From Bryobacterales bacterium (GTDB lineage: Bacteria > Acidobacteriota > Terriglobia > Bryobacterales > Bryobacteraceae): a stretch of 49,896 bases of DNA. Below are positions 1 to 49,896 of the stretch, one piece after another; positions within the stretch are counted from its first letter, which is position 1, and every line of letters begins with the position of its first letter. The stretch is from NCBI GenBank assembly GCA_947467395.1, contig CANIIC010000007.1, forward strand, positions 1 to 49,896, given 5' to 3'. Made by a program: the position numbers and the translations under genes. The notes beneath the pieces are model-generated. The model saw only the letters and a list, made by a program, of their open reading frames with translations. It made no database searches and had not been told where the DNA came from.

Positions 1-813
1 ATCAACGCATGTACCACCACGTTTGCTACCGAGACGGCGATCCCAGCAACGTCGACAGCGAACGGCTGCCGCCAAGTCGACATCAGCTTCTCGAATCTGT
101 CGGAGAATTTCGCGACGGGCGGCATGAACTATTTTGCAACGGGCGCCGTGCCAAACACGGGTGCTACTCCCGACACGGTTGGCGCGATCGTCTTGAACCT
201 GGACGCTTGCCCAACGCCGGGAACAGCTTGTACTGGTGGCACTACTTCGAATTGGCGGGATCAAAATGGGAGCACCGCTGGTAGCACGTCCGGAACGATC
301 GCGTTTCAGGCCACGGCAAACAACGGTTTCAATTCGGTCTCCGAAGCTGGGTACCGTTGGGCGCTTACCGGCATCTCTTTCACGCCGACGATTAGCAGCC
401 TCACGGGTACCGATCTTATTCAAGCTGTCGTTACGTTCTGCTTTGCATCACCGGGTTGTACCACCGGCACTGGCACGGCCGGAGGCAGTTTCACCGTGCA
501 GTGGGCCAGCACAGCTGGCGGCACCACGACCACGCTCTCTGGACAGACCGGACTGGGAACTGGTGTGAGTATTTCGAGCGGCACTGGCGTCACAAATCCG
601 ACGCTTAGCTTCACCGCCGCCCAAAACTTCACGGACGTCTACATCAGAACTGCGCTCACCTTTACGACATCGGGTGCCAGCAACGTGTCGCTGGACAATT
701 TCGCGGTTCAGTTCGATCAGACTGCGACCTCGCCGGAACCGGGCACCTTCGGGATGCTGAGTGCGGCTCTGGTGGGTCTGGGTGTTCTGGCCAAGCGTCG
801 CAAGAAGGCTTAA
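1..813 (+). CDS. PEP-CTERM surface protein, 3' end only
   Basis: The frame is open from the first base, so this is the C-terminal 270 residues of a longer secreted protein. The body is low-complexity and rich in Thr, Ser, Gly and Ala, with a few Cys, as in extracellular beta-sandwich proteins. The end shows the PEP-CTERM sorting signal: a Pro-Glu-Pro motif, about 17 hydrophobic residues (GMLSAALVGLGVLA) and a basic tail KRRKKA. PEP-CTERM proteins are processed by an exosortase and sent to the outer surface or the exopolysaccharide. The substrate or ligand cannot be told. An internal ATG at 124 is not the true start because the frame continues upstream in the same style. A strong terminator follows. 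Confidence 0.85.
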   Translation: MNACTTTFATETAIPATSTANGCRQVDISFSNLSENFATGGMNYFATGAVPNTGATPDTVGAIVLNLDACPTPGTACTGGTTSNWRDQNGSTAGSTSGTIAFQATANNGFNSVSEAGYRWALTGISFTPTISSLTGTDLIQAVVTFCFASPGCTTGTGTAGGSFTVQWASTAGGTTTTLSGQTGLGTGVSISSGTGVTNPTLSFTAAQNFTDVYIRTALTFTTSGASNVSLDNFAVQFDQTATSPEPGTFGMLSAALVGLGVLAKRRKKA

Positions 814-837
814 GAACCTTCCACATTGGGTTTGAAA

Positions 838-867
838 ACGCGGTCCGGGCAACCGGGCCGCGTTTTT
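838..867 (+). terminator. Rho-independent terminator after the PEP-CTERM gene
   Basis: The arms ACGCGGTCCGG and CCGGGCCGCGT pair over 11 bp with one G-U pair around a short GCAA-like loop, followed directly by TTTTT. It lies 24 bases after the stop codon of the PEP-CTERM gene and before the TPR gene. Confidence 0.8.
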
Positions 868-910
868 CATTTGCACCCAAAGTTCAGGGAAATGCGTCAA
901 ATTGAGTAAG

Positions 911-1447
911 ATGTTAGGGTTGAGACTCGGGGTCCTAGTTCTGTTTGCATTGCCGCTGGCGGCTAAAACGCCGGAATGGGACCGTGCGCATGAACTGGCC
1001 AATGGCGAGAAGTTTAAGCAGGCCATCGCGATCCTAGAAAAGGCTCCCCGCAACGACGCGGATAACCTCGAGCTGCTGGGCGAGTGCTACTACGGAGTGA
1101 AAGATTACAAGCAGGCGGTGGAGGTTCTCGAGCAGGCCGTCGAGTTGGCTCCGAAGAGTTCAAATGCGCAGCTGTGGCTAGGGCGGGCATGGGGCCGGCG
1201 TGCAGAATCCAACAAACTGATGGGCTTCAGTTGGGCGCGCAAGACGCGCGATGCTCTCGAGAAGGCCGTGGTGCTGGACCCGCGCAACTCCGAGGCGCTG
1301 GACGACCTGTTTGAGTTCTACCTGGAGGCGCCGGGCATCGTCGGCGGGGGCCTCGAGAAGGCCGAAGGCGTGGCTAAGCGGATCATCCAGATGGACAAAG
1401 CCTGGGGCGAGAAGCTGCTGGCCAAAGTGGCGGCACGCAAGAAGTGA
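911..1447 (+). CDS. Exported TPR-repeat protein
   Basis: This is a 178-residue protein with an N-terminal signal peptide (hydrophobic LGLRLGVLVLFALPLAA, then KTPEW). It is followed by tetratricopeptide-like helical pairs, with the typical spacing seen in ALDLDP-like repeats such as 'LEKAVVLDPRNSEALDDLF' near residues 110-130. TPR domains act as protein-binding scaffolds, here probably in the periplasm. I chose the ATG at 911 because the hydrophobic stretch begins directly after it; a TTG at 902 would add three residues. The stop overlaps the GTG start of the permease gene by four bases (GTGA), so the two are probably translationally coupled and may work together. The precise role is unknown. 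Confidence 0.8.
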   Translation: MLGLRLGVLVLFALPLAAKTPEWDRAHELANGEKFKQAIAILEKAPRNDADNLELLGECYYGVKDYKQAVEVLEQAVELAPKSSNAQLWLGRAWGRRAESNKLMGFSWARKTRDALEKAVVLDPRNSEALDDLFEFYLEAPGIVGGGLEKAEGVAKRIIQMDKAWGEKLLAKVAARKK

Positions 1448-2652
1448 TCGCCCGACGCGAGACTTTGCGCATGGGTGTGCAAGCCCTGCGCTCCAACAAG
1501 AGCCGCACGCTACTGACGGCGCTGGGGCTACTGATCGGCAACGCCAGCGTCATCTGGGTGGTGACGATCTCGCTGTCGAGCCGCGACTACATCATTGACC
1601 AGATCCAGCGCATCGGGTCGAACATGGTCTACGCCGCGTATGCGGGCGGCAACAGCACAGAAGCGGATTCGGTAGGCGACTTCATCAAAGTGGCCGATGT
1701 GGAGGCCGTGCGCAATCAGCTGGCGAATCGGGTGACCGCTGTCAGTGGAGTCATGATCAGCCAGGACCGGATGCGTGTCGAGGGCCGGCAGGAAGACATC
1801 AGCATTATCGGCTCCGACGAATACTACGCGAAGGTCCGCAATCTGGATCAGTTGGCCGGGCGCTTCATTGACGCGGGCGATATTGCGAACCGCAATCGGG
1901 TGGCGATGCTGACCGAGAAGCTGGCCAGGAGGCTGTACGGCAGCCAGTCGCGCGCGATCGGGGAGCGGATCAAGCTACAGGGGCTGGAGTTCGATGTCGT
2001 CGGCACGTTCAAGGAGCGCACGCAGAGCTTCGGCCTGTCCGAACTGCACGACGAGAACGTGGTGATTCCGGTGACGGTGCTGCAACTGTTCACGCGCACG
2101 GAGCGTGTGGATCCGTTGTACATTAGCGCCAAGACACCGGAGGATGTACCGGCGGTGACGCACATCGTGCGTACGATTCTAGAGAGCCGGCATCGGCCGG
2201 GCGCGCGCTACAACGTCGATAACCTGGCGTCGATTCTGGATACGGCTCGGGTGGTGGCGGCGTTGTTGACAGGCGTACTGATCATCGTGAGCGGCATCGC
2301 GCTATTTATCAGCGGCATCGGCATCATGAACATCATGCTGGTGACGGTGACGGAGCGGACGCGCGAGATCGGGCTGCGGCTGGCGGTGGGCGCGTCGAAA
2401 CGCGATGTGCTGGAGCAGTTCCTGGCCGAAGCCGTGCTGATCAGTCTGGTGGGCGGCGTGGCGGGGATCGTGCTGGGCATCTCCCCTGCCCTGATTCTGC
2501 GGTTCTTTGTACCGGAGTTCGCGATTCCGATTTCGGTGTTGTCGATCGCGATCGCGTTCAGCGTGTCATTGCTGGTGGGACTGGTGTTCGGGCTGCTACC
2601 GGCCAAGCGCGCGGCTCGCCTGAATCCGACCGAAGCGCTGCGTTACGAGTAG
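1444..2652 (+). CDS. MacB/FtsX-type ABC transporter permease
   Basis: The protein has 402 residues. It has an N-terminal membrane helix after a basic start (ALRSNKSRTLLTALGLLIGNASV), a large periplasmic MacB_PCD-like domain (about residues 45-245), and a C-terminal FtsX domain with three helices. The signature 'GIGIMNIMLVTVTERTREIG' is typical of MacB/LolE-type permeases. Such permeases work by mechanotransmission with a cytoplasmic ATPase, moving peptides, lipoproteins or toxins across the envelope. No ATP-binding subunit lies next to it, so the partner must be encoded elsewhere. The GTG start overlaps the TPR gene, which suggests a TPR-assisted transporter. The family is certain; the substrate is not. 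Confidence 0.88.
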   Translation: MIARRETLRMGVQALRSNKSRTLLTALGLLIGNASVIWVVTISLSSRDYIIDQIQRIGSNMVYAAYAGGNSTEADSVGDFIKVADVEAVRNQLANRVTAVSGVMISQDRMRVEGRQEDISIIGSDEYYAKVRNLDQLAGRFIDAGDIANRNRVAMLTEKLARRLYGSQSRAIGERIKLQGLEFDVVGTFKERTQSFGLSELHDENVVIPVTVLQLFTRTERVDPLYISAKTPEDVPAVTHIVRTILESRHRPGARYNVDNLASILDTARVVAALLTGVLIIVSGIALFISGIGIMNIMLVTVTERTREIGLRLAVGASKRDVLEQFLAEAVLISLVGGVAGIVLGISPALILRFFVPEFAIPISVLSIAIAFSVSLLVGLVFGLLPAKRAARLNPTEALRYE

Positions 2653-2705
2653 GTGTCCGTGGGCGGGTTCAGAAAAGGCCTGCGAATTGCAGGATTTATT
2701 GGTGA

Positions 2706-4583
2706 ATGTGGCTCCAGGATCGCTTCCTTCGTAAGTCGCCGTGTGCGGCTGTAGCATCGCGCCACAGCGTGCGAATCGCCCCGACGCATTTCCTGGTATT
2801 TGCAGCGGCATTATCGGCGCAATCTATGGATCTGACGCTGCGGGTCGCATCCGAGATCGTCCCGGCTGGTGGCTGGGCGCAAATCAAGGTGTATGCAGAT
2901 GCGCCACTTCAAATTGGAAGAGGTGCGTTCGCGCTGGACCTGGACCCGCGGTTCTTCGGACCCATCGAAAGCGTCTCCACCTTCAGCGCCACCGGCGATG
3001 CGATCGCACTGCTGTCGGGGAGCGATCTGCATGTGGATGGGTCGATCCAGTCTCCATCGGGGGGCATTGGTCAGCTTCCCGGGGTTCCCGTGATCGTGGT
3101 GCGCGCACCCGTGCGGCAGGACGCCAGCGATTCGGGCTACGTGGCGTTGAGTCTTCCCCCAGGCGCGCAATACGTGGATAGTCCATTTGCCCCGTCCAAC
3201 TATCCGACGGATGCTTGGCGAACACCTTCCGGGAGTCTCCTTCGCACGGTGATGGTCTCCACGTTTTTCGGCAAACGCGGCACACTTTCGGTGCAGGATG
3301 TTTCACCGAACAACGGGTTTCAGCCCTCCGGAACGGTTCTGCGGTTTCTGGGTACCGGTTTTTCGAGTTCGACCAAGGTCTCCGCTGATGGCGTAGGGCT
3401 CTCTGCCGTGACGTTTGTCTCCAGCACGGAACTACGCGCGACACTGGCTACGGGGCAGGAACTGACGGGGCTGGGGTTCCGCGTTCAGAACGGGACAGAA
3501 GAGAAGATGTTCTTTCCCGCAGCACCCAGTAAGCAAGTGCCGCTCGACCCCGTACCGGACTATGTGTCGGGCTCGCACATGGTGATCCCCCTGGGGCTGC
3601 GGTCGGAGTATGGCATGGGTCCAGGCTCCGGGGGGCACACGGGGTATCTTGTGAATCCGTACACGACGCCGGTGGACATTGTCGTGACAGACGGCATTTT
3701 TTCCTCATTCCCCGTCTCGCGAACCGTCAGTTTGCCTCCGTTGTCGACGCGCTTTGTGAATCAAGGGAGTCCTGGCACGGGAACGAGCATGACCGCGTCG
3801 CGGCCCATTCGGATGACGCGCTTGGATGTAAACTCGGGCGGCATCCAGGTTCCGGTGGACAATCCGGCGCCGACGATCGCCTCCATCACAAACGGGGCGT
3901 CACAGCAGCGAGGGTCTATCGCACCGGGCGAGATCGTCACGATTCGTGGCTTCTCGCTGGCCGCCGCATCGTCCGGCGTGAGTCTGACCACAGAGAAACT
4001 CATCAGTGGAATTGGGCCGTCTGGAGCCAAGGTGCTGATCGGGGGAATTGCGGCTCCGATACTCTACGCCTCGCCTACTCAGTGGAATGTGGTGGTGCCG
4101 AGCGAAGTGGAGGGTAAGAACACGGTCGATCTTCAGCTGTTTCCAGGCACGGCTGCGGCAAACGGCGGCGGACCTTCGGAGAAATGGACGCTGCCGGTGA
4201 CGCGCGTCTCGCCTGCGATCTTTACCAGCAACTCGACGGGTATGGGCGGCGCGGCGGTGCTGAATCAGAACAACACGCTGAACTCGCCTTCGAACCCGGC
4301 GACCTACGGAACTACGATTCAGATCTTCGCGACGGGTGCGGGATTGTTCGCTGGCTCGGTAACAGGCAGCGTGAGTGCGGGTGCGGGAAACAGCAAGTAC
4401 CCGGTCATGGTTCGATTCCACGGAGCTGACTACCCGGCCACGTATGCGGGGCCGGCTCCAGGATTGACGTCGGGACTGATCCAGGTGAACGCAGTCATTC
4501 CGTACACGACCGCCGAGTCGCCGCTCACGATCGTGGTGGATGGAGTCGAGTCCCCGTCGGGTGTCTCTGTTTCCGTGAACTAG
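2706..4583 (+). CDS. Secreted IPT/TIG and Solibacter-type C-terminal domain protein
   Basis: A 625-residue exported protein. The N-terminus is basic and then hydrophobic (PTHFLVFAAALSAQS), fitting a long signal peptide. An IPT/TIG-like Ig fold is visible around residues 200-250 (VSPNNGFQPSGTVLRFLGTG). The C-terminal third has the pattern of the TIGR03437 'Solibacter uncharacterised C-terminal' module: ITNGAS near residue 397, then PGEIVTIRG, 'ILYASPTQWNVVVP', and a closing 'GLIQVNAVIP'. These modules are abundant in the Solibacter lineage and seem to be surface or secretion adaptors; their function is unproven. There is no recognisable catalytic domain. The exact start is uncertain; several residues between 1 and 30 could be untranslated. 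Confidence 0.75.
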   Translation: MWLQDRFLRKSPCAAVASRHSVRIAPTHFLVFAAALSAQSMDLTLRVASEIVPAGGWAQIKVYADAPLQIGRGAFALDLDPRFFGPIESVSTFSATGDAIALLSGSDLHVDGSIQSPSGGIGQLPGVPVIVVRAPVRQDASDSGYVALSLPPGAQYVDSPFAPSNYPTDAWRTPSGSLLRTVMVSTFFGKRGTLSVQDVSPNNGFQPSGTVLRFLGTGFSSSTKVSADGVGLSAVTFVSSTELRATLATGQELTGLGFRVQNGTEEKMFFPAAPSKQVPLDPVPDYVSGSHMVIPLGLRSEYGMGPGSGGHTGYLVNPYTTPVDIVVTDGIFSSFPVSRTVSLPPLSTRFVNQGSPGTGTSMTASRPIRMTRLDVNSGGIQVPVDNPAPTIASITNGASQQRGSIAPGEIVTIRGFSLAAASSGVSLTTEKLISGIGPSGAKVLIGGIAAPILYASPTQWNVVVPSEVEGKNTVDLQLFPGTAAANGGGPSEKWTLPVTRVSPAIFTSNSTGMGGAAVLNQNNTLNSPSNPATYGTTIQIFATGAGLFAGSVTGSVSAGAGNSKYPVMVRFHGADYPATYAGPAPGLTSGLIQVNAVIPYTTAESPLTIVVDGVESPSGVSVSVN

Positions 4584-4599
4584 TCCGCGAGAAATGAAA

Positions 4600-4625
4600 A
4601 AGGCCGCTGCTTACGCAGCGGCCTT
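4600..4625. terminator. Bidirectional terminator between convergent genes
   Basis: A perfect 11-bp stem AAGGCCGCTGC / GCAGCGGCCTT encloses a TTAC loop, with A-rich sequence on the left and TTT on the right. It sits between the stop of the secreted protein (plus) and the stop of aceE (minus) and can serve both. Confidence 0.8.
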
Positions 4626-4645
4626 TCGATTCAACAGGGTTTCAA

Positions 4646-7354
4646 TTACAGCTTCGAGGGATCCTTCGAATCCGGGTGCATGCCCAGATCGATGACCGCG
4701 GCGGCCGCGGCGTTGGGATCGAAGTTGCCGTTGCGCGCGAGCGAGGCCAAGGTGGCCTGCACGATCGCTTCCGACGAGATCTCGAAGAACTTGCGGAGAT
4801 ACTCGCGATTTTCCGAACGGCCGAAGCCGTCGGTGCCGAGCGTGGTCATGCGCGAACCGAGCCACGGCGACAACATATCCGGCAGGGCCTTCATGTAATC
4901 GGTGGCCGCGATGACCGGACCGCGTTCGCCGTCGAGCACCTGCAGGATGTGCGGGGTCTTGGGCGCTTCGTTCGGATGCAGGCGATTCCAACGCTCCACT
5001 TCGAGCGCTTCGCGACGCAGTTCGCCGTAGCTGGTGACGCTCCACACATCGGTGGCGACGTTGTACTTCTCCGCCAGGATCTGCTGCGCCTTCAGAGCTT
5101 CGTTCAGGATGGAACCGCTGCCGAACAACTGCGCGACAGCCGGACCATTTTCCGCAGCCTTGAATTTGTAGATGCCCTTGAGCACGCCTTCGGCGATGCC
5201 CGGACGATCCGGCATCGTGGGCTGCACGTAGTTGTCATTGTAGACGGCCAGGTAGTAGAAGCAGTCTTCCATTTCCTGGTACATGCGGCGGATGCCGTCC
5301 TGCACGATGATCGCGACTTCGTAGGCGTAGGCCGGATCATACGTGATGCAGGTGGGAACGGTAGCGGCATGGAGCGGCGAGTGGCCGTCCTGATGCTGCA
5401 AACCTTCGCCGGCCAGCGAGCTGCGGCCCGAGGTGGCGCCGAGCAGGAAGCCCTTACCACGCGAATCGGCAAAGGCCCAGATGAGGTCGCCCACACGCTG
5501 GAAGCCGAACATCGAGTAGTAAATGTAGAACGGGATCGTCGGCACGCCATGGTTGGCGTAAGCCGTACCGGCCGCGAGGCAGGAAGCCATGGAACCGGCT
5601 TCGTTGATGCCTTCTTCGAGAACCTGACCTTCCTGCGACTCCTTGTAGTAGAGCAGGATGTTGGCGTCGACCGGCTTGTACTTCTGGCCCTGGCTGGCGT
5701 AGATGCCGATTTCGCGGAACAAAGACTCCATACCGAAGGTACGGGCTTCGTCCGGAACGATGGGCACCACCATCTTGCCGATGGGGCTCTTGAGCAGGGT
5801 CTTCAGTACGGAGACGAAGGCCTGCGTGGTGGACGCTTCGCGGCCACGCGAACCACCCAGGGTGTCCTGAAAGGCGTCGAGGCCCGGAGCGGTGATATTG
5901 ATCTTCGCGACCTTGCGTTCCGGCAAGTAGCCGCCCTGCGCGTTGGCGCGCGTGCGGAGATACTGCATTTCCGGAGTGTCTTCGCTGGGCTTGATGAAGT
6001 CGAGATGCGCGGCCTGCTCATCGGTGAGGGGCAGGTTGAAGCGATCGCGGATCTTTAGCAGGTCGGAATCGGGCAGCTTCTTGGTCTGGTGGGCGGTGTT
6101 GCGGCCTTCCAGAACTTCGCCGAGGCCGTAGCCCTTGACGGTCTTCGCCAGGATGACGGTCGGCTTGCCGGTGGTCAGCATCGCCTGGCGATAGGCGTTG
6201 AACACCTTCACCGGATCGAGGCCGCCGCGGCGGAGGTTCCACAGGTCGTCATCCGACATGTGTTCCACCAGCTTGAGCAGTTCGGGATACTTGCCGAAGA
6301 ATTCCTTGCGGAGGTAGGCACCATCGTTGGCGCGATAGGCCTGATATTCGCCGTCCACTACTTCGTGGAAGCGCTTGATCAGCAGGCCGCTGGAATCGCG
6401 GGCGAGCAGATCGTCCCAACCCTGGCCCCACAGGCACTTGACGACGTTCCAGCCTGCGCCGGTGAACACGCCTTCCAGTTCCTGCACGATGCTGGAGTTG
6501 CCACGCACCGGACCGTCGAGGCGCTGCAGGTTGCAGTTCACGACGAAGACCAGGTTGTCGAGCTTCTCGCGCGAACCCATGGTCAAGCAACCGAGCGATT
6601 CGGGCTCGTCACATTCGCCGTCGCCCAGGAACGCCCAGATCTTGCGACCGGTTTTTTCGATCAAGCCGCGATTTTCGAGGTAGCGCTGGAAGCGGGCCTG
6701 GTAGATGGCGCTGATCGGGCCGAGGCCCATCGACACCGTGGGGAACTGCCAGAAGTCCGGCATCAACCACGGATGCGGGTAGCTGGACAGGCCCGGATGG
6801 TCACGCAGTTCGTGACGGAAATTGATGAGGTGCTCTTCGCTCAGGCGGCCTTCGAGGAAGGCGCGAGCGTACACGCCCGGCGAGGCGTGGCCCTGGAAAT
6901 ACACGAAATCGCCCGGCAGTTTCTGGCCGTTCGAACCCGTGTAGGAGCCGCGGAAGAAGTGGTTGAAACCGACTTCCAACAGCGTCGCCAGCGAGGCGTA
7001 GGTGGCCAAGTGGCCGCCGACGGTGGGATCAGACTTATACGCCTTCACCACCATCGCCATCGCGTTCCAGCGAACGTAGCTCTTAATCTTTCTTTCGATC
7101 GCGCGGTCGCCCGGATAGGCGACTTCATCTTCCGGCGAAATCGTATTGATGTACGCCGTGTTCAAGCGCAGCGGAACTTGCACGCCCAATGTAACGGCGC
7201 GCTCCATCAAACGTTCTAGAAGGTAGGTGGCCCGGTCGGGCCCAGCAGCGTCAATGATCTCGTCGAGCGCTTCAACCCATTCAGAGGTCTCTTGAGGGTT
7301 GAGGTCGTCAGGTGCTTCCATCTTGGTTTTTAGCATCAGGCGGGTTACCTTCAT
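4646..7354 (-). CDS. aceE: Pyruvate dehydrogenase E1 component, homodimeric type
   Basis: The protein has 902 residues, the usual length for AceE (about 885-900). It catalyses thiamine-diphosphate-dependent decarboxylation of pyruvate and acetylation of the E2 lipoyl group, feeding acetyl-CoA to the TCA cycle. The TPP-binding motif is visible as GDGECDEPES, and the sequence includes typical AceE blocks such as 'YFQGHASPGVYARAFLEGR' and 'LAGEGLQHQDGHS'. E2 (aceF) and E3 (lpd) are not in this window, so the complex is encoded at more than one locus. The ATG at 7354 is used here; an ATG six codons in (7336), preceded by GAAGGTAA, is an equally good start. It stands alone, between two plus-strand genes. 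Confidence 0.96.
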   Translation of the reverse strand: MKVTRLMLKTKMEAPDDLNPQETSEWVEALDEIIDAAGPDRATYLLERLMERAVTLGVQVPLRLNTAYINTISPEDEVAYPGDRAIERKIKSYVRWNAMAMVVKAYKSDPTVGGHLATYASLATLLEVGFNHFFRGSYTGSNGQKLPGDFVYFQGHASPGVYARAFLEGRLSEEHLINFRHELRDHPGLSSYPHPWLMPDFWQFPTVSMGLGPISAIYQARFQRYLENRGLIEKTGRKIWAFLGDGECDEPESLGCLTMGSREKLDNLVFVVNCNLQRLDGPVRGNSSIVQELEGVFTGAGWNVVKCLWGQGWDDLLARDSSGLLIKRFHEVVDGEYQAYRANDGAYLRKEFFGKYPELLKLVEHMSDDDLWNLRRGGLDPVKVFNAYRQAMLTTGKPTVILAKTVKGYGLGEVLEGRNTAHQTKKLPDSDLLKIRDRFNLPLTDEQAAHLDFIKPSEDTPEMQYLRTRANAQGGYLPERKVAKINITAPGLDAFQDTLGGSRGREASTTQAFVSVLKTLLKSPIGKMVVPIVPDEARTFGMESLFREIGIYASQGQKYKPVDANILLYYKESQEGQVLEEGINEAGSMASCLAAGTAYANHGVPTIPFYIYYSMFGFQRVGDLIWAFADSRGKGFLLGATSGRSSLAGEGLQHQDGHSPLHAATVPTCITYDPAYAYEVAIIVQDGIRRMYQEMEDCFYYLAVYNDNYVQPTMPDRPGIAEGVLKGIYKFKAAENGPAVAQLFGSGSILNEALKAQQILAEKYNVATDVWSVTSYGELRREALEVERWNRLHPNEAPKTPHILQVLDGERGPVIAATDYMKALPDMLSPWLGSRMTTLGTDGFGRSENREYLRKFFEISSEAIVQATLASLARNGNFDPNAAAAAVIDLGMHPDSKDPSKL

Positions 7355-7438
7355 CCAAGGTAACGTTTTCCGCCGATGCTCGGCAACTCACTTTGGCAGT
7401 GGTGGGGGGGCACCTGGAGTATGTAAACTGATCCGAGT

Positions 7439-7846
7439 ATGTCTCGCCTGTTCCTGTTTGTGCTGCTCGTCGTGTGCGTCGGCTGCGGATCCAGCCCGAA
7501 GGCCGAAGAAAAAGGTTCTACGCCGGAGACCCCGAAGGTGGCCGCGAAGCCTGTTTCGAACGTCACAACGCCCGGAGCGCCCCCCGAAACGATCTTCTTC
7601 CCCGGTGAATACGGCAACGTGACCTTTACGCACCAGAAGCACTTTGAGCGCGTGAACGGGGATTGCGCTACGTGCCACCCGAAGACCTTCCCGCAAGCCC
7701 TGGAGCCGCTGAATTACGGCAAAGCGCGGCATCGTTCGGCGGAAGAGTACGGCACCAGTTGCGCCACCTGCCACGGCATCAAGGGGACGGCGTTCGCGGC
7801 GGAACGCAATTGCCAGAAGTGCCACGACCTGAGTACCAAGAAGTAA
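7439..7846 (+). CDS. Triheme c-type cytochrome, probable lipoprotein
   Basis: A 135-residue protein with a hydrophobic N-terminus ending in a lipobox-like VGC (Cys16), then a Lys/Pro/Glu-rich linker. Three heme-binding CXXCH motifs follow, CATCH (76-80), CATCH (108-112) and CQKCH (125-129). His65, His68 and His98 provide three extra histidines, enough for bis-His ligation of all three hemes, as in the cytochrome c7 / class III triheme families. It would be a periplasmic or membrane-anchored electron carrier. The ccm operon that attaches heme begins 2.2 kb downstream. The next gene starts three bases after the stop. The redox partner is unknown. Confidence 0.88.
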   Translation: MSRLFLFVLLVVCVGCGSSPKAEEKGSTPETPKVAAKPVSNVTTPGAPPETIFFPGEYGNVTFTHQKHFERVNGDCATCHPKTFPQALEPLNYGKARHRSAEEYGTSCATCHGIKGTAFAAERNCQKCHDLSTKK

Positions 7847-7849
7847 CGG

Positions 7850-8617
7850 ATGCTGTTGTGCACGGTTCGGGACTGCCACCTGCCATTGGTTCGCGAGGCT
7901 CGGCGCGTGGTCTGCGAACGTGGGCACTCCTTTGACGTCGCGCGCAGTGGCTACATGAATCTGCTGCAACCGCAGGAAAGGCGTTCGAAGAATCCAGGAG
8001 ATACGCCCGCGGCGGTGGCGGCTCGTCGCCGGCTGCATGATCGGGGCATCACCGCGCCTTTACTCAACGGTATTGAAGCGATGCTGAAGGCTTCAGCCGA
8101 GGATGTGGTGCTCGATGCGGGTTGCGGGGATGGCTTCTATCTCGGCTCACTGGCGGAACGCTGCGGTTTCGATGCACACGGCATCGATATTTCGATTCCG
8201 GCGATCGATGCAGCTGCGCGGCGGTATCCCCAGTGTGAGTGGATCGTCGGGAACGCGGATCGCTTCCTGCCCTATGAGGATGCGAGCTTCACGCGGGTCA
8301 TGTCGATTACAGCTCGACGCAATGCACCAGAATTCAAGCGCGTGCTGAAACCCGGCGGTCTGTTGCTGATTGCGATTCCCTCGCCCAACGACCTGATCGA
8401 ATTGCGCGGGTCCGGCCGCGATCGCCAGGAGCGCACGATTCAGGAGTTCCCGGAAGGCTTCGAGTTGCTCGAACAGTCGCGCGTGGAAACGACGGCGGAG
8501 CTGGATGCAGCGGGCATGGACGATGTACTCCACGCGATCTATCGCCCGATGCGGGCTGAGCCGGTGGCGGCGGGGAACGTGACGTTCAGCCTGGATCTGC
8601 TGCTGTTCCAGGCCTAA
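7850..8617 (+). CDS. rlmA: RlmA-like 23S rRNA (guanine-N1) methyltransferase
   Basis: 255 residues. The N-terminus resembles the RlmA zinc finger: Cys4, Cys9, Cys22 and His26, followed by the family hallmark FDVARSGYMNLL and later RSKNPGDT, which precedes the methyltransferase domain. The Rossmann SAM-binding motif is VVLDAGCGDGFYLG (about residues 85-98). RlmA enzymes methylate N1 of G745/G748 in helix 35 of 23S rRNA. The first zinc pair is spaced CX4C rather than the CX2C of Escherichia coli RlmA. The gene starts three bases after the cytochrome gene, so they are probably cotranscribed, but a functional link is not evident. A related small-molecule methyltransferase role cannot be excluded. 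Confidence 0.82.
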   Translation: MLLCTVRDCHLPLVREARRVVCERGHSFDVARSGYMNLLQPQERRSKNPGDTPAAVAARRRLHDRGITAPLLNGIEAMLKASAEDVVLDAGCGDGFYLGSLAERCGFDAHGIDISIPAIDAAARRYPQCEWIVGNADRFLPYEDASFTRVMSITARRNAPEFKRVLKPGGLLLIAIPSPNDLIELRGSGRDRQERTIQEFPEGFELLEQSRVETTAELDAAGMDDVLHAIYRPMRAEPVAAGNVTFSLDLLLFQA

Positions 8618-8641
8618 ACATGCGATCCTGAAGCGTCACCT

Positions 8642-9298
8642 ATGCCGAATGGCTCCCCATTTTCGGTCCCTATGCCGAATGACGAACAAAATGCAGGGAA
8701 GATTCCTGTGGATTCGTTCGTCTTACGCCCGGACCACGGAATGGTAGCGGACACGGACCACGAAGTCATCGAAGGCTGCCAACGCGGCGATGCCTCCGCG
8801 TTCCGCGACTTATTTGAGTCGCACAAGGACAAGGTGTATTCGATCGCGCTGCGGTTTTCGGGTGACCCGACGGCGGCGGCGGATATTGCTCAGGACACGT
8901 TCCTGAAGCTGATGGACCGAATTGGGCAGTTTCGTGGGGATTCCAGCTTCGATTCGTGGTTGTACCGGTTGGTGGTCAACAGCTGTATGGACCATCGCCG
9001 TCGGCAGAAACGTGTGCTGCCGGTGCTGGAAGACTTCTTCGACAGCTTCCGGTCGCACGACGAAACAGCGCTGGAACACTTGATGCGTGATGAGATGCAG
9101 CAACAGGTGCAGGACGTGGTCTCGAAACTAGCTCCGGAGCATCGCATTGTGGTGGTTCTGCGATATACCGAAGGCTTGTCGTATGAAGAGATTGCGGAAG
9201 TGCTGAACTGCTCCCGGGGGACGGTCGCTTCGCGACTAAACCGGGCGCACAAGATTCTAGAGCGCAGGTTGGGGACGCTCGCGAGGAGCACAAGGTAG
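8642..9298 (+). CDS. ECF RNA polymerase sigma factor
   Basis: 218 residues with the two ECF domains. Region 2 is around residues 50-115 (FRDLFESHKDKVYSIALRF, 'AADIAQDTFLKLM', 'FDSWLYRLVVNSCMDHRRR'). Region 4 is around 150-205 ('RIVVVLRYTEGLSYEEIAEV' and a helix-turn-helix CSRGTVASRLNRAHKIL). The first 40 residues are extra; an 11-base direct repeat TATGCCGAATG (8641 and 8671) creates two in-frame start codons, and either 8642 or 8672 may be used. The stop is followed three bases later by a membrane protein gene that looks like its anti-sigma factor. The cytochrome c maturation operon comes next, which makes that operon a possible target. Confidence 0.92.
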   Translation: MPNGSPFSVPMPNDEQNAGKIPVDSFVLRPDHGMVADTDHEVIEGCQRGDASAFRDLFESHKDKVYSIALRFSGDPTAAADIAQDTFLKLMDRIGQFRGDSSFDSWLYRLVVNSCMDHRRRQKRVLPVLEDFFDSFRSHDETALEHLMRDEMQQQVQDVVSKLAPEHRIVVVLRYTEGLSYEEIAEVLNCSRGTVASRLNRAHKILERRLGTLARSTR

Positions 9299-9301
9299 GA
9301 C

Positions 9302-9943
9302 ATGAAGCAGCAAGATCGCAATGGCCACGAACTGGAGAAGGTGCTGACAAAGCACCTGACATCGGTGGCAGCGCCCGAGAATCTTTGGGCGCAAGTACAA
9401 AGTTCGAATCAAGCTCCACGCACTGCCCCGATGTGGCTGGGATGGGCTGCGGCTGCCGCGGCCATCGCTGTGTCGGTAGGTGGATGGGCGGTGTGGCAGC
9501 TGGCCCAGCCGCCATTGTCGGTGGAAGCGCGAGCCGTGAACTCCCTGGAAGCGCGAGCCTCTGAATTGCCGCTGCACACGCAGGACGCCACCACCGTTCG
9601 CAAGTGGATCAAGGCTGAATCGGGCATCGACGTTCCGCTGCCCCCAAAGCATGATGGGCTGGTCCAGATTCTGGGCGCGCGCATTAGCGAGGGGGAAAAC
9701 CCGACGGCAGAGATCGCCTACCAGGTGGGCGAATACCGTGCGGCGCTGCTGGTGGCCAAGGATCCGACGGGCAAGACCGTATATCCGAGTCACGAGGTTC
9801 GTAGCAGCGATCCGTTCCAGAAGGCGCGCGTTTCCTCCTGGAGCATGCGTGGGCAGACGTACACACTGGCATGGTCGGCGCCGGGCGAATTCCGGGTGGC
9901 ATGCCTGCTGTGCCACAGCACAACACCGCCTCCGTCCATCTAA
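9302..9943 (+). CDS. Putative anti-sigma factor with C-terminal CXXCH motif
   Basis: 213 residues. The N-terminal 43 residues are hydrophilic and would be cytoplasmic. One membrane helix spans about residues 44-66 (WLGWAAAAAAIAVSVGGWAVW), and the remaining 145 residues would be periplasmic. This layout, and its position three bases after an ECF sigma gene with a TAGGA ribosome site overlapping the sigma stop, fits a membrane anti-sigma factor. No zinc HXXXCXXC motif of the ZAS type is present. The last 15 residues carry CLLCH (Cys201, Cys204, His205), a canonical heme c attachment motif, in the compartment where c-type hemes are attached. The family is not recognised; the anti-sigma role is inferred from context. 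Confidence 0.65.
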   Translation: MKQQDRNGHELEKVLTKHLTSVAAPENLWAQVQSSNQAPRTAPMWLGWAAAAAAIAVSVGGWAVWQLAQPPLSVEARAVNSLEARASELPLHTQDATTVRKWIKAESGIDVPLPPKHDGLVQILGARISEGENPTAEIAYQVGEYRAALLVAKDPTGKTVYPSHEVRSSDPFQKARVSSWSMRGQTYTLAWSAPGEFRVACLLCHSTTPPPSI

Positions 9944-9989
9944 CGGCGCTTGAACCATTTGGCAGTGCGCGACGCATACTCCCCGGCGC

Positions 9990-9995
9990 TATAAT
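9990..9995 (+). promoter_or_regulatory. Candidate -10 box for the ccm operon
   Basis: A perfect TATAAT lies 35 bases before the ccmE start, in the only sizeable gap (about 87 bases) between the anti-sigma gene and ccmE. No convincing -35 hexamer stands 16-18 bases upstream, so it may be weak or depend on an activator. Confidence 0.35.
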
Positions 9996-10030
9996 GTGTG
10001 GTGGGAGCGCCTTGCGCGAGAGGGCATAAC

Positions 10031-10441
10031 ATGAGCAAGAACTTGAAGTTCGGACTTCTGGCTGCTGTGATTCTGGGTACGCTGGGCTGGTTGGCCGCCG
10101 GCGGCGTCGAGCAGACCGCGACCTACTACAAAGAGATCGCCGAGATTCAGAAGATGGGCAACGACAGCGTGGACAAGCGTCTGCGCGTCGGTGGCGACAT
10201 CAAAGCGAACTCCATTGTCCGCGAGGGCAACAAGGTTCACTTTACGCTGATTCAGAACAACCTTACGCTGAATGTGGTTTACGCGGGTTCCGATCCGCTC
10301 CCCGATACATTCAAGGACGGTTCTCAAGCCGTCGCCGACGGTAAGCTGGCCTCCGATGGCGTGTTTCATGCCACCAAGGTGCAGGCCAAGTGTGCTTCGA
10401 AGTATGAAGCCAAGCCGACCGGTTCTGTCACGCGCGGTTAA
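10031..10441 (+). CDS. ccmE: Cytochrome c maturation heme chaperone CcmE, CXXXY type
   Basis: 136 residues with an N-terminal membrane anchor (residues 6-25) and a periplasmic OB-fold domain. CcmE carries heme covalently from the CcmABCD complex to the CcmFH ligase. In most Proteobacteria heme is bound at His in an HXXXY motif. Here the matching site reads CASKY (Cys121, Tyr125), the CXXXY form known from System I* organisms such as Desulfovibrio and archaea. The ATG at 10031 is preceded by GAGAGGGC and starts directly before the basic-hydrophobic anchor; a GTG at 9998 is less likely. First gene of the ccm operon. A small inverted repeat (CCCGC...GCGGG, 10453-10470) lies before ccmF. Confidence 0.9.
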   Translation: MSKNLKFGLLAAVILGTLGWLAAGGVEQTATYYKEIAEIQKMGNDSVDKRLRVGGDIKANSIVREGNKVHFTLIQNNLTLNVVYAGSDPLPDTFKDGSQAVADGKLASDGVFHATKVQAKCASKYEAKPTGSVTRG

Positions 10442-10496
10442 GACGATTTTTTCCCGCGCACAACGGCGGGTTTAAGAGCATCGGGTAAGGACAACT

Positions 10497-12503
10497 ATGG
10501 AAAATCTAGGCGCGCTCGCGATCCTTCTCGCGTTCTGCTTTGCGATTTACGCAATGGTGGGTTCGGTGGCCGGCAAGCTGGCTGGCCGTCCCTTCCTGAT
10601 CCAAAGCGCACAACGCGCTGTGTACACGGTGTGGGCGCTGGTGACCATCGCCGCGGTTGTACTGGTTTATTCCATTATTCAGGGCGATTACCGGCTGGCC
10701 TATGTCTGGGAAACCAGCAACAAGACCATGCCGGTGCAATACAAGTTTGCGGCCTGGTGGGGCGGCCAAGCGGGTTCCCTGCTCTTCTGGAGCTGGCTGC
10801 TGGCGACCTACTCCGCAGTCGTGACCTTCCAAAATCGCCGGAAGTTCCGCGAGATGATGCCCTACGTCATCGCGGTGCTGATGTTCACGCAGACCTTCTT
10901 CCTGATCCTGAACGCCTTCGTCGTCAGCCCCTTCAAACTGCTGATGGCCGGCAAAGGCGTCATCGATCTGGGCGATGGTCAAGGCCTGAATCCGCTGCTC
11001 CAATACTGGACGATGGTCATCCATCCGCCGATGCTGTACCTCGGCTACGTGGGGTTCGCCGTCCCGTTCGCGTTTGCCATGGGTTCGCTGATCACCAAGC
11101 AGCCGGGCGAAGAGTGGATCAAGACCACGCGCCGTTGGACGTTGGTGACGTGGCTGTTCCAATCGACAGGCATCGTGCTGGGCTCGGCGTGGGCGTATGC
11201 AGTTTTGGGCTGGGGTGGTTACTGGGCCTGGGATCCGGTGGAAAATGCTTCGCTGCTGCCGTGGATCACCGCGACGGCGTTCCTGCACTCGGTCATGATG
11301 CAGGAAAAGAAGGGCATGATGAAGGTGTGGAACATGGTGCTGGTATCGAGCACCTTCTTCCTGTGCATCTTCGGCACCTTCCTGACACGCAGCGGCGTGG
11401 TGCAATCGGTCCATGCGTTTGCGGAGAGCCCGATCGGCAAGTACTTCGTGACGTTCCTCGCCATCGGCATCTCATTGACTGTCTACCTGCTGCTGAATCG
11501 GCTGGAGTTCCTCAAGAGCGAATCGCAGCTGGAGAGCGTGCTCTCGCGCGAATCCAGCTTCATGTTCAACAACCTGATCCTGCTGGCCAGTTGCTTCTCC
11601 GTGCTGTGGGGCACGCTGTTCCCCGTCATCACCGAGTACACGATGGGCGAGAAGATCAGTGTCGACAAACCGTTCTTCGATCGAGTCAACATACCGATCG
11701 CGTTATTCCTGCTGCTACTGACCGGTGTCGGTCCGCTGATTGCGTGGCGGCGCAGTTCGTTTGAAAGCTTGAAGAAGGCGTTCCGCTGGCCCACCATCGT
11801 GGGCGTAGCGACGGCCCTGATTCTGATGGCCACCGGCATGCGTCATGTCTACGCACTCATGTCGTTCATGCTGTGTGCCTTCGTGATGACCACGGTCGCG
11901 CTGGAGTTCTGGAAAGGCTCCCGCCAGATTGCAGCCAAAAGCGGTCAATTCCTGCCGATGGCCATGATTGAACTGACGCACCGCAACACGCGCCGTTACG
12001 GCGGTTACCTGGTGCACGTCGGCATCGTGATCATGTTCATTGGCTTCACCGGTGCGGCGTTCAACATCGACAAGACGGTGGAACTCGCGCAGGGCCAGTC
12101 GACGGACCTGGGTCCGTACAACATCAAAGTCATTGGTTACGAAGAAGGCGAGAACGACCAGTATCGTTGGGATCGCGTCGTCATCGACCTTTCGAAGAAC
12201 GGCTCCCATCTGGATACAGTGAAGCCGGAACGCCGCTTCTTCATCGCGTCGCAGACGCCGACCACGGACGTGGCGCTGCGCCGCCGGCTGAACGAAGACG
12301 TCTACATTAATTTTGCGGGCACCGGCGCGGGCAATTCGTACGTCATGCAGACCTACGTGTTCCCGCTGGTGACCTGGATCTGGATCGGCTTTATCGTGGT
12401 GCTGTTCGGCACGTTTGTGTGCCTGGTTCCGGATAAGAAGAAGCTCGTGTTTCCGCGCATGGAGGTGGTTGGAATTGGCAAGCCTGAGAAAGTTCAAAGC
12501 TAG
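10497..12503 (+). CDS. ccmF: Cytochrome c heme lyase subunit CcmF
   Basis: 668 residues, normal CcmF length, with about 14-15 membrane helices. The tryptophan-rich heme-handling WWD motif is seen as WGGYWAWDPVENASLLPW (about residues 240-257). His-containing loops such as IHPPMLYLGYVGF are typical of the family. CcmF takes heme from holo-CcmE and, with CcmH, ligates it to CXXCH motifs of apocytochromes on the periplasmic side. Its 3' end overlaps the ccmH start by 29 bases. It is the main client-side enzyme for the triheme cytochrome upstream, and possibly for the CXXCH anti-sigma factor. Confidence 0.97.
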   Translation: MENLGALAILLAFCFAIYAMVGSVAGKLAGRPFLIQSAQRAVYTVWALVTIAAVVLVYSIIQGDYRLAYVWETSNKTMPVQYKFAAWWGGQAGSLLFWSWLLATYSAVVTFQNRRKFREMMPYVIAVLMFTQTFFLILNAFVVSPFKLLMAGKGVIDLGDGQGLNPLLQYWTMVIHPPMLYLGYVGFAVPFAFAMGSLITKQPGEEWIKTTRRWTLVTWLFQSTGIVLGSAWAYAVLGWGGYWAWDPVENASLLPWITATAFLHSVMMQEKKGMMKVWNMVLVSSTFFLCIFGTFLTRSGVVQSVHAFAESPIGKYFVTFLAIGISLTVYLLLNRLEFLKSESQLESVLSRESSFMFNNLILLASCFSVLWGTLFPVITEYTMGEKISVDKPFFDRVNIPIALFLLLLTGVGPLIAWRRSSFESLKKAFRWPTIVGVATALILMATGMRHVYALMSFMLCAFVMTTVALEFWKGSRQIAAKSGQFLPMAMIELTHRNTRRYGGYLVHVGIVIMFIGFTGAAFNIDKTVELAQGQSTDLGPYNIKVIGYEEGENDQYRWDRVVIDLSKNGSHLDTVKPERRFFIASQTPTTDVALRRRLNEDVYINFAGTGAGNSYVMQTYVFPLVTWIWIGFIVVLFGTFVCLVPDKKKLVFPRMEVVGIGKPEKVQS

Positions 12504-12951
12504 CGCGCTGATCGTGCTGGCGGCTGCCCTGTGCGTCGCGCAGTCGGCCAGTGAGTACGAATCGCCCGCTGTGGTCGGCATTGCCGGCAAGCTCAACTGC
12601 AATTGCGGTTGTCATCTAAACATGGCCTGCATCATGCCGCCCAGCGGTGTGTGCCCTGTCTGTAAGGACAACAAGATCAAGATCGCCAACATGCTGAAGG
12701 CCGGCATGACGGAAAAGCAGGTGCTCGATCAGTACGTGAAGGAACAGGGCCAGCAGGTGCTGGTGGTACCTCCGGGCATCTTCGGCTTCACCGGTCCGTA
12801 CATCGCGCTGGGCATCGGCCTGCTGGGCGTGCTACTGGCGATCCGTTATTTCAAGGGCGTCAAGACCGCCCCGGCCGTGGCTCCGGCCAACGATTCCGAA
12901 CTGGCGCGGTATCATGACCAGATCGAGAAGGATCTGGAAAAACTCGACTAA
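12475..12951 (+). CDS. ccmH: Cytochrome c maturation thiol protein CcmH, variant motif
   Basis: 158 residues, starting at TTG 12475. This start has a perfect GGAGG ribosome site at 12461-12465, nine bases upstream, inside the end of ccmF; the upstream in-frame ATG at 12415 lacks such a signal and would add an untypical Arg/Trp-rich leader. A signal peptide or anchor is followed by a cysteine cluster, NCNCGCHLN (Cys42, 44, 46), then Cys52, Cys60 and Cys63, and a C-terminal membrane helix (about 102-122). Classical CcmH has an LRCXXC pair that reduces apocytochrome disulfides; here the cluster is CXCXC and a second CXXC is added. The CMTEKQ-like helical bundle (MLKAGMTEKQVLDQYV) is typical of the family. 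Confidence 0.85.
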   Translation: MASLRKFKASALIVLAAALCVAQSASEYESPAVVGIAGKLNCNCGCHLNMACIMPPSGVCPVCKDNKIKIANMLKAGMTEKQVLDQYVKEQGQQVLVVPPGIFGFTGPYIALGIGLLGVLLAIRYFKGVKTAPAVAPANDSELARYHDQIEKDLEKLD

Positions 12952-13368
12952 ATGCTGCTGCTAGCCTCCGCTGTCGCGCTGATCGCGCTGACAGTCGCTT
13001 TTACGTTCCTGGTGCGGACCAGTGATATTCCGCACGTGGAACCCGTGTCGCCCGTTCGTCACCTGGAAGAACGGCGCGCGGCAATCTACGAGAATCTGCG
13101 TGACCTTCAATTCGAGTATCGCGTCGGCAAGTTGTCGGATGCGGACTATCAGACCACCAAGACCGGGCTGCAGCGTGAGCTGGCCGGTGTGCTGGGGGAG
13201 ATGGATCGTCTGAATGGAGTCAAGCCCACCAAGGTCGCAGCGAAACCCGAAATGAACGCAACGCCCGCTCCGGTCACCGATTTGGGTACGGACTGTCCTA
13301 ACTGTGGCGCTCGCTTCTCCGCCCCCATGAAGTTCTGCGGCGAATGTGGAAAGGCGATGGTGTTATGA
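12952..13368 (+). CDS. CcmI-like membrane protein with zinc ribbon
   Basis: 138 residues. The start codon directly follows the ccmH stop. One N-terminal membrane helix (residues 1-20) is followed by a helical segment, HLEERRAAIYENLRDLQFEY, resembling the N-terminal part of CcmI, which presents apocytochromes to the heme ligase. Instead of TPRs it ends in a zinc ribbon with Cys115, Cys118, Cys129 and Cys132. With the N-terminus out, the soluble part would be cytoplasmic, where a zinc ribbon is more usual. The stop overlaps the next start (ATGA). CcmI identity is a guess from position and the short helical match. Confidence 0.6.
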   Translation: MLLLASAVALIALTVAFTFLVRTSDIPHVEPVSPVRHLEERRAAIYENLRDLQFEYRVGKLSDADYQTTKTGLQRELAGVLGEMDRLNGVKPTKVAAKPEMNATPAPVTDLGTDCPNCGARFSAPMKFCGECGKAMVL

Positions 13369-14333
13369 GAGCGGTCCTTGGATTCCTTCTAGCAGCACTC
13401 CCCGCCCTGGCCGCCGTGCAAGGCCTGGTGGTGAACAACACCACCGGCAAACCGCAATCTGGCGTGTCCATCAACCTGGTTCAGCCCGGCCAACAGGGCA
13501 TGCAACAGCTGGGTCAGGCGACCTCCGGCGCCGATGGCACCTTCACCATCGATAAAGACATTCCTCCGGGTCCGGCGCTACTGCAGAGCAGCTACGCAGG
13601 CGTGACGTATACGCAGGCGATCCCGCCGGGAACCCCGACGACAGGTCTGCGCGTAAACGTCTATCAGTCCACTACAACTTCACCCGCCAACATGTCGACA
13701 CAGCACCTCATTCTGCTGGAACCGAGCGCGGCGCAGTTGCACGTAAGCGAGACGTTCTTCACCAAGAACGAATCGAACACCACGTATCAGGACACGGCCA
13801 ACGGCAGCATTCGCCTGTATCTTCCCGATGGCGTGCCTGACGGTCTGCAGGTGACCATCGATTCCGTGGGCGTGCCGATCCGCCGCCCCGTCGAAAAGGG
13901 CAAGGCCAAGGGCGAGTATAAGATCAACTATCCGCTGAAGCCAGGCGAGACACGCTTCGACCTCGACTACATGCTGCCCGCGGCAGCGACGTATTCGGGC
14001 AAGGTCTTTATCACTGAACCGGCCACCAAGATTGTCACGCCGAGCACCGTCACGCTCTCCGGCGACGGCATCACCGATCTGGGCCAGGAACCGCAGACGC
14101 AAGCACGTGTTTACACGTTCGCCGGCAAGAGCTTCACCGCGAACATCCTGGGCGTGGGCTCCATCCGTGGAGCCGAAGCATCCACTGCCTCACCCGAAGA
14201 AAGCGGCGCGCCCAAGTGCTGCGAAGAAACGCAGGCTCGTGTGAATCAGCAGATGGCTTGGGTATTGAGCCTGGGCTTCGGCATCCTCGCACTCGGCGGC
14301 ACCCTCCTGTTCCGTAAGGGCAAGGCGGCATGA
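13365..14333 (+). CDS. Exported carboxypeptidase-regulatory-like protein in the ccm operon
   Basis: 322 residues, starting at the ATG that overlaps the preceding stop. A signal peptide (MRAVLGFLLAALPALAA) is followed by a carboxypeptidase-regulatory-like beta sandwich (VQGLVVNNTTGKPQSGVSI, about residues 18-90). A second all-beta region follows to about residue 260. Then come a 'CCEE' pair and a C-terminal membrane helix with a basic tail (WVLSLGFGILALGGTLLFRKGKAA), so most of it would be periplasmic and anchored. Its place between the CcmI-like gene and ccmA points to a role in cytochrome maturation or heme handling, but nothing in the sequence proves it. There is no peptidase active site. 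Confidence 0.7.
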   Translation: MRAVLGFLLAALPALAAVQGLVVNNTTGKPQSGVSINLVQPGQQGMQQLGQATSGADGTFTIDKDIPPGPALLQSSYAGVTYTQAIPPGTPTTGLRVNVYQSTTTSPANMSTQHLILLEPSAAQLHVSETFFTKNESNTTYQDTANGSIRLYLPDGVPDGLQVTIDSVGVPIRRPVEKGKAKGEYKINYPLKPGETRFDLDYMLPAAATYSGKVFITEPATKIVTPSTVTLSGDGITDLGQEPQTQARVYTFAGKSFTANILGVGSIRGAEASTASPEESGAPKCCEETQARVNQQMAWVLSLGFGILALGGTLLFRKGKAA

Positions 14334-14352
14334 GCGGAGTGAAGGTCCAGGT

Positions 14353-15054
14353 ATGACGCCGGCGCTCCTCGTCGAGGGCGTCTACAAATACTTCGGCGAC
14401 TTCCCTGCTCTTCGCAACGTCAGCTTCCAGGTAGCACCCGGATCGGTGGTCGCGCTGCTAGGCCGCAATGGCGCTGGCAAGACGACATTACTACGGATCC
14501 TGGCGGGACTCTCGAATCCCTCTGAGGGCTCGGTCAAAGTGCACGGCGTAGCCGCGCGCAACGCCGAAACGCGGCGCAAGATTGGCGTGCTGGGGCACAG
14601 CATCTCGGTCTACGACGAACTCTCCGCGCACGAAAATCTCACCATGTTCGGCACGCTCTACGGCCTCCCGGACGCATCGAAGCGCGCCGATGCGATGCTG
14701 GAGCGCGTGGGCTTAGGCCGGGTGCGCGATGGCCTGGCTCGTGAATTCTCCCGAGGCATGCGTCAGCGGCTCGCGATTGGTCGCGCGTTTCTGCACGAGC
14801 CGGAACTGCTACTGCTGGACGAACCGTTCACTTCGCTCGACGATAAAGCGATCGCCGTGTTGCAGGGAATGCTGCAGGAGATGCGCGATCGCGGACGCAC
14901 TATCGTGATGTCGACGCACCAGATTCGCGAAGCGATGGAGCTTTCCACGCACGTCACCTTCATCCAGCGTGGGCAGGTTGCCTACGACGGAGAACGCCAA
15001 TCCGAAATGTTGCATGACACAGGCTGGCTGTATAGGACCTACGGGGAACAATGA
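14353..15054 (+). CDS. ccmA: Heme exporter ATP-binding protein CcmA
   Basis: 233 residues. The Walker A motif is GRNGAGKTT, the ABC signature is FSRGMRQRLAIGRAF, and the Walker B is LLLLDEPF. With CcmB it forms an ABC complex that uses ATP to release holo-CcmE from the CcmC-CcmD-heme complex. The stop overlaps the ccmB start by four bases (ATGA). The identity rests on gene order, since the ATPase motifs are general. Confidence 0.9.
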   Translation: MTPALLVEGVYKYFGDFPALRNVSFQVAPGSVVALLGRNGAGKTTLLRILAGLSNPSEGSVKVHGVAARNAETRRKIGVLGHSISVYDELSAHENLTMFGTLYGLPDASKRADAMLERVGLGRVRDGLAREFSRGMRQRLAIGRAFLHEPELLLLDEPFTSLDDKAIAVLQGMLQEMRDRGRTIVMSTHQIREAMELSTHVTFIQRGQVAYDGERQSEMLHDTGWLYRTYGEQ

Positions 15055-15725
15055 TGTACCTTCGCCAGATCCTCACTATCGCCGGCAAGGACCTTCGTTC
15101 CGAGATCCGCACGAAAGAAGCGCTCAACTCATCGGTAGCGTTTTCGGTCGTCATCCTGATTCTGTTCAGCTTCGCCTTCGATCAAGCGGAAGGCTTTGAG
15201 GCATTCCTGGGCGGGCTGTTGTGGCTGGCCTACTCGTTCGCAGGCGCGCTGGTGCTGAACCGCAGCTTCGCGCGCGAACTGCAGAACGATTGTCTGGACG
15301 CGCTGATTTCGTCCCCCGCCCCGCCCAGCGCGGTGTTTCTAGGTAAGGCTCTGGCGAACTACGGCCTGCTGCTGGTGGTGGAACTCCTGTCGCTCGGCGT
15401 CTTCGCGGTGCTCTACGATGTGCGACTTTCCGGGAAGCTTCCGCTGCTGTTGCTCGTCTCATTGTTAGCAACCTGGGGCATGACGGTGATCGGCACAACA
15501 TTCAGCGCACTGACGGTAAATCTGACGATGCGGGAGCTGATGCTGCCGGTTCTGATCTACCCGTTGCTGATCCCGGTGCTGATGTCGGCCATGGTCCTGA
15601 CGACGGGCATGCTGACCGATGTTCCCATCGCCACGAACATGGTTTGGCTGCGTGTTCTAGTGGCGTTCGACATCGTGTTCACCGGTTTGGCTGTGGTATT
15701 CATAGATGATGTCTTGGTCGGGTAG
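15051..15725 (+). CDS. ccmB: Heme exporter permease CcmB
   Basis: 224 residues with about six membrane helices. The N-terminal sequence ILTIAGKDLRSEIRTKEALNS is typical of CcmB, as is LDALISSPAPPSAVFLGKAL. It forms the membrane part of the CcmAB transporter. It starts inside the ccmA stop codon and is followed 15 bases later by ccmC. Confidence 0.93.
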   Translation: MMYLRQILTIAGKDLRSEIRTKEALNSSVAFSVVILILFSFAFDQAEGFEAFLGGLLWLAYSFAGALVLNRSFARELQNDCLDALISSPAPPSAVFLGKALANYGLLLVVELLSLGVFAVLYDVRLSGKLPLLLLVSLLATWGMTVIGTTFSALTVNLTMRELMLPVLIYPLLIPVLMSAMVLTTGMLTDVPIATNMVWLRVLVAFDIVFTGLAVVFIDDVLVG

Positions 15726-15740
15726 CGTGTCGGGTAAAGC

Positions 15741-16421
15741 ATGAGACAAAACATCCTCTTTCTGATGGCGGCCGTGTTCACGGGGATCCTCGTGTGGAAC
15801 ATGAATACCGTCTACGGCCTGCCTCAACAGGTGCAGAATGTGGGTGCGTACAAGATCATCTACCTGCATGTTCCGGCCGCCTTCACGGCCTTCACCGGTT
15901 TCTTTGCGGCGATGGTCGCCAGCCTGATCTACCTTGGCACCAGCAAGCTCAAGTACGACGCATTCGCTGGAGGCGTCACGGAAGTGGCGCTGGTGTTCGC
16001 GACCGCAAACCTGCTCAGCGGCATGATCTGGGCTCGTTATGCGTGGGGCATCTGGTGGACTTGGGATGCGCGACTCACCTCCATGTTGGTCTGCGTGCTG
16101 ATGTACTACGGCTACGTCATGCTGCGTCAGGCCATCACGGAACCGACACAACGTGCCCGTCTGAGCGCCGTCATGTCCATCTTCGGGATGGCGGGCGTGG
16201 CGTTCGTCTATCAGTCGATCGCCTGGTATCGCACGCAGCACCCGTCTCCGGTGCTCGGCTTCCGCGAAGGCGGCGGCATGGGTCCGGGCCTCGAAGCGCC
16301 CATGTACTGGAATTTCCTGGCGATGCTGTGCCTGGCGGTGATTCTGGCTTCGGTACGCATGCGCCAAGCTCAGTTCGCCACCGAAATCGACTCCCTGCGC
16401 CGCATGGCCCACAACCACTAA
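15741..16421 (+). CDS. ccmC: Heme-handling protein CcmC
   Basis: 226 residues and about six membrane helices. The WWD motif reads WGIWWTWDARLTSMLV (about residues 100-115). Candidate heme-ligand histidines lie on flanking periplasmic loops (IIYLHVPAAFTAF and near YQSIAWYRTQHP). CcmC presents heme to CcmE in the periplasm, with the help of CcmD. A ccmD-like small gene follows 21 bases downstream. Confidence 0.95.
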   Translation: MRQNILFLMAAVFTGILVWNMNTVYGLPQQVQNVGAYKIIYLHVPAAFTAFTGFFAAMVASLIYLGTSKLKYDAFAGGVTEVALVFATANLLSGMIWARYAWGIWWTWDARLTSMLVCVLMYYGYVMLRQAITEPTQRARLSAVMSIFGMAGVAFVYQSIAWYRTQHPSPVLGFREGGGMGPGLEAPMYWNFLAMLCLAVILASVRMRQAQFATEIDSLRRMAHNH

Positions 16422-16442
16422 ACCCACTCCCAAGAAAAAACA

Positions 16443-16589
16443 ATGGATCCCCGCGAGTTTCAATACACCTTCTTCGGCCTGCTCATTGTGTGGCTCTGTG
16501 TCGCCGGCTACGCTCTCTCGCTCGCCCTGCGCGAACGTAAGCTCAAAGCCGAACTCGAGCGCGTCCGCCGGATGGTTGAGAAGAACTAA
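16443..16589 (+). CDS. ccmD: CcmD-like small membrane protein, 48 residues
   Basis: A short gene with one membrane helix (about residues 10-29, TFFGLLIVWLCVAGYALSLA) followed by a strongly basic and acidic helix (RERKLKAELERVRRMVEKN). This is the shape of CcmD, which stabilises the CcmC-CcmE-heme complex. It lies directly after ccmC, the usual CcmD position, and before a TolC-type gene. The ribosome site is weak (AAGAAAAAAC). It is short enough to be missed by automatic gene calling. Confidence 0.78.
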   Translation: MDPREFQYTFFGLLIVWLCVAGYALSLALRERKLKAELERVRRMVEKN

Positions 16590-16609
16590 CGCCTGTTAAG
16601 CTGGGGCTT

Positions 16610-17887
16610 ATGAAGCTCCCGGCCCTCTTGTTGCTTTGCGCCACGTGCGCGTTCGCCGAAGTTCACACGCTCACCTTGGCACAGGCGCTCGATCGAGCGC
16701 TGCAACAGAATCCCGACGTCCTGCTGGCACGGCTCGAGGTGCAGCGATCCAAAGCGCAGATCGAACAGACGCGTGACCCCTTCGCGTTGAAGGTTGGCGC
16801 GGGCAGCGGGCTCGCCTGGACCTACGGCTTCCCTTCCAGCATCGACGGCAACGCGCCGGCCATCGTACAGGCTCGCGGACAGATGGCGATCTTCGATAAG
16901 CCGCAGTCTTATCGCGTAGAACAGGCACGTGAGGCTTCCAACGGAACGGCCATCGACATCCCACTCCGTCAGCAGGAAATCGCGTATCGCGTGACCAACG
17001 CGTTCCTCGATGCGGAGCATGCGGTTCGCAGTGCTGCTGCGGCAGAGTTGCAGTACAAGAGCCTGCTGCAGGTGAAGCAGTTCACCGATGTTCGCGTCGC
17101 TGATGGCCGCGAGTTGAAAGTGGAATCGCAGCGCGCGAATCTGAACGCTTTGACGGCACAGAACGCAGCGGAAGAGTTCGGTTACTTCGGAGCGAACACA
17201 GAGATGGCGCTGGCGCAGTTGCTGGGCTACCCGGCGGGCGATCGCGTGAAACCGGCTCTCGAAGAACGCGATCAGGTCGTACTGACAGAGACGCAGGAAC
17301 AAGCGTCCGCGAAGGCGATCGCGGACAGCCTGGAACTGCGCAAGTTGGAATCGAACTTGAAGGCGAAGCAACTGGAGATCAAGAGTTTTGCTGCGTCCAG
17401 ACTGCCCAAGGTCAACCTGGTTTCGCAGTATGCGCTGCTGTCGCGCTTCAATAATTTCGACGTCTTCTATCCGCGTTTCCAGCGCAACAACTTTCAGCTG
17501 GGCGCCTCCATCGAGATCCCGATCTTTACGGGGAAAGCGGCGCAGGCTGGCAAGACACAGGCCGAGATCGATATCGAGAAGCTGCAACTGGAAATCACGC
17601 GGACGAAGACACGGATTTCCGCCGACATCGATCAGGCGTATCGCGACGTGCAGCGTGCGGAGCGCACCCGGACACTGCGCCGCGCATCTCTCGATCTGGC
17701 GCGCGAAGACCTCAGTGTCGCCATGACGCAGAGCGACGAAGGCCGCGCAACCATGGCGCAGGTGGAAGCGGCACGCGCCAAGGAGCAGGAGGAGTGGATC
17801 CGCTACTACGAAGCGCAGCGCTCCGTCGAAGTCGCGCGGCTCAACGTCCGCCGGACGACAGGGACGATTCTGGCAGGCGTGCGATAA
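16610..17887 (+). CDS. TolC-family outer membrane efflux protein
   Basis: 425 residues with a signal peptide (MKLPALLLLCATCAFA) and two long helical repeats. The start of the mature protein, LTLAQALDRALQQNPDVLLARL, is the classical OEP/TolC opening, with a second repeat at about residue 215. These trimers form the outer membrane channel of efflux or type I secretion systems. No adaptor or inner membrane pump lies beside it. It begins 20 bases after the ccmD-like gene and may be cotranscribed with it. Its last 47 bases overlap the end of a minus-strand gene. Confidence 0.85.
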   Translation: MKLPALLLLCATCAFAEVHTLTLAQALDRALQQNPDVLLARLEVQRSKAQIEQTRDPFALKVGAGSGLAWTYGFPSSIDGNAPAIVQARGQMAIFDKPQSYRVEQAREASNGTAIDIPLRQQEIAYRVTNAFLDAEHAVRSAAAAELQYKSLLQVKQFTDVRVADGRELKVESQRANLNALTAQNAAEEFGYFGANTEMALAQLLGYPAGDRVKPALEERDQVVLTETQEQASAKAIADSLELRKLESNLKAKQLEIKSFAASRLPKVNLVSQYALLSRFNNFDVFYPRFQRNNFQLGASIEIPIFTGKAAQAGKTQAEIDIEKLQLEITRTKTRISADIDQAYRDVQRAERTRTLRRASLDLAREDLSVAMTQSDEGRATMAQVEAARAKEQEEWIRYYEAQRSVEVARLNVRRTTGTILAGVR

Positions 17888-18269
17888 GCGGCACGGCGAT
17901 CGCGAGCACCCAGCGCACCCACGCCAGGCTCAGTTTCTGAATGCCGCCCCAGGTCTGATAGGAGTAGCGCATCGCGCTGCGTACCATGAGGATTAAGGCT
18001 GCCCCGAGCAAGAGCGCGTGTGCTCCTGTGGTCGAGATCACCAGCGCGCCGAGCACCAGTTCGAGCAACGCCTGGGTGGTGGTTAGCTGAGGCGACGGTT
18101 CCTCCGCGGCCGGCCTGGCGATCCACGTGAGCACGGTGCCGCCGAGACGCGCCAAAACCAATGAAGCTGCTACAAATTGCCAGCGATGATGCTGCTCCGG
18201 CGCGGTGAACATCCAGCCCATCGCCAGCAAGTAGCTGAACGCCAGGGCTGCGTGCGTCGCTAGGCCCAC
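17841..18269 (-). CDS. Small membrane protein at the end of the btu operon
   Basis: 142 residues, not recognised. It has about three to four hydrophobic segments (THAALAFSYLLAMGWMF, FVAASLVLARLGGTVLTWIA, ALLELVLGALVISTTGAHALLLGAALI) and a C-terminal basic region. I chose the GTG at 18269 because GGAGAAG lies six bases upstream and it overlaps the btuC stop by ten bases; the ATG at 18299 has no ribosome site. Being coupled to btuC under a cobalamin riboswitch suggests a part in corrinoid uptake or processing, but this is context only. The 3' end overlaps the TolC gene (opposite strand). Confidence 0.6.
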   Translation of the reverse strand: MGLATHAALAFSYLLAMGWMFTAPEQHHRWQFVAASLVLARLGGTVLTWIARPAAEEPSPQLTTTQALLELVLGALVISTTGAHALLLGAALILMVRSAMRYSYQTWGGIQKLSLAWVRWVLAIAVPLIARLPESSLSSGGR

Positions 18270-19219
18270 AAGCTTCTCCGCTTGGACCGCAACAGCCACA
18301 GGAAGAACGGACCGCCCCCCATGGCAGTCAGCACACCCACGGGAATGTCGGTCGGCGGAAGCATGGTTCGAGAGAGCGTATCACACACAGCAAGGAACGC
18401 CGCACCCAGGAGGATGGAACACGGCATCAGCGTGCGATGATCGGCGCCGAACTTGAGTCGCAGCGCATGCGGCACGATCAGGCCGACGAAGCCGATGGGG
18501 CCAGTGAGCGCAGTCACCAGGCCCGTGAGCACGGAGCCCGCAATGTAGCCGAAGGTGGTCAACGCAGCGGTTGATACACCGCGCGAGGCCGCCCATTCTT
18601 CGCCGACCGCGAGCAGGTTCCACTGGGGCGCGCGCAGCGTGACGATCGCCATGACGGGCAACACGATCACGGCGAGCCAGGCGAGGGTCGAATACGGCAC
18701 AGCGTCCAGGCCACCCATCAGCCAGCGGGAGATCGCGAAGGATTGTGCGAAGGACGCGATGCTGTGAAGGAACAGGATGATCGCGAAGGCGATGCTGTTC
18801 ATCGTCACGCCGGTGAGTAACAGCGTAAAGGATGACATGCGGCGACCATCGACCGACATCGTGACGACAATGGCCAGCACCACCGCGGCACCGATCAACG
18901 AAGCAAATCCAGTTGCGCTGAACCCGAGGCAAATCGCGAGCACCGCACCCACGGAGGCACCGCTTGAGACGCCCAATGTGTAGGGTTCGGCCAGAGGATC
19001 GCGCAGCATGCACTGAAACAGCACGCCGGTGATCGACAAGGCCGCGCCGCCCAGCAAAGCCAGCAGCACGCGCGGCAAGCGGGCGTAAAAGAAGATCTCG
19101 TGATCCGGCGAGACTCCGGCGAAGGCGTTGGCAAGGTCGATATGCGTGCTGCCCACCAGTGGAGCAACGACGGCGACAACAATCACGATCAGCGCCGAGA
19201 TCGCGACGCTACCCTTCAT
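18260..19219 (-). CDS. btuC: Vitamin B12 / iron-siderophore type ABC permease (FecCD family)
   Basis: 319 residues with about ten membrane helices. FecCD landmarks are LPRVLLALLGGAALSITGVLFQ, 'DPLAEPYTLGVSSGASVGAV' and, near the C-terminus, GFVGLIVPHALRL. These are typical of BtuC/FhuB/FecD permeases. The ATG at 19219 overlaps the btuD stop by 11 bases; a GTG at 19234 would add five residues. The cobalamin riboswitch ahead of the operon argues for B12 or cobinamide as substrate rather than iron. Confidence 0.9.
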   Translation of the reverse strand: MKGSVAISALIVIVVAVVAPLVGSTHIDLANAFAGVSPDHEIFFYARLPRVLLALLGGAALSITGVLFQCMLRDPLAEPYTLGVSSGASVGAVLAICLGFSATGFASLIGAAVVLAIVVTMSVDGRRMSSFTLLLTGVTMNSIAFAIILFLHSIASFAQSFAISRWLMGGLDAVPYSTLAWLAVIVLPVMAIVTLRAPQWNLLAVGEEWAASRGVSTAALTTFGYIAGSVLTGLVTALTGPIGFVGLIVPHALRLKFGADHRTLMPCSILLGAAFLAVCDTLSRTMLPPTDIPVGVLTAMGGGPFFLWLLRSKRRSLWA

Positions 19220-19958
19220 AGACCATCCACGCACGGCCTTGCGGCGTCAATTGGAAGACCGCTCGCACGCCGAACACGGCTTCGATCGACGTGGGGTTCA
19301 GCACCTCGGCCGGAACGCCGTCCCCTGCAATCTGCCCATCTTCCATCATCATCACGCGATCGGAGAACTGGAGCGCCAGATTCAGATCATGCGTGACGGC
19401 GACCACCAACATTGTCTTGCCCAAGCGCGCCAGCAAACGATAGAGCGCCAGCTGATGCTTCAGATCCAAGTGCGTGGCAGGCTCATCCAGCAGCAACACT
19501 TTGGGCTCCTGTGCCAACGCCGCGGCCAGCACCACACGCTGCCGCTCGCCGCCGGAAAGGGCGCGGAAGTCACGTTCCTTGAGCGCCAGACAATCGGTGA
19601 TCGACATGGCCTGATCGGCCGCCGTGCGATCGTGCTCGGATTCAAACCAGCCGCCCGTGCGGGGCGTGCGTCCCATCAAGACAACTTCGCCGGCCGTGAA
19701 CGGAAACTCAATGCGTACCGACTGCGGGACATAGGCGACGTTTGAGGCGAACTCCGCGCGCGGACAATTGCGCAGTTCGCGGCCGGCGTACTTCAACGAT
19801 CCTTTATAGGGTGCGCGCAAGCCGGCGAGGATCCCGAGCAGCGTGGACTTCCCCGCTCCGTTGGGCCCGGCCAGAGTGATCAGGCCCTTCTGTGGCAGCT
19901 CAAACGAGGCGTCGCGCAGACCGTAGGAAAAACTGAGATGTGAGGCGAGGAAGCTCAT
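19209..19958 (-). CDS. btuD: Cobalamin ABC transporter ATPase
   Basis: 249 residues. The Walker A is GPNGAGKST, the signature is LSGGERQRVVLAAAL, the Walker B is VLLLDEPATHLD and the switch His lies in VAVTHDLN. I chose the ATG at 19958, which overlaps the btuF stop (ATGA); the longer frame back to 20096 would give a Cys/Arg-rich leader with no homology feel. It forms the transporter with BtuC and BtuF. Assignment to B12 rests on the riboswitch. Confidence 0.9.
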   Translation of the reverse strand: MSFLASHLSFSYGLRDASFELPQKGLITLAGPNGAGKSTLLGILAGLRAPYKGSLKYAGRELRNCPRAEFASNVAYVPQSVRIEFPFTAGEVVLMGRTPRTGGWFESEHDRTAADQAMSITDCLALKERDFRALSGGERQRVVLAAALAQEPKVLLLDEPATHLDLKHQLALYRLLARLGKTMLVVAVTHDLNLALQFSDRVMMMEDGQIAGDGVPAEVLNPTSIEAVFGVRAVFQLTPQGRAWMVYEG

Positions 19959-20833
19959 TTTGCCTCCGGATGAAACAGGGCAAAGAACGCATTGGCAGCG
20001 TCCACGACGCGGGGGCCGGGCACGACGAAAATGTCGGAAGCGACCGCGTGTACACGATGCGCCCGCACCGCACCCAGCGATGACATGCGATTCCACAGGC
20101 TCGCCACATTGCGCTTCTGGACATCGGTCACGCCGATCGTGTCGGCCATCTCGCCCATGTCGATGATCACGTCCGGATTCCGCGCCAGTACTTCTTCGAG
20201 CGAAACCTTCGGGTAGGCCGCGCGCGCGTCTTTGAACACATTCACGCCGCCAGCGATGTCGATGATCTCGTTCAAATACGAGGCCTCACCCGCCACCATC
20301 AGGCCGTCCAGGCTGCCCGGCATGCGTCCCACCACGAACATCATGCGGATGGGCTTCATCCCCGCCGACTTCGCCTTGATCGCGGCGAGCTGCTTGCGAA
20401 TCGAGTCCGCCAACTTGTCGGCCTTGGCTGTAGTGCCGGTGGCTTCCCCGACTTGCCGGAAGGAACGGTACAGCGCCGGGATGCCCTCCTGATCCAGTTC
20501 CAACACGCGCAAATGCAGAGCTTCAAGACGCTGCCGGAGTTGCACCGGGTTCGTCGGGATGATGACCAGCGTCGGCTTCATCCGCGCGATCACTTCCAGG
20601 TTCGGAGCCGCATAATCCCCGATCTGCGGCTTGCGCGAGGCCTCCGCCGGATAGCGACTGAAGCGGTCGACACCGACGATGTTGTCACCGAGTCCGAGTG
20701 CGTAGAGCAGTTCGGTGATCGAAGGCGCGGTCGAAACGATGCGCTGTGGAAGAAAGCGGTCCGTGGAGGTTTGAGCGAAGAGGCCCGGCGACAAAAGCGC
20801 GCAGGCGATGGCAAAGAAAAGGCGTGCAAACAT
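19955..20833 (-). CDS. btuF: Cobalamin-binding periplasmic protein BtuF-like
   Basis: 292 residues with a signal peptide (MFARLFFAIACALLSPGLFAQ). The mature part has the helical-backbone binding-protein fold: RIVSTAPSITELLYALG at the start is the BtuF/FhuD hallmark, followed by VGVDRFSRYP and NLEVIARMKPTLVI. I chose the ATG at 20833, which is preceded by AAGGGGAA and starts the signal peptide; the frame continues upstream but into the riboswitch. First gene of the operon, controlled by the riboswitch. No TonB-dependent receptor (BtuB) lies nearby. Confidence 0.88.
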   Translation of the reverse strand: MFARLFFAIACALLSPGLFAQTSTDRFLPQRIVSTAPSITELLYALGLGDNIVGVDRFSRYPAEASRKPQIGDYAAPNLEVIARMKPTLVIIPTNPVQLRQRLEALHLRVLELDQEGIPALYRSFRQVGEATGTTAKADKLADSIRKQLAAIKAKSAGMKPIRMMFVVGRMPGSLDGLMVAGEASYLNEIIDIAGGVNVFKDARAAYPKVSLEEVLARNPDVIIDMGEMADTIGVTDVQKRNVASLWNRMSSLGAVRAHRVHAVASDIFVVPGPRVVDAANAFFALFHPEAK

Positions 20834-20867
20834 GAGACGTTCCCCTTCGAAACGTGGCTTCACTACT

Positions 20868-21052
20868 AACGAAGGAACCGGTCTCCTGACTTCCGGCTGG
20901 GCCTGAATGGACGATCTTCCCACTTTCGCAGTGATCGCCCGGCCTGACTACTTGCCGGTTACAGTTGCGGGGCAGCGACGGACTTTCACCGTCTTCCCGA
21001 ACATTCCAACGCGTAAACTGTCTTGTTCAGAGTAGGTCTTCGGCAACCGGCG
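20868..21052 (-). promoter_or_regulatory. Cobalamin (AdoCbl) riboswitch
   Basis: Read on the minus strand, the segment holds the conserved core: GAAGACGGTGAAAGTCCGTC, then GCTGCCCCGCAACTGTAA, and near the 3' end the B12 box AAGTCAGGAGACCGG. The outer stem can form from CCGGTTGCCGAAG and the CGGTTCCTTCG near 20870-20885. It lies 35 bases before btuF and would switch off the btuFDC operon when cobalamin is plentiful. The rest of this gap (21053-21226) contains only leader sequence for the divergent secreted-protein gene, in which I see no clear motif. Confidence 0.95.
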
Positions 21053-21226
21053 CGTCAAGGCTGGCCACCCGAAGCCGCGTGGCGAGTTCCCAAGAGTGCG
21101 GCCATGGGGGCACACAATAGCCGCGACGTACTGAGAGAACCATGCCGTCAAACCGATCAAAAGATACACTTAAACTGTCGGAGGTCGTGTTAGCTTGGGA
21201 ACAAACTTTTCCGAATCGGAGTCCTC

Positions 21227-23341
21227 ATGAACTTGCGTGATTCGGTCCTGATAGCACTCTTGTTCGGGATCCCCGCCGCCGCCCAGACCCAACCCCTTGC
21301 TTGCACAGAGGCCAGCGGTGTTGCCGCGGTCATGCGCGCTGGAGCGCTCACGGATTTCACGGCTGATTTCCGCATGGCGTGCACCGGAGGAACGCCCACC
21401 CCGGCAGGCCAAGCAGTTCCCACAATTACCATCACATTGGGCGTTAAGGCCGCCACGTTCGAGGGCCAGCCTGCAGGATTCGCCAAGCTGACCAGCAACC
21501 CAACCAATGCAAGCTTTAGCGAAGCCTTGCTGATCATCGATGACCCGAATTCGCCAGTAAATCCCACGCGCCCCCTGCTCAATTGCGGAAATAGCGGAGC
21601 ACCCGATAACGGTGCCAACGGCGCGGGCGTGTGCTCCATTCGTTCCACCGGTGTTCCAACGCAAACTTACGACGGCACACCGAACGGCTACGGCGCGGGT
21701 ATTTGTAACGGAACGGCAGGGGTGCCCGCCGCGAACACCTTCGGTTGCGGCCGCCCAAACGTATTTCAGGGCCGGTACACCTCGCTGAGCTCCAATTCAC
21801 CGGAATTGCAGTTCAGCAACATTCCCTTCGATCCGCCCGGTGACAACCAGATCCGAATGCTGGACTTCACCAATCTCCGCGTCAGCGCCGCGGGAATTAC
21901 CTTGGCCCAGCCATTTCCCACGGCGACCGTCCGAGTGACACCGACGATTACCAGTTTGATCCCCATGAATTTCGCCCTCACCAGCCCATACGGCGATATC
22001 GTCGCCGTCATCTCGAATGCGCTGGCCTCCGCACCGGCCGAAGTGGCCGTCACATCCCCGATCCTGGTCCAGGAGAACCTGGAGTCTGGACTCCTTCCGC
22101 GCAACTACTCGTTCAATGTCGGCGACAATCTCGGAACTCCCGGCAACGGAAGTTCCACCCTTACCTATAACGGCAATGCCAACTATCCTGCCGACGTCGC
22201 CCAGAACGTGCCCTGGGCACAATATTTCAGCGAGTCCGGCTTCCAGTGGCAGAACCTCTCTCCCAACGGCCCCAAAGCACCAAACCCACCCTTCGGCTTC
22301 GGCTCGACTCCGGCGAGCCTCGGCGGGCCATTGGCGTCTCTGGCCTTCGCCGGCACAAATACGCGCATCGACCGCAGCGGCGTAGCCCAGGCCGGCTCCC
22401 GCATCGCCGTGAACTTTACCAACATTCCGCCCGGCGCCGTGGTGGAGGTTCCGCCCAGAATCCAGCTCAAGTCTCGCTCGAACCCGGCCATTACCACCGG
22501 CCTGTTGGCACTCACCACCACGGATGCGAACGGCGCTGGGCCCTACACCCCGCGCAGCGGATTCCTGAATGCACAGGATCATATGGCGGTCTACGAAGTC
22601 TTGTTCGCCTACGTATTCATGCTCGAACAGGCCCAAATTCCGTTCACGCTTTCCAACGCTCCCGCCGGCACGCAGTTGAAGGCAGTCGTGCAACTAGCCC
22701 CCTTCTATTCCACACCCGATGCCGGACGTCCCAACGATTCGCTTCCGGAGCCTCGCTTCCTCGACGGAACCAAACTGGTGCCCTGTCTCAATCTCCCCTG
22801 CCTCGATGTACAGCCCAGTTCGGCCATGAACCTGGGCCCGGCAAAAGTCACCATCAGCACAGCCCCGCTCGCCCCCGCGCCCGGCTTGTTGCAGGGGGCC
22901 AGCCTGAAACTGGTTAAGAACGGGATGCCGGATATCGAAAGCTCCGGCGCTTCGAATAACGCGGACAATTCCTCGGTCGCCGCCCAATTCAACCTGGCGG
23001 GCGTGCCTGTAGGACCGCGCGACGTGGTGATAACGGCCCCGGACGGTCGCGTCATTACCCTGCCCGACGGGTTCACCGTAACCGGCGACCCGGGCTGTTC
23101 CTACGCCGTGGATCCGAAGCAACTGGCCACCAAGTTCTCCGGTGGCCGAATCGAGATTTCCGTCACCACCGCCACGGGCTGCCGGTGGGCCGCCAGTTCC
23201 GACGCTTCCTGGATGTCCCTGCTCCCCTCCAAACCCGACAGCTTGGCCGTCCGGGTACAGCCCAATACCCACGGACCCGCACGAATCGGACGGCTTTCCG
23301 TAGCCGGAACCGTGGTGACCGTGCAGCAGGAGCGTAAGTAG
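21227..23341 (+). CDS. Large secreted protein with C-terminal BACON-like domain
   Basis: 704 residues. A signal peptide (MNLRDSVLIALLFGIPAAAQ) is followed by a long all-beta region with few charged residues and several Cys. The last 90 residues (from CSYAVDPKQ) show the BACON / Ig-like pattern: GCRWAASSDASWMSL then a beta strand ending VVTVQQERK. BACON domains bind carbohydrate or mucin, or act as spacers. No catalytic motif was found. The ribosome site is GGAG, eight bases before the ATG. It is divergent from the riboswitch-controlled btu operon. The function is unknown. Confidence 0.7.
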   Translation: MNLRDSVLIALLFGIPAAAQTQPLACTEASGVAAVMRAGALTDFTADFRMACTGGTPTPAGQAVPTITITLGVKAATFEGQPAGFAKLTSNPTNASFSEALLIIDDPNSPVNPTRPLLNCGNSGAPDNGANGAGVCSIRSTGVPTQTYDGTPNGYGAGICNGTAGVPAANTFGCGRPNVFQGRYTSLSSNSPELQFSNIPFDPPGDNQIRMLDFTNLRVSAAGITLAQPFPTATVRVTPTITSLIPMNFALTSPYGDIVAVISNALASAPAEVAVTSPILVQENLESGLLPRNYSFNVGDNLGTPGNGSSTLTYNGNANYPADVAQNVPWAQYFSESGFQWQNLSPNGPKAPNPPFGFGSTPASLGGPLASLAFAGTNTRIDRSGVAQAGSRIAVNFTNIPPGAVVEVPPRIQLKSRSNPAITTGLLALTTTDANGAGPYTPRSGFLNAQDHMAVYEVLFAYVFMLEQAQIPFTLSNAPAGTQLKAVVQLAPFYSTPDAGRPNDSLPEPRFLDGTKLVPCLNLPCLDVQPSSAMNLGPAKVTISTAPLAPAPGLLQGASLKLVKNGMPDIESSGASNNADNSSVAAQFNLAGVPVGPRDVVITAPDGRVITLPDGFTVTGDPGCSYAVDPKQLATKFSGGRIEISVTTATGCRWAASSDASWMSLLPSKPDSLAVRVQPNTHGPARIGRLSVAGTVVTVQQERK

Positions 23342-23585
23342 GAGCCCGGCTGGCGTCTCTCGGCCACCGAGGCCGTCGCTCTCCAGCCCACGCCTCCTCC
23401 GCCTCCCGGCACCCCGACTTCAAAGTAAAGTAATTGAAAACAAGATACTTACAAGCATCACCATTCAACCCTGCTTCACGCCCATTCGCTGCACGATAGC
23501 GCCGTTCGATTCATTCCCGTAGGGCTTCAAAACTATGGGTCCTATACTGTACTTTCAGTTTATTCCACCCATTGGAGATCGAATC

Positions 23586-25667
23586 TTGAAGCCGATCAAG
23601 CATGTTGAAAAAGTAGTTTCCCTCGCCGCGAACGCCGCTTGGCACGTTTATGACGCTGTCAATTCGATGAAGGCGCCCACGCCTTCCTTCACGCCGAAGT
23701 GGTCGGACAAGCCGCTCCTCAAGAGCTGGGAAAAGCAGAAGCCGAAGCTCGGCTGGCCCCGCGAGACGGATTCGCTCTGTCCGAAGTGCGTTCCGGAGAT
23801 CCGCAACAAGATCATCAACGGCGAACTGCCGGTGGAGATCCTGAAGAACGAGAAGGCCGGCGAAATCAAGGCGCAGATCATCGAGCGCGACGGCAAGATC
23901 CTGATGGTGAAGGAATGCCCGATCCACGGCAAGTTTGAAGACTTGATGTCGATCGATCCGGCGTTCTCCAAGCACCTCGAAGACGTCTTCCCGGGCCGTG
24001 ACATCAAGGCTCACAACGACGAAAAGCTCCACAACCACGGTTCCTCGACCGTGACCCATGGCCGCGGCTCGGTTCTGACGATCGATCTGACGAACCGCTG
24101 CAACATGATGTGCGATCCGTGCTTCATGGACGCCAACCAGGTCGGCTTCGTGCACGAACTGACGTGGGAAGAAATCAAGGCCCTGCTGGACAACGCGCTC
24201 GAAATCAAGCCGCGCCGCCAGCTGTCGGTGCAGTTCTCCGGTGGCGAGCCCACCCTGTCGCCGTACTTCCTGGACGCCGTGCGCTATTGCCGCAAGATCG
24301 GCTACCAGTCGGTACAGGCTGCGACCAACGGTATCGAATTCGCCAAGCGTCCGGAATTCGCCAAGCAGGCCGCCGAAGCGGGTCTGCGCTACGCGTATCT
24401 GCAGTTTGACGGCATCGGCAACGAAGCCAACTCGCACCGCGCGATCGGCAACTTGTTCGACGTGAAGCTCCGCGCGATTGAGAACCTGCACTCGGCCGGT
24501 GTCGACATCGTCCCGGTGATCACGCTGATCAACGGCGTGAACAATGAGCAGGTGGGCGCGGTGGTGCGCTTCGCGCTCGACAACCCCAAGAAGATCCCGT
24601 TCTTGAGCTTCCAGCCCGTGTCCTTCACCGGCCGCGACGAAGAAGTGACCCCGGAACGCCGCGCCGCCCAGCGCTACACGCTGTCCCATCTGGCGCATGA
24701 CGTGAAGAACATGACCGGCCTCGGCGAACCGACCCGCGATTGGTTCCCGATCAGCTTCATGAGCACCTTCTCCGACTTCGCCGATCTGGTCCACGGACCG
24801 AACGCGGATTGGGGCCAGCTGTCCTGCGGCTGCCACCCGAACTGCGGTATCGGCATGGCCGTGATGTGCGACAAGGAAACCAAGGAATACGTTCCGGTGA
24901 CCGCGTTCCTGAACGCCGATCAGTTGGCGAAGGACGTCGCGCACATAAATGACATGGCGCGCAGCAAGAAGGCCAGCGTGTTCGCTGTGTCCCTCGCCCT
25001 GCTCCGCAACTACAACTCGTATGCGGCTCCCACGCACTTCCGCATTTCCGACCTGATCGCCAAGTTCGACAAGTGCTTCGGCATGACGGGCAAGAAGTAC
25101 GGCAAGGTGACCGGCGATCGTACGATGGCCGACATCGAAAAGCGCCGCGCTGACCGCTGGAACTTCCTCTTCGTCGCCGGCATGTGGTTCCAGGATCTGT
25201 TCAACTACGACTTCCGCCGTACCGAACAGTGCATCATCCCCTACGCCACGCAGGAAGGCGAAATCAGCTTCTGCGCGTATAACACCGGTGTGGGCTGGCG
25301 CAATATCGTGGAAAAGATGCACATGACCGCCACGCTGACCAAGTGGTACGAAGAAAACGGCCGTCATGAAATCATCGCCGGTGGCAAGAACGTCAACCTG
25401 CCCAGCAAGGAACATCGCCTGGTGCTGAACATGGAAGACGTGAACAAGGGCCGCCAGCACGATCTGGACGACGCGGGCATCGCCAAGACGGCTCGTGAAG
25501 AAAAGAAGCGTGCGCGTGACCAGAAGCTGAAGGACGAGCAGATGATGAAGCTCTACAAGCAGCACGTGCTCGGCGAAAAGCCGCAGGACAACTTCGTTTC
25601 GCTGGATGCGATTGCTCCGGCTCCGAAGAAGGACGCGGACAAGGAAGTCGGCTCGTTCGGAGACTAG
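23586..25667 (+). CDS. Radical SAM enzyme of the MJ0619/Tes-Mss type
   Basis: 693 residues from TTG 23586, which has GGAG eight bases upstream; an ATG at 23535 would add 17 residues but lacks a good site and has a TATACT box inside. The radical SAM motif is CNMMCDPC (Cys172, 176, 179). Ahead of it is a rubredoxin-like pair CPKC (65-68) and CPIHG (111). Downstream are further Cys motifs, CGCHPNCG and a segment FQDLFNYDFRR...CIIPYATQEG...FCAYN. This arrangement matches the archaeal MJ0619/Tes family, which joins lipid chains. Bacterial relatives (Mss) are linked to membrane-spanning diabolic acids, known in Acidobacteria. The substrate is inferred. The last 100 residues are Lys-rich and charged. 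Confidence 0.82.
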   Translation: MKPIKHVEKVVSLAANAAWHVYDAVNSMKAPTPSFTPKWSDKPLLKSWEKQKPKLGWPRETDSLCPKCVPEIRNKIINGELPVEILKNEKAGEIKAQIIERDGKILMVKECPIHGKFEDLMSIDPAFSKHLEDVFPGRDIKAHNDEKLHNHGSSTVTHGRGSVLTIDLTNRCNMMCDPCFMDANQVGFVHELTWEEIKALLDNALEIKPRRQLSVQFSGGEPTLSPYFLDAVRYCRKIGYQSVQAATNGIEFAKRPEFAKQAAEAGLRYAYLQFDGIGNEANSHRAIGNLFDVKLRAIENLHSAGVDIVPVITLINGVNNEQVGAVVRFALDNPKKIPFLSFQPVSFTGRDEEVTPERRAAQRYTLSHLAHDVKNMTGLGEPTRDWFPISFMSTFSDFADLVHGPNADWGQLSCGCHPNCGIGMAVMCDKETKEYVPVTAFLNADQLAKDVAHINDMARSKKASVFAVSLALLRNYNSYAAPTHFRISDLIAKFDKCFGMTGKKYGKVTGDRTMADIEKRRADRWNFLFVAGMWFQDLFNYDFRRTEQCIIPYATQEGEISFCAYNTGVGWRNIVEKMHMTATLTKWYEENGRHEIIAGGKNVNLPSKEHRLVLNMEDVNKGRQHDLDDAGIAKTAREEKKRARDQKLKDEQMMKLYKQHVLGEKPQDNFVSLDAIAPAPKKDADKEVGSFGD

Positions 25668-25691
25668 TTCGGAAGTAGCTTCAAAGGGTCG

Positions 25692-25723
25692 AAGGCCGGA
25701 TGCGAAAGCGTCCGGCCTTTCTG
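25692..25723 (+). terminator. Rho-independent terminator after the radical SAM gene
   Basis: A 12-bp stem AAGGCCGGATGC / GCGTCCGGCCTT (one G-U pair) closes a GAAA tetraloop, followed by TCTGTTTCT. It lies 25 bases past the stop codon. Confidence 0.85.
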
Positions 25724-25738
25724 TTTCTATAAAGGGAT

Positions 25739-26917
25739 ATGTTACAAACTCTGTGGCTCGGCATCTTCGTATTGGCTCCGCTGTGGGCCCAGAGTCCCGC
25801 AGCAGTCGCGAGCGTGGTGGCCGGGGAGTTGGCTACGGGCAAGTACGCCGAGGTGTATGCGCGCTTCACGCCACAGATGAGGGCGGCATTGCCGGAGGCG
25901 ATGGTGCGCACGTTGCTCGCGCAACAGTTATTCGCCGGGGCGGGTGGTTTCGAGGCGGTCGAGGGCGAGTCGCGGTGTCAGGCGGCGCAGGGTTTCGATG
26001 CGTGCGATGTAACGGTGCGGTTCGAGGGTGCTCGGGTGCGAGTGTTGGTGGCGCTAGATGCGGAGAATCGCGTAGGCGGCCTTCGGTTGCTGGGTCGCGA
26101 GCTGCGGGAGACGGCTCCGGCAACGCTGCATGTTTCCGCAGGTGCCATTTCCCTGCCCGCATATCTCACTCTTCCGCAGACGACGGGGCCGCATCCATTG
26201 TTTGTGCTAGTACACGGATCGGGACCCAACGATGCGGATGAAACGATCGGGCCGAACAAGCCGTTTCGCGATCTAGCGGAGGGCTTAGCCGCGCGCGGGG
26301 TGGCGACGTTGCGTTACGACAAGCGGACGCATGTATCGAGCAGCGCTCCTGCGGCGAACTTCGATGAGGAAGTGATCGACGATGCACTGGCGGCGGTGAA
26401 GCTGGCTCAGGCACGGGACGGCGTCGACCCGAAGCGCGTGTTTGTGTTGGGGCACAGCCTGGGAGGGTATCTGGCTCCGCACATCGCCTCGCGGGATGCG
26501 GCGGTACGCGGCATCGTGATCCTGGCGGGTAACAACCGGCCGATGCGCGAGATCCTGATGGAACAGGTCCGGCACTTGAGCGGTTCGGATACAGGGTTTG
26601 AGGCGGCGTGGAACTCGCTTCCCCGGCACTATCGCGAGGGGCTGCCTAACTATGATCCGTTGCTGACAGCGCGGCAACTGGCTGCTCCGATTCTGGTGTT
26701 GCAGGGGGCTCGCGACTATCAGGTGACGACGGTGGATTATGAACGATGGAAGTCCGCGCTGAGCGAGCGCAGGGATAATGAGTTCCACTTGTACCCAGCG
26801 TTGAATCATCTGTTCCTCGCGGGAGCGGGCGTCTCGATGCCGGCGGAGTACAACGTCTTGTCGCACATTCCGGCAGAGGTCCTGGATGATCTCGCGGCGT
26901 GGGTGAAGGCGCACTAA
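25739..26917 (+). CDS. Exported alpha/beta hydrolase with N-terminal DUF3887-like domain
   Basis: 392 residues. A signal peptide (MLQTLWLGIFVLAPLWAQ) is followed by a DUF3887-like alpha+beta domain (about 20-115), then a serine hydrolase domain. The oxyanion region is LVHGSGPND, the nucleophile elbow is GHSLGGY, the acid lies near GARDYQV, and the His is in LNHLF. Related proteins are esterases or acyl-peptide hydrolases of the dienelactone-hydrolase superfamily. The natural substrate is unknown. The next gene, one base after the stop, repeats the N-terminal domain alone. Confidence 0.85.
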   Translation: MLQTLWLGIFVLAPLWAQSPAAVASVVAGELATGKYAEVYARFTPQMRAALPEAMVRTLLAQQLFAGAGGFEAVEGESRCQAAQGFDACDVTVRFEGARVRVLVALDAENRVGGLRLLGRELRETAPATLHVSAGAISLPAYLTLPQTTGPHPLFVLVHGSGPNDADETIGPNKPFRDLAEGLAARGVATLRYDKRTHVSSSAPAANFDEEVIDDALAAVKLAQARDGVDPKRVFVLGHSLGGYLAPHIASRDAAVRGIVILAGNNRPMREILMEQVRHLSGSDTGFEAAWNSLPRHYREGLPNYDPLLTARQLAAPILVLQGARDYQVTTVDYERWKSALSERRDNEFHLYPALNHLFLAGAGVSMPAEYNVLSHIPAEVLDDLAAWVKAH

Positions 26918-26918
26918 A

Positions 26919-27347
26919 ATGAATCGGACTGCGCGGACCGGCGTCCCAGGGGGTGTGATGATCAGAATGCTGCTTCGTTCTTCGTTGTTCGTCCTGCTGG
27001 GGGTGGGTGAAGCTCTGGCGCAAGCTGCCGAGGCCTCGGCCATCGCACGCGCTGCGGCGACGGAGTTGGGCGAAGGACGCTCTGCGGCCCTGCATGCTCG
27101 GCTGACGGACGATCTGAAAGTCGCATTGAGTGAGGATTTATTGCGGGATCCGTTGATCAAGGATCTGGTGGCCGGGGCGGGGTTGTTTGAGAAGATCGAC
27201 GCGGCTCCGGTGTGCCGCGCGTCACAGGGGCCGCAGATGTGTGTGGTGCCGATGTTGTACGCGAAGGCTCGGATCCGGGTGCGATTTGCGATCGATGCAG
27301 CAGGGCGAGTGGCGGGGATCTATGTGGAGGGGCGCGAGGCTCGGTAG
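26919..27347 (+). CDS. Stand-alone DUF3887-like secreted protein
   Basis: 142 residues. After a signal peptide (MIRMLLRSSLFVLLGVGEALAQ) it repeats the domain found at the N-terminus of the hydrolase just upstream. Both share the same order of features: a helix with 'ARLT/ARFT' then D/Q-x-hydrophobic-x-AL, a 'LVAGAGLFEKID' versus 'LFAGAGGFEAVE' block, a C-x-A-x-QG segment and 'RVRFAIDAAGRVAGI' versus 'RVLVALDAENRVGGL'. It is therefore a tandem paralogue lacking the hydrolase part. The ATG at 26919 is one base after the upstream stop; ATG 26958 or 26967 are alternatives close to the hydrophobic stretch. It may bind or regulate the hydrolase. Confidence 0.72.
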   Translation: MNRTARTGVPGGVMIRMLLRSSLFVLLGVGEALAQAAEASAIARAAATELGEGRSAALHARLTDDLKVALSEDLLRDPLIKDLVAGAGLFEKIDAAPVCRASQGPQMCVVPMLYAKARIRVRFAIDAAGRVAGIYVEGREAR

Positions 27348-27392
27348 CGGAGTTTTCGCAACCATATCTCTCGCGATTACAGCAGATACAGA

Positions 27393-27421
27393 AACAGCCG
27401 TCCGATGGCCGGGCGGCTGTT
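27393..27421 (-). terminator. Terminator-like hairpin, best on the minus strand
   Basis: Arms AACAGCCGTCC and GGGCGGCTGTT (11 bp with one G-U) around a GATGGCC loop. Read on the minus strand it is followed by TCTGTATCTG, more U-rich than the plus-strand side. It would end the transcript from the 43-residue gene and the possible structured RNA at 27440-27556. The plus-strand DUF3887 gene stops 45 bases away and could also use it. Confidence 0.55.
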
Positions 27422-27439
27422 CGTTACTGTGGCGGCGCT

Positions 27440-27556
27440 AAGGATCTCCGAGGGACGCGCTCTCGCGACTGTACCCTACCTGAAGTTTCCCCGCAGTTGA
27501 ATCCGCGTTGTTGCCTGCCAGGACCCCACCTTACCGGCGAGTCCCTCAGATCCTTG
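27440..27556 (-). ncRNA. Possible structured RNA with a long closing stem
   Basis: The two ends of this segment pair: on the plus strand AAGGATCTCCGAGGGAC at 27440-27456 with GTCCCTCAGATCCTT at 27541-27555, giving 7+8 bp with a two-base bulge. On the minus strand the 3' arm reads GTCCCTCGGAGATCC, similar to the closing stem of 6S RNA, and an inner CGC-GAGA-GCG hairpin has a GNRA loop. It follows the 43-residue gene directly and precedes a terminator-like hairpin on the same strand. At about 117 bases it is short for 6S RNA, and the interior does not fold into an obvious rod. SRP RNA hallmarks are absent. Identity is open. Confidence 0.4.
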
Positions 27557-27557
27557 T

Positions 27558-27689
27558 CTACTTGCGGGCGCCCTTGACGGTGCCCTTGAGGCGCGACTGG
27601 CGCAGCTTCGCTTTCTTGCGTTTCGGCTTGGTGATGATGAAGGTGCCGCTACCGATGTATTCCGATTTGTAGAGTTCTTTTTCAGCCAT
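27558..27689 (-). CDS. Small basic protein, 43 residues
   Basis: The minus strand encodes a 43-residue protein beginning MAEKELYKSEYIGSGTFII and ending in a very basic tail with KPKRKKAKLRQSRLKG. It has about 14 Lys/Arg residues and no membrane segment, fitting an RNA- or DNA-binding protein. The same frame is open further upstream (to 27944), but that part lies opposite the metallopeptidase gene and would be read as a shadow. The ribosome site is poor. It diverges from the metallopeptidase gene with a 49-base gap. I do not recognise the family. Confidence 0.55.
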   Translation of the reverse strand: MAEKELYKSEYIGSGTFIITKPKRKKAKLRQSRLKGTVKGARK

Positions 27690-27738
27690 GGGAGCTTTTA
27701 TTGTAGCGTGAATGGCACGTGTTACGCTGGACTCGGTC

Positions 27739-28962
27739 ATGCGCTTTCTTGTCGCCCTGATTTTGCTGGCGGGTTCCGCCGTTGCGCAGACTTCCCCGCT
27801 CTTCTCCCAAGTGGACGAAATGCTGGCATCGCTGTCAAAGATCACCGGCTGGAAGGTGAAGCGGAAGATCCCCAGCGAGATCCTTACCAAAGACAAGTTC
27901 TCCAAGATGTTGGACGAAAGCGTCCGCGAGGCGGAGAAAGACAAAGAAACCCACGCGGCGGAGCTGACGCTGAAGATGTTCGGGCTGGTGCCGCGGGACT
28001 TCCAACTGGCTCGAGAGTCGGCGAACCTGATGGAGGAGCAGGCGGCGGCCTTCTACGACTTCCAGAAGAAGCGCCTGTACGTCCTGGAATCGACCCCCGA
28101 TGGGCAGGAGCAGCGCATCGCGCTGGCGCACGAACTGGCGCATGCTTTGGCAGACCAACAATTCGGGATCCGCAAATATCTGAAGGCAGCGAAGGATGAC
28201 GATGCGGTCACGGCGCGGCAGTCGGTGATCGAGGGTCAGGCGAGCTGGCTGAGTTGGGCGTACATGGTAGGCAAGGCGACGGGTCGAACGGAGGTCCCGC
28301 AATCATTGCTGGATCAGTTGGCAACCGTGGGCGGAACAGGGGAGCAGTTCCCTGTGCTGACACAGACTCCTTTGTACATGCGCGAATCGCTGACGTTCCC
28401 CTACACCGAAGGCATGCGGTTTCAGGATGCCGTCTATCGCAAACTGGGCATGGGCGCGTTTGACCGGGTTTTCCGCGAAGCTCCACTGAGCACGCAAGAG
28501 ATTCTGCATCCAGAGGCCTACGCGGACAACCAGATCCCCACGCATCCGGAGTTGCCGAAGGCGATTCCGGGAGTCGATCTGGGGCGCATGAAGCTGCTGG
28601 TGAGTGGAGATGTGGGCGAGTTCGATTATTCGGTGATGCTGCGGCAATATGTGAAGGGCGTCGATGGACGGCAGATTGCCCGGCACTGGCGCGGGGCGAC
28701 GTTCCGGCTGTATGAGGACAAGCAGACGAAGGCTCCGCTGCTGATGCACGCATCGGAGTGGGACTCGCCAGCCGCGGCACAGGCGTTCTTCCGGGCATAT
28801 GGCGAGGTGCTGAAGGCGAAATCCAAGAAGAGCGAAATCCGGCGGTTGGGTGAGGCTGAGATCGAAGGATCGGGCGATACCGGGGAATTTTCGTTACGGA
28901 TTTCCGGGACTAGCGTCCTTTGTATAGAAGGGATCCCCGCGTCCGCGTCCCGGGGCAAATAA
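27739..28962 (+). CDS. Secreted HEXXH zinc metallopeptidase-like protein
   Basis: 407 residues. The ATG at 27739 starts a signal peptide (MRFLVALILLAGSAVAQ); an upstream in-frame ATG at 27712 would add nine polar residues. The zinc motif is HELAH (His131, Glu132, His135), followed by ADQQFG and, about 40 residues on, VIEGQASWLSW, whose Glu could be the third ligand as in gluzincins. A Tyr-rich strand AAFYDFQKKRLYVL precedes the motif, as usual for such enzymes. It would act in the periplasm. The substrate is unknown. The thioredoxin-like gene follows 18 bases later. Confidence 0.82.
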   Translation: MRFLVALILLAGSAVAQTSPLFSQVDEMLASLSKITGWKVKRKIPSEILTKDKFSKMLDESVREAEKDKETHAAELTLKMFGLVPRDFQLARESANLMEEQAAAFYDFQKKRLYVLESTPDGQEQRIALAHELAHALADQQFGIRKYLKAAKDDDAVTARQSVIEGQASWLSWAYMVGKATGRTEVPQSLLDQLATVGGTGEQFPVLTQTPLYMRESLTFPYTEGMRFQDAVYRKLGMGAFDRVFREAPLSTQEILHPEAYADNQIPTHPELPKAIPGVDLGRMKLLVSGDVGEFDYSVMLRQYVKGVDGRQIARHWRGATFRLYEDKQTKAPLLMHASEWDSPAAAQAFFRAYGEVLKAKSKKSEIRRLGEAEIEGSGDTGEFSLRISGTSVLCIEGIPASASRGK

Positions 28963-28980
28963 CGAGGTAGAATAACGCTT

Positions 28981-29517
28981 ATGAAACTGATCGTTGGGTT
29001 ACTGTTCGCGCTGGGTCTGACTCTGCAGGCCGCGGCGCCCGTCCCGCGCCCCGCGCCGGAGTTTAAGATTCACGAGCCGTCGGGCAAGGACACCCTCCTT
29101 TCCTCGCAGAAGGGCAAAGTGGTGATCGTGCAGTTCCTGTTCACATGGTGCCCGCACTGCCAGGCAACCGCGCAGTGGCTCTCGAAGCTGCAAGCCGAAA
29201 TGGGGCCCAAGGGTCTGGCTGTGTACGGCGTGGCGTTCAACGAAGAGCAGATGATGACTGCCAATGAAGCCGCGAACAAAGCGGATATGGCGAAGTTCAA
29301 TGAGTTCGCAAAGTTCCCGGTCGGCATGAGCAAGAAGGAACCGGTGCTCCGCTTCCTGGGCATGTCGGTGATGGACGGCTACGGCGTTCCGCAGCTGGTG
29401 GTGATCGACAAGAAGGGCAACATCCAGGCGCAGACCAAGCCTCGTCCCGCGAAGGGCGAGATCGTGGAAGAGCCGGTGATGCGCGCTCTGGTCACGAAGC
29501 TGTTGGCCGAAAAGTAA
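28981..29517 (+). CDS. TlpA/AhpC-TSA-type periplasmic thioredoxin
   Basis: 178 residues with a signal peptide (MKLIVGLLFALGLTLQAAAP) and a redoxin fold. The active site is WCPHC (Cys57, Cys60) after VIVQFLFT, and the cis-Pro loop is VPQLVVIDKKG. TlpA-like proteins reduce or exchange disulfides of exported proteins, including apocytochromes and copper proteins. The ccm operon in this window lacks a ccmG thioredoxin, so this protein could supply that function, but its location 12 kb away gives only weak support. It is convergent with the YpdA-like gene (six-base gap). Confidence 0.88.
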   Translation: MKLIVGLLFALGLTLQAAAPVPRPAPEFKIHEPSGKDTLLSSQKGKVVIVQFLFTWCPHCQATAQWLSKLQAEMGPKGLAVYGVAFNEEQMMTANEAANKADMAKFNEFAKFPVGMSKKEPVLRFLGMSVMDGYGVPQLVVIDKKGNIQAQTKPRPAKGEIVEEPVMRALVTKLLAEK

Positions 29518-29523
29518 GAAGTT

Positions 29524-30504
29524 CTACTTGAGAGCGGTCGCGATCGCGTCTGCGATTTGTTTGCCGTGAAAGCGGCCGTTCTCAATGAAGATCTCGTGGG
29601 TGTGCATACCCGCGACAATTACGCCCGCGAGATACATCCCTTGGCGATCGCTTTCGAGCGTATCCGGGTTGGTCTTCGGGCGTTTCGTTTGTGGATCGAA
29701 GCGAATGCCGTGGGCTTCCAGAAACACGGTGTCGGGCTGATAGCCGGTCATCGCGAAGACCCAGTCGTTCTTGATTTCTTTGACGCCATCCGGCGTCGCA
29801 ATCACCACCGAATGCGGACGGATCTCCTGCACGCTTGAACGCCAGTGCATCGGAATATCGGCGCCCTTGATGCGGTTTTCGATGTTCGGCTTCAGCCAGT
29901 ACTTCACGTTCTGGTGAATCGCGTCGCCCCGGTGCACCATCGTGACGCGAGCGCCGGTCCACCACAACTCCAGCGCGGCGATTACGGCCGAGTTCTTCGC
30001 GCCGATCACCAGCACATCCTGGTCGTAGTACGGGTGCGCTTCTTTGTAATAGTGCAGAACCTTTGGCAACTCTTCGCCGGGACAGCGGAGCAAATTCGGA
30101 ACGTCGTAGTAGCCGGTGGCGAAGATGATCTTCTTGGCCGCGAACTCGTGCGGCTCGCCGTCGGCATCGGTAGTGTGGGCGACGAACGCTCCATCCTCAC
30201 CGCAGACTTTGGTGACGCGTTGATACTGGCGGACGTCAAGGCCGTAGTGATTCGCGACGCGCCGGTAATACTTGAGAGCCTCGCCACGCACTGGCTTCTC
30301 GTTCAGAGACGTCATCGGGATGTCGCCGATTTCGAGCAGCTCCGGCGTGGTGAAGAACACCATGTTCGTCGGGTAGTTGTAGAGCGAGTTGACGACGCAG
30401 CCCTTGTCCAGCAGGATCGGGTGGAGCCCGCGCCGCTTGAGTTCGATGCCACAGGCGAGGCCGGTTGGCCCCGCCCCGACGATGACTACGTCACACTGTT
30501 CCAC
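29524..30504 (-). CDS. ypdA: YpdA-family FAD/NAD(P)-dependent reductase
   Basis: 326 residues. The FAD-binding motif is VVIVGAGPTGLACG at the N-terminus, a second nucleotide site is VLVIGAKNSAVIAAL (about residue 165), and blocks such as NSLYNYPTNMVFFTTPELLEIG are characteristic of YpdA, the bacillithiol disulfide reductase. Acidobacteria are among the groups reported to make bacillithiol. The proposed active Cys14 of Staphylococcus YpdA (GGGPCGL) is Thr here, with Cys18 nearby. The GTG start directly abuts the alaS stop (TAAGTG), so they are probably cotranscribed. Confidence 0.85.
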   Translation of the reverse strand: MEQCDVVIVGAGPTGLACGIELKRRGLHPILLDKGCVVNSLYNYPTNMVFFTTPELLEIGDIPMTSLNEKPVRGEALKYYRRVANHYGLDVRQYQRVTKVCGEDGAFVAHTTDADGEPHEFAAKKIIFATGYYDVPNLLRCPGEELPKVLHYYKEAHPYYDQDVLVIGAKNSAVIAALELWWTGARVTMVHRGDAIHQNVKYWLKPNIENRIKGADIPMHWRSSVQEIRPHSVVIATPDGVKEIKNDWVFAMTGYQPDTVFLEAHGIRFDPQTKRPKTNPDTLESDRQGMYLAGVIVAGMHTHEIFIENGRFHGKQIADAIATALK

Positions 30505-33108
30505 TTAGAGCATGCCCTCGACGCTGGCGTAGACAGCAGCCAGCGCAGCATCCAGACCCGAGGGATCCTTGCCACCGGCTTCGGCCATATCCGGGCGTCC
30601 CCCACCCTTGCCACCGACGGCTTGCGCGACCACACCCGCGAGCTTGCCGGCGTGGACCTTTGCAGTGAGGTCTTTCGTGACGCCGCTAACGATCGACACA
30701 TCCGATCCTTCAACGGAGGCCAGCACAACGACGGCGCTCTTCCACTTGTTGCGGAGCGAATCGGCGAGCGTGCGGAGCTGGTTGCGATCGAGACCTTCAA
30801 TCCGCGTCGCCAGCACCTTCGCACCCTTAATTTCGCGAGCCTGACCGTCGAGTTCGCCGGCCTGGGCCTGCGCCATCTTGGTCTTGAGCTGTTGCAACTC
30901 GCCTTCGAGCTGGCGTTCGCGGGCCATCAGCTTCTCGATGTGGTCGAGCAGTTCGGGTTCAGAGGCCTTGACCACACCCGCGACGCGAGCCAGCTGAGCT
31001 TGCGCTTCCTGGAAGCGGCGTAAGGCACCCGCGCCGGTGATCGCTTCGATGCGACGCACGCCAGCCGAGATGGAACCTTCGTAGACGATCTTGCAGAGGC
31101 CGATGTCGCCCGTGCGCTGCACGTGCGTACCGCCACAGAGTTCCTTGCTGAAGTGATCGATCTGCACGACGCGAACTTCGTCGCCGTACTTCTCGCCGAA
31201 TAGCGCCATCGCGCCGGTCTGGAGAGCTTGGTCGAGCCCCATGACGTCAGTGACCACGTCGCGATTCGCGAGGATCTCCTGGTTCATCAGGCGTTCCACT
31301 TCTGCGATTTCATCCGGGTCCATCGCCGTGTAGTGCGCGAAGTCGAAACGAAGGCGCGACGGTTCGACAACGCTACCGGCCTGCTTCACGTGCGGCCCCA
31401 GGACCGTACGCAATGCCGCGTGCAGCAGGTGCGTTCCGGTGTGATTGCGCATGGTGGAGTGACGCGAATCGGGATCGACGCGCGCGATCACCGTGTCTCC
31501 CTTGGCGAGCGGCGACAGCACTTTCACGCGATGCACGGTTTTGCCGGGCGCACCCGCATAGGTCGATTCGACCACGGCGAGCGTCTCGCCAGTCTTCTCG
31601 GAAACCAGGACACCGGTATCGCCGATCTGACCGCCCGCTTCGGCGTAAAACGGCGTGCGATTGAGTGCGATTTCGCCATCGAGCACAGCGACCACTTCGG
31701 CCAAGCCTTCAAGCGTTTCACGGCCAATGAATTCCGTCTTCGGCAACGCCTGATAAATCGGGTTGACCTGCGCCTTCTCGGCGCCTTTCCAGGACGCGCG
31801 AGCGCGAGTGCGCTGCTTCTCCATCTCCGCTTCGAAGCCTTCGCGGTCGATGCTGAGGCCCTGATCGCGAGCCATGTCTTCCTGCTCGTCGAGAGCGAGA
31901 CCGTATGTATCGTACAACTTGAACGCAGCCGCGCCGGGCAGAACGCCACCCGCAGCGGACTTCGCTTCGTCATGGAAGAACTTCTCGGCCACCTGGAACG
32001 TGGTCGCGTAGCGATGCTCTTCATCCTTCACGACGCGCGCGACACGTTGGATGCTGTCGACCATGTCCGGGTAGGCGTCGCGCATCAGTTCGGCGACAAA
32101 GCCGGTCAGTTTGTAGAGATACGGATCCGCGGCCCCGATCATGCGAGCGTTGCGCATCGCGCGGCGCATGATCTTGCGCAGCACGTAGCCGCGGCCTTCG
32201 TTCGACGGCACAATGCCGTCATTGATCAGGAAGGCCGTAGAGCGAGCATGATCGGCATTGATGCGCAGCACGGTATCGGCGCGCGAATCGTCACCGTAGG
32301 TCTTGTGCAGCAGCTCGCCCGCGCGGTCCACGATAGGACGGATCAGGTCGGTCTCGTAATTCGTGAGCTTCCCCTGCATCACCGCCGTGATGCGTTCCAG
32401 GCCCATGCCGGTATCGATCGACGGCTTGGGCAGCGGCGTCATCTTTCCCGACGAGTCGCGATCATACTGCATGAACACGAGGTTCCAGATTTCGACAAAG
32501 CGGCCGCCGCCATCCAGCGGGAATTGTTCGTGCTCGCGCCCGGGCTCGGCGCCTTCGGGACCCAGATCAAAGTGAATCTCCGAACACGGGCCGCAGGGGC
32601 CGGTGTCGCCCATCTGCCAGAAGTTGTCCTTCTCGTCGAGACGGAAGATGCGATCCTTCTTCACGCCCGCAACTTTTTGCCAGAGTTCTTCGGCTTCGTC
32701 GTCTTCGCGGAACACGGTCACGTAGAGTTTGTCTTCGGGCAAGCCGTAGACTTTCGTGATCAGTTCCCACGCGTAGGCGATCGCTTCGGCTTTGAAATAG
32801 TCGCCGAAGGAGAAGTTCCCCAGCATTTCAAAGAATGTGTGGTGGCGGCGGGTGTAGCCGACGTTCTCGAGATCGTTGTGTTTGCCACCGGCGCGCACGC
32901 ATTTCTGCGATGTTGTCGCGCGCGAATAGTCGCGGGTTTCCAGGCCGAGGAAGACGTCCTTGAACTGATTCATGCCCGCGTTGTTGAACAACAACGTCGG
33001 GTCATTGGCCGGAACCAGCGAGGAGCTGCGGACGACGCGATGATCGCGGGCAGCAAAATAATCAAGAAATGTTTGGCGGATCTGGGATCCAGTCATGGGT
33101 TCTTTCAT
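30505..33108 (-). CDS. alaS: Alanyl-tRNA synthetase
   Basis: 867 residues, close to the usual 875. Catalytic domain blocks include NVGYTRRHHTFFEMLGNFSFGDYF and TGPCGPCSEIHFD. The editing domain has HTGTHLLHAALR (HXXXH) and ELCGGTHVQRTGDIG (CXXXH), which bind zinc and clear mischarged Ser/Gly. The C-terminal C-Ala domain ends with GGKGGGRPDMAEAGG. It charges tRNA-Ala in the cytoplasm. The ATG at 33108 is chosen; ATG 33096 is possible. Confidence 0.98.
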   Translation of the reverse strand: MKEPMTGSQIRQTFLDYFAARDHRVVRSSSLVPANDPTLLFNNAGMNQFKDVFLGLETRDYSRATTSQKCVRAGGKHNDLENVGYTRRHHTFFEMLGNFSFGDYFKAEAIAYAWELITKVYGLPEDKLYVTVFREDDEAEELWQKVAGVKKDRIFRLDEKDNFWQMGDTGPCGPCSEIHFDLGPEGAEPGREHEQFPLDGGGRFVEIWNLVFMQYDRDSSGKMTPLPKPSIDTGMGLERITAVMQGKLTNYETDLIRPIVDRAGELLHKTYGDDSRADTVLRINADHARSTAFLINDGIVPSNEGRGYVLRKIMRRAMRNARMIGAADPYLYKLTGFVAELMRDAYPDMVDSIQRVARVVKDEEHRYATTFQVAEKFFHDEAKSAAGGVLPGAAAFKLYDTYGLALDEQEDMARDQGLSIDREGFEAEMEKQRTRARASWKGAEKAQVNPIYQALPKTEFIGRETLEGLAEVVAVLDGEIALNRTPFYAEAGGQIGDTGVLVSEKTGETLAVVESTYAGAPGKTVHRVKVLSPLAKGDTVIARVDPDSRHSTMRNHTGTHLLHAALRTVLGPHVKQAGSVVEPSRLRFDFAHYTAMDPDEIAEVERLMNQEILANRDVVTDVMGLDQALQTGAMALFGEKYGDEVRVVQIDHFSKELCGGTHVQRTGDIGLCKIVYEGSISAGVRRIEAITGAGALRRFQEAQAQLARVAGVVKASEPELLDHIEKLMARERQLEGELQQLKTKMAQAQAGELDGQAREIKGAKVLATRIEGLDRNQLRTLADSLRNKWKSAVVVLASVEGSDVSIVSGVTKDLTAKVHAGKLAGVVAQAVGGKGGGRPDMAEAGGKDPSGLDAALAAVYASVEGML

Positions 33109-33170
33109 TTTCCCACGACAGGGCGTGATTCCCCTACTCCGGGGCGGGGTTGCCCTGCCCTGGTCTGTAG

Positions 33171-33752
33171 CTACCGGGTACCCGGCCCCGGCAGAGTGCG
33201 TGTGTGGTTGAACGTATATTCGCCTAGCAGACGTTCCGCGCCTGCCTCATTGAAGCCTACTAAACGGGCGATCACGGTCTCCGACGGCGCGGCTTTCGCA
33301 TACGTGATCGATTGCTGGAACGCAACGCCGCCGGATTCGGAATGGAATGGGACATCCGCGAGGCGCAGTTGTTCCGAGCCGCTTTCATCACAAATGCAGA
33401 GGTCGACCCGATTGGCCCCGCGCAGGTCCGCGGTCAGGCGGCCGATTAAGAAGTCGTCGTCGGCTGTGACCGTGCATGCGACGCTGCCACCGGCAGGAGG
33501 TGCGTATTCGCGCACCCGCGCGCCGTCCGCAGCCAAGCGTTTCAGTAGGGTGTCACTGACGACCATCAGCAGCGACCCCTCCCGGGTCAAAGCGCGTATA
33601 GATTCGGCAAGAGCGATACATTCGCGCAGCATCGCGCCGCACGAATCGCAAGCGAACAGATGCTCTTCCAGTGGTTCCTCTTCAAAAGGGAGTAACGCTC
33701 CGGCCCAGTAATCCGCCAAGGTGGCGATATCCAGCGGGGTTTGACAGCTCAT
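33171..33752 (-). CDS. Zinc-finger anti-sigma factor-like protein
   Basis: 193 residues. The N-terminal part has EEHLFACDSCGAML, a HXXXCXXC zinc motif typical of ZAS anti-sigma domains (about residues 29-40). No membrane helix is evident, so it would be a soluble anti-sigma factor; the C-terminal 110 residues resemble a small beta domain. The ATG at 33752 overlaps the sigma factor's stop (ATGA), which supports coupling. It would hold the ECF sigma factor inactive until a signal is sensed. Confidence 0.78.
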   Translation of the reverse strand: MSCQTPLDIATLADYWAGALLPFEEEPLEEHLFACDSCGAMLRECIALAESIRALTREGSLLMVVSDTLLKRLAADGARVREYAPPAGGSVACTVTADDDFLIGRLTADLRGANRVDLCICDESGSEQLRLADVPFHSESGGVAFQQSITYAKAAPSETVIARLVGFNEAGAERLLGEYTFNHTRTLPGPGTR

Positions 33753-34300
33753 GCGTTGGCCCCCATACAATCGCGCAATTGATGGATTGCGCGGTGACGC
33801 ATCACCCGTACGTTGGCTTCCGAGACGCCGAGGGAACGAGCGATATCGGCTCCTGTGTGCTCATCGTAGAACGACATCACGACGACGGCGCGTTCGCGTT
33901 CTCGAAGTCGTTGGACACAGTGGGCAAGCTGCTGGCGATCCAATTCGGGCGCGATGTGCGGCATCGGCGCCAGCATGTCCACGCCGAATTGATCGAGAAG
34001 CCTCCCCTGCCGGCGAGCATTGCGCCGGGTGTCGAGCACCGTCATTCTACAGGTTCCCAGAACGAACGACGTCAGCTTGTCGGCTTCACGGACGCGGCCG
34101 GCCCGCAAGGCTTGAAGAACCGTGATCAGCACCTGTTGCACCAAGTCGTCGGCGGCCTGCGCATCCCGCAGGTGGCGCAAGCCGTAGAGGCGGATGCGCG
34201 GTGCCATTCGGCGGAACAGTTCGGATTCCGCATCGCGGTCCTCTCCGAGCCGAATCCTGCTGGCCACCTCTGCGTCGCTAAGCTCAGTATCCATCAACAC
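33749..34300 (-). CDS. ECF RNA polymerase sigma factor
   Basis: 183 residues. Region 2 covers about 25-90 (LFRRMAPRIRLYGLRHLRDAQAADDLVQQVLITV) and region 4 about 120-175 (RERERAVVVMSFYDEHTGADIARSLGVSEANVRVMRHRAIHQL). Its start lies eight bases from a perfect inverted repeat that also sits ahead of the divergent cupin gene, so it may regulate itself and that gene. Either MLMDTE (34300) or MDTE (34294) is the start. Confidence 0.93.
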   Translation of the reverse strand: MLMDTELSDAEVASRIRLGEDRDAESELFRRMAPRIRLYGLRHLRDAQAADDLVQQVLITVLQALRAGRVREADKLTSFVLGTCRMTVLDTRRNARRQGRLLDQFGVDMLAPMPHIAPELDRQQLAHCVQRLRERERAVVVMSFYDEHTGADIARSLGVSEANVRVMRHRAIHQLRDCMGANA

Positions 34301-34307
34301 ACATTTT

Positions 34308-34338
34308 ACGTGTAACGCGCCGCCGGTTTGTTACACGT
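34308..34338. promoter_or_regulatory. Perfect inverted repeat between divergent genes
   Basis: ACGTGTAAC at 34308-34316 and GTTACACGT at 34330-34338 are exact reverse complements (9 bp) with a 13-base spacer. It lies between the start of the ECF sigma gene (minus) and the cupin-SnoaL gene (plus). The TGTAAC core resembles ECF -35 elements, so the symmetry could be a divergent ECF promoter pair or an operator. Confidence 0.5.
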
Positions 34339-34374
34339 CCTGGGGGCAGAACGAGGACACTTGGGAGAGGAAAC

Positions 34375-35280
34375 ATGACCAGCACAGAGCAAAGCCCATA
34401 CATGAACACACGAGAGGAGGCGGCATTCCGGTTTCTGGGGGTACCGACCTTGATGAGAGCGACGGCAGAGACCACCAGCGGTGCATTTGGACTGCTGGAG
34501 CACTGGGAGATGCCGGTAGGCTTCGCGTCGCCCTATCACACGCATCAACGGGAGGACGAATCCTTCTATGTGGTGGAAGGAGAGGTGGCGTTCGTGTGCG
34601 GCGGGAAATGGCTGAAGGCGGGGCCCGGAACGTTTGTCTATGGACCCAGGAACATCGCGCACGGGTTCAAGGTGATCGGCGACGCGCCCGTCAGAATGTT
34701 GTTGATGTGCAACCCGGGCGGGTTTGAGCGATTCGTGCTGGAGCAGGCTGCCCCAATCAGCGAGCCGCCATCGCCGCCCGACATGGCGAGACTGATGACG
34801 TTGGCCGGTCAGTTCGGAATCGAGATTCATGGGCCGCTGCCGGAGGAACCAGAAGGGTTCCGGGAGTCAGCGAGTTCCAACACAGACCCAAGGAGTTTGA
34901 ATTATCGCTGGATTCAGGCATTCAATGACCGCGATTGGCAGACGGAACGGGCCGTGCGGAGCGACGATTTTCAGGCCTATCTTTCGGGCATCGAGGGGCC
35001 ACTGAATAACGATGGGTGGTCAGGATTCATGTCCGCTTTCACTGGGGGCTTCCCGGATGCTCGGATCGTGATCGAATCCTGCATCGTCGAGGGAAACAGT
35101 GTCAGTACCCGTTGGATGCTCACCGGTAGTCACCAGGGAGAGTTTCAAGGGATTCCGGCCACTGGACGCAGCGTACGGTTCTCCGGGATCGAATTCAATG
35201 TGGTGAAAGACGGACGGTTTGTGGAACACCGGTCCATGTTCGACAACGTAGCGTTGTTGCGGCAGATTGGCGCGGCGTAG
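34375..35280 (+). CDS. Cupin and SnoaL-like domain fusion protein
   Basis: 301 residues. The first half is a cupin: motif 1 reads ASPYHTHQREDESFYVVEGEV (His and Glu ligands) and motif 2 reads GPRNIAHGFKV, as in quercetinase-like cupins. The second half (about 175-300) has the SnoaL / NTF2-like fold (WIQAFNDRDWQTE, 'GEFQGIPATGRSVRFSGIEF', 'EHRSMFDNVALLRQIG'), which in other proteins carries ester cyclase or isomerase activity. The ribosome site is GAGAGGAAAC. It is divergent from the ECF pair. The substrate is unknown; a role in the response controlled by that sigma factor is inferred. Confidence 0.82.
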   Translation: MTSTEQSPYMNTREEAAFRFLGVPTLMRATAETTSGAFGLLEHWEMPVGFASPYHTHQREDESFYVVEGEVAFVCGGKWLKAGPGTFVYGPRNIAHGFKVIGDAPVRMLLMCNPGGFERFVLEQAAPISEPPSPPDMARLMTLAGQFGIEIHGPLPEEPEGFRESASSNTDPRSLNYRWIQAFNDRDWQTERAVRSDDFQAYLSGIEGPLNNDGWSGFMSAFTGGFPDARIVIESCIVEGNSVSTRWMLTGSHQGEFQGIPATGRSVRFSGIEFNVVKDGRFVEHRSMFDNVALLRQIGAA

Positions 35281-35360
35281 GGAGCCCGAACGCTAGTGCG
35301 TGTCGCGGCGACGGAGGAGCGATGATTCGCGCCCTCGCCGCCGCGCTCGCACAGGATTAA

Positions 35361-37187
35361 CTACCAGCCGATCTGCTGACCTTTGTTCTGCTCGTCCAGC
35401 CAGGCCTGCAGCGGCGCAAAGTAATCACGGATAGCGGTGGCGTCCATTTCCTTCTTGCCGGTGATCTCGAACAGCGCATCCTGCCACGGCTTGCTCTGGC
35501 CCATGCTCAGCATCTTGTTGAGCTTGGTGCCCGCTTCCTTGCTGCCGTAAATCGAGCAGCGATGCAGCGGCGTCGCGCCGGTTCCAGGGCAACCCGCCGC
35601 TTCGGATAGCGCACGGTGGAACTGGAACTGGAGAATGTGGGCCAGGAAGTAGCGCGTGTACGGCACGTTGGCCGGCACGTGATACTTAGCGCCCGGATCG
35701 AAGAACATTGCGTCGGGGCGATCCTCGGGAGCAGACACGCCCTGATACTTCTGGCGCAGTTCCCACCAAGCCTTGTTGTAATCTTCGGGCTTCACTTCGC
35801 CCGAGAAGACCTTCCAGCGCCACTGGTCGATCATCAGACCGAAGGGCAGGAACGCCACCTTTTCGAGGGCGCGCTGCATCAGCAGGCCGATGTCCTTGGA
35901 GGCATCCGGAGCCTTCTGGATGAAGCCGAGCTTCACCAGATACTCGGGCGTTATCGACAGGGCGATCGTGTCGCCGATCGCTTCGTGGAAACCGTCGTTG
36001 GCCGAATCGCGAAAGATCAGCGGGAGCTTGTTGTAGGCACGCTGATAGAAGTTGTGACCCAGTTCATGATGGATGGTGGTGAAATCTTCCTCATTGATCT
36101 GGATGCACATCTTGATGCGCAGGTCATTGTCGTTGTCGACGTCCCAGGCGCTGGCGTGGCAGACCACGTCGCGATCCTTCGGGCGAACGAAGAGGCTGCG
36201 CTTCCAGAACGAATCCGGCAGCGGATCGAAGCCCAGAGAGGTAAAGAAGCCTTCGCCGTACTTCACCATCTGCTTGGCGTCGGTCTTCTTGGCGACAAGA
36301 ATCTTCGTCAAGTCGTAGCCAGGATCGGCACCCGTGGGCGCGACCATGTCATACACGTTCGACCAATCCTGCGCCCAGATGTTGCCTAACAGATGCGCGG
36401 GGATCGGACCGGTGGGCGGAACCACCTTGGGTCCGTATTTTTCCACCAGCTTGCGGCGAACGTAGGCGTGCAGCGACTTATACAGAGGTTCGACCTGACC
36501 CCACAGGCGATCTAGTTCCTTGGTGAACTCGTCGGGCGTCATGTCATACTTCGAGCGCCACATCGCGCCGGTGTCGGCAAATCCCAGTTCCTTCGCTCCC
36601 TTGTTCGAGAGTTCGACGAAGCGCTGGAAGTCCTTCTTCATCGGCGGCGAAACGGTGTGCCAGCCCTTCCAGACATCCAGAAGCTCGTCCGCGTTGCGGC
36701 TCTTCTTCATGATGTCCGTGATCTGGTCGATGTTCAGGCACTTATCGGGGGTCTTGCAATACTTGCCTTTGCCGTAGGTGGCTTCGAGCGAAGCCGCGAG
36801 CTTCGTGACCTCCTGGCTCTCCTTCGGATCGGCTGGTGCGGCGAGCGTGAGGCCACGCTTCAACAGGTCCATCTTGCGGCGCTCTTCGGGCGGCAATTGA
36901 ACGTCGTTGTATTTGGCGGCCTCTTTGGCGAGGCTCACGCCGTAATCGATGGCGCGCTGGTTCGCTTTCGCGGACAGCGCTTCGGAATCATCGGTGATGT
37001 AGGTCGACTGAATCCAGGAGGCCTGCGCGGACTCCAGATACAAGTCGTACATTTTCTTCTCCGCCTCTTCTAAGAAGGGCTTGGCGGATTCGGCGGTGGG
37101 TTTCGACGAGGACCCTGCGTTGCAACCGGACAACGCGAGTGCAGCCAGGGAAAGCAGCAGAAGGGGGGTGCGATGGATCGTCCGCAT
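35361..37187 (-). CDS. M2-family peptidyl-dipeptidase (ACE-like) lipoprotein
   Basis: 608 residues. A lipoprotein signal (LLLLSLAALALSGC) precedes the enzyme. The zinc motif is HHELGHNFYQ (HEXXH) and the third ligand follows in GFHEAIGD, the M2/gluzincin order. Blocks such as CHASAWDV and the C-terminal 'HRCSIYGSKEAGTKL' match ACE-type dipeptidases. It would remove dipeptides from oligopeptide C-termini in the periplasm. I used the ATG at 37187; the frame extends to 37313 without signal features. It follows the lon terminator and is a separate unit. Confidence 0.92.
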   Translation of the reverse strand: MRTIHRTPLLLLSLAALALSGCNAGSSSKPTAESAKPFLEEAEKKMYDLYLESAQASWIQSTYITDDSEALSAKANQRAIDYGVSLAKEAAKYNDVQLPPEERRKMDLLKRGLTLAAPADPKESQEVTKLAASLEATYGKGKYCKTPDKCLNIDQITDIMKKSRNADELLDVWKGWHTVSPPMKKDFQRFVELSNKGAKELGFADTGAMWRSKYDMTPDEFTKELDRLWGQVEPLYKSLHAYVRRKLVEKYGPKVVPPTGPIPAHLLGNIWAQDWSNVYDMVAPTGADPGYDLTKILVAKKTDAKQMVKYGEGFFTSLGFDPLPDSFWKRSLFVRPKDRDVVCHASAWDVDNDNDLRIKMCIQINEEDFTTIHHELGHNFYQRAYNKLPLIFRDSANDGFHEAIGDTIALSITPEYLVKLGFIQKAPDASKDIGLLMQRALEKVAFLPFGLMIDQWRWKVFSGEVKPEDYNKAWWELRQKYQGVSAPEDRPDAMFFDPGAKYHVPANVPYTRYFLAHILQFQFHRALSEAAGCPGTGATPLHRCSIYGSKEAGTKLNKMLSMGQSKPWQDALFEITGKKEMDATAIRDYFAPLQAWLDEQNKGQQIGW

Positions 37188-37204
37188 GACGCCCATCATA
37201 CTAA

Positions 37205-37242
37205 AGATCCCAGGGTGACCCGGTAAGGTCGCCCTGGGATCT
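37205..37242 (-). terminator. Terminator after lon
   Basis: A 16-bp stem AGATCCCAGGGTGACC / GGTCGCCCTGGGATCT with one wobble pair and a CGGTAA loop. On the minus strand it is followed by TTTAG. It separates lon from the M2 peptidase gene. Confidence 0.7.
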
Positions 37243-37264
37243 CCGGTTTGAAACGGACTATGAC

Positions 37265-39634
37265 TTAGACGTTGACTGGCGTGAGGTCCGACACATCCGG
37301 ATGCACGTCGCACTTGAGTGTCGGCAGCATCTCGGCGAGCACTTCGCCCACGCGCTCAGCGAAGACGAAGGTCATCTCACTGCGCACTTCTTCCGGCAGG
37401 TCGCGGAGATCCTTTTCATTGCCCTTGGGCAGAATCACTCGCGTCAGCCCCATGCGGCGAGCCGCCAGCACCTTCTCCTTGACGCCGCCGATGGGCAGCA
37501 CCAAGCCGGTCAGCGTAACTTCGCCAGTCATGGCCGTATCGCTGCGCGCTGGGATGCCCGAATAAAGCGAGGCCAGCGCCGTGGTCATCGTGACACCGGC
37601 CGACGGCCCGTCTTTCGGGATCGCACCGGCCGGCACGTGGATGTGCAGGCCGCTGGTCAGGAACTTTTTCGGGTCGAGCCCAAACTCGCGAGCGTGGCTC
37701 CACAGGTAGCTGCGCGCGGTCTTGGCCGATTCCTGCATCACTTCACCCAACTGTCCGGTGATGGTGAGCTCCTTGCCGTCCGGCAACAGCGCGGCCTCAA
37801 TATAGAGGACGTCGCCACCGGTTTCGGTCCAGGCAAGGCCCGTCGCCACACCCGCGGGCATCTCTTTACGAGCGTCTTCGGGTGTGATCAGTTCGGGACC
37901 CAGCAGTTCGGGAACTTCCGTGGCATCCACCGTATACGGCTCCGTGCGCCCTTCGGCGAACTTCACCGCGATCTTGCGAATCACGCGTCCCAGCACTTGC
38001 TCCAAACGCCGCACACCGGCTTCCCGCGTGTAAGAGCGGATCACCTTCTCCACCGCGGCGTCCGACAGGATGCACTGGTCGGCCTTGAGGCCGGTATGCT
38101 CCAACTGCTTCGGCACCAGATAGCGTCGCGCGATCTGCGTCTTCTCTTCTTCGCTGTAGCCGGACAGGCGCAGGATCTCCATGCGATCCAGCAACGGAGC
38201 CGGGATCGTGTCGAGCGTGTTCGCCGTGGTAACGAACAGCACTTTCGACAGATCGAACGGCAGGTCGAGGTAGTTATCGCGGAACGTCTTGTTCTGTTCC
38301 GGGTCCAACACTTCGAGCAAGGCCGACGCCGGATCGCCACGGAAGTCGCGGCCCAGCTTGTCGATTTCGTCCAACATCAGCACCGGATTCGCGAACCCGG
38401 CGCGGCGCATGGCCTGAACCAGACGTCCGGGCATCGCGCCGATGTAGGTCCGGCGGTGGCCGCGGAGTTCGGCTTCGTCATGCAGGCCGCCGAGGCTCAT
38501 GCGCTCGAACTTGCGCCCCAGAGACTTGGCGATCGACTGGCCCAAGCTGGTCTTGCCGACGCCCGGGGCGCCGACCAGGCACAGGATCGGAGCCTTGGCT
38601 TCAGGATTCAACTTCAGCACGGCCAAGTGCTCGATGATACGGTCCTTCACCTTGTGAATGCCGTAGTGGTCTTCGTCGAGCACCGCGCGGGCATTCTTCA
38701 GGTCCAGGTTGTCTTCGCTGCGCTTGTTCCACGGCAGCTCGATCACATATTCGAGCCATGTGCGGATCACGTTGTGTTCGGGCGAAGCGGTGTTCACCTT
38801 CTCCAGACGATCCAATTCGCGCTCGGCTTCCTTGCGGACGTCGTCCGGCAAGTCCGCTTTTTCGAGCCTCTCGCGCAGGTTCTCGGCCTCTTCGCTGCCA
38901 CTGTCCTTTTCCCCGAGTTCCTGCTCGATCGCCTTTTTCTGCTGGCGCAGCACATACTCACGCTGTTCGCGCGAGATCTCGCTGCGGGCTTCTTCGGCGA
39001 CCTTCGCCCGGATCTCGGCGATCTGGACTTCATGCGTGATCCAACCCAACACCATGCGCAGGGCTTCCAAGCGCGTCGGTGTTTCGAGCAGCGCCTGTTC
39101 CTTCTCTACATCCAGGTTCAGGACCGAGGTCACCATGAACGCCAGATGCAGAGGGTCGGCATGGCCCCCGAACAACTTGGCGATTTCCTGGGGGCTCTGG
39201 CCCTGCACCAGGTTCACCAGCTTCGATCCGGTCTCAATGATAGAAAGCGTCAGGGCTTCCGTTTCATTGGTGGAATCGTCCGGCAAAGGCAGCGCGCGGT
39301 AACGCGCCTTCTGGTAGCCGTTCTGTTCAATCTTGACGACAACGACACGTTCCACGCCCTGGACGATCAACTCTCGATGATCGCCTCGGGTGGTCTTGGA
39401 ATTCCGGATGACCGCGCGGGTACCGATCGTGTACAGATCGCCGGCGCCCGGTGTGTCTACGCTGTTGTCCTTCTGGGCAACAACGATGATTTCCTTCTCT
39501 TCGGTGGCAAGTGCCGCTTCTACCGCCGCGACGGACGCAGCACGCCCGACCGACAACGGCATCATCAACCCCGGATACAGAACGGAGTTCTTCAGGGGGA
39601 GCACCGGAAGCGTTCTGAGATCGAGTTCTGGCAT
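37265..39634 (-). CDS. lon: ATP-dependent Lon protease
   Basis: 789 residues, normal for bacterial LonA. The N-terminal substrate domain is followed by the AAA+ module with Walker A GAPGVGKTSLGQS and Walker B VLMLDEIDKLG, then the serine-lysine protease domain: the catalytic Ser lies in PKDGPSAGVTMTTAL and the Lys in GGVKEKVLAARR. It degrades misfolded and regulatory proteins in the cytoplasm. It lies 18 bases after clpB with an AAGAGG ribosome site, so the two form a heat-shock unit. Confidence 0.98.
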   Translation of the reverse strand: MPELDLRTLPVLPLKNSVLYPGLMMPLSVGRAASVAAVEAALATEEKEIIVVAQKDNSVDTPGAGDLYTIGTRAVIRNSKTTRGDHRELIVQGVERVVVVKIEQNGYQKARYRALPLPDDSTNETEALTLSIIETGSKLVNLVQGQSPQEIAKLFGGHADPLHLAFMVTSVLNLDVEKEQALLETPTRLEALRMVLGWITHEVQIAEIRAKVAEEARSEISREQREYVLRQQKKAIEQELGEKDSGSEEAENLRERLEKADLPDDVRKEAERELDRLEKVNTASPEHNVIRTWLEYVIELPWNKRSEDNLDLKNARAVLDEDHYGIHKVKDRIIEHLAVLKLNPEAKAPILCLVGAPGVGKTSLGQSIAKSLGRKFERMSLGGLHDEAELRGHRRTYIGAMPGRLVQAMRRAGFANPVLMLDEIDKLGRDFRGDPASALLEVLDPEQNKTFRDNYLDLPFDLSKVLFVTTANTLDTIPAPLLDRMEILRLSGYSEEEKTQIARRYLVPKQLEHTGLKADQCILSDAAVEKVIRSYTREAGVRRLEQVLGRVIRKIAVKFAEGRTEPYTVDATEVPELLGPELITPEDARKEMPAGVATGLAWTETGGDVLYIEAALLPDGKELTITGQLGEVMQESAKTARSYLWSHAREFGLDPKKFLTSGLHIHVPAGAIPKDGPSAGVTMTTALASLYSGIPARSDTAMTGEVTLTGLVLPIGGVKEKVLAARRMGLTRVILPKGNEKDLRDLPEEVRSEMTFVFAERVGEVLAEMLPTLKCDVHPDVSDLTPVNV

Positions 39635-39652
39635 GTTTAACCTCTTCTGCTG

Positions 39653-42175
39653 TTACGATGCGGAGACGGCGTCTTTCGATTCCACATTCAGAATCAGAAC
39701 GCCGTCTTTCACATCCGCAACCACTTTCTGTCCGTCTTTGATTTCGCCGCCCACCAGCTTGCGGGCCAGCGGCGTCTCCAGTTCCTTCTGAATCGCCCGC
39801 TTCAGCGGACGTGCGCCGTAAGCAGGGTCATAACCCACCTGGATGATCCGCTCGCGAGCGGCGTCGGTCAGCTCCAGGTCGATCCGGCGCTCCGCCAGGC
39901 GAGCCTTGAGCGAGGCCAGTTGGATATCGACGATCTTCTTCAAGTGCGACTCGTCCAGGCTGTGGAAGTTGATCACTTCATCGATGCGGTTCAGGAACTC
40001 CGGCCGGAACAGCCGAGCCAGGTCGTCGCGCTGGGCGTTGGACGTCATGATCACCATGGTGTTCTTAAAGTCCACCGTGCGACCCTGCCCGTCCGTCAGC
40101 CGGCCGTCGTCCAAAACCTGCAACAGGATGTGGAATACATCCGTATGCGCTTTTTCGATCTCGTCCAGCAGCACCACCGAGTACGGCTTGCGGCGAACCA
40201 GTTCTGTCAGCTGACCGCCTTCCTCGTAGCCGACGTATCCCGGAGGCGCGCCGACCAGGCGGCTGACCGTGTGCTTCTCCTGATACTCGGACATGTCGAT
40301 CCGGATCATGGCCCGCTCGTCATCGAACAGGAACTGCGCCAACGCCCGAGCCAGTTCGGTCTTGCCGACGCCGGTCGGCCCCAGGAACAGGAAGCTGCCG
40401 ATCGGACGCTTGGGGTCCTTTAACCCACCTCGTGCGCGCATGACCGCATCGGCCACGGCGTCGACCGCGTCTTCTTGGCCGATCACGCGCTTGTGAAGTT
40501 CATCGGCCAGCTGCAGCAGTTTCTGAACTTCGCCTTCAAGCAATTTCGAAAGCGGGATTCCGGTCCAGCGGCTGACGATGGCGGCGATGTCTTCCTCATC
40601 CACCTCTTCCTTTAACAGAGAAGGCGCATGTGTCTGTTTTTCCAACTCCTTTTCGAGCATGGTCATCTTGCCGTATTTCAGCTCGGCGGCCTTGTTGAGG
40701 TCATAGGCGCGTTCGGCCTGCTCGATTTCCTGCTTCACCTGCTCAATCTGGGCCCGAACGTCGCGCTGTTTCTTGAGGGCTTCCTGGTCGGCCTGCCACT
40801 GGGCGCGGAGTGAGGACGTTTCCGTCTTCAATTCGGAGATCTCTTTCTCGATTTTGCCCAGCCGGTCGCGAGAAGCCTGATCGGATTCTTTCTTTAAAGC
40901 TTCTCTTTCAATTTCCAGCTGCATCTGACGGCGAGTAGACTCATCTAGCTCTGCCGGCATGGAGTCGATTTCCGTGCGCAGTTTGGCTGCCGCCTCGTCG
41001 ACAAGGTCGATCGCCTTGTCCGGCAGGAACCGATCACTGATATAGCGCTGACTAAGGACGGCCGCAGCGACCATGGCCGAGTCCTTGATCCGGACACCGT
41101 GGTGAACTTCGTAGCGCTCGCGCAATCCGCGCAGGATGGAGATGGTATCTTCCACCGAGGGCTGATCGACTAACACCTTTTGGAATCTGCGCTCTAGGGC
41201 AGCATCCTTCTCGATGTGCTTGCGGTATTCGTCGAGCGTCGTGGCACCGATGCAATGCAGTTCGCCGCGTGCCAACATGGGCTTCAGCAGGTTGCCGGCG
41301 TCCATGGCGCCTTCGGCTTTGCCCGCGCCGACGACTGTGTGCAGTTCGTCGATAAAGAGGATGATCTTGCCCTCCGCCGACTGAACCTCTTTCAGGACCG
41401 CCTTGAGGCGTTCTTCGAACTCGCCGCGGAACTTCGCACCGGCGATCAGCGCACCCATGTCGAGCGAGACAACTCGTTTCTCTTTCAGCCCTTCCGGGAC
41501 ATCGCCGCGCACGATGCGCTGGGCTAGACCTTCGACGATCGCCGTCTTGCCGACGCCGGGTTCGCCAATGAGCACGGGGTTGTTCTTGGTGCGGCGGGAC
41601 AGGACCTGGACCACCCGACGAATCTCCTCATCGCGCCCGATCACCGGGTCCAGCTTGCCCTGTTCGGCCATTTGCGTCAGGTCTCGGCCGTACTTTTCGA
41701 GCGACTCGTAGGTGGCTTCCGGGTTTTGTGTCGTCACGCGCTGACCCCCTCTCACAGACTGTAACGTCTGCATGAGACGTTCCCTGGTAATCGCAAGATC
41801 CTTAAAGAGCTTCTCATCTGCGGCAGCGAGCAAAACATGCTCCACCGAGATGTAGTCGTCTTTCAATCGCTTGGCTTCGGACTCGGCGTTCCCGAGCAAC
41901 TTCTGGAGCCGCGCGGTGATGTACACCTGATCCATTGGCGTGGACGAGCCCGAGACCTTGGGCATCTTGTCCAGCTCGGCCATCAGGCGCTGATGCAGCG
42001 TCTTGAGGTCGACGTTCGCCTTGGCGAAGATAGACTGCGCCAGCCCACCTTCCTGCTCGAGGAGAGCGACCACCAAGTGCTCCACGTCGAGCTGCTGATT
42101 CCCCCGCTTCCCGGCTAGGGACTGCGCCCCGCGGAAGCCTTCCTGCAATTTTTCGGTGAATCGATTGAAGTCCAT
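39653..42175 (-). CDS. clpB: ClpB disaggregase chaperone
   Basis: 840 residues. The N-domain is followed by two AAA+ modules: Walker [14 protein letters not shown] in the first and [13 protein letters not shown] in the second. The coiled-coil middle domain (about 400-520, rich in Glu/Lys/Gln) separates ClpB from ClpA/ClpC. It dissolves aggregates with DnaK. The ribosome site is AAGAGGT, nine bases before the ATG. No classical CIRCE or HAIR operator is visible upstream. Confidence 0.97.
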
Positions 42176-42195
42176 GCGTTTCGTTACCTCTTGCT

Positions 42196-42228
42196 TTGCA
42201 GTCTAACACTGATTGTCAAGCACTGCAA
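42196..42228. promoter_or_regulatory. Inverted repeat and -35-like box upstream of clpB
   Basis: TTGCAGT (42196-42202) and ACTGCAA (42222-42228) are exact inverse repeats with a 19-base spacer. TTGACA lies between them on the minus strand (42214-42219), but no good -10 follows at 16-18 bases. Located 21-53 bases before clpB. Confidence 0.25.
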
Positions 42229-42302
42229 TCATCTTAGTGTGTTGATGTCATATCTTTGATGCAAACGGACCCGCCCCGGTCGCGGTACAATCGTCCCTGA
42301 AC

Positions 42303-42890
42303 ATGATTCTCGACGTCGGCTGCGGCATCAACAAGCTTCCGGGCTCGCTGGGAATTGACCGCAATCCGAACACCAAAGCCGATGTCCTGGTCGAACTGGA
42401 CCGCTTTCCCTACCCGTTTAAGGACAGCTCGTTCGACGGGCTCCAGGCGATCCACGTCATTGAGCACGTCTCCGACGTGATCCGGGCCATGGAGGAGTTC
42501 CACCGGGTGGTTCGCCCTGGGGGACAGGTGTTCATTGCCACGCCCCACTACACTGACTTTTCGAGCTTCTGCGACCCGACGCACCGCTGGCACTTGAACA
42601 GCTTCAGCCTGCGCTACTTCGGCTCCGATAACGCCGGCTACGGCTACTATTCCCAGGCGCGGTTTCGTGAGACTTCCGTGCGCGTGAAACTACTAGCTCT
42701 GTGGCGATGGCTGGGCTTCGAATTCATGGTGAACGCGTCCACCCGGTTCCGGAAGTTCTGGGAACACTACCTGTGCTTTGTGGTCCGCGGCAAGGTGATC
42801 GAGTGGCGTTTAGAGGTCGTGAAGGCCACCACGGAGTCAAGCGGTGTTAGCGGCCCTGCTCGACCGGCTGCGGGACCAACGCCGGCGTAA
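42303..42890 (+). CDS. Class I SAM-dependent methyltransferase
   Basis: 195 residues. The SAM-binding loop is at the very start (MILDVGCGINKLPG), followed by acidic motif II (GLQAIHVIEHVSD) and the post-motif block 'EFHRVVRPGGQVFIATPH'. This is the Methyltransf_11-like pattern with the first strand at residue 2, so little precedes the fold. No substrate-specific motif is evident. The 3' end overlaps the yraN-like start by 47 bases, suggesting coupling. Confidence 0.85.
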   Translation: MILDVGCGINKLPGSLGIDRNPNTKADVLVELDRFPYPFKDSSFDGLQAIHVIEHVSDVIRAMEEFHRVVRPGGQVFIATPHYTDFSSFCDPTHRWHLNSFSLRYFGSDNAGYGYYSQARFRETSVRVKLLALWRWLGFEFMVNASTRFRKFWEHYLCFVVRGKVIEWRLEVVKATTESSGVSGPARPAAGPTPA

Positions 42891-43254
42891 GCTCTGGACT
42901 CGGGATCAAGCCACCGGACGGCGTGGCGAGGACCTGGCGCACCGGTTCCTGCGCAAACACGGCCTCGTCATCGTGGCGCGCAACTATCGACTGTCGGCGG
43001 GAGATGCCGAGGCGGATCTCATTGCCCGGGATGGGGACGAGCTCGTGATCGTCGAGGTAAAGACGCGCGAATCGGATGCCTTCGGGCCACCGGATCGGGC
43101 CATCGGCATCGAGAAGCAACGCGCACTGAAGCGCGTGGCTCGGGAGTATGCCCGGCGAGCCGTCCTAACAGAGGCTCAGGTGCGTTTCGACGTCATGGCC
43201 ATCACGCTGACACCCCAAATCCGCATCGAACATTTCCGGGGCAATTTGTCATAA
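42844..43254 (+). CDS. yraN: YraN family (UPF0102) endonuclease-like protein
   Basis: 136 residues. The core RRGEDLAHRFLRKHGLVIVARNYRL then EADLIARDGDELVIVEVKTR matches YraN: the E-x-K of 'VEVKTR' and the Asp of 'ADLI' are the PD-(D/E)XK-like residues. The YraN fold resembles Holliday-junction resolvases, but a biochemical role is not established. The GTG start is inside the methyltransferase gene. Confidence 0.9.
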   Translation: MLAALLDRLRDQRRRKLWTRDQATGRRGEDLAHRFLRKHGLVIVARNYRLSAGDAEADLIARDGDELVIVEVKTRESDAFGPPDRAIGIEKQRALKRVAREYARRAVLTEAQVRFDVMAITLTPQIRIEHFRGNLS

Positions 43255-43273
43255 GGTCGGGTATCCTGGGAGC

Positions 43274-43672
43274 TTGAGTTCCCCCGAATCCACCCCGCAA
43301 CAACGACGCACCGCCGCGATCATGGTGGCCTGCTCCACGATCATCCAGGTCATCGCGCAGTTGCTGATCAAAGCCGGAACGGAGCAACTACCGGCCGACC
43401 CGACGCTGTCGCAAACCGCCATCGGGATGTTCACCATCCTGCCGTTGTTTGCAGGATACGCGTGCTACGGGCTGTTCACGATCGTGATGGTCCTGGCGCT
43501 GCGGCACGGCGAGCTCTCGATGACGTTCCCGATCCTGGCGCTGAGCTACGTATGGGTGGCCGGGGCGTCCGCGATCTGGCTGCATGAGAGTCTGAACGCG
43601 GCGAAAATCGCGGGCGTGGCCGTCATTGTCGGCGGCGTGGCGGTCCTGGGACGGAGCGACAAATCCGCATGA
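43274..43672 (+). CDS. Half-size EamA/DMT-type transporter, first subunit
   Basis: 132 residues with four hydrophobic helices (IIQVIAQLLIKAG, IGMFTILPLFAGYACYGLF, 'LSMTFPILALSYVWVAGASAIWL', 'IAGVAVIVGGVAVLG'). This is the size and pattern of small multidrug-resistance or ArnE/ArnF-like half transporters. The predicted start is a TTG preceded closely by GGGAG; a start at ATG 43322 is possible but would lose the first helix. The stop overlaps the start of the second half-size gene (ATGA), so the two are likely a heterodimer. Confidence 0.78.
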   Translation: MSSPESTPQQRRTAAIMVACSTIIQVIAQLLIKAGTEQLPADPTLSQTAIGMFTILPLFAGYACYGLFTIVMVLALRHGELSMTFPILALSYVWVAGASAIWLHESLNAAKIAGVAVIVGGVAVLGRSDKSA

Positions 43673-44070
43673 ACTCGACTCCTCTCGCCTCCATGCTATG
43701 GGTCCTGGTGGGCGGCATCGTCGGCAGCTTGGGCGCTGTCGGATTAAAGGCCGGCGCAGGGCGCTTAAAGTTCACTATCGGAGCTCTGCTGAGCAACTGG
43801 CAGCTGATCGGCGGCGTGATCGCCTACCTGGCATCCTCGGTGTTGTTCGTCAAAGGGATGAAGCAGGGCCAGCTGAGCGTACTGTATCCGCTAGTGGCCG
43901 TCGGCCAGATCTGGACACTGCTGTGGGGGCGGATCCTCTTTAAAGAGAAGATCACGCAGAACAAGCTGATCGCCGTAGCGCTGATTCTGGTGGGAGTCGG
44001 CCTGATCGGCTACGGGAACTCACAGTCTGAAGTGACTGCGGTTCCCGCACCGGCAACTACTGTACGCTGA
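43669..44070 (+). CDS. Half-size EamA/DMT-type transporter, second subunit
   Basis: 133 residues with four helices (MLWVLVGGIVGSLGAVGLKAG, 'LIGGVIAYLASSVLFVKGM', 'LSVLYPLVAVGQIWTLLWG', 'LIAVALILVGVGLIGYG'). It starts within the stop of the first subunit. The 'LSVLYPLVAVGQIWTLLWGRILFKE' segment parallels 'LSMTFPILALSYVWVAGASAIWLHE' of the partner, so they are paralogues. A lipid-linked sugar flippase (ArnEF-like) or small-molecule exporter are options. Its last 14 bases overlap the sigma-factor gene on the other strand. Confidence 0.78.
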   Translation: MNSTPLASMLWVLVGGIVGSLGAVGLKAGAGRLKFTIGALLSNWQLIGGVIAYLASSVLFVKGMKQGQLSVLYPLVAVGQIWTLLWGRILFKEKITQNKLIAVALILVGVGLIGYGNSQSEVTAVPAPATTVR

Positions 44071-45436
44071 GCAGCGGCTGCAGACGGAGCGCGTTGGCGG
44101 TTCCGCGCAACTGCCGCAGAGCTTCAGCTTCCATCTTCCGAATCTTGTCGCGGCTCATCTTGCAATGGCGCGCGATTTCTTCGATGGAGTACACGCGATC
44201 GCAGCCGATGCCGTAACGCATGCGCATCACGGTTTCTTCAGCCGGCGCCAGGGTGCGCAAAACGCCTGCCGTACCGCGGCGGACATCGCGCTCGAACATC
44301 GATTCCACAACCGAACCGGTGCTCTGATCTTCCAGCAGGTCGCCGAGGGCGGATTCGCCATCGCGGCCGACCGGCAGGTCGAGCGACACAGGATCGCGGA
44401 ACAGCATGCGCAGTTCCTGCACCTTGCTGCCCGTCGTGTCGAGCCGTTGACCAATCTCGTCGTCGCTGGGCGAGCGGCCCAGTTCCTTTTCGAGATCGCG
44501 GGACACGCGCACGAACTTGTTCAGGGTTTCGTTCATGTGCACCGGAATGCGGATGGTGCGGGACTGATCTTCGATGGCGCGCGTGATGGACTGACGAATC
44601 CACCAGGTGGCGTAAGTGGAGAACTTAAAGCCGAGGCGATAATCGAACTTCTCCGCAGCGCGGATCAGCCCGATGTTGCCTTCCTGAATCAGGTCAAGCA
44701 AATGCAAGCCATGGTTCGCGTACTTCTTCGCGACGGAGACCACCAGTCGGAGGTTCGCTTCCACCAACGAATTCTTGGCGCGCGAGGCTTCGAGATCGCC
44801 CTGCTGCACACGGGCGGACGCCTTCTTGTTCTGAGCCGTACGGGGAGCGTCGGCCAGTTTGGTCGCGAACTCTTTCCACTGATTCTGCGTGAACGGCACG
44901 CCCAAGATGGCCTGTGCGACGCGAATGCGTTCGCGGGTCAGTTCGCTGTTCAGACGAGCCCGGACCTTCGCGTGACGCTGCGGCGTGGCTTCAAACTTAG
45001 CTTCGAGAGCTTGGGCGACCTTGTACGAGCGGGCAACCTTCGCCCAACGCTTCATGACATCGGTGCGGCTTTTTTGCTTCGCACCTTGGTCCATGCCTTT
45101 GACCTCGGTAACTTCTTGGAGCCGCAACTCTCCGTTCTTGACCTGTTCGTATAAGAAGACGGCGTCTTCCTGAATCATCGGCAGGCGGGCGAGCGTCTTG
45201 CGAACGCGCGAGGTACCGCGTTCCATCCGACGCGCCAATTCGGCTTCGCCCTGACGGGTAAGCAGTTTGACCGAGCCCATCTCACGCAGGTAGGTGCGGA
45301 CGGGATCATCGGTGAATACAGAGCCTTCGGATTCGGTTTCGGCCGCTTCGTGAGAATCATGCTCGGCCGATTCCTCGGAAAGCATCACGGGCGCGTCGAA
45401 GGCGTCGGTAAAGAGGTTGTCGTTCAATGGCTCCAT
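44057..45436 (-). CDS. Sigma-70 family RNA polymerase sigma factor (RpoD/group 2)
   Basis: 459 residues. Region 1.2 (DPVRTYLREMGSVKLLTRQGE), region 2.1-2.4 (NLRLVVSVAKKYANHGLHLLDLIQEGNIGLIRAAEKFDYRLGFKFSTYATWWIRQSITRAIEDQSRTIRIP), region 3 and region 4 are all present. Region 2.4 is fully conserved, so it would recognise TATAAT-like -10 boxes. Region 4.2 is divergent: SRDKIRKMEAEALRQLRG instead of the housekeeping TRERIRQIEAKALRKLRH. It may be the housekeeping factor of this lineage or a group 2 paralogue; the N-terminal acidic region 1.1 is short (about 45 residues). Confidence 0.9.
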   Translation of the reverse strand: MEPLNDNLFTDAFDAPVMLSEESAEHDSHEAAETESEGSVFTDDPVRTYLREMGSVKLLTRQGEAELARRMERGTSRVRKTLARLPMIQEDAVFLYEQVKNGELRLQEVTEVKGMDQGAKQKSRTDVMKRWAKVARSYKVAQALEAKFEATPQRHAKVRARLNSELTRERIRVAQAILGVPFTQNQWKEFATKLADAPRTAQNKKASARVQQGDLEASRAKNSLVEANLRLVVSVAKKYANHGLHLLDLIQEGNIGLIRAAEKFDYRLGFKFSTYATWWIRQSITRAIEDQSRTIRIPVHMNETLNKFVRVSRDLEKELGRSPSDDEIGQRLDTTGSKVQELRMLFRDPVSLDLPVGRDGESALGDLLEDQSTGSVVESMFERDVRRGTAGVLRTLAPAEETVMRMRYGIGCDRVYSIEEIARHCKMSRDKIRKMEAEALRQLRGTANALRLQPLLSVQ

Positions 45437-45550
45437 GAGTGTCTGCTACTTGGATGCACGTCGCGGTCCGGACGTTGCGAAAGCCGCGCTCCCTATTTTG
45501 GGGGATGTCGCTGCCAAGGCGGGCGGGGCTGAAACTAGGTTCGCACAGAA

Positions 45551-45573
45551 TCTAGGATCAAGCAAGTCCTAGA
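45551..45573. repeat. Short inverted repeat upstream of the sigma factor gene
   Basis: TCTAGGA and TCCTAGA (7 bp) flank TCAAGCAAG. It lies 115 bases before the sigma-factor start and 43 bases after the stop of the glycoside hydrolase gene on the same strand. It could be a weak terminator for the latter or an operator; there is no strong U run. Confidence 0.3.
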
Positions 45574-45615
45574 TGACGCAAACTATTGATTCTAAATTGA
45601 TTTGAGTCGAAACAG

Positions 45616-48382
45616 CTACCTACGGACAGTCAGCAGGCTCCGTACGGACGTGGAGGTTCCACTATAGTTGGCAACCAGTGCATGGTCGCCATCGGGCAAC
45701 GCGCTGGGAACAGTGATGTTGAACTGGTAGAGTCCAGGGCTGATAACGCCGCCGAAGAGAACCGTTGCAGGCAGCCCTCCGATTTGGATGATGGGAGGCG
45801 TGGGCAACTCCCCCGATTGAGCCACCACTCCATTCGTCAATGCCGTTTTGGGCAGCCCAAAGCCAAATCCGTACAGCAGGATCGTTTCGCCGGGGCGAGC
45901 GGGAGTAAACGGATACCCAGGGACCGACAACGACACCGGACCGATCAAACTGTAATCGGCATGCGTCGCGACCAGATAGGAAGTGGCACCGACCAATGGC
46001 AAGGCTGGGGACGCGCTCCGCTGGTTGACCGTGAACGGTACGCTGGAGACACCGCTGACGGTGACCACCAAGGACACAGGACCGAGGGTCGAATCCAGCG
46101 GAGTCAGCACGTTAATCTGGTCGCTCGTGCACGTGGAACTGGTCGAGGCGCTGCAGAAAAAATAGAGGAACGCCGCCTTGTTGTTTACAGTTACGGATAC
46201 GGGATACCCTCCCAACGAAGTTGGCAGGCGGTTGGACCCAAATTCGGGAGCTATGCTCCAAATGACGCCCTCGCGCGGGGTGTAGGACGGGACCAGATTC
46301 GTGCCTTGAATGACGATCCAGGCATTTTGCGCGATGTCCGTTCCACCGTTGGCCACGGTTACCGACGTTATGGAAGGAAGCGTGACGGCGGCGGTCACGG
46401 CGAGCGTAAACACGGCCGGAACTAGGGCTCCCGCCACGCTGGCCGAAAGCTGAAACGTCCCAACCGGTCCGATCGCAGCCAATGCCGGGGCGGTCGCGAT
46501 GCCGGAACTGTTGGTCACTGCCGTCGCCGTGGGCCCGCTACCTGGGAAGATCCCGCTGGTTCCGGGGCTGGGAGCGGTGAACGTCACTCGCGCGTTGGGC
46601 ACGAGGTTTCCGAGGAAATCGCGGACCGTTACTTGGATGGGCGATTTGAACAGCGCATTGGCGGGCGCGCTCTGGCCGGATCCGGCAGTGGCCTCGATCG
46701 AGGCGGGCGCGCCTGGGGTCCCCGGAGTGAAACTCTTGATCCTGGCTGTGAAGTCCTGGAACACAGCCAGGGCCTTCTTTGGCGCTCCGTCGGCGCGAAA
46801 GAGGCTGACGCCTACCAGCGAAGTGAGGAAGTCACTGTTGTAGGTCTCGTTGTCCGGGTCCACATGAACCCAGTAGAAACCCGTCACATAGGGCGTCGCG
46901 TAGGCGATTCGCAGGAGCCCATCTGCCCAGCGGGCCTGTTCCTGCTGGTTGAGGCCGGTGCGCCAATACGTCGCCGCAATTCCGTAATCCTCAAATTTGG
47001 AACTGTACCCAGTCTCCCCGATGTGGATGGGAACGGGCATGACGTTGTAGTAGGCCTCAAGAATTTCAGACTGTCTTTGGAGATCCACGCCGGCGAACAC
47101 GGTGGCGTACTGCATCTCCAACCCCAGGTAGTCTACTTTGATTTTGTTTTGGGCCAGCGAATTCCAGAGGTCCCAACCCGAGACGTAATTGACGGGACCT
47201 GGCTGCGGATTCAACTGGTACCCCACATACGAGGCAGCGCTCGCATAGTAGCCGAACTGCATCGTCGGGGCCCCTGCCCGTGCGCCGTCGAATGACTGGC
47301 GCGTCAATTCCGTCAACTGTTGTACGCTGTACCCGCGGTCATTGATTTCGATCTCAGCTTGAGGATAGATCCACTTGACTTTGTCTTTGTAGCGCTGCGC
47401 AACCATGAGCGCATTCTGATAAAAGACGCCTTTCAGCTCCTCAAAGGGCAAGTCGGCCACCCATGTCGGCATGGCGCCGACAGATTGATTCACGCTAAAG
47501 GCGACGTCGTACCCTAGCGCCCGGGGGTCGGTCGACTTGAAAATCCAGGCTTGAAAAATTGTAGACGCCCCGAGACGGCGAGATGACATTCCAATCGCAA
47601 GCGGTGAGCACCGTTGAGAATCCAGCGGCCTTCGTTTGCGCGTACAACGGAACAAAGCGTTGGTCCGTCCAACTGGAGAAGCCTTCATAATTCCAGACGA
47701 ACTCGTTGCGGTAGCCCGTGCGCGAGATCGCCGCGTTGGCGACCTCGATCGCCAACTGCTCCTTGAGAGTCATCACCACAGCCAGCGCTTGGTACGATGC
47801 TGCGGCTCGGGGCCCTCCAGCGGCTGCGGAGGTAGCAGTTCGTACCAACGCCGCAACTTGATCCAGGACTCGTGACGAACTGGGCGTAATCGCTGCGGGA
47901 TTACTGGCCGCGATCCGGCTGACCACCGCATACTCACTCAACACAAATTCGTAGGGCAACTGAAGGACCTGCGAAGCCCCCTCGGCGACGGTGTATCCCC
48001 GCCCCGCATTGTCAGCCCGCATATAAACTGTCCCAATACCGTCTGCCTTCCAGAGACTGGTGAAGTAGACAGATTGATTGGCGGGAACAGAAAACGCCAG
48101 ATACTGCCGGTCCGGCGCCGGAAACATCGGTCCGAGCTGCCGAGCGGCAGGAAGGGCGCCCATGGCGAACACGCCGTAATTTAGGCTCATCGTCCACTTT
48201 GACAACATCGTGTGGCTGGTCATCTGGGCAAAATCGTTGACACTCATGATTCTGCCGTCCGGGCCGTAGGCTTCCAACGCGAGAGTTGCCGTCGGACCGG
48301 TCGCGGCGTGAAGGCCCAACGGCGTGAATTCGAAAATCGAAAGAATGAGCAGCGCCGGGATCACGCGCAGAGTTCGAGTCAC
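45616..48382 (-). pseudogene. Glycoside hydrolase with Ig and Solibacter modules, frameshifted
   Basis: Two overlapping minus-strand frames (48382 to 47495, then 47688 to 45616) together make one protein of about 921 residues with a single +1 shift. The break lies in a run of five C (plus-strand GGGGG at 47523-47527): frame 1 reads VDRP then runs into a stop, frame 2 continues RALGYDVAFSVNQ. Removing one C restores the frame; the combined length is 3n+1. Domains: signal peptide, helical N-part, clan GH-A-like TIM barrel (AEIEIND as possible acid/base, HIGETGYSS as possible nucleophile), Ig-like Big_1 domain, and a Solibacter-type C-terminal module. It is either a sequencing error, a recent mutation, or a programmed +1 shift. 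Confidence 0.8.
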
Positions 48383-48437
48383 TGTTTCGGAATTGTACCC
48401 TAGTTGCTAGCATGGAAAGTTCTGGAGCAACCCTCTT

Positions 48438-48893
48438 ATGATTCGACTAAAAGTGAATGGGCAAGCCCGTCAATTCGACGGGGATCCCGATATGCCCCTG
48501 TTGTGGTTCCTGCGCGATGAGTTGCAGCTGACCGGCACGAAGTTCGGCTGCGGCATCGCCCAGTGCGGCTGCTGCACGGTGCTAAGCAACGGCCGAGCCA
48601 TCCGTAGCTGCATCACCACGATGAAGGCCGCTGAAGGCGGCAACATCACCACCATCGAAGGCCTCAGCAAGGCCGGCGACCATCCGGTGCAGAAGGCCTG
48701 GAAGCAGGTCAATGTCCCGCAGTGCGGTTACTGCCAGAGCGGGCAGATGATGCAGGCGGCGTCTCTGCTTAAGGAGAAGCCGAAACCGACGGATCAGGAG
48801 ATTGAGGCGGCCATGGCGGGCAACATTTGCCGCTGCGGCACCTACCAGCGGATTCGCCAGGCCATCCATGTGGCCGCGGGGGTGAAGGCATGA
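48438..48893 (+). CDS. iorA: [2Fe-2S] subunit of isoquinoline-1-oxidoreductase-type hydroxylase
   Basis: 151 residues. The plant-type [2Fe-2S] cluster motif is [10 protein letters not shown] with a later Cys in RSC, and the second cluster is CGYCQSGQ...NICRCGTY, the pattern of the small subunit of molybdenum hydroxylases. It passes electrons from the molybdopterin subunit encoded next, whose start overlaps this stop (ATGA). Confidence 0.93.
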
Positions 48894-49896
48894 GCACCAT
48901 TCAACACGTTTCCCGCCGGAGCTTCCTCGAAGGAATCTTCTCGACCGGCGCCGTGATCCTGGGCGTCCAGGTACTGCCCGAAGGCTTGATCGCGGGCGAA
49001 GCAGACAACGCCGCCTGGCACCCCAGCGTCTACCTGGGCATCAACCCCGACGGCACGGTGATCGCCGTGACGCATCGCTCGGAAATGGGCACCGGCATTC
49101 GCACGGCTCTGCCGATGGTGCTGGCCGACGAACTCGAAGCTGACTGGAAGAAGGTCCGCATCGAACAAGGGATCGGCGACAAGAAGTACGGTGATCAGAA
49201 CACGGACGGTTCGTGCTCCATCCGCGACTTCTATGTGGCGTTCCGAGAAACCGGCGCGTCGGCTCGTCTGATGCTGGAGCGAGCGGCAGCGGCGAAGTGG
49301 AATGTTCCCGCGAGCGAGTGCAAGGCGCAGTTGCATCAGGTGGTGCACAAGTCTGGCAAGAAACTGGGCTACGGCGAGTTGGTCGCGTTGGCGGCGAAGC
49401 AGCCGGTGCCGGCCAAGACCGAGCTGAAACTCAAGACTCCGGCGGAATTCCGCTACATCGGCAAAGACGTCGCGATCACCGATCTCGACAACCTGCTGAC
49501 CGGCAAGGCGGTGTTCGGTATGGATGCTCGGGTGCCGGGCATGGTATTTGCGTCGGTGCAGCGTTCGCCTGTGTATGGCGGCACGCTGGTATCGGTGGAT
49601 GACGCCGAAGCGAAGAAGGTGAAGGGAGTCAGCGGCACGGTGCAGATCCCGCGCTTTACGGCTCCGCACAACTTCCAAGCGTTGGGCGGCGTGGCCGTGA
49701 TCGCCGACAACACGTGGGCGGCGATGCAGGGTCGCAAGAAGCTGAACGTGAAGTGGGATTTGGGTCAGCACGCCAGCTACGATTCGGAAGCCTACAAGCA
49801 GGAACTGCTGACGGCTGCCAAGCAGCCGCAAAAGGTGATGCGCGCCATCGGCAACGTAGACGCGGAATTCGCCAAGGGCGGCAAAACGATGGAGGC
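48890..49896 (+). CDS. iorB: Molybdopterin-binding subunit of isoquinoline-1-oxidoreductase type, partial
   Basis: The first 335 residues are visible; the frame is open to the window end. A Tat signal ([18 protein letters not shown]) is followed by blocks shared with IorB/aldehyde dehydrogenase large subunits: [26 protein letters not shown] and '[26 protein letters not shown]'. The protein would be exported folded with its cofactor. The usual membrane cytochrome partner is not in view. Substrate cannot be told. Confidence 0.9.

Follow-up and report, generated by a model that had tools for sequence, protein, structure and literature searches.

Iso-diabolic acid is a membrane-spanning fatty acid typical of Acidobacteria and a suspected precursor of the brGDGTs that are used as temperature and pH proxies. 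Archaeal Tes is an enzyme that joins two membrane lipid tails. A gene on contig CANIIC010000007.1 of a Bryobacterales soil bacterium, whose genome measures 4.07 Mb at 95.7% completeness, encodes a radical SAM protein that resembles Tes, and it raises the question of whether this protein makes a membrane-spanning lipid and, if so, which one. We analysed the stretch of 49,896 nucleotides that contains the gene (the window) together with related genomes and sequences. In the literature as excerpted here, the acidobacterial coupling enzyme has so far been a hypothesis: acidobacterial Tes homologs and a suggested role for them in brGDGT formation are already published (PMC10087280, PMC8941075), Halamka describes the enzyme as still unknown in earlier proposals for acidobacterial coupling (PMC10087280), and the consulted part of a Black Sea paper treats the activity of bacterial Tes homologs as unconfirmed.

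The coding sequence of this protein, designated type A below, occupies positions 23586-25667 on the forward strand and yields 693 aa when translation begins at a TTG codon. It lies within an open frame of 710 codons (23535-25667, forward), and an in-frame ATG at 23535, upstream of the TTG, would give a protein of 710 aa. Direct reading of the sequence reveals a Shine-Dalgarno-like GGAGA (23574-23578, forward) separated from the TTG by a 7-nt spacer, and several relatives, whose own starts were picked by script, align a Met with the TTG column; these two observations suggest that TTG 23586 is probably the true start. A hairpin of 13 pairs with a T-rich tail, resembling an intrinsic terminator, follows the gene (25691-25720, forward), but upstream the scan of the stretch yielded neither a forward-strand terminator-like site nor a sigma-70 promoter, so that the gene, described by the first-pass annotation as standing alone between terminators, is so bounded on its downstream side only. 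The terminator-like sites in the scanned stretch number five against 3.1 (sd 1.9) in shuffled sequence, which is not clearly above expectation. The gene has a GC content of 0.58, 0.38 and 0.84 at codon positions 1 to 3, and a 684-aa open frame without a family match runs antisense to it (23511-25565, reverse strand), probably as a shadow of the high GC at third codon positions.

Read on the 710-codon frame, which also supplies the residue numbers used here, the protein contains the blocks by which it had been recognized initially, namely CPKC...CPIHG, CX3CX2C, CGCHPNCG (residues 431-438) and FQDLFNYD...CIIPYATQEG...FCAYN (residues 552-583). One attribution requires correction: MJ0619, the Tes (GDGT-MAS) of Methanocaldococcus jannaschii, has SSHQHCG, and CGCHPNCG belongs with the acidobacterial subfamily. 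Pfam models identify Radical_SAM (E 4.3e-22) and the zinc ribbon PF23545 (HMPTM; E 1.4e-13), the latter passing its gathering score of 27 with 50.6 bits; the name of this domain is presumably an echo of an older function claim for MJ0619. The best NCBIfam model is Tes (NF045702), at 312.4 bits and thus below its equivalog cut-off of 450, and the TrsS model NF045646 likewise scores 204 bits against a cut-off of 490. Among solved structures, the single sequence matches 7TOL at E 2.4e-61, with the next solved family at E 1.7e-5, and a profile of 16 sequences matches GDGT-MAS (7TOL/7TOM) at E 3.4e-86, with the next entry at 5.4e-5.

Relatives of the protein within the Acidobacteriota include type A (about 616-736 aa in complete rows), type B (about 550 aa, with 35-39% identity to the query by tblastn), three archaeal-like rows for which T is a label of convenience, and six TrsS-like rows (S). 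The A and B labels were first set by the same cluster motif that is counted below; a split made independently of the motif, by BLASTP identity to the query, places type A rows at 46.6-100% and all others at 24.8-34.8%. Identity to MJ0619 is 28.6-32.1% for type A and 38.0-44.4% for type B. In an NCBIfam scan that covered eight family proteins, three B rows (487-574 bits) and two T rows (607-619 bits) all exceed the Tes cut-off of 450, a divergent type A row reaches 291 bits on this model, and two S rows score 257-272 bits on Tes and best on TrsS, at 309-320 bits, below the cut-off of 490.

We built a tree of 48 rows, rooted by our own choice on the six TrsS-like S rows. The 24 type A rows in it form one clade (support 100/100) whose stem measures 1.08 changes per column, and this clade is nested inside the Tes clade that holds MJ0619, on a starred branch that separates 42 rows from six. 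The placement of MJ0619 itself (90/58) is not starred. Type B is not one clade: 12 of its rows group together, and L066 and L067, which keep the N-terminal cluster motif, lie beside type A; the long rows of the tree are L076, L079 and L066. The protein thus groups with Tes and MJ0619, apart from the other radical SAM families, and TrsS-like proteins fall outside this clade, which together with the 7TOL/7TOM matches bears out the initial assignment to this family. The description of the protein as Tes-like holds in the sense of clade membership and fails if taken to mean Tes itself, since a score below the Tes cut-off and the absence of the N-terminal [Fe4S4] ligands point to a derived subfamily.

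To compare cofactor sites, we aligned MJ0619, with ligand numbers taken from the consulted part of PMC9433317, with 96 acidobacterial family members (73 type A, 14 B, 3 T and 6 S; the partial rows L059, L063 and L065 and two window duplicates were left out). The rubredoxin-like site, C82, C85, C128 and H131 (23778-23927, forward), aligns with C9, C12, C33 and H36 of MJ0619, and within type A each Cys is kept in 73/73 rows and the His in 72/73. The radical SAM motif C189-X3-C193-X2-C196 (24099-24122, forward), identified by both Pfam and the alignment, is present in 73/73 type A rows, as are the residues corresponding to F106, Q268, S271 and R275 of MJ0619 (SAM contacts, loop); R210, another SAM contact, is not conserved in type A in this alignment. 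At the C-terminal cluster, the block comprising M550, C566 and C580 (25182-25274, forward) is intact, with M550 corresponding to Met439, which excerpts of PMC9433317 describe as the labile Met of the MJ0619 C-terminal cluster. Within CGCHPNCG (24825-24848, forward), C437 aligns with MJ0619 C338. The columns of C338, C455, C470 and M439 are kept in 73/73 type A, 14/14 B and 3/3 T rows, and to judge from this conservation the three Cys (C437, C566 and C580 in the window protein) would be the Cys ligands of the C-terminal, lipid-coupling cluster. In the six S rows these four columns are occupied 1, 0, 0 and 2 times, respectively; all six have a Cys beside the C455 column, so the alignment of S may be shifted there.

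Type A differs from the remaining family members at the N-terminal [Fe4S4] cluster. The ligands C73, C77, C80 and H83 of MJ0619 are absent in 73/73 type A rows and present in the 23 other acidobacterial rows (14/14 B, 3/3 T and 6/6 S). The window protein has a gap, H168, S171 and T174 in these columns, and the place of the cluster loop (24027-24056, forward) contains H166 and H168, which are invariant in type A. C431 is found in 73/73 type A rows and also in L067; rows of B, T and MJ0619 number 18, and 10 of them hold Cys in the C433 column. The Tes-like L067 (genome G209) combines the N-terminal cluster motif with CSCHTNC and is in this respect intermediate between the types; as a protein with both the [Fe4S4]N ligands and a CxCHxxC, it indicates that the CxC need not compensate for cluster loss. 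The apparent loss of the N-terminal cluster might reflect a changed reaction.

An AlphaFold2 model of the 693-aa protein (mean pLDDT 68, pTM 0.75) agrees with the sequence comparisons. Its best Foldseek match is 7TOM (E 1.1e-21), and a fold comparison with 7TOM gives Z 20.2 and an rmsd of 4.2 over 434 residues; the next match outside the 7TOL/7TOM pair is MoaA, at Z 14.8. The model is weak at the catalytic loops, parts of which fall below pLDDT 50 (model residues 139-166, 168-189, 409-419 and 542-593). An N-terminal helix at residues 19-45 (23589-23669, forward; model residues 3-26) is predicted at pLDDT 76-93. Its hydrophobic moment gives a weak signal (shuffle p 0.01, for an 18-mer that was chosen as the maximum and begins before the TTG); the predicted helix is perhaps amphipathic and may bring the enzyme to the membrane.

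Type A is widespread in the phylum. In a 395-genome sample, for which a completeness of at least 90 was set and no more than two candidates per genome were scored, 207 match at E 1e-25, and classing by best E-value gives about 181 genomes with type A (E 1e-100 or better), 17 with type B only, three with T and six with S. Within the window's class, each of the 54 genomes listed, its own included, matches at the type A level. The non-matching genomes are listed for 20 of 188, in order of kinship and from outside the class onward, and we infer that there is no class-mate without type A. In the window's family, sampled as 124 genomes at 95% completeness or above, 120 match at 1e-60 and 116 have type A, some in pieces; type B occurs in 24, four of them with type B only (G017, G037, G066 and G096), and four others (G097, G521, G527 and G560) gave no match at 1e-60. 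The family holding Edaphobacter, so named because the type A protein of an Edaphobacter MAG is 95.7% identical to that of one of its members, has type A in 49/49 sampled genomes, with a further protein above the Tes cut-off in three and six more weaker matches (178-248 bits) that are unclassified.

A single Tes-model match at E 1e-40 was obtained in each of eight named genomes or MAGs, with Acidipila rosea, Acidipila sp. EB88 and the Edaphobacter MAG among them; none exceeds the Tes cut-off, and all reach E 2.6e-92 or better. The T. maritima control has no Tes-model match at E 1e-40 and no TrsS-model match at 1e-25; relaxed to E 1e-10, the Tes model matches 14/14 control genomes and is thus generic. 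Plasmids gave distant matches alone (26-31% identity in five records). Among the best 80 of 582 confirmed stretches in a scan of named records, the best-matching relatives are for the most part MAGs with Bryobacterales, Terriglobia or Acidobacteria in the title, and every title is acidobacterial except that of L104, a public MAG record titled Bordetella parapertussis (HRS-HS12-bin-180). The type A gene of L104 matches at 100% identity the one in G024, which belongs to the window's genus, and the title looks like a mislabel.

The genes around type A provide a partial view of its possible partners. PF09989, a domain that we take to belong to PlsA/Ger-type proteins, is present in the T. maritima control, whereas a search of the host did not find it. 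It occurs in 55/124 genomes of the window's family, and the 116 family genomes with type A divide into 51 with and 65 without it, revealing no tie between the two. One Ger-like PF09989 subgroup, in contrast, is present in 24/24 type B genomes versus 2/100 others (Fisher p 1.2e-23, with relatedness ignored), and the two exceptions are congeneric with a genome carrying both. Membership in this subgroup was assigned in 26 genomes, 11 by sequence (69-100% identity to one reference) and 15 by score and frame length. The one member scanned is a protein of 1035 aa with two PF01869 stretches and PF09989; two PF01869 domains are given as a mark of Ger in the consulted part of PMC13274423.

Among loci picked for closeness of the two types, the A and B genes are same-strand neighbours in L221, L224 and L225, which represent two families; in L222 and L223 they are 3-6 kb apart. 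Both types share a contig in 2/20 genomes of the window's family that have both, and in 3/3 such genomes of the Edaphobacter-holding family. In L201 and L202, the gene immediately before type A is a frame of 1239 or 1222 aa with two PF01869 stretches and PF09989, and in L203 a 1285-aa frame with the same domains lies two genes away on the other strand; a PF09989 gene within 10 kb of type A is a minority pattern, seen in 3/51 genomes having both. A radical SAM protein of 373-379 aa occurs in L202 and L203, and a 577-604-aa frame without a Pfam match in all three loci. By gene content, the L201-L203 cluster is a possible membrane-spanning ether lipid cassette.

No conserved lipid operon surrounds type A among 80 named loci (the best 80 of 582). 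Within the same set, the genes that flank type A in the window reappear chiefly in its closest relatives, L103-L108, which led us to reject an operon reading; elsewhere these genes match ABC ATPases and, in one case, a hydrolase at a weak score. An opposite-strand gene, presumably QueG-like, is the most frequent neighbour, occurring in 18/80 loci including L117 at distances up to 4.5 kb. In the window itself, genes for a FecCD permease, an ABC ATPase and a BtuF/TroA-like binding protein (18260-20923, reverse) probably specify an iron or cobalamin importer. Downstream of type A (25739-27347, forward) lie an EstD-like hydrolase of 392 aa, which scores under the cut-off of its model, and a 142-aa protein whose sole match, to DUF3887, is weak and which resembles a truncated tandem copy; these are followed by a 416-aa protein (27712-28962, forward) that matches a Hvo_1808 surface protein model at 118 bits against a cut-off of 200.

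We consider it likely, with considerable room for doubt, that type A descends from Tes and works in Acidobacteriota as a radical SAM lipid synthase, coupling iso-C15 chains tail to tail to form iso-diabolic acid. The present analysis establishes the family, the cofactor residues, the distribution and the gene neighbours; chemistry, substrate and product are in this proposal transferred from MJ0619 and from lipid reports. Two phospholipids would place their iso-C15 acyl tails in hydrophobic pockets of type A; a 5′-deoxyadenosyl radical generated at the SAM cluster would take a hydrogen atom near the end of one tail; and the resulting carbon radical would be stored through a C-S bond to the C-terminal [Fe4S4] cluster until a second SAM cleavage gave the partner radical, whereupon the two tails would be joined by a C(sp3)-C(sp3) bond. 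The product would be ester-bound iso-diabolic acid spanning the membrane, and type B with its Ger-like protein, where also present, would constitute the ether (brGDGT) branch. As 65 of the 116 type A genomes, as well as the host, lack PF09989, such a partner appears to be unneeded, as expected for an ester-bound product. A membrane-spanning-lipid role, as first suggested for this gene, fits the distribution, and in a minority of genomes the gene neighbours as well.

Published profiles, as excerpted and from few named lineages, are consistent with this assignment. Iso-diabolic acid accounts for 11.8-30.4% of fatty acids in six Edaphobacter strains (26.4% in E. aggregans), in a report whose two new strains are described as aerobic growers (PMC11354219), and for 26.8-49.2% in five Occallatibacter/Terracidiphilus profiles (PMC12935467); it makes up at least 25% in 10/11 acidobacterial strains profiled (PMC11354219, PMC12935467). 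The one Tes homolog reported for E. aggregans has 32% identity (PMC8941075), within the 28.6-32.1% that type A shows to MJ0619, and is thus probably type A. The top homologs of Koribacter and Solibacter, at 42% and 40% (PMC8941075), are by the same measure probably type B; for all three assignments the reservation applies that this report may have used another Tes query.

Solibacter usitatus, which we take to belong to the same order as the host, is a possible counter-example to type A as the iso-diabolic acid synthase. The consulted part of PMC10087280 credits it with two Tes homologs, an estimated 10-47% tetraethers and much brGDGT, and with no iso-diabolic acid. An alternative, which we regard as unlikely yet the most serious of those weighed, is that type A mainly joins iso-C15 diethers into brGDGTs, or acts on esters and ethers alike. 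E. aggregans, with its single reported homolog, also makes brGDGTs at low oxygen (PMC8941075, in excerpt), a Ger-like gene lies beside type A in genomes G010 and G081 and near it in G048, and Tes is reported to bind ester lipids too (PMC13274423, PMC9433317, both in part). Against this stand the 65/116 type A genomes without PF09989 (this being the one ether marker searched, an ElbD-type ether route may exist in them) and the tie of one Ger-like protein to type B rather than A (24/24 genomes, relatedness ignored).

Less probable still is that type A acts on lipid tails to give another product, whether as a partner of type B, by mid-chain methylation or desaturation, or through a Gms-like cross-link. 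The absence of the [Fe4S4]N ligands, the stem of 1.08 changes per column and the A-B adjacency in L221, L224 and L225 would suit such a role, but the Cys positions of the coupling cluster and its labile Met are kept, and the 46/49 genomes of the Edaphobacter-holding family that have type A without a match above the Tes cut-off argue that it is no obligate partner of B. That type A is no lipid enzyme at all, for instance a pterin or RiPP-type radical SAM protein, is very improbable: the PF23545 name, which refers to a pterin methyltransferase, and generic radical SAM matches speak for it, but fold and sequence similarity to GDGT-MAS lie far above those to other solved families, and the work of Lloyd et al. 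did not bear out the pterin function claimed for MJ0619 (PMC9433317, in part), so that we rejected pterin methyltransferase as a function.

Beyond iso-C15 coupling by type A, a broader hypothesis is conceivable, which we hold only tentatively and with more doubt than belief: type A would be the phylum-wide iso-diabolic acid synthase of the Acidobacteriota and an oxygen-adapted Tes that shed its surface N-terminal cluster on the stem of the clade, with type B and its Ger-like protein as a separate brGDGT branch. The invariant HxH left behind, perhaps together with C431/C433 as a Cys2His2 replacement, may in this view hold a simpler metal site. If this is true, cluster loss would allow cells that grow aerobically to couple lipids by a radical route through a C(sp3)-C(sp3) bond, and the source problem of the paleoclimate proxy would split into two gene markers. 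The near-universal type A and the patchy, Ger-linked type B provide two testable gene-to-lipid assignments, and raise the question of whether Tes chemistry can proceed with one cluster fewer. In titles and abstract openings of the open-licence literature, we found neither a division of the acidobacterial homologs into two types nor a missing N-terminal cluster.

Compared with known systems, type A shares with MJ0619, at 31% identity, the rubredoxin-like site, the radical SAM core and the C-terminal cluster block. The N-terminal helix and a C-terminal tail are on the type A side; MJ0619 begins almost at its rubredoxin-like site, without a counterpart of the helix. The homologs of Tes that Zeng 2022 and Halamka 2022 reported from acidobacteria fall in the same clade, adjoin type A in a few genomes, and are in some cases probably type B, which unlike type A keeps the N-terminal cluster ligands (14/14), is patchy and is tied to a Ger-like protein. 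Mss, from Sahonero-Canavesi 2022, is said to be the membrane-spanning lipid synthase of Thermotoga maritima. It resembles type A in its proposed chemistry, the tail-to-tail coupling of fatty acyl chains, and the excerpted homology screen for Mss used thresholds of >30% identity and E 1e-30 (PMC13274423). Gms, the GMGT synthase, is also a radical SAM enzyme and links lipid chains by a C(sp3)-C(sp3) bond; in the consulted part of its description it is set apart by a SPASM domain and by AuxI and AuxII clusters modelled as fully Cys ligated, and its authors separate it from Tes (PMC11186832).
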